Assembly (NCBI GenBank): GCA_905250025.1
Contig: CAJNOJ010000190.1
Location: 141,331-205,330 of the forward strand
DNA: 64,000 bases
Direction of reading: 5' to 3'
From: Adineta ricciae
Lineage: Eukaryota > Rotifera > Eurotatoria > Adinetida > Adinetidae
Part shown: piece by piece, positions 1-64,000 of the stretch
Layout: each line of letters begins with the position of its first letter
Position numbering within the stretch: the stretch's first letter is position 1
Program-made: the position numbers and the translations under genes
Notes under the pieces: generated by a model
Told to the model about the DNA's origin: nothing
Database searches by the model: none
The model's input: the letters and a program-made list of their open reading frames with translations, nothing else

Positions 1-343
1 CTACTTGAACTTCCATTGGTGAATGTTTAGCTTCTGTTTTGATAATCGGAATTTCTACTTGCCGATTGTCGTTTTTCATCAGTTCAATCGGTATATGTTT
101 TGTCATACTTTTGGGCGTAAATGTTACGTGATTAAGTAATACAACTAATTGATCAATATCGGTGATCCGATGAGATTGATTCCTTTGATCGGAATTTTCC
201 AATTGAAGTATGTTTTGAGTAACCGCACGATATAGATGATCCAAAACAGATTGATCGTTGAGAGAACGATCAATACAATCAGGCTGGCAGTCGAGGAAAT
301 GAAGTTCCAATTGAACATCTGATTCTCCCGTTTTCGAAGACAT
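1..343 (-). CDS. 5' part of an unrecognised protein (runs off the left edge)
   Basis: A minus-strand frame starts with ATG at 341-343, in the context CGAAATGTC, and stays open to the window edge, giving at least 114 codons. I do not recognise the protein. It begins MSSKTGESD and is polar, with no signal peptide or membrane segment in the visible part. Codon use matches the neighbouring genes, with A or T mostly in the third position. The start lies 155 bp from the start of the plus-strand membrane protein at 498, so the two genes are divergent and may share a promoter. An upstream exon cannot be excluded. Confidence that this is coding is moderate; function unknown. Confidence 0.6.
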   Translation of the reverse strand, partial: MSSKTGESDVQLELHFLDCQPDCIDRSLNDQSVLDHLYRAVTQNILQLENSDQRNQSHRITDIDQLVVLLNHVTFTPKSMTKHIPIELMKNDNRQVEIPIIKTEAKHSPMEVQV

Positions 344-497
344 TTCGAATCTGGAAAGAAAATGCATCAAATTCTTTTTATTATCAAATTCAAAAGGTCT
401 TTCAATTCGTCTGATAAGCAAATATCTTCGACATTTGTCGGTGGTTTGGTTTGCAAAAGTCATTTGCCGTCTTATTTACATCCAATAACTAAACATA
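344..497. promoter_or_regulatory. Short divergent intergenic region, possible shared promoter
   Basis: These 154 bp separate two divergent start codons. A CCAAT-like element (tccaataact) lies close to the plus-strand ATG. No TATA box is obvious. The promoter role is inferred from position only. Confidence 0.3.
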
Positions 498-1574
498 ATG
501 GCACGATGGTTTCTCTATTCCATCATAGTTTTGATTTTGATGATTTCTGCGATGAGCAACGCCAATGAACAATGTGACGAAAACATCTTTGTGTTGATTT
601 CATCGAGAACTGTTTTCCTATTCGATGGAAATCCACCGAGTGTTATCTACGAAACGAAGTCAAACACGACTATCGAACAAGGCTTGTTTCACCGGCGAAC
701 TAACACAATTTTGTTACTATTAAATGAATTCAATGCGACATATTCGATTGCTTCTTTGAACACGCTCGACACTCTACATACTTATTGGAAAGAAAAACTA
801 AGTATCAGGGCTTATTCGTCAGCAGTTCATCTCAGTCTTGGCCAACGTTATCTGCATTTATTCGATCCACGAACACTACTTATGCAGACATTTACTTTAC
901 CATTATCATCTTCGGTGTTTAAACAGAACTACCTACTTAATTTACCTAAAACTGAACGGGCGTTGGGTTTCCTCATTGATGAGAACTTTCGAAACGCATG
1001 GATGCTCTACCAAACAAAGCATTTTCATCAACTCCATGTTTGCCAATTAGAAACATCATCGTGTCAGTTATTAGTGAATATTTATAATCTAATTTCACCT
1101 ATCAAGATGTTCATCAATTGGAAATCTGAGCAATTCTACATTCACTCGCAGAACTATCTAATGATCTTCGAATACTCTCATAACCAAACGGATTATTCTA
1201 TGCACTATTCAAATCTATCAACAGTAAATCAATTTTTGACTCTATGTGAATCCTTAAACCGAATCGAATATATCTCAACTGATCAACGTGAAGTATGCTA
1301 TGGAACATGTGAACAACTTCCGTGGATATCAGATGATACGAGTGATATCCATACAGTTCAACGGCTACCGACACTCTCTAACATATTCCGCTGCTCAAAA
1401 CAACGACGAATCAGCAAAATTGTTCTCCTCGTTTTAATTTTGATCGATCTACTCGTTCTAGCGGGTGTTACTGTTTGGTGTGCGTATAAACACATCCTCT
1501 CACCGCCTGTGACGAAACAATTGAGTTGTGGGACGATTTCAACGATCGAAAAAGATTTCATAACTTATTTTTAA
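498..1574 (+). CDS. Unrecognised type I membrane protein
   Basis: A single-exon frame of 358 residues. Residues 1-23 are an N-terminal signal peptide (hydrophobic core YSIIVLILMISAM). A long lumenal or extracellular region follows with several N-glycosylation sequons (for example NTT, NAT, NQT, NLS) and a few cysteines, including a cluster near residues 248-275. One transmembrane helix at about 308-331 (core VLLVLILIDLLVLAGVTV) precedes a short cytoplasmic tail. No family is recognised. The extracellular part could be a divergent beta-propeller or sema-like fold, but that is a guess. The start is chosen because it gives the signal peptide. It is divergent from the gene at 1-343 and convergent with the TGIF gene. 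Confidence 0.75.
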   Translation: MARWFLYSIIVLILMISAMSNANEQCDENIFVLISSRTVFLFDGNPPSVIYETKSNTTIEQGLFHRRTNTILLLLNEFNATYSIASLNTLDTLHTYWKEKLSIRAYSSAVHLSLGQRYLHLFDPRTLLMQTFTLPLSSSVFKQNYLLNLPKTERALGFLIDENFRNAWMLYQTKHFHQLHVCQLETSSCQLLVNIYNLISPIKMFINWKSEQFYIHSQNYLMIFEYSHNQTDYSMHYSNLSTVNQFLTLCESLNRIEYISTDQREVCYGTCEQLPWISDDTSDIHTVQRLPTLSNIFRCSKQRRISKIVLLVLILIDLLVLAGVTVWCAYKHILSPPVTKQLSCGTISTIEKDFITYF

Positions 1575-1696
1575 CTCGCAATATGTCTTTGATACTTACT
1601 TGCCTTCCACGATTGATTTCCTTTTCATTGGAAATGGATGAAACAACTGGTGTCGCTTTTTTTTCTTTATTACATCAAGGTTGCTTTCTCTGTCGG

Positions 1697-2961
1697 TTAC
1701 TTTCTCTTTCTTCCTTCATCTTTTNGTATTCTATGTAGTTCTCTGACAGCTACATCAACAAGAAGTTGAAAACCGGCGAGATCACCACTTGAACTATTTG
1801 TCGAACTAGTTGATGTTGATAAGGAATCAGTCGAACATATCAAACGTGTTTGTGCTTGTTTAGACTCAGTCGATATTAGATTGATGACGGCTGGATCACG
1901 AATAGGTTTAAGCAAAACATGATGCCTAGTTGATGCGCTACAACAAGGATCAGTTGTTGATGATGAAGAAGAGGATGATGATGACGATGAAGAATTGTCT
2001 ATTTGTTGTGATAATTGTTTGTTGAGCACATTAGAGTTATTTGCAAGTATTAACGAAGGTGAAGAACTACGTTCAGTGATGACATTGATTTTCACGAGTG
2101 ATTGGGACAGTGTATTATCTGTTACTGTTGTCGTCATTGGTTCGGTCGAAGTATTTTCACCGCTTGTTGAACATATCGCTGATGGGGGTGATGAACGTTT
2201 TTGATCACGAGAAAATCGTCGAGATATTGTGAACTTTTTCGGATCAGTACCTTCTTTCTTTAGTAAATCAGGTAGAATACGTCGACGAGCATTGATAAAC
2301 CAATTACACACTTGATTTATAGATAAATCGGCCCGCCGAGATAAATTCGCTTTTTCATCATCTGTCGGATAAGCATTGTAACGATGTTCATATAACCAAT
2401 TCTTCAATATTCGAACCTAAAATCTTTTCAATAGAAGTCATTGTTCGAGAGATTGCTTTCTCTTCTTACGCTATCTTTGGGTAGATTCGCTCGTCGCTTT
2501 TTTAACTTCGACGACGAATTCGTTAAATTAATATTAGTTGTTGATGATGACGATGATAATATCGAATTCGATGAACTGTCGAGATCACAATCAGAGTCTG
2601 TTTGTTCACTAGGACGATGTCGAAGTTTTTGTTGATGATGTTGCTGCTGATGATGATGATGATAATGAAACGGTGACGAGTGTGCTGAATTCATTAGAGA
2701 TGAACGATGTGGACTAACAATAACTTCAGCTGAATGATGGTAGATAGATGAAGGATACAAAGGATCATGATTAGTACAGTTGGTTGTCGACGAAGGAGAA
2801 GACGAAGATGATGATAATGATGATGGTGGTAATGTTGCTAGTGTTGTCGATGGTGGTGATGGAGAAAGATACGAAGATGATAGGAGATTTGTCATTGTTT
2901 GATAATGTGGAATTGTTTGTGAATGATTACTAGCATATGAATCAGTTGACTGATCGATCAT
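1697..2961 (-). CDS. TGIF: TGIF-type TALE homeobox transcription factor
   Basis: Two exons, 2470-2961 and 1697-2416, joined across a 53-nt GT-AG intron. Exon 1 is rich in Ser, His and Gln and ends in the homeodomain arm [12 protein letters not shown]. Exon 2 continues [16 protein letters not shown], then [16 protein letters not shown]. The three-residue loop extension (AYP) and the basic TISRR tail after the domain mark the TGIF branch of the TALE class, which bind TGTCA-like sites and commonly repress transcription with SMADs or retinoid receptors. The C-terminal half is Ser/Thr-rich with low-complexity runs. One ambiguous base (N at 1725) leaves one residue near the C-terminus undefined; no choice of base there makes a stop. 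An additional upstream 5' exon is possible. Family assignment is firm; the exact N-terminus is less sure. Confidence 0.9.
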
Positions 2962-5900
2962 CGAAAATGATAAGAGTGAATATTCTACAATGTGAAAAGA
3001 ACAAACGAACGCTAAAATAAACTCAATTGACGTTTAAATCGGATAATTGTATCGCATTATAAGGTAAAAATGAAGAAAATGGCCTGTCACAATAAATAGG
3101 CGAAATCAAATGTCATTACTCGATTCACAATTATCAAATAGGCAACAATGACAATGCACAATACGGACATTCTGAAGACGATGTTAAACTATCTGTCAGG
3201 TGCAGTATGCAACATTACAACTTACACAAATGGGCGAACAAAAAATGTCTCTTATCTTACACTATCTGAGAATGCGTGCCGTTTGTGTCATCCGACGTGT
3301 TTCTTTTTCTAAGATTTTTCTCTTCGTTTTTTTTTTATAGCCATGAATCAAATGCAGATGGTTCTTAGATTGTAGTTCGATACTTTCTTTGTGTTAAATT
3401 AATAGTACTACGAGTAAAGGGAACAGAACAGGACGTCTTTAATCGACTTGAGACTTTATAATTACCATATGATTAGCTTTTGAGAGAAGAGAACGAAAAA
3501 AAAAGAGAGACAGAGTCAATTTTCGCTTTTTTTTATTCTTTCAATGAAAAAATGCTCAGCTGATGAGAGAAATTACGTGTTTGATTCGTTTTTCTCTTCA
3601 TTCTTATCAAAACGTATGTAAAATGAAGATAAATTGAGACGTTCTCTCTCTCGCTTGCTTCTAATGTGCTTTCTTATCAAGCTTGTGTTGAAAGAAGACA
3701 GATGTCATCTCTTCGAAACTCATCCGACTGCACATCTTCTCCTTACTGTTCTAATGATAATAGTTAAGAAGGGAATATGAAACTTGCTCGATTGACATTA
3801 AACCATTATTTGACGTACTAGTCAATACAGGCCATCTATTTTTCTTTTCTTCAATGTTATTGTTCTTCCATTCTTTCTCTCTATCTCTCTTTCTTTCTTT
3901 TCTATAAGTAATCATCATCATCATTATCATCCTTATAGTGTGTGTGTGTATCAAACGATCGAAAAAAAGATAAAAATGTGTGACATCATCTTATTGGATG
4001 TCAAAAAGAAAATGAGAGAGAGAGAAGAAATCGATACACAAAAAATGATTAATTCAATGCATATGATTTCGATCAAATGAGAAGACACATAGGTGAAAAT
4101 CACTGCCCTTCCTCTTACATCGAATGATGAGCCTCATTGATCATAGTCATCACGTCTACACATACACGCTCTCGTATCTTTGTTTCTTTCTATGCAGAAA
4201 GATACAGTTTATAGCGCAAAAGACGAAGAAGAAACAACAGCAGAGTGTACTTATGTGAAAAGTGATCTATCAGGAGATTACACGAAAGAAAAGCTATTCA
4301 ATTCCATTTTAAATTAAAGTCTTAAGTCGAAGCCTTTAGCTTTGATACTTATTCCGATGGTTTCATTTATCCTCAATAGATAGATCGATAGCTATATGAT
4401 GAGTATAAATAAATAGATTTCTAAGTAGCTCTAAGAAGAAAATCTTTCAACACTAATTATGCGTGTGCAGTCCAACAGACACCTCAACAGCTGTCTGCCA
4501 ATATCTATCATCGTATCATCAGCATCCGTTGAAAAGAAACTAGCTTGGAAGAAGGGAAAAAAACTACTTGTTTCAATATCCTATCATCAATATCTGTTAA
4601 GCGAGAAAAAGGGAGAGAACTATTTGCCTTGGAATGCGTGTGTGTATGTATGTATGTATGTCCTGTTAAAGATGATTGATGGGGAAAATGAAGAAAATGA
4701 GATAACGTTGGTCGAAGACAACGACAAAGAAGAAGACCCATTGTTTTACTCAGCATGAGATGAACTATTTCTAGGTTGGCTCCTTTTTCGTTGCTAAAAA
4801 TTAGTCAATCTGTCAGTCAAATTCTCTATTTCCTGCTGAGATAAAAGAGATGTCTAATAAAATAAATACAGGTGTTTGGAAACCAATGGTTTAAGACGTA
4901 TCTGTCCTAATAGAATGACAAAAGAGAAAAAAAGAGAACTTACATCGTATGTCTGTGTATTGTCAAGTTTCGTTATCTACTACTGTAAGCACAGGTATAT
5001 CTTTCTTCTTAATTTTGTCTTCTTTTTTTCTTAAGTGCTTTCACTGTCTTTTCTCGTTCTTTCCCTCTGTTTCATTTTCAATTGGATTATGATTACCTTT
5101 TCTTTTGTTTAACTCGTTTGAAAAAAAAGAGAGAAGGAATTTGTCACACTACTACTTATTTAATTGTGTCCAATAAGAAGAAAGAATTTGTTGTTTTGAA
5201 ATGCTCGAAGGAAATCAGATAAAGTAAACACCGACACACTTCAATTTTCAGTCTATCTGAAGGTATAAATTAAAGGAAGGTTTCTGATATGTATACATTA
5301 AGCAAAAGAGAGCGAAAGGCACATTCATTCACTTGATCGAAGCGAAACAGAACGGCTTACAACAATAAAGGAACGCTAGTGTGTAACGACATGTGACGAA
5401 TCGTTACAATCGAGGAAAAAAAGAGAAAGACATCTGAAAATTGAAAAGAAAATATCGGCTTTTACATGTAAACTGAAAGCGAGAGAGAGAGAAAAATTGA
5501 TGGTATACGTCAAAATTATCTACTTAGATTTGACATATACGGTGGGCGAGCGCACTGCAAGGTCGATAATGAAAATTACAAATAAGAAAACAATCATAGG
5601 TTGTCAGGTGGATTTGTCGAATCAACGAGAACAATTTGAATTCTTATGAGGAATGGCTAGGAATGAAAAAACAACGCGCAAGCCAACGGACAGACATTTT
5701 CCGAATCATTTCTCGACGTAATACATCATGCACATCAATTGAATGGATCACTTAAAATGAATAGAAGAAGAAGACGATGATGATGATGATGATGATGATA
5801 GTCGTTCTTTCGTTCTCGGCTGTTAAAAACCATTATAATGAGAAAAGGATACAAAGGTTGTTTAACTATTTTTACTTATTCTCGTACGTGCGTTTCCCAA

Positions 5901-8900
5901 CAGACCATCGATCCGAAATGTCACCGGTTGTCATTATGTATTGATTATAGAAACGAAAGAAGGTGATGAGGGAGAAAGTGGGGGAGGAGGCGGAAGAAGG
6001 CTATCCGCTCATTATGTCACTTCTCATCCTCTGACAAACGAAAAAAAAAGGCAACACTACAAAAGTAAATATATGAACACCCTGAGGGTGTGTTCAACTG
6101 TCCCTCTTATGAGATTGAGAGAAAAAGTGAAACGTCAACAGGAGAGAAAAAGCTCGCGGTAAAATACCATTTAGCCTCAATTATAAGCTAAACCAGTGAA
6201 AAGTATACATACAATATACAATAGATCCAATATTTTATCCTTGATTGCTTTCTTTTCTACCTATATACGATCAAACAACAATTCTCCCTAATGGATTCGT
6301 AATATTTTTGGTAGTTTGTATTATATTAAGAGGCAATTGCTCTCTTTCGCTCGCTCGCTCGCTCGCCTTCTCCCATCTTCTACATCTCTTCGATTCAACT
6401 AGCCTCTTGTCATCGTTCCCACATTACTTATCTTTATCCCACACAGTAGAACATTCCGCTCTTCGCCTGTCCTATTTGGCGTACTGATACATCACTATAA
6501 TTGACTTGGGACAATGTTAATTCGCTTTTTATCAGTAATAGTTAAGGAAAAAAGGCAAAAGAAAAAAATACGATCAACTATATTTCAATCAGCTGAGTTT
6601 GAAAAGATACTATCATTATCAACAGCATAGGTCGTGGTAAACTAATCGGCATGGCATAAATCGGACATTTTACCCATGCGAACATGTAACAAAAGAGAAC
6701 GTAGTTTTCAATATTCGATTAACAGCTGTTTCCTCACTCAATGCAATATTCCTACAAAAAAAAAGCAGTTGCTCAATCTCGTTGACTATGACTAGCCAGC
6801 TGTCAATGAATACAGTGACGGATAAACGCATGGCGAAAGAATGACTTGATTTCTTTGACGTTTTTTTTTCTTTTTTCTCTCTTGTCAATCAAGTGTCTTT
6901 TCTTTTCTTTTCTCCTTTGCATGCGCGCGCTCGTACGATATATCTGCTGTTCGCACTGTGAGTGTACTTTGATAACATACGAAATAACAAAAAATTACGA
7001 ACGTCAAAACGATATAGGAAGAACAGAACACATGACAGTTGTTTGAAAGGTAAAAATCTAAAAGGTAAAAAAATGTTGGTTTCTCTCTGATTAACTTATA
7101 CAGATGGATAACTTTGTTCATCACTTCCACTTACAAAATAACTTCCATTGACGTCATTTTTTATGACTTCAATGTTATCTTAGGAAATAAATTGAAAGAA
7201 TAATTCATTACCATACTGGCGACATATTTTTTTTCCAAGTAATGTCGTTCGTCGCGCAAGCATTTCATTTTTAAACAGAAGAAAACTACTACTCAAGATG
7301 TGACCAGTCGGTGGGCTTTTCGTCTATAGTTTTCTTTTTGTTGACCCTGATTAATTTAGCATATTAAATAAATCGAAATTATCAGGTGTCGGAGTGCGAA
7401 TCTGATCAACGAACAGATGATGAACGCTCTCAGTTTATTAGTTGTATATGAAACGATATCTATAAATATTTATACGATAAAAAGGAAACATTTTGATTTG
7501 ATTATTTTCTTCTATATGTTCATTACACATTGGGATTGCTACTAAGAACAATATTGGATCGAATAGAAATAAAAATAATCAAATCTGTACACGTCATACC
7601 GGACATATTTTTTGCGCACAAAAGATGATAAATCTTGATCTAGACGGAGGTTTTTTTCATAAATATCTAATAAATAACTATGCGATATATTTACTTCTTC
7701 AATATGATTTATAGGCGAAGAAATCAATGACAATTTCGCTCACCTGGATACACTTAACTCAATTTATTTTCTATATATTGATATTATATATGACTTACTC
7801 TTCGTTCTCTTCTTCTCTTTCTCTCATCTGTACACATATATACATATTGATTTGCTACGCTCATCAATGTGTATCCTCACGAGTATGATCTTTGCTCCAC
7901 GACAACGGTAATATGCTAGTTTGATGATTACATCGACATCAAACAAAGAAAGAAGAAAGAATAGAAAACAGTAATTCACTGATGAATATCCATTTCTGTG
8001 TGGTCGGTTTTTTCTAAGTCTCAATTATTTTTGCTTGCTTCTCATATGTACACATTGAATAACTGCATCGGTACTACTGTGCACAGTTCTAATCTTCTGC
8101 TATCGATGCATCGAACAGGACGAAGTAAATCGGAAAAACATGTATCACTTGATCGCGTCATTCCTTGAAATAATAACACACACGAAAAGAAGGAGAAAGA
8201 GAGCGGAAAGAAAACAAGAATATGTGTCATATAGACAAGACAATAGTCTATAAAGAAATTCTACATTAGAGAAAAATCAATGATTGATGAGTACATAAGT
8301 TGAAATCTTGAAGACAAGATTTGACATAAATATGACAACATCTATTGACTGACAGATAGACACAAAGGAAGAAAGGGTTCGCCCTTTCGGACTTAATAAT
8401 CATAATATCGTTTAGTCCAAACTTTATTGTCCTCTTATCAATAATGTCTGTTATTAGTATTTATCTTTTTGACAGCAGTCTGAGGTCGGTAGGGGTTCAT
8501 CAGGTAGAGAAGTTTCTTTTCTGTCCTTCTCACTCTTTCGATATGATAATAATGATCATCATAAGAGTCCCAATCAAAGTAGTTTATGCAGCTGTCATCC
8601 TCCTATGCATATACACACAATCGTTCAAATACTTTGCCTGCTGATTTTTTTTTATCGGAAAATATTGTTGTTGTTGCTGTGATCTTACTCTTCTGTGCAA
8701 AAAATTGTCTGACGACAACAGAATACGTGTCAAGATCGTCAAACAAATGTGCATATGTGTCGAATTCTCAGCATGCGTAAATACCACGACCTATCTCGTA
8801 CATGGTCATTAGAAATCTTCTCTTTACGATTTGCTTTATCAGCATGTAGCCTATCCAGCTGTCATCTTTCAAGTTTTGTCTTACTTGAAGTTTTGCTGTT

Positions 8901-9728
8901 GACGCTGTCTATATCTTGTTGACAAAACCCAAGCAATTCAGTCGAGGACGTATTTCTAGTCGTTGACCATGTCGACATGCTTCTATTAGCTGCTTATCGG
9001 TTTGACATACGCGTATATGAATGTATATTTCGAAAGAATAAACACAGAGCGAAAACGAAATGATCAAGTATATACATGCCACAAACACACATCGACTGAA
9101 GTCAATATACGCACGGACAAGCTGAAACGTTATAAAAAAACATATATACAATAGCGTGAGAGAGAGAGAGAGAATGATAGGGATGTGAGAGGCAGTGACG
9201 TGAAGTAAACGAAAAAGTGAAATGAGAGAAAGCGAAAAGAGAGAATAGGGGAGAGAAAGAATAGCGACTATTACGATAAGATACGAAAATCGACGTCATA
9301 AGAGCGTGCACGAGGTACACGTATATTTCTATGTGTATGTACAGTATATAGAAGCTGATCCATAGACAGACAACCCTTGTCAACTGTTCATTGATAATCA
9401 TTTGATTATCGAAAGATAGATAAATCGAGGCCATGAGAAACAGAAATGTATAAGTTGAATATTGCAAAGTTATCAAACAGTTTGAAATCAACGGTAAAGC
9501 GACATGTTTACTTTCATTTTCTGAAAGACAATTTATATATTGCTGAAGTTAGACACTTCTTCCGATACTATAAATCAAGAAATAATCTCTTATCATTTGT
9601 TGATTTGGGGAATTTATTATTCTGTTGATTGTTTTAATATTACAAATATTAGAAATTATTAGTAATCACGATGTGTCATCATAGCAGAATTATTCTTAAT
9701 TAGTTGAAGATAAGGCGCACAGGCAAAG
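2962..9728. other. 6.8-kb stretch without a credible gene, rich in simple repeats
   Basis: No frame here has a convincing domain, splice pattern or gene-like codon use; the open frames are short and rich in Ser, Phe, Tyr and Cys, as expected from AT-rich noncoding DNA. Short simple repeats are common: a GAT/ATG run near 5777-5799, a CGCT run near 6347-6366, GA-rich tracts near 4015-4030, 5478-5495 and 9157-9175, and a TG run near 3939-3950. The stretch lies upstream of the TGIF start, so it may hold promoter, 5' UTR exons, intron or distant enhancers of that gene. That is inferred from position only. Confidence 0.55.
5777..5799. repeat. GAT trinucleotide microsatellite
   Basis: About eight near-perfect GAT/ATG units in a noncoding stretch. 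No function is suggested. Confidence 0.8.
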
Positions 9729-10342
9729 ATGTTGACCGAAACTAATTTCAATTTAACTGATGGACAAATGAACGAATATGAAGAAATATTCACTTATTTC
9801 GATCGTAAAAACACCGGTCGAATCGATGTGAATGATTTAGGTTTGATCATTCGATCAGCTGGTTTGAATCCGAGCGATATGAAACTCAAAGAAATTCAAG
9901 ATGACTATGAACGAAACAAAATCAATGAAATCGATTTCCAACAATTTTTACAAATATTGATTAATCTAACGAATGAAATAGACGATGAAATCGATCTCAT
10001 CGAAGCATTTCGTGTTTTTGATAAAGAAGGTCAAGGTACGATTGTTTTCACGATTAGTACATAAAGTATGATTGCATCCTCATAAAAAAAGGGAATCAGT
10101 CGTATATACATCTCATGAGTCAGTTATATATTTGTTCTTTACTTGATAGGATAATAATTTTGTTTTTGTTTCGGATCAATCTAGGTTTTATAACGAAAGA
10201 AGAATTGTTTCATATTGTGACACATCTAGGGGAAAAGTTAACAAGTGAAGAAGCAGAAGAGATGATGGAAGACGCGGATATTTACTGTGATGGCAAAATT
10301 CGTTATGAAGAATTTGTTAAAGTCATGACTGAATTGAATTAA
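9729..10342 (+). CDS. Divergent calmodulin-like EF-hand protein
   Basis: Two exons, 9729-10035 and 10185-10342, with a 149-nt intron; the spliced protein has 154 residues. It has the four-EF-hand layout of calmodulin, with the third hand spanning the intron as [14 protein letters not shown]. The loops are degenerate. Hand 1 ([13 protein letters not shown]) lacks the terminal Glu; hand 2 (around [11 protein letters not shown]) has lost most ligands; hand 3 keeps Asp-1 and Glu-12 but has Gln at position 5 and Phe at 7; hand 4 ([15 protein letters not shown]) has Tyr at position 3. Calcium binding is therefore probably limited to hands 3 and 4, as in some calmodulin-like or myosin light-chain proteins. 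A specific orthologue cannot be named. Codon use is normal and there is no disruption. Confidence 0.85.
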
Positions 10343-11049
10343 TGGTTAAATATTTTTCTTCTTCTTCCCAATATACTATTCTCGTGTGTGTTTTTTTTTC
10401 ATATCATACGATACGTTTTTGCTTCAAAGTATATTCGATGATGATTATCAGTATCTACAGTCATATGAAAGCAAATATTTTCACTATTAATCGCTTTCGA
10501 GTCATGTGTTGACATCGACACGTATGAGAGAAGTCTGACTCATCGAAAGTTAAGTGTAATCTGCTCGATGTACTTTCGGAATGTACCGACATTTCCCAGG
10601 GTGGTAGACGATTTCTGCTTGTTTTTTTTATATTTTTATATTCTACAAGACCGAGCCATAGTACAATGCAACGAACACGATCACACAACCATCTTTGACA
10701 GTCAGACATTTCAATGTATATATATACATATATATATCGACGGACAAAAACTCGAGCAGAAGAGATATGAGGAAGTAAGGAAAGCGAGCACCAGTGTTAC
10801 AATCAAAGATGAGAAAGAAAAAAAAATATATGTATGTATATACTGTTAAGTTGACAATGGCAAGATACAAAGAACTTGAGAGGAACCGTGATGTTAATGC
10901 ACCGGTGGAAATCAACAATATAAAAGAAAGAAGAAAAACGAATGACATCGTATAACAAGAAAATCACCGAAGAAACAAAAACGTTTTCTGAAAACAACTA
11001 ATCTGCAGGTAGATAAAGACAGTAAGAAGGAAGAGAAAGAGAGACATAT
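10343..11049. other. Convergent intergenic region
   Basis: This holds the 3' flanks of the calmodulin-like gene and of the mitochondrial carrier gene. It is AT-rich, with short TATA/ATAT runs near 10715-10735 and 10828-10842. Open frames here show no domain or splice support. Confidence 0.5.
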
Positions 11050-12526
11050 TCATATTTCTGATTGATTCGAAGCGTTGGCTTCTGAATCGGCCTCATTTAG
11101 CAAAACTTTCTTCGTTTGCACAGTTGTCACTTCGATTGTCGAAGACGATGGAGGTGGTGCTGAGAACAAAGCGATAACTATTTCATATGTGCTCATCATA
11201 ATTGCTGTATTCTAGAGAGGGAGAGAGAGGAAAAAACAAAATCCAATCAATCGAATACATAAATATCAGAAAAGCCTTACTGGAATTTGTCGTATGAGAT
11301 GCGTTAATAAACCTCGATAGAGTCCTGATATGCTTTCTTCTTTGAGCACAGTTTTAAATGTTTGAAGAAATGTACGATACTTAGTACCTTCTTCTCTTAA
11401 CCGTGTTCGAATAACTTCATGAGGATAACATAGAGTACTAGCACAGGATTTGGAACAAGCAGCAGCACCAAGATAGGATATAAAATTGAAGAAACCAGGG
11501 TCGTCCGGCGAATGATTTTGATTCAATTGGCTCAGTTGAAGTTGAGCTTTTATTTGTTCATATATGACGAAATGAACGATCGTTTCCGATACGCCGACGT
11601 ACGATGCCGTGATACCTTTATAGAATCCTCGGATACCATTAGCACGATAGATGTTTCGAACCACATCCATAGCGCGAAGGTTTCTAAGAGGAAAATGTTG
11701 TGGGCGACGTTTGGTAAACAAGCGGTAATTGATTTTCCTACCCTTGATCAAGTTGAAGACGAGTTTTAACAAACCATAATGGATTCGTACATGTCGACAT
11801 GGCAATACCTACGAAAGAAACGATAGGTTCACGCTACAGACGAGCAATTGCTTGAAATTCTACTCGGCCATTACCTGCAGTTGCAGCTGATAACACGTGT
11901 ACTAGTGGTGTTTCTCGTTCCATCGATTCGACTAGTAGTGATTTTGTGTTTGCATAGGCAAAAAAGTAAATTGCTCTAGACAAATATCAATCGATTTCCT
12001 CAAGCAAATCTATCTAGTGCTCCTACCGGGATGGCGCAACACCAACTAAATTCGGTACTAGACCTTTGAATAGTCCTGGAATACCTTCATATCTCAGAAT
12101 ATATCTAAATTAAGTTGCGAGACAAAAAGAAACAAAGAAATAACCCTCTAGTTTCTCCGACAATCTTACCGGAACGCTTTTATGATACTTGGACGTTTAG
12201 TTACAACGAACGCGTTTGGACGATCATTATGTACTAGAGTATTGCTCATAGATGAACTCAAGTCCAGATGGTTGGGCCCTTTTGAAAAAGAATTTCTCGA
12301 CGATTGATAACGTGTTTTGATTACTTCTAATGGACATGTCAATACCGCTCCGAACGTACCAGCGAGTCTATTTGACAAGAAAAATGGTCATTCATCCAGA
12401 TGTCATGCAATTCTCTTACCCTCCCGCAAACAGATGGATGGTTGAAGAACGACTAGAATTTACAGGGGTTTGTTGTTGTTGTGATTCTCCATTGGTACTA
12501 TTGTCATCGGAAACGGTTGTAGACAT
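11050..12526 (-). CDS. SLC25A36: Mitochondrial pyrimidine nucleotide carrier, SLC25A33/36 type
   Basis: Seven exons: 12420-12526, 12170-12367, 12027-12104, 11875-11975, 11742-11808, 11281-11683 and 11050-11211. They join in frame to 371 residues, with introns mostly 50-65 nt. The three carrier repeats each keep the PX[DE]XX[KR]X[RK] signature: CPLEVIKTR, NPLWFVKTR and YPHEVIRTR. Family-specific strings include LFAGGLAGTFGAVLTCP, ITASYVGVSETIVHFVIYE and RTRLREEGTKYRTF, which place it with SLC25A33/36 (yeast Rim2). Those carriers exchange pyrimidine nucleotides across the inner mitochondrial membrane to supply mtDNA and RNA synthesis. A 60-residue insertion after the first signature and a Ser/Pro-rich C-terminal tail are local extras. 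The apparent stop after the second signature lies inside an intron. Choice between A33 and A36 is uncertain. Confidence 0.93.
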
Positions 12527-13564
12527 GACACGAGTTCGAATAACAAATAATATGAGAATAATGTGAGAAATGTAGTAATATCAAGGGCGACAATGTTCGA
12601 TTACTGATGAACATTGAGAAATGAAGAACGTTCTGTTGTTTTGCTATGCTTGTCTGAGTTTCGTTCTTTGGTGTTCTCTGATTTCAAATCAATTACGAAA
12701 ATAGACTTTGGAATAAGTAACAGTGAAGTATATTCAACATATCTAAAATAAAACAAGTATTCATCCAATCATACTTTCGTTCAAGTGAATAGAAGATGCA
12801 CTTAGAATACAAACCAATTACTTGCACATGCTTGTCTACTACATAATCATCTAATTTATAGAAAGAGAGAAAATAAAAAAGCTCCTTTAATCATTTTTGA
12901 TCACTGTTGTTTATTCTAAAGTAAGGCATTCTTGAAGATGCTCGTCTATTTTAATCGGAGATATTTCTAGAAAACAATTGACTGACTTGTTCTGAAAATC
13001 AATAGAGATTCTAAACTATCCGGTTAACGAAATGACTCGACAAGGTTTTCAATCTATCTTCTCTTTCTCTGCTGAACTTTGGACATTGATAAGCATATCT
13101 CCTCTATGAAGTAAATATGTATACAGAAGAACAAGAGTTTCTATACTGAAATTGCGTCGCGAACTTTTTGATCGAATAGTACAGAAAGAATTCTGCTCGG
13201 AAGAAATGACATAACTATAGCAGCTATCAACGAAGATCCCACAATGTTTATGTTTTGTTTACACGTAAAAACAAATGCAAGATGAAAATCATCGTCGATT
13301 GAAAACGAAAAGTTCGAGAAAAAAATTTTATTTTGAAAAACAAAATAGAAAAACGCATTTTTACTTATTCTTACGCGTGCAGCATTATATTAAATCAGTG
13401 ATAGTTCTGAATGGATAATTAAGATCGAATGAAACGCCTCCTTTTCGTCATTTGATGAACATCTTCACCAATCAGATTTATTTCATGAGTCACTTCGTCA
13501 AATTTGTTGACGAGTTATTTCTCATTTTCTCAACAGCAGAAGTCTTTTTTTACGATTAGATTTC
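12527..13564. other. Divergent intergenic region between SLC25A36 and WDR7
   Basis: No gene is seen. It must hold the promoters of both divergent genes. Just before the WDR7 ATG there are possible 3' splice acceptors (ctcaacag near 13530 and gattag near 13557), which suggest a spliced leader or a 5' UTR intron. Confidence 0.45.
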
Positions 13565-16500
13565 ATGGCTAACAATTCGCGAATTATTTTACCTTTTGCA
13601 TTATGGTCAGAAGCTCCACCGTCATTGTCTGTCACGTCATTATTCATCAATTTCGCCAGTGAAGATCTTATCACAGGAACAAATGATGGATTTATGGTTT
13701 GTTGGAAGATTGTTCCCGATCGACAGAAGGTAAAATTCTTCACTAAAGCACATTGATTATTGAAAAGTTGAGGCGTCACATTCAGATTATTCCAAAATTG
13801 ATGTTAATCGGTCATACAAGTAAAATATCATTCATTGTTGGACCAACAGGAAATCACAAGCTTGAACAATTTGTTAGTATTTCTGATAATGATGGGTAAG
13901 TTACCGTTGACGATGTTTTTCCTGACAATCGATTGGTGAAATAGGCAAATCAAGTTGTGGAATAATGAAGATGGTCGTTGTATTGAACATATTCGAACAA
14001 ATCTAAAGCACCGTGCAGCTCAAGTAAACTTGCTCAATTTCGATTCTGTTATTGTTAAGTTTTTCAAAATGTGTTTAGTGTTTTAATTATCAATTAACCA
14101 ATGAACATTTCCTTGTCTGTTGTGGATGCTATTCCGAAATCATCATTTACGATATGCGTACATTGGAAATTAAATTTACACTGATACCATCACATGTAGA
14201 TGCTGAATGGATATCGACTTTTTTTATTTTTCAAAAATCTACTGGTCCAGGTATACCGAATAACTATTTCGCGTACATTTCCTTGATTCGCTTCATTTTG
14301 TTCAGATGTTATCATCACGATTGGATTGTTGGATAGTGGTTGTGTGAAATTATGGGCATTTGATCCACGTACAGTAACATCGAACGTAAGAAATGAAAGT
14401 TGTGCGATCGATTAACTTCAGTGGCAGATTTTAGACTACAATTGAGGGAACAAGTGTAGGAAATAATAATGATCTTGTGCCTATTGAACTGAAAGAACAT
14501 GAAAGTAGAGAAATTCGAACACAATTTGGTTCGATCATTGTTCCTTGTGAGGAATGTCAACGTATGATACTGGTTGTTCACGGGCGAGGTTGGCAGGTAA
14601 GTCCTATTCAAATTTAGTAGAAGCAAAAATTCGAGAAATCTTTTAGATATTTGATGGAGTTGATTTTACGGAATTGTGTACATATACAACGTCCGAGAAG
14701 GAAGTCGTTAAAGATGAACATTGGATCTATGGACATTTTCCAACGCCAGAATTAGTCATACTCTTCTCTGCTCGAGGCTATGCACATATTTTTCGACTTC
14801 CAGAAAAGTAATCCATCTCTCACGAATGTCTTCTTCTGGTCGAACTTTAATGTTTAGTGCAACGTTCGGAAATGCAAAATATCGTTCGCAACACAATAAA
14901 ACAGATATGCAAATACCCAAATGGTTATGTCGACTAAATGTTGGCAATGAATTAGTAAGTGTTTAATCTTCGTCATGGATAGAAGCCAATCACTTCTATG
15001 GATTTAGCAATTGGGTCAAACGCCGGTGTATTATTGTCACACGAAGTTGAAACAATGTCAAATCTATCGTGCTGATAGTGCTGGTCAACTCTCTATTTGG
15101 ACTGTCAACTTAACACGATTTTCAACCACAAGTGGTAAGATTGCTTCCATTCTTTCCAATGTTGCTCATTGATTTTCAATAGATATTTTCCCATCATGGT
15201 CAGTTTCTTACAAAGATGTATGGTCAAATGCAATGAAGAATGTCCACACAGTGCGAAAAGTTTTCAACGAAGTAAACTATCATTTTTTATGATTCTATAA
15301 ATATTAAACAAGACTTTTCTCTTTCAAGCTATTACCAAATCAAGTTCAGAAGTTAACAGCATCTTGTCATTTGATTACCATGGACCGTTTAGCATTCGGT
15401 TCTGATAATGGACAAATTTATCTTCTACCTGCATTAAAACTTATTTCCTATTTATTCTTAAGCAATGATCAACCTCAAGAAAATTTCGGTAAACCATTCT
15501 CTTTTTCTTCCTATACGACACTCACTTGTTCCATACAGATGTACAAACACTCTCTGGACATAGTCAAGCAATCACATGTTTAATTCATCCACATAGCGAA
15601 TACTCACGCTATGATATTCAGCATTTACTCAGTGGTAGTATCGATCATTCCATACGTTTATGGGACTTAGCAACCAACACACAATTACATATGTTTACTA
15701 TTCATTCCGGCGCCATTCTGATGTTTCATATTCCACCGCCCATGCTGAACGTAAATGAGGACATTGACGAAAAAAATTGTGCCACGCCATTTTGTTTTTA
15801 GATCAAAGTGCAATATTGTGTTTGTTCCATAGCTAATGACCATAGCGTGGCATTGATTAGTTTAAAAGAACGTAAAACGGTGTTATTAGCTAATCGACAA
15901 TCGTATCCTGTTGTTGGACTTCGTTGGCGAATTAATGATGACTTTTTATTGATTAAATGTTCAGATGGAAGTTTATTTATTTGGCAAATTGAAACAGGAA
16001 ACCTCGATCGAGTTGCCCATGGAGTCTTAGCGGAAGAACTCTTTGAATGGTACAATGATCCGAGACTGTTGAATGCAGGTGGCGATTCGCAGAATGACCC
16101 ATTGTCAATGGCAATGACAAGTACACACTACTTTCAAATACGATCGACTTGGAAAAGAAGAGATCATGATCAAATGAAGAAATTAAACCGAAAGCTCGGT
16201 AAGAGAGTGTTCGAAGAATGTGAAAATTATTTAAAATGTGTCATCGTTTCTGGATTTAGGTAATCTACGTCATGATTTAATCGGTGCATCTTCGTTCAAA
16301 CATACGGAGTATCGTTTACCGATTGTCATCCAACAGTTTCACACGAATCTTGGCGATGATCTATCCATACTTGTTCTCTTCGATTTGCTTCAACTGATAA
16401 GTACGTAGATTTGCTGAACTCCTATGCTTTACTCAAATATTTGCTTTTGCTGTTACATGATTAACAACTTCTCTTGTCTTATTTCTCTTTCTCTGTCTAT

Positions 16501-19471
16501 TCACGCTAGGCCAAATTATCGTATTCGATCTTGAAAAACAACACGCTCAAAATCCTAGTAATATTTAGTTTGTTAACTTGCTAATCATTTCATAACCCTT
16601 CTCTCGTACTTTCCCTTTCTCATCAATTTGTTATGTCTTTACTAGAATACATCGACACAGCAAATAGTGATGTTAGATTACAATTGACTCAAACATCGAA
16701 ATCATTGGCAGTACTATCGGATTTTCTTGTTTCATTGCTTCATCCATGGTCGTTCGATAAAACAATGGATAAAATTTGCCAGGAACGTTTAAAACTCTAT
16801 CGTACCAATCGATATCTATCTTATGGAATCTTAAGCAAAAACGATCATTTAACTATCGTTTTACCAACATGGCAACAGTATCTCAACGATAATATTCCGG
16901 AAACATTTTTACCACTTCAAACGGCATTAATTTCATTTGATGGAATGGAAGTGAACGAAAATGAGATCATGCGACAGTCTGTTTAGAAAGAAAAATCGTT
17001 TCTTATAGATAACATTCTTCTTGTGTTTAGAAAACAAGAACGAGTAGAAAACTATGTGTACCAATGGCGATGGACATACTCGTCGATTCTTAATACAGAG
17101 CATTTATTAAGTTTAGTAACGATGGTTTATATTTTAATGAATTGTGATCGATGGATCTGCAATGTGTAAGTTCGAGATTTTGTAAATGAACCATCCGAAA
17201 ACTTTGTTTGTATTTAGACCAAATGATCAAAGTGACCAAGCAGTAGTAAGTAGAGAGAAATGCTTTGATAAGTTGATTGTTGATGAACTGAATCTTAGTT
17301 AAATCAACGAGAAGCATGGAGTAAATTATTACAGTTTTATTGCTCTGATATGCTTGAACAATGTCAAACAAAAACTTTTCAATCATTGTCTATCGAAATT
17401 CTATGCTCACACTGGCAAGATCTATGTCTAGAGGTACATTTTCATTTTGAAATTCGAAGAATTGTGTTCTTTATTTCAAGCTACGAGATGCCGCACGGAA
17501 ATTACTCGAAAAAGAACTTGACCATTTGCATAAAAATCATGACGCATGGCATATATTCATATCCAAATGGTCAATGCTGTTCAATCAATCATATAATAAA
17601 GAAGCCGATGGTGCGCTATACGATCAAGATATTCGTGATATATTTCTCGATGATTTGCCATGTAAGATCTTTCAAAAAAAAGAAAGGGAAAGCTTGCATC
17701 CCTATTGATGGAACTGTTGCTTTTAGTTCATAACGAAACAGCGACAGTAACAACAGTCAATCAACAGTATAAAACTCAACAGATGTTATCAATTATATTG
17801 ATTGGCATTATCGGTGCGCGGTACGGACAAGAAGTTGAACAAACAAAACAATCAAATGCGCCAATCAAAGGATTTACTGTAGATAGCCCTGAAATGATTT
17901 TAAAACTGAGTGCGAACGATTTCATACTCATGAATATCGACATGATCATTTGCCTTCATTCTTTATAGGTCGAATCTTAACAAGTCTTTTATCTCCATCG
18001 AACTTCGATCATATACCCATTCATACTGTTATTCGTCGAACAGCGATCGATCTTATTGGTCGTGGTTATACAATCTGGGAACCATATTTAGATATCGGAC
18101 AAGTTCTATTAACACTGCTTGATCTATGTGCGATCAGTGATAGTACAACGATCTCCAGCAAGTGAGTAATCATATCTAACAGAGTACAAAGGTTTGAGCG
18201 CGAGGAATACTTTCAGGCAGCCTAATATCTATACGAGCAGGTAGTATGAAAAGCCATAGGGTGGAGGGGAATGCTTGCTTTGTTTTTATCTAGACAAATC
18301 GATTTAACAATCAAACGGCATGAAACGAGGTGTGTTGGTTAGAACCTAATGCACGCTTTTTTCCTTCATTGTCTGTGTTTCGTTTTTTGTATTCTAACCC
18401 GCAAACTTCTTTCGTTAATTTAGTCAAAGTTTGCATCGAATATTTTGTTTTTTCATTTAGTGTAATAAGCGGAATTTTGACACCTAAAACAGATACCTGC
18501 CTAACAGCACGAACTGCATTGACATTGATTGCTACATCTCGTTCGAATGTAGTCATCATTACATTAGCACGTGAGATAGCCAAACATGTTCTTTCGCAAT
18601 CTGGTCAAACATCGTCGTCGGCAGCACGCACTGCCGCACCATCGCAAACGACAATGACAATAAGAAACGAACAAAAACATGAAATACTTCGTTTAATCAA
18701 GATCCTTATCGAAAAATGTCCGCATGATGTTGCGGAATTGATTATTGAAGTAAAATAATTGCTCTCGATGATTACAAATACGGATCGAAATTTATTGATT
18801 TTTCAGGTTACCGATATTATATTGAATTGCATTGATTTAAGCACTCTTCGACATAAAAGTGTTCAAGCCGTACATGAAACATTCGGATTACTACTAAAGT
18901 AAAAAGTTATGATCATCAATCGTCATTTTAGAAATTCTAAAATTGTTGTGTAGATATCCAATAGTAACTTACTGTTATGACTCACCGAAATTATGTGTTG
19001 GTACGAAAACAGGTGTTCTTGCTTTGTATGATTTAAAGACACCGAAATACCAAGTAAAGATAAAATCTGTTTTTCGAAGAAATATTAGTTTGCTTTGTTT
19101 TTTATTCAAGCCATTTCAAGCTCATCCAAAGAATGAAGTGATTACTTGTGTCGAATTCTCACCGGATGGCAAATATCTGGCTTCCTATTCCGCTTACGAA
19201 GGAATTTTATACTTTTGGCAAGTGAGTTTCTCTTCTGCATCTTGTTGGTATTCGCAAGGAAAAGCCATCTTGTTGTTTTGCTTTGTAGACATCATCGAAT
19301 ACATTTTTCAGTACATCAAATACGATTCATCTAGTGTCTCGACATGCTGCTCAACGACTCGATCGTTCGATTCCATCGCCAATGAAGAAGGTTGACATGA
19401 ACTGGCTTGATCGCACAACTGTTCGGATGTATTGGCATGTCGATAAGAGCGAAAAGAAATTTACAGTATAA
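13565..19471 (+). CDS. WDR7: WDR7 / rabconnectin-3 beta WD40 protein
   Basis: A gene of more than 20 exons with introns mostly 50-60 nt. Early exons include 13565-13729, 13786-13895, 13945-14023 and 14079-14251. The last exon ends at TAA 19469-19471. The N-terminus resembles WDR7 (LPFALW, then a WD blade ending LWNNEDGRCIE). Later diagnostic segments include LSGHSQAITCLIHPHSEYSRYD, the blade LLSGSIDHSIRLWDL, IANDHSVALISL and CSDGSLFIWQIETGNLDR. Then come a long helical middle region, the motif HTVIRRTAIDLIGRGYTIWEPY and a final WD pair (FSPDGKYLASYSAYEGILYFW). WDR7 pairs with DMXL/rabconnectin-3 alpha to assemble and regulate the vacuolar H+-ATPase on synaptic and endosomal membranes. No inactivating change was noticed; individual exon edges in the middle are approximate. 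WDR72 is the close alternative. Confidence 0.92.
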
Positions 19472-20793
19472 ACTCGAACGACCTCAAACAGTGACTTCCT
19501 TTTCCCATTCCTTTTTTTATATTGTACTCGTCAATGTCTGTGCAATAGATTATGAATTTTAAACAACAAATATAACGTAATTTATCAATCGAATTCGATC
19601 TTCTCTTTGCAATAGTAGAATGGTGAAACGATGTCGGACACGATTGATGACTCCAAATTCCTTTTCGAAAATAAGGTTCATTTAGTTTACCGGATACGTC
19701 ATATATCCAATTATGCAGGTATATTTTCTATCAGATCTGAATATTCATATTCAATTAGAAAACACATTATAATGAATAGGCGAATTCAGGATATTCTCCG
19801 ATTGTAATCTACAGATAAAAAAAGAAAGCGTGTCAGATGTCGTTTTGTTTTCAGAGGAATCGAATAATTAATAGTCCAACATTGAACACGTCATCTCATC
19901 GTAATCTTCAGCTCAGTTTTCATTCAGATTTACGCGAACATGAGACGCACAGACATACATCCTATTGATCTACTTCTATTCAGAGATTTTCTGAAAACTT
20001 GTGTGCAGATATTCGTTTTTATCCATGCCTTATGTCATCTTTTCGTATCCTTTATAGGTCCATACTACACAACAATCACGTAGCATATCGATTTAGAATT
20101 TTCATCGTAATGCAGACGCTGTCGTCTATTCTTTCGGAAACAATCTGTTTCGCATTAAACTACGATTTGTTTTATTTCAAGTTTCGACTGTAGGAGATAA
20201 GATTCATCATAAAAATGATTGATTCATTTCAGTCGTTTTTTTCCACATCTGCTAGACGTATATCCTCTGGAAAGAATCGATTGATAAGTCAAACATTCTT
20301 TCTATGTTATTCTCATTCTCTTGAACAAAATAAGTCAGAATATGAAATCACTGCCGATTGAACATCATCGTCACTTCTGCTTCCTTCCATCTCAGATGTT
20401 TTGATCTCTCACATATGTGTACATGTGAACGAAAAGAATGCTCAACGGCTTCTGCCATAAAAAGCAAACAAGCCCCAGAGAGAAATAGAGAGAGAGAGAA
20501 ATGACTAGCAATTAAATGCACGCTCATTCTTCTATGTAGCATATCCGATAGATCGAGGCAAGACAAAAATGTGTTTTCTTTTTTCTTTTCCTTCGTCGGA
20601 CAGTATCTTTCTATGCGCTAAAAAAATAAATCATCACCCATCAACGTTACATTGATGGCCATCTAAATAATAATAGGAGGAGAATAAAAGGAACAGCATC
20701 AGATCACAATAGATATCTCGTCTAGATATATACATATACGCGCGCAGTTCAGTTACTGATCTTATTGACCCCGTTCGTGCCAATACTGGAAAG
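19472..20793. other. Intergenic region between WDR7 and an orphan membrane protein gene
   Basis: No convincing gene. Near the right end a TATATA stretch (about 20723-20735) is followed about 25-30 bp later by TTCAGTT (about 20748), an arrangement like a TATA box plus initiator upstream of the ATG at 20794. This is suggestive only. Confidence 0.4.
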
Positions 20794-21715
20794 ATGCTCA
20801 TCTCAATTGTAGTTGCTACACTTCTGACGACAGTAAAGATTGCACAAACAGGTAGAATTTTATTTGATTTATATGTAAAAATATCACCGAAATCTTCTTG
20901 TTTAGACAGTCTTAAAACTACATTACCCGTGTCGATGATACTCGATGGAATTACATTAGAGCAAGTAAGAAGCATAACGACTATTTGTTTGCATTCATAA
21001 TTTCATTCTATTAGTGGAATGAGCGTTCATTGTGGAATCAAACTTGTCCCATCATTGTTCATCATTTAAACGAATTCTGTAAAAAAGATTATCTTTGTGA
21101 CGCAGAGTAAATATTCAACTTTCTCACCCTCATTCGACTAACATAAACTTTCGAAATAGATATGGGATCGCTAACGTACATCTAATGCATGCTGTTCAGT
21201 ACAGTTTAGCATCGATCCAATTGAATATAACAGCAGACAAACCTGTGCTATCAATGACTACTCGAATGGGTAATACACTTTCCCTGTACAATTACACCGG
21301 ATTATTAACAAGTGAGAACGTCGCGAAAAGCGAATTGTATTGTTTTTGCTTAATCGATTGCTTTTGTTTTATTTAGGAGCGTTACTTCAAACGAAAATTG
21401 ATATCGAACGTTCGAATGAAGGCCGTTTGTTCTTTACTCCCAACTATTCCAATGAAAATTCATTCGTCAGTCGAACAAGTCGCTTGTTATTTGTTCTTCT
21501 GGGAATTCTTCTTGTTGCTACGGTATTTGGATTAACTGTTTTATTCTTTCAAAGAATGTAAGACATATCTTCTTTTTATTGAAACTAATTTGTCTCGAAT
21601 ATTCTTTAGTCGTCAACATAGTTATTCAAAATTACTGAAAATCCCACGAATCTACCAAACGACTCAAGATGATCCATTAACTGACGCACCATCAACAGCT
21701 GCCTTGCATCAATAG
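20794..21715 (+). CDS. Unrecognised type I membrane glycoprotein
   Basis: Six exons: 20794-20851, 20906-20964, 21015-21107, 21161-21311, 21377-21557 and 21610-21715, giving 215 residues in frame. There is an N-terminal signal peptide (MLISIVVATLLTTVKIAQT), an ectodomain with three cysteines (TCPII, EFCKKDYLC) and several N-glycosylation sequons (NQT, NIT, NYT, NYS), then one transmembrane helix near residues 154-177 (LLFVLLGILLVATVFGLTVL) and a tail of about 38 residues. I do not recognise a family. All five introns have GT-AG ends and are 50-65 nt, so the gene is structurally sound. It may be lineage-specific. Confidence 0.75.
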
Positions 21716-22402
21716 AATCAAGCGTAGCACATATTTCTTCTCTTTCATTTTATGAGCAACACAAGAAGAGGGAAAGTCATCATAAAATGATTATTTTCGA
21801 ACACGTTAATCACTAATCGGATGTTTCTCTTTTGATGTAAATAAATCCAGACACATTTCAATAATAATAATAAAATTAGCGAGATTTCATTATGTGGAGC
21901 TGGAATCATTCGGGTGCGAAATATTCCGAAAACCCAGTATCGAATAACTCAACCTACATAACTCTGTCGATCGATTATAAAATAATTAATTTGTCACTGT
22001 TAGCAAACATAACGTCAAGGGAATCTCAACTTCGACTGTAGATCCTTTTGACTTTCATTATACGATGTGATATTCAAACTAGGTCTTTTTCTTTTTTGTT
22101 TGTTCTTTGTTAACATAATGTCATGATCAATGACAAAAAAAACCGGATAGAAGATTAATAGGGAATAGGCAATGAAAGCAAACAAGATGAGTTTATCAAC
22201 CTGGATTACACACGTAGATGAAAATAAAATGTCGGGAGAAAAAAAAACCTCATTGTATATTCGTTCAACGAGTACGATCGAGAATGAATATATATGAGTA
22301 AGAAGATATCATACTTAAGCAAAACAAAAACTCTTCATAAGATCACCGGCCCTTATTGGAGTTAAGAACAAATGCATACATTCGTTCTCAAGTATCTCAT
22401 TA
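21716..22402. other. Convergent intergenic region
   Basis: 3' flanks of the orphan membrane protein gene and of the AGPAT gene. It is AT-rich, with AATAAA-like signals (aaataaatcc near 21839, aataataataataaaat near 21861). No gene seen. Confidence 0.5.
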
Positions 22403-23314
22403 TCACCAGTGCTTTTTGTCGTTGATCACAGTTGTTTGAATTGTGAGATATGCGTCCATCATGCGTTTTCGCGTCATGTCAGTCAATCGTTGAAGATCAT
22501 TGTCAAGTGTCATACCTGTTGTATTGATCGGTTCAAGACATTTGATCGTTACACAACCGGGACGCCAATAATAACTATTCGTCGATTTGTCGACATTATA
22601 TATTGGTTTATATGATGAAAAAACAATGGGAACAATGGGTATTTGTGCTTCAATAGCTGTGCGAAAAGCGCCAAGCTTAAATGGAAGAAATGTCTCGGAC
22701 ATATTTCTTGTTCCTATATGATGAGAATAAATTCATAGTTAAAAAGAATATGAAGTTCAATTAATCGATTCACCTTCAGGAAACACCCACAATCGAAGCG
22801 ATTGGGTTTTGAGTTTTTCGATCAAGTTCTGCATTGTTTCTGCTGCTCGTTGACGATTTTTTCTATCGACAAATTCGACGCCTGCTAACCACGATGATGG
22901 ACCGAATGGTCCAGCCCAAAGCAGCTCTCGCTTTGCTAATATAGTACAATAATGAATATGTTTCGGCCAAAGATACATCATGCCAATAAAATCAATTGAT
23001 GACTGATGATTTGCCACAATCACACAAGATTTACTATCGTCCAAGACTTGTCCATTCTCCACACGATACTTCATACCGAACAAACGAAGAAATGGATTCA
23101 AACCAATGGCCGAGAGACGTATGTTCAAAGCACTGCGTGGATGAAGCAGAAAAATCGGTGGTAATATAATTGAATATAAGATGACTAGACTCGCATAAAG
23201 CGTATATTTAAGTTTAAATAATTGTTGTTCATTGAGAACATAGTGAGCCATTAAATAGACGATTATACTTAACAAAAGTATACCGAGCAACAATAGAATC
23301 AAAATTGAATACAT
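22403..23314 (-). CDS. AGPAT: 1-acyl-sn-glycerol-3-phosphate acyltransferase
   Basis: Two exons, 22774-23314 and 22403-22713, with a 60-nt intron; 283 residues, the usual size for AGPAT1/2. Two or three hydrophobic helices at the N-terminus (residues 1-21, 36-60) anchor it in the ER membrane. Acyltransferase motif I is NHQSSID at about 102-108 (the catalytic His-X4-Asp), motif II appears around KRELLWAGPFG, and motif III FPEGTRN is rebuilt across the intron. A PIVPIVFSSY segment corresponds to motif IV. The enzyme adds the second acyl chain to lysophosphatidic acid to make phosphatidic acid. An acceptor-like TTTTAG lies 14 nt upstream of the ATG, so the 5' UTR may be spliced. Confidence 0.93.
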
Positions 23315-23552
23315 GATTCTCTTCTTATCTAAAACAACTCAAGAATTTTCGTTGTATTTTTATTACAAAGATTAACTATGTATGTACAAGTAGATAACAA
23401 TAGGTATCAATTAGAACGTAGCATGCAGTTTGGAGGACAAAACAAGAAGAAGAACAAAAGATTGGAATGGACTTTAGTATTGAAAAATACTCAACTAATA
23501 GAATAGATGTAATCATGCATAAGAAGGCAAAGTAGTATACATGATAATTTGT

Positions 23553-24110
23553 TTAAAACGTTGGCTGAAAATGAGAATGTGTTTCAGAAACAAGCATTGT
23601 ATGACACTGCGGGAACCGTTGTCGCCAGTCATCTGATACGAAACAAACCGACCACATGCCAACAGGTACCAATGTTAGTAACAATCCACAAAGAACAACA
23701 ACGAATGATAAACGATAATTAAAATATAATAAACGATTCAAAAGAACTAAAAATAGCCAACTACTTGCTAAAGCTAATCCACTTAATTCTCTTCCTTCTT
23801 CGTAATGCAAAAAGTGGCTCTTCACGTTCATCGTACTTCCTTCATATTGATATTTAAATAAAAAGTGACAACCATATGCAATGATCAAACAAAATACAAA
23901 TGCATTCATACAGATAATCACATTTGATAACGAGCGGTAGTTAAACAATTCAATCGCGAGAAATATCGATGTACACATGTAAATCGTTACCCACAAATAC
24001 CAATCATGATCGTTTAAGTTAACAAAAGCTGCGAATAGAAAGAATATACAACCGATGGCATTGGTGATACGCCAAATAATTTTGCTTGTTGATTGATTTT
24101 GACTCTCCAT
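23553..24110 (-). CDS. TMEM220: TMEM220-like multi-pass membrane protein
   Basis: A single-exon frame of 185 residues from the ATG at 24108-24110; a longer frame to 24161 exists, but MESQNQ fits the family start better. It has five or six hydrophobic helices. Family features visible are the early FVNLNDHDWYLWV (compare the N-D-P-D type motif after helix 1) and HYEEGRELSGLALASSWL, matching the conserved EEGRELSG motif of TMEM220. It ends with W...CH near the C-terminus, also typical. The molecular role of TMEM220 is not established. No disruption is seen. Confidence 0.85.
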   Translation of the reverse strand: MESQNQSTSKIIWRITNAIGCIFFLFAAFVNLNDHDWYLWVTIYMCTSIFLAIELFNYRSLSNVIICMNAFVFCLIIAYGCHFLFKYQYEGSTMNVKSHFLHYEEGRELSGLALASSWLFLVLLNRLLYFNYRLSFVVVLCGLLLTLVPVGMWSVCFVSDDWRQRFPQCHTMLVSETHSHFQPTF

Positions 24111-24500
24111 TGTCAGAAACATCTTCAATACAGAAAAAAAAGAATACAAAATGAAGTTCATTTATTTAATGTGAATATTTTTCATTTCGAACAAATCTAA
24201 CAAGAGCAAAAAAAACACAGATTAACAAAAAAATAGAAGAAATCTTTACAGAGATAGACAAGCAATAAGACTAGAGATCACGCTGAGAAGAACAAAAAAA
24301 GAGAAATGTATACAAGATTTTTACTATTTCGTAAGCGAACGAGCGAAGAAGAGAAAGAGAGAGAGCGAGAAAGAAAGGAGAAAAAAATCAGTTTCGTTTT
24401 ATTATTATTGGTTGATAAGCAATACAAGAGAGAACAACGTTTAGTTGGTGAACATGTCACAGTGTTTTATGGCTACTCATGAAAGAAAATCATATTAAGT
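24111..24500. other. Intergenic region between TMEM220 and WEE1
   Basis: Both flanking genes are on the minus strand, so this holds the TMEM220 5' flank and the WEE1 3' flank. It is purine-rich, with a GA tract near 24350-24375. No gene. Confidence 0.5.
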
Positions 24501-27221
24501 TCAGATAATACTCGAATAATGACGAAACATATTTGTACCGACTGGTTTTGTTTGTTGTTTCATTGCGAGCGAACCACCACGTACTGGTGATGCCATGGAT
24601 TGATTTAGATTTGTTGATGGTGTTGTTGTCGAATAATTCGATGTATTTATCAATAATATTCGAGAGGTATCATTCGGTGTAGATGCGTATTGATGTTGCG
24701 GTACGACAGTAGACTGAGTTGGCGAAATTAATAGTTGTTGACATGGAAGACTCGAATCGTTGATACCGGTTGGTAATGTTTGAAGGTCGGAAGAATTGGT
24801 TAAAAGATAATGACTAAGGAGTTTCTTATTCAACATTAGATTCTTTTGACGTTCACGTTTGAGACTATGACTAGATGGAAGAAGAGAAATGATTTCTCTT
24901 GTTGTTTATTTGAGATATTCCACTTACCGAAGCGATTCTCGACTGGTAAGTAATGTTGGACTGGCAACAGGATTGAGTAAAAGCTAAAACAACAAAGTTA
25001 ATAGCATGGATTGCTCTTTCCAATGTACACAGGTACTATTCATTGAGATTAACATGACTGACCTTTTTGAATATGCAAAGATTGACATTGTGCCCTGTAC
25101 GATATTTACTAATTGACTGAGATATTATTTATAGAAAATAAAAACTAATCGCGTGTCAAGATGATTAATTAATTTTCTCTTGGATGGAATCTGGGACACA
25201 TCACGTAAAACTCATATTATTAGTTTTTCAATAGAATGCATGTCGAGAGGAGAACTGAAATTAGAATCGCAATGTGAATCTTTCAGATAGCTTTAATTTG
25301 ACATCGTAAAACTAAGATGCTGAGAAAAACTATCACCTGCTCGAAACCAAATATCACATTCTCTTTTCTCGATATGAAGAATCGTTCCGATGAAACTTAC
25401 CTCATACGCTGATGGTCGTTGATTTGGATCCAAGTTGCACATTCGTCCCAAAAGAAGTTCATTAAAATGAACTGTACAATGTGGCACTGCATTTAAATAT
25501 TGAGTAATATTCAATCTTAATTGTTGCCATTCATTGCCTTGTTTGGGCATTTCTCGATTGGTCGCACAAACATACAGTGTTAAGCCCAACGAGAATATAT
25601 CGCATTTAGCTAAATTCAATTGCTTCGAATGTGATTTTTGCAAGGCCTCTAATGCTAAATAACGACTATCACCATCTTCTTCCATTGACGACATACTAAT
25701 TTGACTAACATGTCCCAAATCGGTTAGTTTATAAATAATATGGTTGTTTTCATCATCATCGTCTTTATCAAAATTGATATTCACTGAATGTTGAGATAAC
25801 ATTATATTCGCTGGTTTGATATCTAGATGTGCTAGATCTTGTGCATGCATAAATGCCAATGCATCACTCATTTGATGAAGAATCTGTTTTAGTTGTTGTT
25901 CGTACATAAAGACGCGATTGCGTCGATTCTTTTCAATTACATCTTCTAATGAACCACCATTACAATACTCTAATTGCACGAAAAATCTTCCATCGGGCTC
26001 GATCCATGCTGAATGATATCGTACTAAATTTTCATGTGAAATCAGTACAGCATGTGCACATGTTTCCCGCCATGCCATTTGTTCATAACTGGTGCCAAGA
26101 ACTGGTTGTTTCGAGGCTTTAACGGCATAAGTAATTCCATCGAGACGATTTCGACATAGATAAACGTGTGAAAATTCGCCATGGCCAAGCAACGATTCTT
26201 GATGGAATTCTTCATCGAATCTTCGAATAGTCAGTTCGCGTAAAGATGGCGAACCAGCTGGGACAGTTCGAGAGGATTGTCGACATTCGGATGGTACATG
26301 CGCTGCTGCTTGTTGGTCACGTTTAGCAACGAGACGTGTACGATACCGAGGAGCGGGCGTTGTCGTGGTCTTAACAATAGGCACACAAGGAGAATCGCGC
26401 TTCACACGTTTATTCGCCGAAGAATTCAATTGTGGACTGAATGGATTTGTATTAACTAAGTCACCTTTTGATTTGAGTGTTGATTGTTCATCATGACTGG
26501 AAATCGTCGATGTTGTTAGGGAAAGAGAATCATCATGATGGCGACTTCGACGTTGAACTTTCGGTGAACGAAATGTACTTTCTTGTACATAATCAAGATT
26601 TTTTCGGCGTGTACATGGTGATTGATCGGGAGTTTTTAGTGACACTCGATCAACAGATAATTCTGACTTCAATACTGGATCTCGATTTCTCGTTGTACTT
26701 CGTTTACGTTTATTATTATTAGTTGTGCTTTTCGTTGCGTACTTGACTGTATATGTTGTTGCCGGTTTCAGTGCAACGGTACCGGATGATGGCGTAAAAC
26801 GAGGATGACACGGTGATTTGAATTCATGTGATTTAGTGACATGTGACGAGATGGGCGACGATTGATAGGAGATTTCGGACGGGGTTTGTGATAATGTTGT
26901 TAAACGAGATAACGCTGATTCGATGTTTATCGAATCATTGAGAATATAATCTTGTTGTGATGATTGCTGACTAAGGCTGCATGAATCATCTTGCAAGGGT
27001 TGACTGCAACTACCACATGTTGATTCATCGAAAAGTGTTGCTGATGGTGGTAAGACTTGACTACAACTACTCTTAATAGTTAATTTTGGTGAAAAGGAAA
27101 GACGAGTACGTCGATTGAATTGGGATGCTAAACAACTACTGTCGGTGGATTGTTGACTGGCTACATCCGATTCGTCCGAGTCAAAAACAGGCGGAGGAAT
27201 AGGACTTGCAAACGAAGACAT
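24501..27221 (-). CDS. WEE1: WEE1-family protein kinase
   Basis: Three exons, 25401-27221, 24928-24983 and 24501-24864, give 746 residues. The N-terminal 330 residues are disordered and rich in Ser, Thr and Gln, with many SP/TP sites, as in other WEE1 proteins. The kinase domain (about 335-620) shows the glycine loop LGHGEFSHVY, the VAIK-type lysine in TYAVKASK, the catalytic loop HLDIKPANIML and the WEE1-type DLG in place of DFG (LTDLGHVSQI), then EEDGDSRYLALEAL, close to the WEE1 EGDSRFLANEVL. The tail LLLNPVASPTL continues the family C-terminus. WEE1 phosphorylates the CDK1 glycine-loop tyrosine and delays mitosis. The start at 27221 follows an acceptor (GTTTTTAG) 11 nt upstream. PKMYT1 is less likely because there is no membrane segment. 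Confidence 0.93.
24984..25400 (-). other. Unusually long intron of the WEE1 gene
   Basis: This 417-nt intron is several times the usual 50-60 nt. It is AT-rich and I saw no coding exon in it. Confidence 0.5.
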
Positions 27222-28708
27222 CGTTAGACGATCTAAAAACAACAAATGAATAGAGAGAGGGTGAAACAATTAACAATGAATGGATAATCTTCGACGGACG
27301 GACCACCGTCGACAGAGAGACAAAGAAGCGCTGTTTTATTAACCAATCAGTATAGTTGGTGAGACGAACAGCGTCATCTGTGCCCATCGAATATAAAACA
27401 GAATTCGTATGATCAAAGGAAACAGAACGTGTTCTCTGTGATATCTGTTTCAAACTTAACATCTGTTCATTATTTTCATCGAATTGTTTCCTAGAGCATT
27501 ACAATTCTTTCGGAAGTACGTCGTTTGCCTGAATTTTTTTTGCACTTCGGTCAATTAATTACGCGAGGAGTAAAGAACATTTTCGTTCATTTTTCTATGA
27601 CATTTGATTGAATAATTATCGTTCATAAAATTATGGAAATCAATTCCTCTGATGTATAACTGATTGTAACAGTATACGTCATGGCTGGTGAAGAGTGAAT
27701 ACCTTTTATGACTGAGATACTTTCCGATTCGCTCATTGACTTAAATCAATGTTGATTGATGTTTGTACATCTGTAAATCAATGCCTAGACACCTGTCACA
27801 GTTGACATGAGAATCTAGTTGAGTTTGGAATGCGCGAAAAAATAGAATAGAAAAAAATCTATCTTTTATCCCCACTGTCCCGCATCAAAACTCTTTCGAT
27901 TGAAAAATAAAATCGTCTTTTTTTCTAATTTTTCAATATCCCGCTGTTCGAAAACAAAATTATTTGTTTAACAAAAGTAAAACTATTTGTTTTTTCTCTC
28001 TCTACAGTTTCTATATGACCATGTCCCGCATCAAAATTCTTTCGATTGAAAAATAAAATCGTCTTTTTTTTCTCAAGTTCTTCAATGTCCCGCACGTCCC
28101 GCTACTCGAATAAATTTATTGAAATAAAGAAAATTTACCAATTTTTTTCGTCTTTGTAAAAGTTTCAATATCCCGTATATCGCCGCACTAGAAAGAAAAC
28201 AGAGTCAGCATAAGCTACCTAAATAAATAAAAATTTTCTTTGTCCTTTTCAATCTTTCATCGAAACAACATGTGATTAATCGTTAAAACTTTTTACCATT
28301 CTATATAATTCTCAACGATCGTTCGAAATTTTAAAATATTTTCGTACACAATTATAGATTCTATCTATTTCTCTTTCAAACGTAAAAAATATAGATTTAG
28401 ATATTATTTTGATATAGATGAGAAATGTGTTTCTTCCTCGCTTGTGAAGTAGTTTGTATTGTATACGAACATTGAGCTAATACAATTTGATTCTGACGTC
28501 ATTAGATTTACTTTTCTACTCTTCGTCTTCTCTTTTTCGTTCGCTATCATCACCCTATCTCACTTATATGTTGCCCCGCTGTTACGTCTTTTCATTTACT
28601 TGTTTGTTCGCCTATCTGTTATATCTCTTTTTCATCGCGTTGTTTCATTTTAGCCAGAAGGTGGCAACATAAGATATCGCAAGGCAAAGAAAAGAGAACA
28701 ATACAAAC
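27222..28708. other. Divergent intergenic region between WEE1 and SNAP-25
   Basis: No gene. It includes a degenerate tandem repeat (27876-28200, listed separately), long T-rich tracts, and near 28650 a pyrimidine-rich stretch ending TTTTAG about 57 nt before the SNAP-25 ATG, a possible 5' splice-leader or UTR acceptor. Confidence 0.5.
27876..28200. repeat. Degenerate direct repeat with TCCCGC motifs
   Basis: A segment of about 75 bp starting tgtcccgcatcaaaactctt at 27876 recurs at 28022 with few changes. A weaker third copy begins near 28145 (tcaatatcccgtatatcgcc). Spacing of the first two is 146 bp. Each copy contains a T-rich run and repeated TCCCGC words. Confidence 0.7.
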
Positions 28709-29398
28709 ATGAATCCATCAAATAATGATCATGCAACTGGAAATGATGAGTTAGACGGAATTAGAACACAGATTAATGCAAAAACCAACGAGTCTTTAGA
28801 GTCAACACGCCGTATGCTTGGTTTAGTTGCCGAATCTCAAGAAGTCGGTACTAATACCATGATCATGCTCGATGACCAGGGCGAAAAACTCAAGCGAATC
28901 GAGGTAAACAATCACTTTTCCGCACTATGAACATTGCTGTTCTTTCTATAGAATGGTCTCGACAATATTCATGCTGGCATGGATGATGCAGAGAGGAATT
29001 TAAACAATTTACAAAAATGTTGTGGTCTATGCGTTCTACCATGGCAGCGTACACGTTATGCACATCGCCCATTCACGAATAGTAGCACAACCATCAGTGG
29101 TGAAAACTCGTCACCGACTATAGCTGAGCCAAAACTACGCATGGCTGGTGAAGAAGGTATGCCTTCGAAAGGTTATATCACTCGCATCACGAATGACGAT
29201 CGCGAGGACGAAATGGACGATAATTTGCAATTAGTTGGCAGTTATCTTGGAAATTTGAAAAACATGGCTCTCGATATGGGTGATACTATCGAAAATCAAA
29301 ACAAACAACTCGATCGGATTGCAGATAAAACTGACGTTGGACAAATTCGAATTGACGGTGCAAACAAGAAAGCTCAAGATTTAATTCGACGTGCGTAA
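28709..29398 (+). CDS. SNAP25: SNAP-25 family t-SNARE
   Basis: Two exons, 28709-28903 and 28952-29398, with a 48-nt intron; 213 residues. Two SNARE helices are present: the N-terminal one spans about residues 10-75 (ESTRRMLGLVAESQEVGTNT, with the ionic-layer Gln in ESQEVG). The C-terminal one spans about 140-205 (NLKNMALDMGDTIENQNKQL, then DRIADKTDVGQIRIDGANKKA). The linker begins with the palmitoylated cysteine cluster KCCGLCVLPW, which identifies SNAP-25/23 rather than SNAP-29. The protein forms the plasma-membrane t-SNARE with syntaxin and drives regulated exocytosis. Confidence 0.95.
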
Positions 29399-29847
29399 TT
29401 ATGTTCCAAGAATATTTGATAAAATTCTTTTTCTTCGATATATGTCTGTGTATTTGCGTGCATGAGTGTATTTATGCCTATATTCTTTCAATAATATTCA
29501 ACAGAGACGGAGAGTGAGAGAATGAAAAACGAGACAGATTATTCATCCGATTAAACTGGTCATTTATCAAAAATCTATTGATAAGCCACCTGTAAAATCA
29601 ATATAATAATGGTTTTCAAATTGTAATGTGTACTGTTATTGTCAGCATGACAAGGCAATTTGTCATATTAAAATTATATGACGTTTCATGTGTGCAAATA
29701 TATTGACGATAAACGCACATTCAAATGATTATTTAATGACAGTACGCTTGAAAAGGTAGAATTACAGCTAAATACATATCAATATACATGTATATATACG
29801 ATCGTGTTGTACCAGTTTGTTTCTCATAAAGAAAAAAAAACGAGAAT
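29399..29847. other. Intergenic region upstream of the TIR-SAM gene
   Basis: SNAP-25 3' flank and TIR-SAM promoter. TATATATA at 29791-29798, about 50 bp before the ATG, could be a TATA box. No gene. Confidence 0.45.
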
Positions 29848-32163
29848 ATGAGTGGTGATTTGAACCCTGTTTCATGTCAAATACTTGCTGATGAATTTAT
29901 TAATAGTTTAAAGGCATTATCGACGAATCCAGCATCGGAAAATCGGGATGGTGCGGTTGAACAATTACATTTGCAGTTAAAACGTGCTATTCCACATGGT
30001 TTACAAGATAATAAAACATTTGCTTTTGCAATTCTTAATAACTTGTGTCGAGTAGTTCCTATTTTCGATGCGATATTATCGAACAATGACGAACAAAATA
30101 ACGAATTCATTCAAACCAAGCAATTTTTAGAAACCTTGGCAAATGCCTTTTATGAAGTATGCTTAGTGGAAGTATTAGTCTTACTCAAAGATCCATCTCA
30201 ATATGAAGTCATCTTCCGAAATTATATTGTTTTGTTGAAAGAAACGTACTTTTTATCTGATGGTCGATACGACGGTTTGATCAATTGTATCTTACCCATT
30301 GTGACTTACTCAAGCATTTGGACCTCGGTAGCCGAAAACGATGTTCCAAAAGGTATGCTTGCATATCTACTTACATTTACGAAAAAATATTGGCATTGTC
30401 AAGAACGGGAGCGTGTTATTCAAACCATTTTTGGTGTACTGAAAGTTTTCTCGAAGAAACCCACATTAGTTTCATTGATTATCGAAAGTCGATGGCCACA
30501 TTCTTGTATTCAATGGATAGCTGATATAAATACAAACGAAGAAATACGACCGAGTTCTAACATTTGTCAGTATATTCATTTGGTTCTTCAAAAATTAGCA
30601 CGACATCCAGCTGGTGTGGAGACTCTCAATCAATTAAACTGTCGTCAAATTCTTTGTGATAGTGACAGTCAACTTCGCAAGTGCTACAATGAAATACAAT
30701 ATAATTGTTTTTATTTTTTGCGCTGCATGATCTATGCGCTACTAATGGAGGCCGATGAAATCAAACAAATGTCCATGTGTGCTGATAATCGAATGTGTCA
30801 AACACTTCATGAACTTGTCTCGCATACCATCGAAGCTTCACGTCGTGAAACTCTATCCTATCGATGTTTTCACATATCAGAAATGTTAATTGTACTTTGC
30901 AAACTGTTTGTCAATGATGATATATTGACGAAATGTATGAATGAAAATGAAGAACTATTTCAATGTTTATCGCAATTGATCGTTCACTTTGCCATGATTG
31001 TTGGTGATGTTAATCGAAATCGTCAACCAATAGAAGACGAATCTCTGCTAGCATTAACAAATTTACTATGGAGTATATCGTTCCATCAATGTTATCATGA
31101 AAAATTCCAGTCCAACTCTACGCTTATGCATACGATATCAAATTTAGCAACATCATCAGTATTGTACGTGGGTTCGCGATCGAAATCGATTCCACGTGAT
31201 TTGTGTACATTGAAGAAAGCTGCGGAAGGAATTATATGGAACCTTAAATCGTCTGCACGTCCAATCTCGAATGTACCAAGTCAGACAGCGAGTCAACGGC
31301 CACTTGCAATGATCAGTTATTCACACAGCGACTCAGAATTTTGTCGCGAACTTGTTGAGCGTTTATCGGCACATGTACCGGTTTGGGTGGACTATAAGCA
31401 AGCACAAGATACGATCGCACATTCCGACGATCTCTGGGAAGAGATCGCACGAGCGATGGAACTGGCAACAATCATTGTTTTGATTGTCTCAAAAGAGTAT
31501 TACGATTCAAAATCATGTCGACAAGAACTTTCATATGCAAGCGACACATTAAAAAAGCGTATCGTGCCTGTCTATGCACCTAACCAACAGTATCGTGCTA
31601 GTGGTTGGCTTGGTATTCGAATTGCCGGTCAGAAATATATTCACTTTGGACGAAAATTATTTGCCGATGCGATCAAAGAATTAGCATCAATGTTTGATAC
31701 GGAACAAAAACCGTTGGTCGTTGCTTCGACTCCGTTGGTTCCACTTACAGCATCTGAAACTACTCAAGAGAAGAAAACTGAAGTGGAAAGTAGCAAACTA
31801 TTCGGATTAAAAGATTGGACTGCGAAAGACATTCGACAATGGTTTGATGATAATCATATTCATGAAAATTTAACCAAAATTTATGCGGATCAATTCCAAA
31901 CGGGTACATCTTTGATCGTTTATGCACGTCACGTGAAATTATTCTATCGAAATGAATACATTCGAGCGTACACGAAACATCATAAAATCTTCCATGGAAA
32001 AAAACTCGATACAATGCACTTTATAACCTTCGTGGATGCACTCTATCGGCTACGTCAAGAGTATGATCCAAATGGCGTAGTGGAAGACACACATGAAAAA
32101 TACAGTGAAACACCATTAGTTCGTAAACTAAAAGTTCCAGATAGCGGATCAACATGGTTTTGA
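29848..32163 (+). CDS. Helical-repeat, TIR and SAM domain protein, putative NADase
   Basis: A single exon of 771 residues, unusual beside intron-rich neighbours. Residues 1 to about 465 are all-helical and look like armadillo/HEAT-type repeats. A TIR domain spans about 484-615: it opens AMISYSHSDSEFCRELVERL, has an alphaB/BB region and contains SKSCRQELSYA, in which Glu560 sits at the position of the catalytic glutamate of NAD-cleaving TIR domains such as SARM1. A SAM domain spans about 653-735 (DWTAKDIRQWFDDNHIHENL). SARM1 itself is ARM-SAM-SAM-TIR, so the order here is different. Enzyme activity is inferred from the Glu and family only. Intronless structure may reflect retroposition or lineage expansion. 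Confidence 0.85.
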   Translation: MSGDLNPVSCQILADEFINSLKALSTNPASENRDGAVEQLHLQLKRAIPHGLQDNKTFAFAILNNLCRVVPIFDAILSNNDEQNNEFIQTKQFLETLANAFYEVCLVEVLVLLKDPSQYEVIFRNYIVLLKETYFLSDGRYDGLINCILPIVTYSSIWTSVAENDVPKGMLAYLLTFTKKYWHCQERERVIQTIFGVLKVFSKKPTLVSLIIESRWPHSCIQWIADINTNEEIRPSSNICQYIHLVLQKLARHPAGVETLNQLNCRQILCDSDSQLRKCYNEIQYNCFYFLRCMIYALLMEADEIKQMSMCADNRMCQTLHELVSHTIEASRRETLSYRCFHISEMLIVLCKLFVNDDILTKCMNENEELFQCLSQLIVHFAMIVGDVNRNRQPIEDESLLALTNLLWSISFHQCYHEKFQSNSTLMHTISNLATSSVLYVGSRSKSIPRDLCTLKKAAEGIIWNLKSSARPISNVPSQTASQRPLAMISYSHSDSEFCRELVERLSAHVPVWVDYKQAQDTIAHSDDLWEEIARAMELATIIVLIVSKEYYDSKSCRQELSYASDTLKKRIVPVYAPNQQYRASGWLGIRIAGQKYIHFGRKLFADAIKELASMFDTEQKPLVVASTPLVPLTASETTQEKKTEVESSKLFGLKDWTAKDIRQWFDDNHIHENLTKIYADQFQTGTSLIVYARHVKLFYRNEYIRAYTKHHKIFHGKKLDTMHFITFVDALYRLRQEYDPNGVVEDTHEKYSETPLVRKLKVPDSGSTWF

Positions 32164-32653
32164 CAGACATTTTCTTAATATACACTGTATAATTTTATTC
32201 GAGAATCTATTGTTGTAGAATAAAATGAACACTCTAATCCAAATATAAATCATTATTCGTAATTGTTAGTAAAAGTTCGAGTTTATTATAGTAAATCGTT
32301 CGACAATGCCGTTCAACACGCATCAATACGTCTTTTTCGCGGATGTTAAAAACTGCATAGGAATGTCTATGACATGCATAAAAGTTTGTCATTTTCTACC
32401 ATCTAAGCATGTTGAACGGTCTTTCAAAAAGAAAAAGAACCAACAAGCATAAAGAATATCGATTGAAAGCATAGCAGAATGCAGCCCTTAATCGATAGAG
32501 AGTTCATAAGACCAGAAAGCGTATAACACACATACACAAAAGCACAATCTCTAATTTTCAAGATAAAAACAAAAAACACATCACGTAAAAAGGAAGATAA
32601 AAAAGCAGAACAAGGAAAAGAAGCGATTGCAGACGTCATTGTTAACTACATGT
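32164..32653. other. Convergent intergenic region
   Basis: 3' flanks of the TIR-SAM gene and of CPEB copy 1. No gene seen. Confidence 0.5.
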
Positions 32654-34937
32654 TTAAAATATCTGTTGTCGTCGAGTAGCAGGTTGATGGTCAGCCAATG
32701 GTTTTGATCCATGACGATTAATCCAGCATTGTTTGCAGTACGATCGAAGACAATGAAAGTTTCGACAGAACAAGTCAGCAACCGATGGACAAAATGCACA
32801 CGGTTCGTTTTCACGCAAGAATGGATCAATATCAAGCTAAACACATCGAATCTCACCTCCACTACTCTCATCCTCACATCTAATCAACTCACCAACTTAT
32901 GAAAACAGTCACACTTGATGTCGATCGCACCTGCAGCCACTGCTCGCATGTAACTATGCGAATCGCAGAACAACACCGTTCCAGTACCTACAACACACAT
33001 ACTCTCGCCCTCACATTCATACCACCCTAGCTCACTCACCCGTCGGATATCCATACTTGTCCGTGTTGATCTGAGCCATGGACACCGAGCCAAACACATT
33101 GGCCATGATCGTCGCCAAACTGAATGCAGTCATCTTGCCATGTAGTGGTGACACAAAGATTGTTCGTGACCAATCCTTGTAGGATGGATCGAGGGCGGCA
33201 ATGTTCTCTTGTTGAACGACAAACACGTTGTCTTTCATGTTCCACGGCACAACTTGAATCTAGTGACAGTGAGGGTGAGAGTGGTGATGGTGCAGAAGAG
33301 GGTGATACATACTGGTTTGAGTCGATTGGGTCGAAGTGAAACGCCCGACGATGATGAAGATTGACCTCCGGCTGCTGTTGTTGTCGTTGTTGTTGTGAGT
33401 GTTGATGACGTTAGCGACATGTGAATATGAAGAAAGTAGTCGACGGTCGATCGTTGTTGTCGGGTGCAGTGCTTGAGAAGCTCGCACACTGATCGCGACT
33501 CGCGAAACACAACATGACAAAAACCTGTGTGGAGAGTGTGATTGGGAAGGTGTGGTAAAGTGAGAACGGGAGTGGAGTACCTGGCATGTTGTGACTGAGT
33601 CCGTCGTTTTTGGGCCACTTGATGTTGCACTTGCCGAACTTTCGCAACACCAACAGCAATTCAGCTGAAACGAAAAAGTAGAGAGATGATGGGAGAAATG
33701 ATGCGAATGCTGGCGAACCTTCGGTGAGCTCAGGTGGAATACCACCGAGGAAGACTTTCTGTGAGAAGTGAGTATTGATCTGATACTGATCCATGGTCAT
33801 GGGCTCAAATCTCATGGGCAAGTAGCCTCGCCATGATGGCATGGGATTGGATCGGTTGGCAGTATGAATGACTTGAGGCTGTGGTTGAGACTGAAGAAGA
33901 GGGCCATTGCCTAGAATGAATGATGGAGAATGAGAGAGATTAGAGGAGAAGATGTGGGTGAGAGTTACCAAAGGTCGCAGAAGAAGAAATAGGCCTGAAT
34001 GAAGGTGGCACTCGTTGTAGATCGTTGTCGGTGAGAATGGAAGGAATATTGTCGACTGAAGCGAGTGTTTGTCGGCTAGATAACGGTGTTGATAATGGCA
34101 GAGATGATTGTGGAGTAGTAAAACGATCGATGTTCTCACTGGATGTAATCAATTGATCCGTTGAACTGGTTAGTGTTGATCGAGTCTAAATTGTCAAATT
34201 ACACCTTAATAAGCGAATAATGATTTCGTCGATGAAAACAAATGAGAGAGCACAGATCGATGCTAAATCCGTGGGTTTTTTGATAATCATATAACTTACC
34301 GTTTGTTGCTCAAAAGTTTTGTGATTAGGGATGCTGTTGAATGACATCATAGACGATGATGCTGATAAGCGAGACATCGGTGAAATTAAAACATTTGTTA
34401 ATGATGATGTGGGTACATTTTTCCTATCTCTATTTAAAGTGAAGGAAAATGACGAGAAATTCAGAATGATGATCAACATCCTACTTACAAAACATCTTTA
34501 CTAAAATAGGATTCCCCAGAGGAAAGTTGCTGTTGTTGAGAAAAACTCGAACGAAAATTGAAGTTTTCCATTTCTGATTGCCTAAAATACATTCGATCAA
34601 ACAATTTCATAAACTTAAACAGATCTCAGTCAAGTTCAAAAATGGTGTGACATTAATTGTTTTGAACATACCATCGAATCATTGTTGATGATCGTGAAAA
34701 AGTAGAGTTATCATAAAGAAAATTTTGATTTTCGATTTCTTCATCTATGTCGTTGTATGTTTCATTCGAAACTATAGTTGAATGTAAAGATGGAAACAAT
34801 GATAAGTGAGATGTTGACTGAAGATTACTTTCATTATCCGATGAACCTTCGTAGAAAAGCAATTCGAATAATAATCAAGAATTTGAAAACTCACCTAGAT
34901 CGGATGATGAAGAGGTTTTTAGAAAATGTTTATCCAT
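32654..34937 (-). CDS. CPEB1: CPEB1-type cytoplasmic polyadenylation element binding protein, copy 1
   Basis: Eleven exons: 34895-34937, 34672-34846, 34489-34581, 34300-34429, 33969-34185, 33719-33910, 33581-33664, 33313-33524, 33040-33259, 32893-32987 and 32654-32836. They sum to 1644 nt, 547 residues in frame. The N-terminal half is disordered and rich in Ser, Thr and Gln. RRM1 opens KVFLGGIPPELTE. RRM2 holds SRTIFVSPLHGKMTAFSLAT, then INTDKYGYPTGTGTVLF. The ZZ-type zinc domain has CAFC...LFCRNFHC...YCKQCW...H, the order seen in CPEB1. CPEBs bind the U-rich CPE in mRNA 3' UTRs and control poly(A) length and translation. Codons from 32664 to about 34089 are virtually identical to copy 2, while the 5' exons differ. 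The last residues (QQIF) differ from copy 2. Confidence 0.93.
32664..34089. repeat. Near-identical direct repeat, left copy
   Basis: About 1.43 kb matching 35812-37237 at a constant offset of 3148 bp. I saw one substitution (34063 G versus 37211 A) and none to the left of it. The match covers exons and introns alike. It begins a few codons before the stop codon and ends inside exon 5. Confidence 0.9.
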
Positions 34938-35792
34938 TGAATAGAAATTTAGTTATTACAAAAATATCTGAAACGACGAACATCTTGATTATCGTGTTTA
35001 TTTGATGGTGTTCTTTTCCGTTCGAGCCGCGATAAAAACAATGTATGAAATCGTTCGCTTTCAACATGAATCTCTCTTTCGCTCTCTCTTGTTTCTATTA
35101 CGAGCACGTGTACAATGTGATGAACGTTTAACGTTTCTCTCTCTCCTTCTTCGAATGCTATATGACGGGAAACGCGAAAAGAAAAACAGAAACAGAAGCA
35201 GCTCGCATAGCTGAAAATATTTAAATTAGCAGAAAATAAAAAACGATTTATTTTCGAACCCTGGAATATGTCGTTATTAAGACCGTTGCATCTTCCCATC
35301 AACAAATCATGTCCTATTTAGATGACCAAGCAATTGTTTATTTTCTTCGCAAAGAAAAACAATGGAAAAACATGACGACAATATTAACACGTAGGCAGGT
35401 TCAAAAACAAAAAAAAACAAGACAAAAATCTTCATTTGCGAAATGACTATTCTACAAATATTTACAAGATCAGTGAAAATAGATTTACTATTAGTTCAAA
35501 TGAGAAATAGTGACTAGAAAAACAAATGAACAACGATAAACGATATCCAATCGATGTAAAAACTTCATAGTAGTTTTTATCGACAGAAACAGTTTATGTA
35601 CACGCCACACATTGACACAAATAAAAAAGCACAATAACCAACTTTCACATCGAGTTTTTAAACACATATAAAACGAAGACATGAGCACCCTTTTTTCAAC
35701 ACGAAAGGAAAGAAATGTTTACAAAAGTGAATAAAAAATAAAGTACATAGAAAAAAAGGTTGCTCTTCATTGATTTAGATAAATTCCATAGT
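34938..35792. other. Intergenic region between the CPEB copies
   Basis: It holds the 5' flank of copy 1 and the 3' flank of copy 2. A GTTTCAG acceptor-like site occurs about 35 nt upstream of the copy 1 ATG. The open frames here have no domain or splice support. It has no counterpart left of copy 1 that I can see, so the duplicated unit did not include this spacer. Confidence 0.5.
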
Positions 35793-38075
35793 TTAAATTT
35801 GCGGTAATGGTTGTTGTCGTCGAGTAGCAGGTTGATGGTCAGCCAATGGTTTTGATCCATGACGATTAATCCAGCATTGTTTGCAGTACGATCGAAGACA
35901 ATGAAAGTTTCGACAGAACAAGTCAGCAACCGATGGACAAAATGCACACGGTTCGTTTTCACGCAAGAATGGATCAATATCAAGCTAAACACATCGAATC
36001 TCACCTCCACTACTCTCATCCTCACATCTAATCAACTCACCAACTTATGAAAACAGTCACACTTGATGTCGATCGCACCTGCAGCCACTGCTCGCATGTA
36101 ACTATGCGAATCGCAGAACAACACCGTTCCAGTACCTACAACACACATACTCTCGCCCTCACATTCATACCACCCTAGCTCACTCACCCGTCGGATATCC
36201 ATACTTGTCCGTGTTGATCTGAGCCATGGACACCGAGCCAAACACATTGGCCATGATCGTCGCCAAACTGAATGCAGTCATCTTGCCATGTAGTGGTGAC
36301 ACAAAGATTGTTCGTGACCAATCCTTGTAGGATGGATCGAGGGCGGCAATGTTCTCTTGTTGAACGACAAACACGTTGTCTTTCATGTTCCACGGCACAA
36401 CTTGAATCTAGTGACAGTGAGGGTGAGAGTGGTGATGGTGCAGAAGAGGGTGATACATACTGGTTTGAGTCGATTGGGTCGAAGTGAAACGCCCGACGAT
36501 GATGAAGATTGACCTCCGGCTGCTGTTGTTGTCGTTGTTGTTGTGAGTGTTGATGACGTTAGCGACATGTGAATATGAAGAAAGTAGTCGACGGTCGATC
36601 GTTGTTGTCGGGTGCAGTGCTTGAGAAGCTCGCACACTGATCGCGACTCGCGAAACACAACATGACAAAAACCTGTGTGGAGAGTGTGATTGGGAAGGTG
36701 TGGTAAAGTGAGAACGGGAGTGGAGTACCTGGCATGTTGTGACTGAGTCCGTCGTTTTTGGGCCACTTGATGTTGCACTTGCCGAACTTTCGCAACACCA
36801 ACAGCAATTCAGCTGAAACGAAAAAGTAGAGAGATGATGGGAGAAATGATGCGAATGCTGGCGAACCTTCGGTGAGCTCAGGTGGAATACCACCGAGGAA
36901 GACTTTCTGTGAGAAGTGAGTATTGATCTGATACTGATCCATGGTCATGGGCTCAAATCTCATGGGCAAGTAGCCTCGCCATGATGGCATGGGATTGGAT
37001 CGGTTGGCAGTATGAATGACTTGAGGCTGTGGTTGAGACTGAAGAAGAGGGCCATTGCCTAGAATGAATGATGGAGAATGAGAGAGATTAGAGGAGAAGA
37101 TGTGGGTGAGAGTTACCAAAGGTCGCAGAAGAAGAAATAGGCCTGAATGAAGGTGGCACTCGTTGTAGATCGTTGTCGGTGAGAATGGAAGGAATATTGT
37201 CGACTGAAGCAAGTGTTTGTCGGCTAGATAACGGTGTCGGTAATGGTAACAAATACTGTGCAGATGACATAGAATGAATATTCTTAGTCGGTACAGTTAC
37301 TGAGCTAGTTGAATTCTTCATGGTTGGTCGGAACTGAAATTATCAGATAAAGCAATATTTAGCATCTTTCGCACATGTCAAGAAGCTTTAGTGTGTTATG
37401 AATCAGTGGCTATAGAATTGATTTTACAGACACTTACTGATCGTTGATTTGTCGGTGGTTGATTGCCGATACTGCTAAATGACATTGTTGATGACGATGT
37501 CGACATGTGTGACATGGGCGAGACGAGAACATCAGTTATGGACGATGAAGCAACATTTTGATTGGTACTGAAAGGACACGATTACAATGAGAGAGTTATG
37601 CTTGAGGTGAATTACGAGTCTTAGTATCGATGAAACTCACCGAAAGTCAGTAATTAAATAGCTAGGTGGTGGCGATAATTGTTCGTTGAGTTGAAAATTC
37701 AAACTTTCGACGTCTGATTGCCTGCAAATCGGATCAAAGTGAATTCAGAGATTTACAATGCCTATGTATACTCACCACCAGCTTACATCAGCTGTTCGCC
37801 GTGAACTATAGTTCTCGCGGAAAAAGTGATGATCATCTAATGAATTTGCAACATTGCTCATATTAGCTAATGTAATTGACGAACGAAGAGGTGAAAGCAC
37901 GGACATAGTCGACATCGGAGGCGCAGTTGCAGTGTTGATACCTGAATCATGAGAAGAAAACTCGGAAAAAACTAAACAGAAATGAATAGTTCGAATCTTG
38001 AAGATATTGCACGGTTTGTAACAACATCGTACTTGAATCGGGTGACGTCGATGTTGTCTTCAATTGATCGTCCAT
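35793..38075 (-). CDS. CPEB1: CPEB1-type cytoplasmic polyadenylation element binding protein, copy 2
   Basis: Same 11-exon plan as copy 1: 38033-38075, 37776-37941, 37641-37721, 37438-37567 and 37117-37333, then six exons at the copy 1 positions plus 3148 bp, ending at the TAA 35793-35795. It totals about 543 residues. Exons 1, 4 and 5 have exactly the copy 1 lengths (43, 130 and 217 nt), and intron phases agree, so the genes are true tandem paralogues. The N-terminal 190 residues are only loosely similar (for example WWQSDVESLNF against RWQSEMENFNF). Both RRMs and the zinc domain are identical to copy 1. The C-terminus ends QQPLPQI. RNA targets are probably the same; regulation through the N-terminus may differ. 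Confidence 0.93.
35812..37237. repeat. Near-identical direct repeat, right copy
   Basis: Partner of 32664-34089 at an offset of 3148 bp; see that entry. Outside these limits on both sides, sequence similarity drops at once to the level expected of old paralogues. Confidence 0.9.
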
Positions 38076-38553
38076 TGCAGAAACACGTTTTTATACTGAA
38101 AGAATGAACAGACTGCACCTAAAATACAAGATCTATTAGGATTCCGCACGATAAATTAGGTCGAAGCAAGGAGTGCACATCCGAATAATCAGTATAGTCC
38201 GTCGATTATATATCGAAGAGAAATGGCGCAAAAGAAGAAAGCCTCTGGTTATGTATGGGTCAATATATATTCGGAATACAAAGAATCAGTAGTCTAGTCT
38301 ATCGATAATGTATAGATTGAAATAATTTCGAAAGAGGTCACCTAGTGCCACGCCTCACACGGCGGGTATCGTATAATATCTGTGGAGAAACACGATTAGT
38401 AGCTAATTACCTACCTAATCAGATGGGACCAGATTGATTTTGTAAAGAGCACTGAAAATGGATATGATTTCTTTTTAGTAAATTGATTTCAAGCACCGGT
38501 ATTTTATTCTCAAAAAACATGTTATAATTATACGAAAATACAAAAGTCATGTG
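38076..38553. other. Intergenic region between CPEB copy 2 and DPAGT1
   Basis: 5' flank of CPEB copy 2 and 3' flank of DPAGT1. A CTTTCAG acceptor-like site stands about 20 nt upstream of the CPEB ATG. A GC-richer patch occurs near 38345-38370. No gene. Confidence 0.45.
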
Positions 38554-40176
38554 TCATAGAAAAATTGAACTAAATAATAGCGTATGAAAAACGTCAGCAA
38601 AGTGCCAAAGACAATCTGGAACAAAGAAATATCCGTCTGAAAGTATTTCGTTATGAATATGTGTTCCTACTTGTATGAGTATCAGGATTTGTGTTAAGGT
38701 TTCTTCATGCAATGGTCCACACCAACAGAGCACAGTGTTAATAATGGTAAAATTCGTTGTAGATATCATCATTTGATTATCATGTTTTTTATACTCACGA
38801 TATTTGATAAATTTTGTTGCTGAAAAGAAACGTAACATTAACCATCCGACGATGGTCAAATCTTTCTTTTTAAATTCGATTTCTGATGGGTTCAGTTTAT
38901 TTAACTCGGGATTCAATCTAACCATAGTAGTTAGTTAGGTTTTCGAAAAGAAACTATCTCACCTTGGAAGACGATGCCTTGGACATGGAATAAAACGAAA
39001 TAATTGCGGGATTGACAGAAGAAAATTAACAATTTGCGGTATAAAGAATAATAACATTGTTTTACTAAAATGACCAATAATTCCAACGACTGCAAATGTC
39101 ATTCCAGCAAAATAACAAAGCGTATCACCGACAAAGATTTCTGCTGGACACCTACATAAACCAAAATCAATTATGAAAAAGAACATCTGCTAAGTATCTA
39201 TACCAATTTCTCAATAAGATGGGAAAAGTACATGCAATAAATGGAATCATGAAGTACAGAGAAAAGAGATGTTCTTCGAAACAAGAACCTAAAAGATATG
39301 ATTGAACTGCAAATGAGAAGAACGTTTTTATTTCAAACCTTGCAATTCAATAAGATTAAATATTAGTATTGATACTGCAATCACAATTGATTGACCAACT
39401 TCTAATCCATTCACACCAGCTAGAATATTAATCGCATTTGTACAAAACACTGCCACCATACTCATGTAAATATAATAGAAAATTCCTATATAGATCAATC
39501 GTAATTGCAAATGAAATGGTTCTCATGTGTTCTACAAAATGTGCTAACCGAGATTCCATTGATGACCGATGTATGGCCGAACTGGTTTAGGCAAAATAAT
39601 CGTTGTTGAATGGTAATTAGCAAAGTAAACCAATAAGAGCGGCAATGATGCAATTAATGGTAGTAATAATTTGACGCTCCAACGTAAATCCAACACATCG
39701 TCTGCGAAACCCAGTAAGACCATACAGCAAATGGAAAGTAGTGCAGCTAGATATTCGACAAACTTCGAAAAGAATCAATTCAATATGAACTAATGTCGAT
39801 CGTCCGTTTTACTTTGTTATGCGGGAAATCGCTGTGAGGATGGAAATGCTCGGAAAAGACGATAGCAATCATGATAAACATGAGTACGAGAAACATTCCA
39901 GCAGCTATAACACCTTGCGATTCGGCGCTAGAATAATTTCAAGCAGATTTGTAATTTCCATCTATTACTTTTAGGGTTAACTTACATTTGAATTTCTCGT
40001 GAAGTTCTTTTATTTAAATCGTATCCCCATAGTTGTGCTCGAATAAATTTTTCTTTCAAGATTGGAACTAGACGATTGACAATCAAACCGCCGACAATCG
40101 AAATACAGATATCAAAGACAATTGTAAATAAATCAAAGCGATCAAGTGTTGATTCTGATGTCTGAATTGGTTTCAT
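38554..40176 (-). CDS. DPAGT1: UDP-GlcNAc:dolichyl-phosphate GlcNAc-1-phosphotransferase
   Basis: Seven exons separated by short introns give about 400 residues; exon 1 is 39986-40176 and the last ends at 38554. Family markers in order: [28 protein letters not shown], the DDXXD-like [40 protein letters not shown], then [32 protein letters not shown] and [12 protein letters not shown]. About ten hydrophobic helices are present, as expected for this ER membrane enzyme. It catalyses the first step of the dolichol-linked oligosaccharide pathway for N-glycosylation and is the tunicamycin target. The 3' splice site TTTCTAG sits one base before the ATG, so a leader or UTR exon joins there. No lesion seen. 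Confidence 0.95.
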
Positions 40177-40371
40177 TCTAGAAATCAAATAAGAGACAGA
40201 AAAAGAAACTAATTGTTTTTTTTTATACTGATCAATGGTGATGATCTTTTTATACAAAAGAAACTTAGAAGGAAGGAAAATACAAGTCGTAAGAGATAGT
40301 CTAACAAGGGCAAGAGAAAACAAACGGAAAGGAGATAATAGAGAAAATGTTTCTTTTTCTTGGTTATAGAT

Positions 40372-40941
40372 TTATCGAAACTCCATTGGCATGGGAATGC
40401 TCTTGATGTAATCTTTTGTTTTACGTTCACTTTCACGTTCAACAGCCCATCCTTTTAGATCAACTTCAGGGTGACGACGCATCCAAATCATATGATGCTT
40501 TTGTTTCATATAAGCGTCGATACAACTATGTGGAGCACCCATTTCACCATATTTTTGATACCAATTTGCATGCGATTCGAATAGATCATCTTTTTCTTTG
40601 GCACATTTATCTAGAGCATCGATTCGGCCTTCGTGGACAACACAACGTGATAAACGATCTTGAAGAATTTCGATAATCATTGTATCAATACGTCGGTCAC
40701 GTAAAAACGCCATTTCTGCTTCGTAAAAACAAACTTGATCTTCGATCTCACACTCATCGATTGTTTTCACTGGACTAAATTTACGATGATAATATGGATA
40801 AGCTGGTCCACGGAAACGTTCGACAAAATTACGGTGAAACCATCGTACAGGCCGTAAATAAAGTGTATCTAGAGTTGTATAGCCAATATCGGACCATTTA
40901 TTTAGTCCGCGAACATATTCCTCTGGTGTTGGTTCTGGCAT
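40372..40941 (-). CDS. NDUFB10: NADH dehydrogenase 1 beta subcomplex subunit 10 (PDSW)
   Basis: A single coding exon of 189 residues from ATG 40939-40941, with an acceptor (TTATTTTAG) 7 nt upstream. Family features: PAYPYYHRKFSPV near the start of the conserved region, ECEIEDQVCFYEAEMAFLRDR, then IIEILQDRLSRC and a helical C-terminal half with cysteines spaced for disulphides, as in the intermembrane-space side of complex I. It is an accessory subunit of the mitochondrial complex I membrane arm, with no catalytic centre. Length is close to the usual 170-180 residues. Confidence 0.93.
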   Translation of the reverse strand: MPEPTPEEYVRGLNKWSDIGYTTLDTLYLRPVRWFHRNFVERFRGPAYPYYHRKFSPVKTIDECEIEDQVCFYEAEMAFLRDRRIDTMIIEILQDRLSRCVVHEGRIDALDKCAKEKDDLFESHANWYQKYGEMGAPHSCIDAYMKQKHHMIWMRRHPEVDLKGWAVERESERKTKDYIKSIPMPMEFR

Positions 40942-41630
40942 TTGAATTCTAAAATAAAAGAACAAAATATAACTATCTGTGTTGCGACAATTCCTCGATC
41001 GATTTTTTTGATGAAGCGAAAAAACAGATGGACATATTTGGTACACCACGCTGTAGTCGTGCTAGCGCTAGTTTACTAGCTTAGAATGTAGCGCCACGAG
41101 TTGATAATAATAAACAGAAAGAATTTTCGGAATTTGCATTATTTTATGAAGAAAAAAGAAAGATTTGGATTTTAATGAGAGAAATTTGATTTATTCGTTA
41201 AAGTTCTGTCAAAATAATCTAATTGGTTAAATACTTAGCCAATTACATTTAGTTGGTTTTCAATAATAATAACAACTACAAGTTGTTAAGTATTCATCGT
41301 TAGAAAATAAACCTGCAATTATCATTGATGTTTTAATTCAAAGGCAGCAAATAGGAATTGTAGTTTGTAATATTCATCACTTCTATACATCAAGAGTTAT
41401 AATCAGTGAAGAAAATGTACAAATCTTCTCACGAGGAGTCTCTTTGTTCTTCAAGTGAAAGATTATTCTGCGCTTGCAAATTTAACACGAAGGAGCTCAA
41501 ATGACATGTTGTGGAGTTTTTACAAAAACGACTAAATCGATCCAGCTGTTTCAGTGTTTATGCATTTACCGAAACCAAATGTTATTTAAAGAAAAAGAAA
41601 GCAAATTATACTGCGAATCTTTTTGAATCG
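40942..41630. other. Intergenic region right of NDUFB10
   Basis: 5' flank of NDUFB10, then AT-rich DNA with no supported gene. Confidence 0.45.
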
Positions 41631-42600
41631 TTGAACATGTTCGATTTTCTTTTGATGTTTGCACGATTTTTTGTCATTTGAGCTAGTTCCAATTCATTGA
41701 TAAGAACAATTGCAACAAAAAACGTTTTACTAATCGCCGCTAGGTCACGAAAATCGTTAAAACTCTATGAAGTTTTTCTTGCTGTTGGTGTTCAGGTGAT
41801 GCCTTAGCCGCTGTTGAAATATCTGATTCTCAGGCAGATCAATGAAGTAATGACATAGTATCAACACGTTTATGTCGACCAAGTGCTGCGAACGCTATTC
41901 GTGATAATTGTTTATTTGCTCCTCGTGAACGAGATAGAATACTGTTTAAATCTTGTAGAAAAGTGAGTTATTTGAATAGTCTTGTATTTCGACGCTACAA
42001 ATTTCTTTTTATAAAGATATGTCCTAGAAATTCACCGACGGACTGGTGTTGTATCAATGAATGCAAAACGATCAGGTGTAACTGTGGCTGCATCTGACAG
42101 TGATCCTCGTGCTATTGGAGAATCAAATGGACAGTCTCCTATCGATACTGGTAAAATCGAGCTAACATCGATCTATATGGAAATGTCTTTTTGTATAGAA
42201 AAATCTGATACGATTACCATTGAGAAAAAAAATTTGATTGCAGAAAAGCAGGACCGAGACACTTCTATGGCCGAGGAACAGAACAAAGTAGGCATAGAAT
42301 TTTATAAGTGCTCTATACTCGAGGATATCAATCTTCTCACATTTTACTCTTCCTTTTCGATTGTTGCTTTATTCTTGCTTATTATTACTCAATACGCACC
42401 ATTATCATTTTATTTCCTATTCTAGACCGGTTAGTTGTTCAACGCAGCAGCAGAAATTTACTCATACTTTGCATCTGTATATCGTCAATACCTTAACGAA
42501 AGATTAAGCATTAGGAGCAATCCCCACGTCAACAAATACGGGCTGGATCCGGAACCATTGTCCTGAGTCAAGGATCACTATGAAGAGTTTCAACAGCTTT
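41630..42600. pseudogene. Stretch of coding-like relics on both strands, gene model unresolved
   Basis: Several short frames with gene-like codon use overlap here. The best is a minus-strand pair of exons, 42036-42172 and 41839-41941, joined by an 84-nt GT-AG intron into 80 codons ending at TGA 41839-41841 (it includes PVRRILSRSRGANKQLS). I do not recognise it. Further right on the minus strand (about 42560-42495) the string GQWFRIQPVFVDVGI resembles the conserved VLFNVGINEQQ region of INPP4 phosphatases but is soon broken by stops. Another minus fragment of about 36 codons lies near 41635-41745. A competing plus-strand model (exons 41767-41795, 41848-41962, 42017-42097) would encode a 74-residue secreted cysteine-rich peptide. 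At most one of the overlapping models can be right; decayed gene remains are the safest reading. Confidence 0.35.
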
Positions 42601-43330
42601 TTCAACACTTACTATAAGAAGTTTTATATTTAGAATAAAGAAACTCATAAAAAAACCATATGTTTTAGTACGAGTGTCACTAGAAGAGAAATAACCACGC
42701 CTTCATCATTTCTTAAATATTTAGAATTGCTGAAGTATCATAAGTATTTATAAAAGTGGCTTCAAACCAAATAAAAATTTTCCTCGACACATTTCAAAGG
42801 TTTCGTCTGAAAAACTTATAACTTGTAATTATCAATAAAAAGGAACGAAGCAGAACGAAACACGTTCATAATGATGCATGTACATATCTTATGTCAGTTT
42901 ATTCGAATAGAATAATCGAGGAAAACGCTTTTTTTGATTGTACAATTTTTGACAGTGTGTGTGTGTGTGTTGCCATCAGTTCTCGACAATAGTCACCCAC
43001 CCTCAAGATTTATCTACATTTTCGAAGATCAGTGCACTTCGAAATATCTAGAAGACGGTGGCCTTCGAATATTCTGTCATGCAGTAAAACTTTGCACTGA
43101 CACCCACAGTCGCAGTTTCAAAGGTGACGAATATTTACAGAACCTTTGATCAATACCTAGATGAATGCTATCTATCTGAATCCATAATATCGATTAAAAG
43201 AAAGATAACAATCGAAAAGAGGCTGAAAACGAATGTTGAATATTCTCATCAGGGGAATTCAAGGGATAAATAGAGCTGGCGAACACGAAAGGGCTCGTTT
43301 TAACTGGTAACAGCCGCCGAAAACAGGAAG
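42600..43330. other. Intergenic region left of the Kunitz gene
   Basis: No supported gene. A TG microsatellite lies at about 42954-42970. An acceptor-like GGTAACAG lies about 18 nt upstream of the Kunitz ATG. Confidence 0.45.
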
Positions 43331-44062
43331 ATGGTGTCTACGTCATTTATTGTGTTTATTGCACTCCTCGGGTTAACCAGTGTATATTCGAGTAAGTGTT
43401 GATTTGAACAAGTAATGCCACAAATGAATGGGGTATTAATGTCTAGATATCGACGACTTTGACTGTTTTGAACGAGCTGATCCTGGTCCAGGTCGTGCTT
43501 TCTTTGAATTATACACTTGGAACGCTCGTAACAAGACCTGTACGAAATTTGTTTATGGTGGTTTATTGGGAAATCACAATCGATTTCAAACAAAAGAAGA
43601 ATGTTCCAAAGCATGCCATGACGCCGTCATACGTATGTTTCCTTCTCTTTGTCATGTCATTTATTATTTCGAAATCTTCTAGATAAACAATTAAAATTCC
43701 ATCCAACTCGTCGTTACAGCGCAGTGAATCGTTTACATGAAATGTTTCAGATAGCTTTGAATATTGAAGAAGTCGATCACAATTATTTCAAATTAATCAG
43801 TCAACCAAGTGGAAAAGTCTTGAGTGTGATAACTAGCGACAGATCGTTAACTGTTGGAACACAAGACTTCAGCAATGATAGTTCGCAACTTTGGGATATT
43901 ATTCCAACGCGTGAAAAAGATTATTTCCGAATCAAAACAGTAAGCAGACCAATGGGTCAGATGGATTATATGTTTTTACAAGTAACTGACCAGGATGTCA
44001 CACATTTAACATTAGCCAGACGTGATTATGACGATCTCGGTCAACAGTGGCGATTCATTTGA
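43331..44062 (+). CDS. Secreted protein with one Kunitz domain and a beta-trefoil-like domain
   Basis: Three exons, 43331-43391, 43447-43632 and 43683-44062, give 208 residues. Residues 1-20 are a signal peptide. A Kunitz domain follows (about 25-80): FDCFERADPGPGRAFF, then YTWNARNKTCTKFVYGG and GNHNRFQTKEECSKAC. Four of six family cysteines are present. The pair that forms the Cys14-Cys38 bond of BPTI is missing: GPG replaces GPC, and GGLLGN replaces GGCxGN. The P1 arginine (GRA) is kept. The C-terminal 120 residues, with repeated patterns such as YFKLISQPSGKVLSVI and SQLWDIIP...YFRIKTVS, look like a ricin-type beta-trefoil. Possible role: secreted protease inhibitor or carbohydrate-binding protein; this is inference. 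Confidence 0.85.
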
Positions 44063-44761
44063 AAACTGTTATAAATAAACTGTGCCCTATCAATCATCTC
44101 GTTTTTTTGTACAAAAAAGGCTGATCTGAAGACGGCCTTTTGATCATTTTTTTTTTCATATGTGCAAGGATAGTCTTGTTATTGTTATTGAATATCGATT
44201 ATTCGGCTTAACTCTTGTCATTCGAGTTCGTTTTTCATTTTGATATGTCTTTCTTTTTCGTTGATCATTAAGACTATGAATGACAATAAAATATACTAGA
44301 CAACGACCTTTCATTCGAAATCTGCTGTTAGAACACGTATTTTCTTCTTTTACTTCAAAGAATGAACACGTCTGAAGACGAAAACTTTTCAAAACTCCAA
44401 GGTTAACGGAAATAAAACATCTTGACTTGTTTAATGAAGAGTTCTAGACGTGTAGAATAGACTTCGATCATACCCATTCGAGATTTGTTACTTGAAGTCA
44501 AGGTAATGATTTCGTTGCGAGTTTTTTTGTCAAATGTTTGTCATTATGTCGTTATTACATATTCAAAGCCACATTCTTTCACGTACACACATTTAATCCT
44601 AATAAGATATAGAGGAAAAAAGACAAAGAGAGAGAGAGAGAGAAGAGCTCCGACTTATCAACATATAAACGACGTCTATAAATGTAAGTAAAACGACATT
44701 TTGGATTTGATCACTTTCTATCTCCTTTAATCGAGCTATACGCAGGAATCTTTGTGCAAAT
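44063..44761. other. Intergenic region
   Basis: 3' flank of the Kunitz gene and 5' flank of the repeat-rich secreted protein gene. GA tract near 44628-44642. A short inverted T/A run (gtacaaaaaaggctgatc) near 44110 is not obviously functional. No gene. Confidence 0.45.
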
Positions 44762-47020
44762 ATGCGCTTGAGTTTAATAGTTTTACTATGTTTCGTTATT
44801 GCTCTGGCCACTTCAGCAACGACACGTCGTCGTCCGACTAAAACATCAACACCAAAGTCGGCTTATGCTTACTTACGTACTGTTCGTGGAAACAGTTCGT
44901 GTACTAGCGGATCCTGTCCGTTTTGGGAAAGACACGGACGTTCGTTCGCTGCACTTCGATGCTACTCTCAGCAATATCAAGAATGTACATGTCTCCATCG
45001 CATGTGCTTTAGTTCATGCATGTTTACACGAGAAGTTTGTAATCAAGAAATGGTCTCGTGTTTACGACAAATATGCCCACGTTGTATGCCACCATCGGCA
45101 TCAGCTATGTGCGCTGTTTATGATTCCATGGCTACACGAGTAGCTGAAGCTCTGTCCATCTTTGCTTGCTATCCATGCTGTGCGGTGTTTCATACTACGA
45201 CAGCCAATATTACAAGTATGATTCACTTTTACTTGTGATACTGAGATATGTAAATGTTTGATCTTTTCTAAAGATGTACCTCCAACAACAACTCGTAAGT
45301 TACTACAAGTCTTGTATTAGGAAGTTCTATCGTAAAGATCATTCTCTGTTACTTTTGGCTAGCTGCTATTCCTGAAAGTTCAACAACAGATCCTTTTGCA
45401 TTTACAGACGGTAAGCGAATGGAAATTTATCTATCAATCAAATTTTATCTTGATTTCATTTCATAGGTATGTCAACTAGACACTTTTAATTGATCATTCG
45501 TTCAAAATATGATTTTTCGAATACACTAGACAATCTTGGTCCATCAAATTCAGATAATCCAGAAGGTAATCGATTTCTGTAAAACTTGAAATAGTATTGA
45601 ATGACCTATATATCGATAGTGACAGATGATTACTATACTGGTATCATAAATATCAATCCAACAAGTAAGATAAACTATGCTACGATTTATTTGTATCATC
45701 TGTATCGATTCTTTTTTCGTCTTGTAAGATGCTGTACCAATTAATAATCAAAATACTGGTAAATACGCTTTAGTTATCTTGATTGAACAAAAATCTCAAC
45801 TGTTCATGTAGGATCTCTCCCGACAAATAACGTAAACAATGGAAGTAAGTACGACGTAAAAGATCATTAATTTCTCATTAGAATATCTACACCTGCATAG
45901 TAAAATTTTCATTACTGAAATAAACATTCGCTACAATTGTTTCTAGTCTATACCAATGGAAACGGTAACATCTACCCAAACACAAACACCAACGGTATTC
46001 CTAACACACCCGTCAATACGAATACTAATGCCAATGGAAACGGCATTCCCAACTCGAACACAAACACTTTTACTAATACCAATGGAAATGGTATCCCTAA
46101 CACAAATACAAACGGCAATACATTTACCAATGGAAACACAAATGGCAACATCTATACCAATGGAAACACAAATACAAACGGCAATACATTTACCAATGGA
46201 AATGGTATCCCTAACACAAATACAAACGGCAATACATTTACCAATGGAAATCGTATCCCTAACACAAATACAAACGGCAATACATTTACCAATGGAAACA
46301 CAAATGGTAACATCTATACCAATGGAAACACAAATACAAACGGCAATACATTTACCAATGGAAATGGTATCCCTAACACAAATACAAACGGCAATACATT
46401 TACCAATGGAAACACAAATGGTAACATCTATACCAATGGAAATCTAAACGGTAACGGTAATCCCAACGGAAATCCCAACACTAATGCTCCCGTAAACACA
46501 AATACCAATGGAAACGTTGTTCCCAACACAAACATTAACACGGTACCTAATACAAACACAAATGGAAACCCAAATACAAATGGCAATCCTAACAGTAACG
46601 GTAATGGCAATACCAATGCAGGTGGAAATACAAATGGTGTCAACAGTGTGAACACTGTGAACGGTAACGGTAATGGACTTAGTGGAAACTGTATGATATA
46701 GGCTAAGTTTTACAATCATTCGATCGATTTTTATAGGTGTCGGTACTAATAACTATCCTGGCGTAGTCTTTCCTGGTAGTGATGCAATGTTCTACAACAA
46801 TAACTTCCCTCTTCGAAATCAACAAACTGTCAAACAACGTAGACGTCAAACTGTACGTTCAACAAAACGTCGTTCATCAACAACACGCCGAGCATCAACT
46901 TCAACTCGCCGAACGGCTCAAGCAAATGGTACAGTTCGTGCTAACACTGTCAAAAGCAGTGTTCGTAAACCGGTGCAAGCAGCCAAAAAACCTCAAACAA
47001 ACAATCGTGTCAAAAGTTAA
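44762..47020 (+). CDS. Secreted cysteine-rich protein with Asn/Thr/Gly repeats and a basic tail
   Basis: Nine exons: 44762-45215, 45274-45294, 45363-45410, 45530-45565, 45620-45664, 45729-45758, 45812-45844, 45947-46690 and 46737-47020, giving 564 residues. All eight introns are phase 1, and every internal exon is a multiple of three (21, 48, 36, 45, 30, 33 and 744 nt). Residues 1-19 are a signal peptide. Exon 1 then encodes a domain with about 17 cysteines (around CTCLHRMCFSSCMF and CLRQICPRC). Six mini-exons add Thr/Pro/Asn-rich linker. Exon 8 is a minisatellite encoding TNTNGNTFTNGNGIPN-like units. Exon 9 is rich in Arg, Ser and Thr (RRRQTVRSTKRRSSTTRRAS). I do not recognise the family. 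A structural, matrix or mucus role is a guess. Confidence 0.75.
45947..46690 (+). repeat. Coding minisatellite of Asn-Thr/Gly-Asn units
   Basis: Built from 6-nt words for Asn-Thr and Gly-Asn grouped into units of about 48 nt (TNTNGNTFTNGNGIPN) and related units with NIYTNGN. Two 117-nt-scale blocks near 46120-46240 and 46280-46400 are almost the same, so the array grew by slippage or unequal exchange. Because the repeat lacks stops, other frames are also open here and are not genes. Confidence 0.9.
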
Positions 47021-47983
47021 CTCTTGATGATACATTCATACATATGTCTTTATTTTCTTTCTTTTTCCCTTAAATAAAAGCATTTTGTCATATTATTGCA
47101 AAGTTTTTCGATATAGACTAGTTTATTTCATAGAGAAACATGTAGATTCTGATTCCGTTTTCGTCGATACATATCGATACACGTAGTTTCACTACATAAA
47201 CATTTCTGTAATAAAAATGCACTGAAGCGTCAAAGAAATATTGTACATGCCCACGCTTCTGCGCGTCATCCACTCTTTCTTTCTTTTTTTCTCAATGCAT
47301 CTCTTTTGGATTCTTTTTTTTCCTAACCTTGTACTGATTTATTTCATAGAAGTAGAGACGTCGTTATACACGCATCGATTGCACGTTCTCACACATGTCG
47401 ATACATGTTGTCTCGCTATTCCTGACATCGAAAATGGCGAAGTCATGGTTTTATTTATGAGTGTATCGTTGCTAGTCAGCAAATATCATCGTCATCATGC
47501 TGCTTGCTGACGTGTGACGCGTCCTCTTCTCGCCTTTTCATGCATTGTATAATTCGTTGTCTCTATTTTTCTTTGCCTCTTTTTGAAGCACTTTTTTCTC
47601 AAGTTGGCCATACGACACACACACGTATTCGGCAGAACCTTTCCTGACTGTCGATCGGACAGCCAAAGAGAAGGCGAGAAAGATAGAGAGAAAATGAGAG
47701 AGACAGAAAGAGAAGCATAGAGGACGATAGAGAGACGAAGAGACAGCAACAAAATTAACACATCCTCATTGAAGCACATCAAGGTAGAAAAGAAAGGTTT
47801 TCTTTTGCATTTCTCTCTTTTTCTTCTATTCTCTTTCTTTCTTTCTTGCTTCTGGAGTCCAGTTGTTGTTTGTTGTTGACGATCATTATAATTGCTGAGC
47901 TCTTCTATTTTACATTGTTGTTGAGCGAAATTCTTGTCATTTTTTCAGAAAAAATAAGTGGTACCGCCTGCTGATCTACAGCT
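47021..47983. other. Intergenic region
   Basis: No supported gene. It has pyrimidine-rich tracts and GA-rich stretches (47660-47740). A TTTTTTCAG acceptor-like site occurs about 35 nt upstream of the next ATG. Confidence 0.45.
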
Positions 47984-48529
47984 ATGTTTCAACGAACAGG
48001 CGGATTTTCGGGTTCACGAGCACGTGCGTACACCATCGGTTCTCATCCGTCGACAATGAAATATTTCTTTTGCTTTGATTTTTTTAGGATATGTGCCTAA
48101 TGTTTCAGCTTCACGAGGTGTTTACCGATCAGCTTATGCTCGACCATCTGGTCGTTATGTCGCTCGACCAGCCGTCCGACCAGTAGTACCAGCCGGACGT
48201 GCACCCGGCGGTGCTGGACTTCTTGCCGCTATTCTTGGTCCTATCGGTGGTCTAACTGGTTGCTTATGCTGTCTAAATACAATCGGAGTTTGGGGTCTTT
48301 TCATTACGGCAATTCCATTGACTGTCTTTATGAGTAAGTACTTTTCATATGGTTTTCCTCAATGTTTTGTTAACTAACTCACAATCTCTTCATTTTCATT
48401 CAAGGTCGATGGTATCGCGCCTACAAGAACCGTACCGGCAGCGGTGCTGAAGAACTTCTTGCTCCACAAATGCTTCTTATGTTACTCCTCGTATGTTCGT
48501 TCTTATTCACGTTCATGCGTCGCTCATAG
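47984..48529 (+). CDS. Small two-TM protein with GPxGGL/CxCC motif, copy 1
   Basis: Three exons, 47984-48023, 48088-48333 and 48405-48529, give 136 residues. The N-terminal third is basic and rich in Arg, Ala, Pro and Tyr (SAYARPSGRYVARPAVRPVV). A hydrophobic segment follows, AAILGPIGGLTGCLCCLNTI, running into VWGLFITAIPLTVFM, then a polar loop with GSGAEELL and a second helix (QMLLMLLLVCSFLFTF). It is a paralogue of the gene at 49830, sharing the GPxGGL...CxCCL motif, WGLF and the position and phase of the intron after the first helix. I do not recognise a named family; the pair may be lineage-specific membrane proteins. Confidence 0.75.
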
Positions 48530-49829
48530 ACAACCTAACTGACGACTTGATCTTTATTTTGCTCTATGGTGTTATTTCTTTAAAACACATACATATATGC
48601 GCACAAACACAATAAATGGTTTTTATTTTTTTTTGTTCATATTTTTTTCCCTATTTTCGCAACACAACGAATATTTTCTATTTTTTTCTCGCATGAAACA
48701 TACGCGCGCGCGATTGAACTTTTTTTTCTTCATAACAGTAAAATAAAAATGACAACGACGACGACGATGATAACGACGACACAACAGTAAAAAGATCTTT
48801 ATTTTAAAGAAAAAGCCTTGATTAACGTGCCGATGTTCAATGTTTCTTTTCCGTTTTATTTATCTATTTTTTGTTTCACACAAACTATTTCAAATAAAAA
48901 AAAAACAACCAAAGCTCATATCGACGTCATTCATCGTATGATTGAAATTTTCCGTATAATTAAGATGACTAAATGCATATGTCATATACACATCAGACCG
49001 ATGACCTTGAAATCATAATGAAACAAATTAAATTGTTTTAAATTCATATCAGAATTCATGATTTCAAAGTTTGCCTTTTTCCTGCTTATAATTATTTACA
49101 TTCTTGGAGTTTTATTAATTTCTCTTCTTCTTCTTCTTTCCTATTCGTCATCATGATCATGGTTATTCATATCATTTTGTCATGCATGGTTTCCGCACCA
49201 TATTCATGTCTTTTGTATGAGTATGTCTGTGAAAATCTAATGTTTTTTTTTCTTTTTCGTCGTTTCTGCCGTTTTTTTCTTTTTGAGGTTGTTAGTTATG
49301 GATGTTCATGGTTGATTGCGCATATCGACGAAAAAAACTGCTTCATCCTTTCTCTCATTTCTTTTTTGTCATTGATTCAAAAGCATACACTGATGTGATG
49401 CTTCCTGTGCGAAATTACCTTGAGTCGATCGATATGCCTGACAAGAAAAAAAAACGCAAATGATAGAGAGAGAGAGAGAAACCTGTACCGTCACCCACGT
49501 CTAGTTGAATATATTCATAGAGAATACGACGCTTTTTTTCTCCTTCATATTGGTAAGTTAGTAGATAGCATGAAAACAAACTTATTTATTTGTACATGGT
49601 CTCCTTTTCTCTCTCTCTCTCCCTTCTCTCCCGTACCTCTAGTCGATCTTCGTTTACCTGTTAAAGAGAGAACTACGTATGCGAAAACAGGGAAAAATAA
49701 ACAAATCTGATCTTTTTTTTTCTCTTCACTAGATAATATTGTTCAAACAAATTTTGTTTGTAAATATATTCTTTCGTTTTTTCTTTTCTTACAGATACAC
49801 GAGTGTGTGTGTAAGTTAAACAATCAAGA
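48530..49829. other. Intergenic region between the two small membrane protein genes
   Basis: No supported gene. It contains a CGA/ACG trinucleotide run near 48750-48783, a short CG run (acgcgcgcgcg) near 48700-48712, CT microsatellite near 49608-49622 and a GT run near 49802-49811. A pyrimidine tract ending TTACAG (about 49796) precedes the next ATG. Confidence 0.45.
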
Positions 49830-50169
49830 ATGGTCAATCCTATAGGCGCCGCGCTCGGTCCGGTCGGTGGTCTTGCAGCATGTGCTTGCTGCTTAATCAT
49901 TGCTGCTATCTGGGGTCTCTTTGCCACCACCATTGCATTGGCGGTTTATACAAGTAAGAATGACGTTATTCTCGGAGAATTCCTTTCGATCAAACTTGTT
50001 ATTTTTCTTTTCTAAACTCGTAGAACAATGGCGAGATGCCATCAGATCAGCAAATAACTTGAGCGGTGCTGGAGATCTACACATGTTTTTCAGTCATGCA
50101 CTTCTTCTTGGTATTCTGTGCGTATATGGTTATCTCGGAGTTCGCCGAGCACTTCGCACGGCCAATTAA
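49830..50169 (+). CDS. Small two-TM protein with GPxGGL/CxCC motif, copy 2
   Basis: Two exons, 49830-49953 and 50024-50169, give 89 residues. It begins MVNPIGAALGPVGGLAACAC, then CLIIAAIWGLFATTIALAVY as the first membrane segment, a loop ending SGAGDLHMF and a second segment (HALLLGILCVYGYLGV). It is a paralogue of the gene at 47984 but lacks that gene's basic N-terminal region. The shared intron falls at the same place, A|AA here and A|GT in copy 1, both after the first base of the codon. Function unknown. Confidence 0.75.
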
Positions 50170-50802
50170 ATGAACAAATATAAATAATTGTTTAAAACGA
50201 ATACAAAAGTGATATCGAAACTACCAACGCCAACACTCTTTTCTTTTATNATTGAACTGCTCAGCGAAGGCGTTTGAGAATCGATTGCTTGGATTTGGAA
50301 ATCATAATAATACGAAGAATATAATGCTAATGAACGGACGGTGAATGAAGCATTGAATGAATCGATTGAGATGAGATCTGGTACGGAAGAAACGTATCTG
50401 ACATGTGATGGAAGTGCTCGGAGAGAGAATTCCGACATGTTTTTACTATTTCTTTTCTCTTCCCTTCCATATACAACCATATATCGTGTTGAGAGATAAG
50501 ATTTACATGGAAGATGATGAACATATTTTATGATGATAGACAACATTTGTTGATGAGTTAGCAGCAGCAGCAGGACGAAGAATTGTTAGTATGCAAAGGT
50601 ATGCATGTTCATGAAGAAAAGCTGTTAAAATCCGAAATGAAAATATAAATGAATATTCATGTGTGAAGATGAGACATAGACAGGATAAGACGATGAAGTG
50701 ACAATCGTTGACAAACACGTGTCTATAGTCATATTTTGTCTTTCTCATCCAATTGAGAAAATTTACATCAAGGAAATGCTTTTCTCTGTTTCAGATACAA
50801 AC
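50170..50802. other. Intergenic region containing an inverted cadherin fragment
   Basis: Apart from the fragment listed separately (50251-50448), this holds AT-rich sequence, a short GCA/GCT run near 50563-50575 and the cadherin 5' flank. A CTGTTTCAG acceptor lies 8 nt before the cadherin ATG. An N occurs at 50250. Confidence 0.5.
50251..50448 (-). pseudogene. Inverted partial copy of a cadherin exon
   Basis: These 198 bp, read on the minus strand, match 52533-52730 of the cadherin gene at about 95% identity with no length change. The frame is intact (KNMSEFSLRALPSHVRYVSS onward), with substitutions such as VDPFN to IDSFN. The match stops abruptly on both sides, on one side exactly at the N at 50250. 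There is no start, no splice context and no further cadherin sequence, so it is a dead fragment or an assembly scar. Confidence 0.85.
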
Positions 50803-53572
50803 ATGTCTCGACTTCTACTTTTCATTTTCTTGTTTCGGTTATCCAAATCTATGAATTTACTTCACGAAATATCCATTCAAGAAGAATTACCTCTTGGCTC
50901 TGTGGTTACTTCCCTCACTGACAAGATTCCTAATTTAGATCAGTCGATCGAATACGATCTTGTGACACCTTCATCGAATGATTTGGATCTATTCTCGATT
51001 GATCACAAACAACATGCGCTGATAACAAAACGTCGTCTCGATTATGAATATCTTTGTTTAAAGAAGAAAATCTGTACAATTTCTGTAAGTATAGCTGTGT
51101 CCAATGAGAATACGATTGATGTTTATATTCTTCCAATTCGAATATTGAATATCAATGATAATTTCATCCAATTTCATGTTAATCGAACAGTAATCGAAAT
51201 CGATGAGAATGATGAAAACTGGTCGAAGAAGAGTTATCTTTTGCCAGAAGCTTATGATGACGATGGCGATTCAATCACGTATTCAATATATTTACAAAAC
51301 TGGATTAAACCAGATGGATTATTCGATTTCGATGAAACGAATTTATTATTAAAACCAATGAAGAAATTCGATCGAGAAGAACAAAATATCTATCTTCTTC
51401 GTTTAATCGCTCATAATCAAAACGATGCATCGACTGACATCATCATTCTCATTCGAGATGTCAATGATAATGCACCGAAATGCGAACATAATCAAACCGT
51501 CTTCCTCATTTCTAATCTCTCCGGTTTGACTTTCCTTTCATTGAATGCTACCGATCTCGATGAAGGTGACAATGCTAAATTAGAATACCGTTTAACGAAT
51601 CCATCACCAGGTTTTAGTATCGATCGATACAACGGTCAGATTAAATTCGACTCGAAGAGATGGATGCGTTCGAACGAATCGATATTAATCGTGAATGTTA
51701 CCGATCATGGAAAACCTTTATCATTATCGACCCGATGTTTTGTCGAAATCCAATTCACATCGATTTATCACATTGACTTTCATTCGAATATTTCCATCAT
51801 CAATCAAACAACGATTCATTTCAATGTGAAAAATCTTCATCAGTCACTTGGCCAATTTCGAATCTATGACAAACAACAAATGAAATTATGTTCGAATTGT
51901 TTCATCAGTCTGAGCTCAACGTACGAAGATATATTCAAGTTGAATTCGTCGACCTATGATTTATATCTGAATCTAGATTCGATGTATCTAATGAGAATTT
52001 TAACGAATTATTCGAATAGAAAAGAAAACTTGTCCTTGAATTTTCAAATTCAAATCAGCAGTTCATTCAATCCGTCGATAATCTCGATGAAAAATTACTC
52101 AATAGTTATCTTTTTCAATAAAGTTCATCTATTAACCCATTCGAACATGTTTTTCTTGAAAATCGACCAGAACATTCCTCTTTACGAACGAATTCCTCTT
52201 TACAACCGTTATCATCATTGTTTGAACAATCAATCAACTGAACTGGTCTTGTTCGACCCAACACAAACATTTCAACTAGACGACAATCTCAATTTAGTCT
52301 TAATGAAATATTTAAATGTCAAACAACGAAAGTTCTATCAATTAATACTCCAGCAGAACCTGAACAATTCGACGAATGACGTAAGTTCTCACGAATCTGT
52401 TCTTCATTCTGAATAACTTTTTTGTTTTGTATAGATAAAACCATGTTCGATTCAGTTGAATCTTTATATTCTCGATTCTTATTCATCTGCACATGTCTTA
52501 CCATATTTCTCTCATCCATTCTACGTCTTAACTAGTAAAAACATGTCGGAATTCTCTCTTCGAGCACTGCCATCTCATGTCAGATACGTTTCTTCCGTAC
52601 CAGACCTCATCTCAGTCGATCCATTCAATGCTTCATTCACCGTCCGTTCATTAGCATTATATTCTTCGTATTATTATGATTTTCAAATCCAAGCAATCGA
52701 TTTTCAAACGCCTTCGCTGAGCAGTTCAATTCCTATTCGAATCTTTTTCGGAATAAACAAATACCCACCTTACCTTTTAATCAACTCGACAAGACTCTCG
52801 ATCGAGATTTTCTCGTCAAGATTTTTATATCAAGTCAAAGCTTACGATCCGGATATAATATTTAACGAAGAAATGAATGTTTTAGTGCCTTCGATAGAAT
52901 ATGAAGTTGACCCATCGACGAACATCGAAATCGAACGTTTTACCGGTCGGATATTTCTAAAGAATTTCAATAAGACAAAGATTAATTTTACATTGATTAT
53001 GACCGACTTCGGTCAACCAAATCGATTAATCACAAAGCAATCATTAGTTTTCGACATTCAATCAAGAGAAAATCTTTCGGTCTCGTTTCTATTCATACTC
53101 ATCTTTACTCTGTTTATTATCGTTTTACTCGGTCTTCTGTTAATATTCATGAATTGTTGTTGTAAAAAACGTCAGAAATCTTTGAAAACCCAAGATAAAA
53201 CGACTTGGAAAAACATTTCACCAACAGCACCGAATACTTCCTTGATCGACAACGAATATGTAAGTTCACTGTCTAGTATTTCTTTCTTCACACTCATTTT
53301 TCGTTTAGTTAACAACATCTTTACCTCGTGAACAACGAGTTCATCCAACTCGTGCGAAAAGTGATACACTTCAACCTCGACGAATGTTTCCTCATCTTTC
53401 CTTAGAGAGAGTTAATCTTCCATATTCATGTGAGATCCTTTCTGCTGGAGAGGACTATCAACAACGTTTGTCGATGACAGATATCAACAAATATTTGGAA
53501 CGTTTTGAAAAAATCTATAATGACTCATCGTCGCAACAATATTTACATCAACCTGTTGGATCTGTTGTATAA
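50803..53572 (+). CDS. Cadherin-repeat single-pass membrane protein (protocadherin-like)
   Basis: Three exons, 50803-52380, 52435-53259 and 53309-53572, give 888 residues. The start MSRLLLFIFLFRLSKSMNLL gives a signal peptide and follows an acceptor 8 nt upstream. Several cadherin repeats are visible through calcium-binding motifs: NINDN near residue 120, YDDDGDS and DREEQN near 160-205, DVNDNAPKC near 225 and ATDLDEGDNAKLEYRL near 250-265. Later repeats (about 330-730) are divergent. A transmembrane helix lies at about 763-785 (FLFILIFTLFIIVLLGLLLI), followed by a Cys patch and a cytoplasmic tail of about 100 residues that lacks an evident catenin-binding motif. It is probably an adhesion or recognition protein; the subfamily is not certain. 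A fragment of exon 2 is copied inverted upstream. Confidence 0.88.
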
Positions 53573-53676
53573 AACTCATTTATTTTTCACATGTGTGTGC
53601 TTCTTAATTCATAAAAATATATCTCTGTATGTACACAATCGATTATTTCTGAAAACAAACGAAACATATCGATATT

Positions 53677-55491
53677 TCAGTACAGATTGATCGTATGTCT
53701 TACCTTCTTTTTCGCTCGCTTGCGTTTTTTCTTTAGCTTAGCACTGAGTTTGAGAATATCTGCAAAAACGTATTGATCGATCTTTTCGCTGACGTTGATG
53801 CGAATTTTCTTGAGTTTATCTGTGAAAAGAAGAGCGTTTATCAAAACAAAATGATTCTTTCGATTAGATTTACTTTCTTTTCGGGCTTTTAGTGCATCTA
53901 GAAGAATTCCTCCGCAAACATGTCCGATGACGTTTTCATCGAGATCGAGTTCTTCTAAGTCTTCGGAGATTTCAATCAATCTTTAAATAGCGAAAATCGA
54001 TTATGTTTTTCTTTGTTAGAAATAAACAGACCGAGCATAAGTATTGATTGTCTCCTGAACAATGGTCAAACCATTTGGTTGTAAACAGTCAATCTCATTG
54101 TCAAACAAATGAAGTTTTGAGACGATAGGTCCATATGGTGGAAATTCTTCATCTAATTGCTTCTTTTTCTTTTTCTTTTCTATTGAAAGAGAAAATCGAT
54201 CTTTTCCTATTGGGAAGTATCACGTTTCTCATACTTTTCTTCTTCTTCTCTCCGACAACTGGTTCCGGTGGTAGACCTTGTTGTTCTCGAAGTAAAGCTG
54301 GGTGTACCAAAAAGAAAGTCAATGATCAAATCAGTTTTATATCTAAGAACAATGAACCTTCTTGTGCTTTTAGTTCATTTTCAGCACGGATTCGATCACG
54401 TTTATCGCTGAGTACTTTTTCACATTCGACTACCAATGATTTGATGAGATCATTTGCTCCTATACAGCCAAGTCGATTACCATCGAGATAAAGTTCGCTA
54501 ATAGAAAAGATCGAATAATTTCATTCAGAAGAGAGCGTGGAGGAAATCTACCGTACGGCGCTCTGAACTAAAAGTTCACCTAATGCTTTTCCAGAATCAG
54601 GTCCGATATCACAATATGTCAACGAGAGTCGAAATATTCCATGATTTTTCAACAAATTAGAACATAAGATCGAACATCCTTCATCACCAAATCTAATTCA
54701 AAGTTTTTCATTTACTCAACCATCTTCTTTACACAAAGTAAACAAACACTTACTCATTAAAATCCAGATTTACTATCCGAAGAGTACCATATATAAAGTA
54801 ATCTCTATAGAAACAAGTAACTCAATTCAGTCATACATCTTGTGATACATACAACGTTAGTCTTGATAGAGAATATGGTTGAAGAAGGCAATCGTTAAGT
54901 ATAAGAGTCTGAACATAAGTTGTTGGAAGTCTTAAATAGGCATTCTAGCAGGAAATAATGGAATTTTTTTGTTTGTATTCAAAAATGGTTTTCCTTACGA
55001 GATCAATACAATCCATTAGATCCATGCAAAGATTCCACACACAAAAAACTTTGATCGTTTCATTTCTTGTTGCGATCAATGCGCGAACTAACGGTCTAAC
55101 ATGTGTTTGTGGCTAAACAATTGAAAAAAGAACATGAGAATTTTGATGGGTTCGTAAGAAATACGAACGATAGGAATCGGTTCGGCATTCGCGGTGGATT
55201 CATCGGACGGTTCAACTGGCTTTTTCAAAGGTATTGGCCGAAGAAATACCTAGCAAGAAAAGCGTTTTCAAAATTTGAAACAAACAACAGGATATTTACC
55301 TCTCTGAGAAGTCCACCTTCACCATCTTCAATTAATGATCGAATGACTTTCGTCACTTCCGTACAGGGAACACTGTTGGCTTCTACACTTTTTTCTTTAT
55401 AACATTTTAATAATCCTCGCAATGATTTCGTATTCTGTTCGATGACTTCGGTGTTTTGTCTTGTTGGTTTCTTCTTCTTGCCTTCTGGCAT
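53677..55491 (-). CDS. Ribonuclease-inhibitor-type leucine-rich repeat protein
   Basis: About nine exons between ATG 55489-55491 and TGA 53677-53679 join in frame to roughly 410-420 residues. It starts with a basic MPEGKKKKPT. RI-type leucine-rich repeats follow, for example YVQTLILNDCLL, LRIVNLDFNEFGDEG, FRLSLTYCDIG, ELYLDGNRLGCIGANDLI and KLHLFDNEIDCLQPNGLTIV. A Lys-rich linker (GEKKKKKKKKKQ) interrupts the repeats and the C-terminus is Lys/Arg-rich. The layout recalls LRRC71/LRRC34-type intracellular proteins, some of them ciliary, but I cannot assign an orthologue. It is convergent with the cadherin gene, whose stop is only about 100 bp away. Confidence 0.75.
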
Positions 55492-56070
55492 TGATTCTTT
55501 AACTGTTAACGTTCTGACAAATTATCGGCTAATCGATCGAAAATTACGAGTGACCATTTTCACCGTCTGTTTTCATGGTGATCCCTCCATTAAGCGAGTC
55601 ATCTATGCACTTAGACTATGCAGATAAACGAGCACGTATTTTTGAGAGTGTTCGTTTGAATTTCATTGTTTTTGTTCGAGAAATATTTTCGACATGAATT
55701 GATTCAGGAGAATAGTTTTCCTAAATTTTAGACAATTCATTCAGCGAAACGATCGAAATCGGCAATAAATAAACAATTCGACAGCTGCATAGATAAACTC
55801 TGGATTCCCGTTCGTTGATTCAAGAGAACGAATGAAGAGTCGAAGAAAAAAACAACTAATATACTACAGAACAAATCTTTTCGTTTGTACGAAATCTGCA
55901 CCATCATCGTCATAAAAACAGGAGATTTGCTGACTTCATCGTCATCGTCATCTTCATCTCACGGATTAAAGACTTTTCTTGAAAAACCCTGAATAACAGT
56001 GTCTTACCTTTGAGAATTACGTTTCGAGATGTGTTGTATGGGATATCGTTTGAATTTATGCTCGTTTTAG
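55492..56070. other. Divergent intergenic region
   Basis: Between the LRR gene and the RNA-binding protein gene. No supported gene. The sequence just before the ATG at 56071 is CTCGTTTTAG, a splice acceptor abutting the start codon. Confidence 0.5.
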
Positions 56071-58213
56071 ATGGCTGCTGCAATTGAAACGAAACTTTAT
56101 GTGACGAATTTTCCGAGTTCCGCAACTCGACAACAATTACAACAATTCTTTTCACGTTTTGGCCGTGTACAAGAATGTGCGAGTAAGCCGCATGAACATT
56201 CCTAGTTGAGAAACGATCTATCCAATCTTGACATCTTTTAGTTATGTGGAATTCCTATGCATTTGTTCACTATGCAACTATGGAAGAAGGTAAAGTCAAA
56301 CGTTTTGAACCTATTTGTGTCGTTTATTGAGATATTTTCGTAGCACGTCGTGCACTTGATCAATCGAATGGTGCGATGTTTCTTAATCGAAAACTGATTG
56401 TTCAATTATCAACTTCACGATTTCGACCTCAACCAAAAGAAGCAAGCAATTCATTGTCACAACCGCCTAAGCAGTTACTTGTGATGCCTACTCCACCATC
56501 ACCATCATCTTCTTCATCATCAGTTGCTTATCATCATTTAACCAATGGAGGAGGATCAACTACAAAACAACAGCAGCAGTCAAACACACTCACGCAACAG
56601 TATTCGAATGGTAAACGATTTATCTCGACTTCAATTGTTTATGAATGTACTTGATTTCTTTTCAGAAGTTAATTATGACATGCTCACAGGTTATGATGCT
56701 CAACAAAGTTCATCACCTCTACCAGAGAGACCAAATTATTTTCCGAATACATATCGTCCTCCATCACCATTTTATTTATCACAAGAGCTGAATAATGGCT
56801 ATTATTCACAATATCCCAATTTACCGATGGATAGAATGACACCATCACCATTGTCTCTCCAATTGAATAAAATGAATCAGATGAAATCGAATAAGAATAT
56901 TAAAACAGGTAAAATTCAACCTCGTGTAAGATTCAAATTAATCGGTTTTCTCTTTCAAGATATTGGTACAAATGGTGAAATACCTAAGCTGTATTGTACG
57001 AATCTGCCAGAGAATTGTAAAGCGCATGATTTACAGCACTTATTTTCACCATTTGGTCATGTTGTCGATTGTGTCATTCTATGGGATTACTATGCATTTG
57101 TTACATTTAAAACATTTACTGAAGCTGAACAGGCTATGCGTGTACTTCACGGTTACACATGGAAAGATCGACGTCTTATTGTTGAATGGTCACGTGCATC
57201 AGGTCGAAGACAACAACAGCAGCAACAGTTGCCACCATCACCAACAGTAACGGCATCACGACTCGGATCTTTTGGTTGTACGTCAAACTTGAATATGAAT
57301 TAATAATTTTTTAATCGTCTATGTCTTTGTTTTAGCTGAAGTTTCAACGCCACCTTCACCTCGTTCTCGTCCATCTACATTATTATCTCACCAATCGGCT
57401 TCCAATGGACAATTTTATGGAAATAACTCACCAAAAATACTTTCTCCACTTAAATCACAATCGCCACATCATACATTCAGTCAAAATCTTGCAATGATGT
57501 CGATGATTCAACATCAACAACAACAACAACAGCAACAGTCAGTTTTGTCGCATCATCACTCATCAATGCCATTTGGTCCGTATGCAAATCGAAGCAATGT
57601 AGAAACATTAATCAATGAAAATCAGCCGATATTCGACAGGTAATCACTATAAATTTCGATTCTTTTCTTTTGGAATTCATATTTTAGCTTAACAAACTCT
57701 TCTTCGGCACATCGACTCAACCTATCACCATTTCTCGAAAGTAACGGATCAAATTCAAATGCACTTTTTTCAACATCATCTGATCTTCCACCGCCACCAC
57801 CATCGTCATCATCATCACCAGTGTCAACCACAAAAGTCTACCAACCATCTGATATTGTCGCTTTACTCGAACCATTATCATTGAATGTACCAACAAATAC
57901 AAAATCAGCAGACAATTCAATTATTAATGATATTACCAATACGTTGTCTTCAACTTCAACAAATATTCAGCCAACCTGCTCATCGACTGTCGCTGCAGCA
58001 GCAGCAGCTGCTGCTTTATTTCAGGAAAACTTGTTATCCTCCCTATTTGGCTCATTAGAACCATTTAGTAAATTGTTTCCAGTTGATGAACAATCATCTA
58101 CACCAGCAACATCACGCTATCATCATCTTTTACCTGCATCACCACTGTTAACAACCGCACCCGATAGTAGTCATCATCCCGTCTATTATGGTCATAATAC
58201 TTCATGGCATTAA
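56071..58213 (+). CDS. Two-RRM RNA-binding protein, Lark/RBM4-like
   Basis: About seven exons (56071-56182, 56242-56289, 56344-56610, 56666 onward, last ending at 58213) give about 600 residues. RRM1 (residues 7-80) has RNP2 LYVTNF and RNP1-like YAFVHYA and ends LIVQLSTSRFRP, close to the VQLSTSRLR of the second RRM of Lark/RBM4. A Ser/Pro/Gln-rich linker of about 160 residues follows. RRM2 has LYCTNL, FSPFGHVVDCVI, YYAFVTF and ends RRLIVEWSRASGRR. The long C-terminal part is rich in Gln, Ser, Pro and His with an Ala run. RBM4/Lark proteins act in splicing and translation control and lack this long linker; the CCHC zinc knuckle of RBM4 is not seen, so orthology is uncertain. Confidence 0.85.
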
Positions 58214-59848
58214 ATTAGCAACAAAGCAACTTTGTCAATGTCTGTTTTTGTTTGCTTCTCTTTCACCGGTGTGTATTCATTGATCTTGGGATTCTTCTGT
58301 TATTATTTCGCGCAACTAAAAGAAACTATTTAGATCCTCGTGCTTTGTTTTTCTTCTTTCTTTTTTTCTAGTCGCACTCTTTCTCTGTTTTGCTTGTCTG
58401 TCTATGTCGGCCTNCTTTTTTGTTTGGTTTTTCTTTTTCATCATTATTTTTCTATTACTTCTTTCTGTGGATTTCAACCAGGATTTGTTGTGTTGAACAT
58501 GTTAACGATTGTACTCCAGTAAGGAGATAAACATAACGAAATACAAGAGAACTATAAACCGAAATGAACTTTTTCTTCTTCCTTCGAGCGTTGAAAACTC
58601 AACGAACAAAAGGCAATCTTGATCAATTGATTTTGTCACTGCCGATGGCAAAGAAACATTCGATAACAGACACTTTGATTACCCGAAGTTAAACAATCAT
58701 TTTTTACACAACAAGTTCACTTTAACTTAATGGTCTTAGTCAGACAAGAGAGAATAAATGTTATGCAGGTTTGTTATATACACCATCAGTCTCTCGAGAG
58801 CGAATTCTTGAGATATCACACGGAGTATAAATATTATTCATTTTTAAATATTGACGCCAGGAGAAAACAATGTCAGATGAGAACATATTTTCTCTTCAAA
58901 TCCTAAAAGATTGCCATTTGCATGAGTTTTGTCCGTAGAGATTGTTTTTTGAACTCATGTTTCATTTCTTTGTCTACGATGAATAACAGAACTCTTAACG
59001 ATTGTTTTGATAAGCATGTTAACAAATCGTTTCGATTGAAAAATCAACCACTAGCGCCTTCTATTTCGATTTAGCAATTCTTATTGGATCTACTCACGCT
59101 TTTTCTTCGAAAAAAAAAGACGAACACTGAAGGAAAGAGAAAGGTGCTCATAAAATGAATCATTCGAGTAATAAAGTGCACTTCACTTGTCTGCAAACAA
59201 TCCACTTCTTTGTCTGCTATGATTCGTTTATTCGCGATTAAGAAGTTCCATATTTACTTTTTTTTGATATTCTTTATATTTGATCAAAACTAAACATCAT
59301 CTTCAGATATGTTTACATACCATTCATAGGAGATTTAACAATTTACATGTGCGTTCGTGCAACGATGCTTCGAAAAGAATCTGTATGAATGCTCGAAGAA
59401 AAAAAAGCGATATTTTTGTCTTCATCATTAACAGGTTATTACACAACAGGCGAACATCGATTTTAACGTTATGTTTGTCAATTAGTTTGAGACGTGCTTT
59501 TTTCTTTTTCAACGTCTGTCGAAGAATGAATCGAGACGAGAGAGGGAGAGAGAGAGAGAAGAGGAGAACATACCTAGTCAGTCTTTAAAAAAAATGCGGA
59601 CGACTATATACTCGCATTTTTTAATATTGATCTATGTTTTGATTTGATCGAGTAGTGGCATTCGACAGGTAAGTTGATGTTAAGCAATAGAAAGAAAGAG
59701 AATAATCCTTCTCCGTTAGTCGATATTTACTGTCTACCTTTTGCTCTTTATTCACGGATTTATCTTCAGTGAATGTCTCTTCTTTCGTCTGATCAAAGGA
59801 AAAAATAACGGTTGAATTTTTTTTTGTAGATCACTTCTAGAATCGGCT
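58214..59848. other. Intergenic region between the RRM gene and CLIC
   Basis: No supported gene. It is T-rich, with an N at 58414 in a pyrimidine-rich stretch. A possible noncoding first exon of CLIC ends near 59668 at a good donor (CGACAG|GTAAGT), and the acceptor TTTTTTTGTAG at about 59830 precedes the CLIC ATG by 19 nt. Confidence 0.45.
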
Positions 59849-60729
59849 ATGGATTCAATCAATCCGCATGTGCCATCGGTGGCACTATTTGTCACTGTAA
59901 GTCGAGTGATTTATTGTTGTTGGTTCTTTTAAATCTATTTGAAATGGGTTTGTTTAGCGATCGGAAATTGATTTTTCTCATCGTTCACCAAGTCCGATCT
60001 GTCAACGATGGTTTATGGTTCTATATTTGAAGTCCGAAGCAAAAGAACTTGCATTAACCGTAAATATCAATTCTGAAAAATGTGTATCATTCGATCTGCT
60101 TTCTGTAAGTAAAGGTTTATCCAGTCAATATGAAGAATCCTGAGCAAGAATTCAAAAAAGCGTATAATTCGAATCCACCTGTTGTTGTATTTCATGAAAC
60201 AAGCGATAAATCATCTCAAGTTGTACTCACTGATAATCGTGATATCGAAGCTGAAATTAGTAAACGTTTTCCTGTTATGAACATGAATTCTCTCAAAGAA
60301 GCCGAAGATGTTTGTTCGAATGTTTATATTAAATTCCATCCTTACTTAAAATCACAGCCAGGTGATCCTCAAGAGCAATTCAAATTGCGCAGTTTGTTAA
60401 CCGAGTTCAAGCGTATCAATGATTATCTCGAAGAAACAGGAACAAAATTTTTGTCGGGAAATGAAATGACATTTGTCGATTGTGACGTTATGCCCAAATT
60501 ACAACACATACGTATTGCTGGAAATTATTATAAAAATCTAGACATACCTCGTGAATTAAATGCGCTGTGGACATATATGGAGCGTTGTTATCAAACGAAA
60601 GCTTTTCAAGAATCATGTCCGTTTGATCAAGATATATTAATGCATTACGAAGGTAAAGTCGCGCCTAACCAGAAATCAGTTGGCAAAGCGCCAACGTTAC
60701 AACAGCCAACAATGACATTAACAATATGA
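59849..60729 (+). CDS. CLIC: Chloride intracellular channel (CLIC) family protein
   Basis: Three exons, 59849-59896, 59958-60059 and 60115-60729, give 254 residues, the usual CLIC size. The N-terminal thioredoxin-like half has SPICQRWFMVLYLKSEAKEL where vertebrate CLICs have CPFSQRLFMILWLKG: the redox Cys is replaced by Ser and a Cys stands three residues later. The helical GST-C half has FLSGNEMTFVDCDVMPKLQH and YKNLDIPRELNALWTYMERC, both strongly CLIC-like. The C-terminus is extended by about 25 Pro/Gln/Thr residues. CLICs are soluble GST-fold proteins that can insert into membranes, with roles in tubulogenesis and redox chemistry. The third exon begins VYPVNMKNPEQ; an in-frame ATG at 60130 is internal and not the start. 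Confidence 0.9.
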
Positions 60730-61386
60730 TAATGAACTGAATGACTTGATTCTTCTTGTATAATCGTTTCTTGTTTGCTTTTCTCATTTCGAATGAACAA
60801 ATGCATCATGGCTTTGAATGTCAATCTCATATTTTACTGCTTACAAGCTATTCTTGTTGTTATTTGCTCTTTGCTGTATTGTCAGCTTTGAATTTCTCTT
60901 ACGGAATGAAGAGAAAATAAAGCATTGGTTTTTATATGTTGAAATTTTAAAAAGACGATCGAGAGACAATAAAAACCCATTGTCGTTCTTTTTTTTTCGA
61001 ATGAATCTATTCCCGATGGTTGACCGGCATACGCTAATTCATTCCGGACAAAGATGCCATTTAGTCCATTGCGAATTAAAGTAACAATCGATTCTGTTGA
61101 GTGCGCAAATAGGCCACAATGATGTAATCGGTATTTTTTCCGGAGGAAAAGTCAATTCGATAAACTTTCAGACTAAATTGAAATCCGCTGTATAATTTAA
61201 ATCAAGTATTGACTCTTATCTGATGACACATTGAAGTGAATAGACTGTTTTTGTCAAGAAATCTCTTCATGTCTAGTGAACACATTGTTCCGCATAGCGA
61301 ATAATTTGTGCTTGACTGATGTTTGAAAAGAAATCGTATTTTTTCTATTCTGAATAAAATCTTTCTTGCATGACAATAAAATAATT
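60730..61386. other. Convergent intergenic region
   Basis: 3' flanks of CLIC and of the secreted LRR gene, with AATAAA signals near 60916 and, on the minus strand, near 61377. No gene. Confidence 0.5.
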
Positions 61387-62856
61387 TTACAAATACCGAA
61401 TAGCAAATAACAACAGACACAATGTATATGAAAAAAATGAATATAAAGACGGGGATACAGATGTATTTTTGCTCTGAACATCAATACTTGTTTTATGTAC
61501 TTTTATCGGTGATATTGTTGTTGATTTCACTCGTCTGTCTTGACAGTGACGATCGCAAGAATCATCTGTATACGAACAGTTCAAGAAATTTTCCAGCTCA
61601 TATATGTAAATCGGTAAGTTCAAAAGATTCTGCAGCTGATGAGGATTTTTTGCTTGTTCTAACGTCGTATTTGTAACCACACAAGCATGATTGGGGTTGA
61701 ATAAGTTATTGATATCTCGTGAATGTTTGCGTTTCAAGCGAAACACATGCATCAATGGACAATTACATTGTAATTTCGTTTGACTGTCCTGTTTGATATC
61801 CAATTGTGCATGGGATAATAAAATACAATTATCTAACGGTGAGATCTGACTTGAATGTTCATTGTTGATGTATAAGAGTGTCAGATTGTCAATGCCACAA
61901 AATGCGTTTTTATCAATTGAACGAAGAGGATTTTTCGTCAGTGTTAATGTTCGAAGTTTGGGAACATGTTCGAAGGTGTATTCATCGATAGATTCGATGA
62001 GATTTGATGAGAGATCGATTTGATCGATGGTCTTCGATTGAAGATCATCAATATTTTTCAATTGGTTTTGTGCGAAGAATATGTATTTGAGTTTTTTGAG
62101 GAATTTGATCGACGCGATCAACGGTTGAGTGTGAAATATTTGAGGTAAATGAATGAGAATTAGCCGTTCGAGGGATGGTAAATGTTCGATGGGTACTAAA
62201 CTTGTTTGATGCGTATTGATAAGTTTTAAATAAGTTAAGTTTCGGCCGATGTCTGTTAGATTTTCATAGCGGTAATTATCAAGATAAATATTTGTCAATT
62301 CGAGACGATTCAATTGCGGTAATTGTGTTAATAGTTTTTCAAGATTGAGTTTCTTATCGTGTTTATGTGTTTGATGATAATGAACGTTCTTCAAGATTAA
62401 AGATTTCAATGTACGAAACGAATCGGATTGGAAAATCTCTTGAAAATTACCAGTCGATGTTGAGAGAGAGACGATGGTCGAGTTCTCGATGGAAAACTTC
62501 TCTAAATGATTGATTTTAGCAAATGATTCTTCGCTCAGACCGAGCAGATTACAATGACGTAAAGCTAAGGTATTGATATTCAAATCTGCGAATGTTTTAT
62601 CTCCAATTTGTAGATCTTGCGCACAAGATTCTAAATCAATGCGATCGTAATGAATATGCGGGAGAAAATGAGGAACATAGGAATGGCCGAGACACTTCAA
62701 TGACAAGCGATTGATGTCGATGTCATCACATTCGCATTGAACAGATTGGTCATTGTTCGGATAATATTGAGCACAAAGTGATTTCGATGTTAATGATGGT
62801 GGTTGAGCGTGAATTAAGGAGATAATTAAAATGAAAAAATAGATTATGTAAGACAT
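61387..62856 (-). CDS. Secreted, probably lipid-anchored, leucine-rich repeat protein
   Basis: A single exon of 489 residues from ATG 62854-62856; the frame is open further upstream, but this start gives a clean signal peptide (MSYIIYFFILIISLIHAQ). A cysteine-bearing LRR N-cap (LCAQYY...CECDD...LKCLG) leads into about ten extracellular-type leucine-rich repeats, for example IDQIDLSSNLIESIDEYTFE and LRTLTLTKNPLRSIDKNAFC. A Cys-rich C-cap follows (LQCNCPLMHV...ACVV...NCSY...CDRHC). The last 18 residues are hydrophobic (SFFSYTLCLLLFAIRYL) with no basic stop, like a GPI signal or a very short TM tail. Several N-glycosylation sequons are present. Such proteins serve in adhesion or recognition; no orthologue is assigned. 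Confidence 0.85.
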   Translation of the reverse strand: MSYIIYFFILIISLIHAQPPSLTSKSLCAQYYPNNDQSVQCECDDIDINRLSLKCLGHSYVPHFLPHIHYDRIDLESCAQDLQIGDKTFADLNINTLALRHCNLLGLSEESFAKINHLEKFSIENSTIVSLSTSTGNFQEIFQSDSFRTLKSLILKNVHYHQTHKHDKKLNLEKLLTQLPQLNRLELTNIYLDNYRYENLTDIGRNLTYLKLINTHQTSLVPIEHLPSLERLILIHLPQIFHTQPLIASIKFLKKLKYIFFAQNQLKNIDDLQSKTIDQIDLSSNLIESIDEYTFEHVPKLRTLTLTKNPLRSIDKNAFCGIDNLTLLYINNEHSSQISPLDNCILLSHAQLDIKQDSQTKLQCNCPLMHVFRLKRKHSRDINNLFNPNHACVVTNTTLEQAKNPHQLQNLLNLPIYIYELENFLNCSYTDDSCDRHCQDRRVKSTTISPIKVHKTSIDVQSKNTSVSPSLYSFFSYTLCLLLFAIRYL

Positions 62857-63056
62857 CGAGTTTGATCTAAAATCATTTGTAAAACATATATCGTGTAAAG
62901 CAAACAGAATACTTAACAAATTGATTATTCATGTATGAAGTCTTTTATCTGACCTCCTACTTGATCAATTTACGTTCGATCGAGTCGATGTAGCAGAAGT
63001 TCGCAGGTATCAAGTTACAATGAAGAACGGCTAATTAGATCAATAGGAGAGGATGA

Positions 63057-63137
63057 CTAGGACTGCTTAGAATAATATTAGTTCATGGCAAGCGTTGACT
63101 TTTTTCGCAGACTAGTGTTGACTTATTTGATTCGAAT
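63057..63137 (+). repeat. Left terminal inverted repeat
   Basis: Outer end ACTAGGACTG, inner end near TTCGAAT. Contains TTCATGGCAAGCGTTGAC, which matches the inverse of the right end except for one base. Confidence 0.85.
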
Positions 63138-63917
63138 GTCTCCGAGTTGGTCTTACAGTGATTCATTGTTTAAACGAATGAAAAAAAAAGAAACGTTTTT
63201 CTTCAGGTTTTGTTTATATGTCATGATGATGGAAATGTTTGGTCGAGATTTAGAGATAAGACTGGATGATATATGTTAAAGATGAATCGTTCATGCTGAG
63301 TGCTATCGACCGGTCACAAACTGTGTATACATTCCTATCTATCATTTTCTCTTTGTTTCTGGTCAGTTCTGTTGAACTTTGACGATAATGTGATTGTCGA
63401 GAGAAGAAACCAAAATGTATTTTCTTCGACGGATAATCAATTACTTCGTCGACGAGATGAAGTTACAAGAAAAACGAAAGAGAAAATATTTCATTTCACA
63501 TTGTTGCCCTTAAGGAAGGATTAGAAAGGGAGAAAAAGAAAGCTTCACAAAGAATTCGTGTTCCTTCACTCAAGATTAGAAATTCTATCTTTTCACAGCC
63601 ATTTATCGATTAATTGAACACTTGGACAGATTCCGGTGCTCTTTCTAGCTTATCTACCTCGACATTATCTCTGAAGAAAATATGCTCGATTTCCGTACGA
63701 TGATTGATATTACATAATTACTTTATGATTAAGAGTTTTCCTCACGAAAGAAATCGAACTCTGTAATAAAAGAATTATCAAGTGTCATGTCAAATTATAT
63801 TGTACCTGACAATACAAAGAAACGACTGGTTGAAGTTATTTTTCATTATTAAATAAAGCAATAAATGTCATATAAACAATTGTCTTTAACAAATTGAAAG
63901 GAAAAAAGAGAGAGAAA

Positions 63918-63999
63918 TTCGAATCAAATAAGTAAACACTAGTCTGCGAAAAAAAGTCAACGCTTGCCATGCACTAATATTATTCTAACCAGTCCTAGT
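63918..63999 (-). repeat. Right terminal inverted repeat
   Basis: Inverse complement of 63057-63137, with one extra T in the T-run and three substitutions. It may extend past the window. Confidence 0.85.
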
Positions 64000-64000
64000 G

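Follow-up and report, generated by a model that had tools for sequence, protein, structure and literature searches.

A predicted secreted three-part protein of Adineta ricciae with a linker encoded by symmetric phase-1 mini-exons and a coding minisatellite

The micro-exon genes (MEGs) of schistosomes code for secreted proteins and have been described as having a long exon at either end, the 5' one with the signal peptide, and a central series of micro-exons, most of them symmetric (PMC4671649, PMC4699917). The micro-exons have a reported size range of 6-36 nt (PMC4699917), and 26 of the 33 internal micro-exons of MEGs 26-32 are given as symmetric (PMC4671649). Thr, Ser and Pro are described as abundant in the predicted disordered parts of 13 head-enriched MEG proteins (PMC4671649; PMC4699917, PMC4350168). 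In 2015, MEGs were reported to be apparently restricted to platyhelminths, and they were tied to the host-parasite interface (PMC4350168). Micro-exon organisation has also been listed among the proposed gains that came with parasitism, with the caution that a link to parasitism is unproven (PMC4398949). Our search of the literature on micro-exons in bdelloids and other rotifers, which left subscription papers largely outside its scope, found no paper on a rotifer micro-exon gene by title.

The gene analyzed here is located on the forward strand at positions 44762-47020 of the window, by which we mean the whole 64,000-nt stretch of Adineta ricciae DNA under study. Its splice sites were read from the sequence, and they define nine exons of 454, 21, 48, 36, 45, 30, 33, 744 and 284 nt that were also returned by a gene finder. 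The product has 564 residues, with a hydrophobic leader at its start and a tail rich in Arg and Lys at its end. Exon 1 (44762-45215), which ends in phase 1, encodes a signal peptide, judged as such by inspection, and a Cys-rich head. It is followed by mini-exons 2 (45274-45294, 21 nt), 3 (45363-45410, 48 nt), 4 (45530-45565, 36 nt), 5 (45620-45664, 45 nt), 6 (45729-45758, 30 nt) and 7 (45812-45844, 33 nt), and then by exon 8 (45947-46690, 744 nt), an Asn/Thr/Gly coding minisatellite with an alternating N-x-N-x pattern. The core of this minisatellite (46077-46484) consists of overlapping arrays with periods of 36, 48, 114 and 162 bp, all of which are multiples of 3. Exon 9 (46737-47020) encodes the basic tail and the stop codon. 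Upstream of exon 1 there is a candidate 5' UTR intron of 62 nt (44684-44745 on the same strand, GTAAGT...CAG), and an AATAAA polyadenylation signal is found downstream of the stop codon (47073-47078, same strand).

A first-pass annotation of this DNA had claimed that all eight introns are in phase 1 and that all seven internal exons are multiples of 3, six of them between 21 and 48 nt, and we reproduced these counts exactly (8/8, 7/7 and 6); the introns, of 46-119 nt, are all of the GT-AG type. Its statement that exons can be removed without a frame change also holds: since the internal exons are without exception phase 1-1, every subset joins in frame, and all 128 internal-exon subsets are open. 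The tail, announced as Arg-rich, is rich in both Arg and Lys, with a net charge of +20 across the last 95 residues. On the other hand, the "17-Cys head" must be adjusted, as the mature head has 15 cysteines, and the other two are located in the signal peptide and in the codon at the junction of exons 8 and 9. The description as a modular extracellular protein stands with regard to modularity, while the leader makes an extracellular location probable only.

The gene finder started from a generic splice consensus and learned from 200 kb of other contigs, taken as four 50-kb blocks; an earlier version, which had taken its splice models from the window gene and its diverged copy (see below), was excluded as evidence. 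This held-out version predicts all nine exons of the window gene base for base. The background consisted of 45 predicted genes with 461 introns and 420 internal exons, whose phases were used as predicted, and it covers about 0.15% of the genome. These are not 45 independent genes, because a gene of one block may have a copy in another, and two multi-exon background genes (C20 and C80) have many exon lengths in common. Phase 1 is the commonest phase in the background (phases 0, 1 and 2 account for 175, 194 and 92 of the 461 introns), and 41 of its 88 internal exons of up to 66 nt are symmetric. In the window gene, six symmetric mini-exons (up to 66 nt) follow one another without a break, whereas the maximum in the 45 background genes is two, and internal exons are symmetric throughout in none of the 30 background genes with at least four of them. 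None of the 32 background genes with at least four introns keeps to a single phase, and their longest phase-1 runs are 6, 5, 5 and 5; the single phase taken alone is a weaker oddity than the run of symmetric mini-exons. Finally, when the sequence lying between exons 1 and 8 was shuffled 1000 times with dinucleotides preserved, the best score was 57.9 versus 77.2 for the real sequence, and the longest symmetric mini-exon run in the shuffles was three, obtained once.

A search of the 130.5-Mb assembly identified a near copy (C10) and a diverged copy (C405), with flanks that match on either side as well. Besides a distant phospholipase A2 (PLA2), this search found only the window locus and these two copies and no expanded family; no fourth copy, which a degenerate tetraploid should have, turned up among its matches. 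GC content in five stretches of the genome (0.348-0.370), the median intron length (55 nt) and the synonymous divergence of the near copies (0.133) and of the diverged heads (1.545) agree with the values published for A. ricciae, which are given as 35.6% GC, a median intron of 55 and Ks of 0.14 and 1.27 (PMC5916493); the published assembly, at 174.5 Mb, differs in size.

The head of the near copy is 97% identical to that of the window gene at the protein level, and the 17 base differences in exon 1 comprise 13 synonymous and 4 nonsynonymous ones. All 16 splice sites and every mini-exon length are kept, as are the sites of the candidate 5' UTR intron; mini-exon 5 is identical, and all 128 internal-exon subsets are again open. 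Exon 8 has a length of 660 nt in the near copy versus 744 nt in the window gene, and the gaps in their alignment (18, 6 and 60 nt) are all multiples of 3. The minisatellite proposed in the first-pass annotation is present as repeat arrays, and the exon that contains it has changed length in frame. The held-out gene finder predicts all mini-exons of the near copy and splits its exon 1 in two, which is taken as a gene-finder error.

The diverged copy, predicted whole by the held-out gene finder, has exons of 451, 30, 48, 21, 45, 66 and 311 nt, including five symmetric mini-exons, with 6/6 introns in phase 1 and 32/32 subsets open. Its head matches that of the window gene at 66% over residues 1-143, and its tail weakly so, at 40% over 67 residues (E 0.026). 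It lacks the minisatellite; at the position of the 744-nt exon, its 66-nt penultimate exon carries a short Asn-rich unit twice, and the minisatellite may have grown from an exon of this kind. When mini-exons were compared between the window gene and the diverged copy with 15-nt flanks, 3 of the 30 pairs beat all 200 shuffles, namely window exon 2 with exons 2 and 4 of the diverged copy, and window exon 6 with its exon 2. Within the diverged copy, one of ten pairs (exons 2 and 4, with flanks) beats 200/200 shuffles. Descent or duplication seems to connect some of the mini-exons, though not the majority, and the window and diverged copies appear to display the result of evolutionary exon turnover. 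Together with the in-frame change between the near copies, this turnover agrees with the earlier claim of a protein of variable length. That exons 8 and 9 belong to the same gene as the mini-exons, as had also been claimed, is backed by the held-out prediction and by the diverged copy, whose mini-exons are joined to a last exon that is likewise basic.

In the surroundings of the gene, window positions 49857-51118 comprise about 1.26 kb that interrupt stretches contiguous in the near copy (L003:8357/8359). The open reading frames in this segment look cadherin-like by eye, and positions 50320-50451 match, inverted and at 99%, L003:9770-9901, farther down the same region of the near copy. Just upstream of the window gene, a gene at 43331-44062 (forward strand) encodes a stretch that is, by eye, Kunitz-like and Cys-rich, followed by another stretch; it was predicted in the window by the first gene finder only, and in the near copy by the held-out one, with intron phases 1, 1 and 0. 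Farther upstream, the adjacent gene models at 32654-34937 and 35793-38075 on the reverse strand form a tandem duplication, with 8 of 11 exon lengths equal and identical long open reading frames of 124, 141 and 178 aa.

Judged from codon changes, the head is strongly constrained and the linker loosely. The dN/dS ratio of the head is 0.088 between the near copies and 0.12 between the window and diverged copies, and that of the mini-exon linker is 0.61 between the near copies, a value derived from just 5 synonymous and 10 nonsynonymous changes. For the end of exon 8 outside the repeat, the ratio is 0.137, and for the tail 0.13 and 0.56. It should be noted that the near copies differ at 15 of 213 positions in the mini-exons and at 42 of 564 in the introns, and less in the flanking DNA (46/994 upstream and 25/655 downstream). 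Because the mini-exons differ as much as the introns and more than the flanks, their substitution rate is no proof of coding and was ruled out as such; the case that they are coding instead rests on splice sites, frame, the held-out prediction and the diverged copy.

The protein had been regarded as undescribed. In Pfam, no family reaches its cut-off for the three heads, including PF06951, and a PDB sequence search with the head gave no match at E 10. A match to YxzE over residues 4-50 (E 0.029) scored 15.8 bits where the cut-off is 40 and was dismissed, and a single-sequence AlphaFold2 model of the head (pLDDT 46.7) was set aside. The first-pass annotation must be modified here, in that the head does have relatives. 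A search of the proteins of the same genome matched, at E 0.004, a protein (C259) that Pfam identifies as a group XII PLA2 (7e-13), and hhalign of the head profile against this protein gave a probability of 70.7. An HMM built from 12 PLA2-like loci of the genome (of 14 matches), some of which are close copies of each other, scores 15.4 bits on the window head, more than 6000/6000 shuffles, while on the head of the diverged copy one shuffle scores higher. The spacing C-x3-H-x2-C-x3-C-x6-C-x6-C-x4-C, which was picked post hoc after viewing the alignment, is exact in all three heads and in 9 of the 12 loci, and not one of 300000 shuffled versions of the window head has it. The catalytic His-Asp pair is absent, with HR in place of HD in all three heads, and so is the CGP calcium loop, where by inspection the window head has CPFW; those PLA2 proteins of the genome that reach the loop have CGP, CGG or CGT. 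With these two losses, the head is probably a dead enzyme, a domain derived from PLA2G12. Vertebrate PLA2G12B, which is reported to have lost catalysis and taken on another role while retaining its calcium-binding domain (PMC10920679), may serve as a precedent for such a loss. In the genome as a whole, PLA2G12 gave 14 matches at E 1 or better (loci L010-L021), nine of them over the family cut-off. The matches at L014, L015 and L018 lie within open frames of 526-559 aa, in which a Cys-rich stretch precedes the PLA2 motif.

Exon 8 has a composition of 40% Asn, 21% Thr and 17% Gly; for 71 of its 98 Asn residues the residue at +2 is again Asn, and for none of them is it Thr or Ser. Selection against N-glycosylation sequons was considered, since residue shuffles have a mean of 20.3 sequons and exon 8 has none; however, a first-order Markov null gives 0.7, and the idea was dropped because the N-x-N-x alternation accounts for their absence.

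At the level of DNA sequence, these comparisons document the gene model, the same plan in two further copies, the constraint on the head, the looser linker and the in-frame length change. The explanation that we consider probable is that of a secreted protein in three parts: a signal peptide followed by a strongly conserved, group-XII-PLA2-like and probably catalytically dead Cys-rich head; a low-complexity Asn/Thr/Gly/Pro linker encoded by symmetric phase-1 cassette exons and the coding minisatellite; and a basic tail. With every internal exon being frame-neutral, the linker could lengthen or shorten by exon gain, loss or duplication and by repeat slippage while head and tail remain untouched, and its mini-exons might additionally be skipped in splicing. 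Going by composition, the head and the basic tail would bind partners with the linker as a tunable spacer, and a role as an extracellular matrix, mucus, glue or coat protein seems most likely. A bolder version, possible but rather doubtful, is that the linker, on which the dead-enzyme head is displayed, has its length and sequence set by combinatorial skipping of the seven frame-neutral exons (128 open combinations), that a free-living bdelloid evolved MEG-type secreted proteins independently, and that the minisatellite arose from an ordinary mini-exon after genome duplication.

A narrower reading, which overlaps with the three-part explanation and has about an even chance of being correct, is that all mini-exons are always included and that their symmetry is an evolutionary footprint of duplication and of insertion into phase-1 introns, without regulated or combinatorial splicing. 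Once one intron is in phase 1, exon gain and loss alone result in symmetry; phase 1 is the commonest phase here, exons 2 and 4 of the diverged copy look duplicated, and in none of the three copies are the splice sites unusual or damaged. None of our results goes against this reading, but symmetry of all internal exons in each copy would also be maintained by the use of skipping. That the model is an artefact, with exon 1 as a short gene, exons 8 and 9 as a second one and the mini-exons as chance pairs of splice sites between them, is very improbable. The window gene model is known from the DNA sequence alone, and the mini-exons evolve at intron speed between the near copies, as this reading would have it; against it are the held-out prediction of all nine exons, the held-out recovery of the same plan in the diverged copy, which has a largely different linker, and the fact that none of the 1000 shuffles reached the real score.

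Two further readings concern the function of the linker. It might belong to a hypervariable secreted protein of interaction or defence, in which, as has been suggested for schistosome MEGs, an exposed linker gains diversity from splice variants and repeat variants. The exon plan is the same as that described for those genes (PMC4671649), the linker evolves faster than the head by dN/dS, and the minisatellite turns over between the near copies. Yet substitutions are few, the ratio of the linker stays below 1 with no sign of positive selection, and the genome search found one locus with two copies besides a distant PLA2, not an expanded family, so that we regard this function as unlikely. Less probable still is that exon 8 encodes, rather than a disordered spacer, a folded beta-solenoid that might for example bind ice or protect against stress, with the mini-exons as its lead-in. 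The N-x-N-x alternation with Thr and Gly in between would suit such a fold, and a single-sequence AlphaFold2 model has short strands at a repeat of about 16 residues. This model, however, has a pLDDT of only 42.6 and found no Foldseek match at E 0.001 or better (best E 0.44), and the repeat is absent from the diverged copy.

How, then, does the three-part protein compare with known systems? One His and six Cys around the active-site helix are spaced in the window head exactly as in group XII PLA2 (PF06951), but the head differs from that family in lacking the HD pair, the CGP loop and a Pfam match, and in being fused to a linker and a tail. Elastin and other extracellular proteins have small symmetric phase-1 cassette exons that encode low-complexity sequence, like the linker described here, although their composition differs from that of the window gene product. 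The retention of a near and a diverged copy means that exon gain, exon loss and repeat growth can be compared within one genome.

As in schistosome MEGs, the signal peptide of the window gene is in a long 5' exon, the 3' exon is long and small exons are located in between; the symmetry of internal exons is likewise a common feature (7/7, 7/7 and 5/5 in the three copies). On the other hand, the mini-exons of the window gene and of the diverged copy reach 48 and 66 nt, respectively, and so go beyond the MEG size range; only 4 of the 6 in the former and 2 of the 5 in the latter are within 36 nt. Nor do they make up the majority of the coding sequence, of which they constitute 12.6%, 13.2% and 21.6% in the three copies. 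Because two defining features, micro-exons of at most 36 nt and a coding sequence that lies mostly within them, are lacking, we do not class the window gene as an MEG. It further differs from MEGs by its constrained Cys-rich head, its minisatellite exon, its basic tail and its richness in Asn. MEGs are flatworm genes, whereas the window gene is from a non-flatworm genome. If its plan is real, strings of symmetric mini-exons can also arise without parasitism, in a free-living asexual rotifer.
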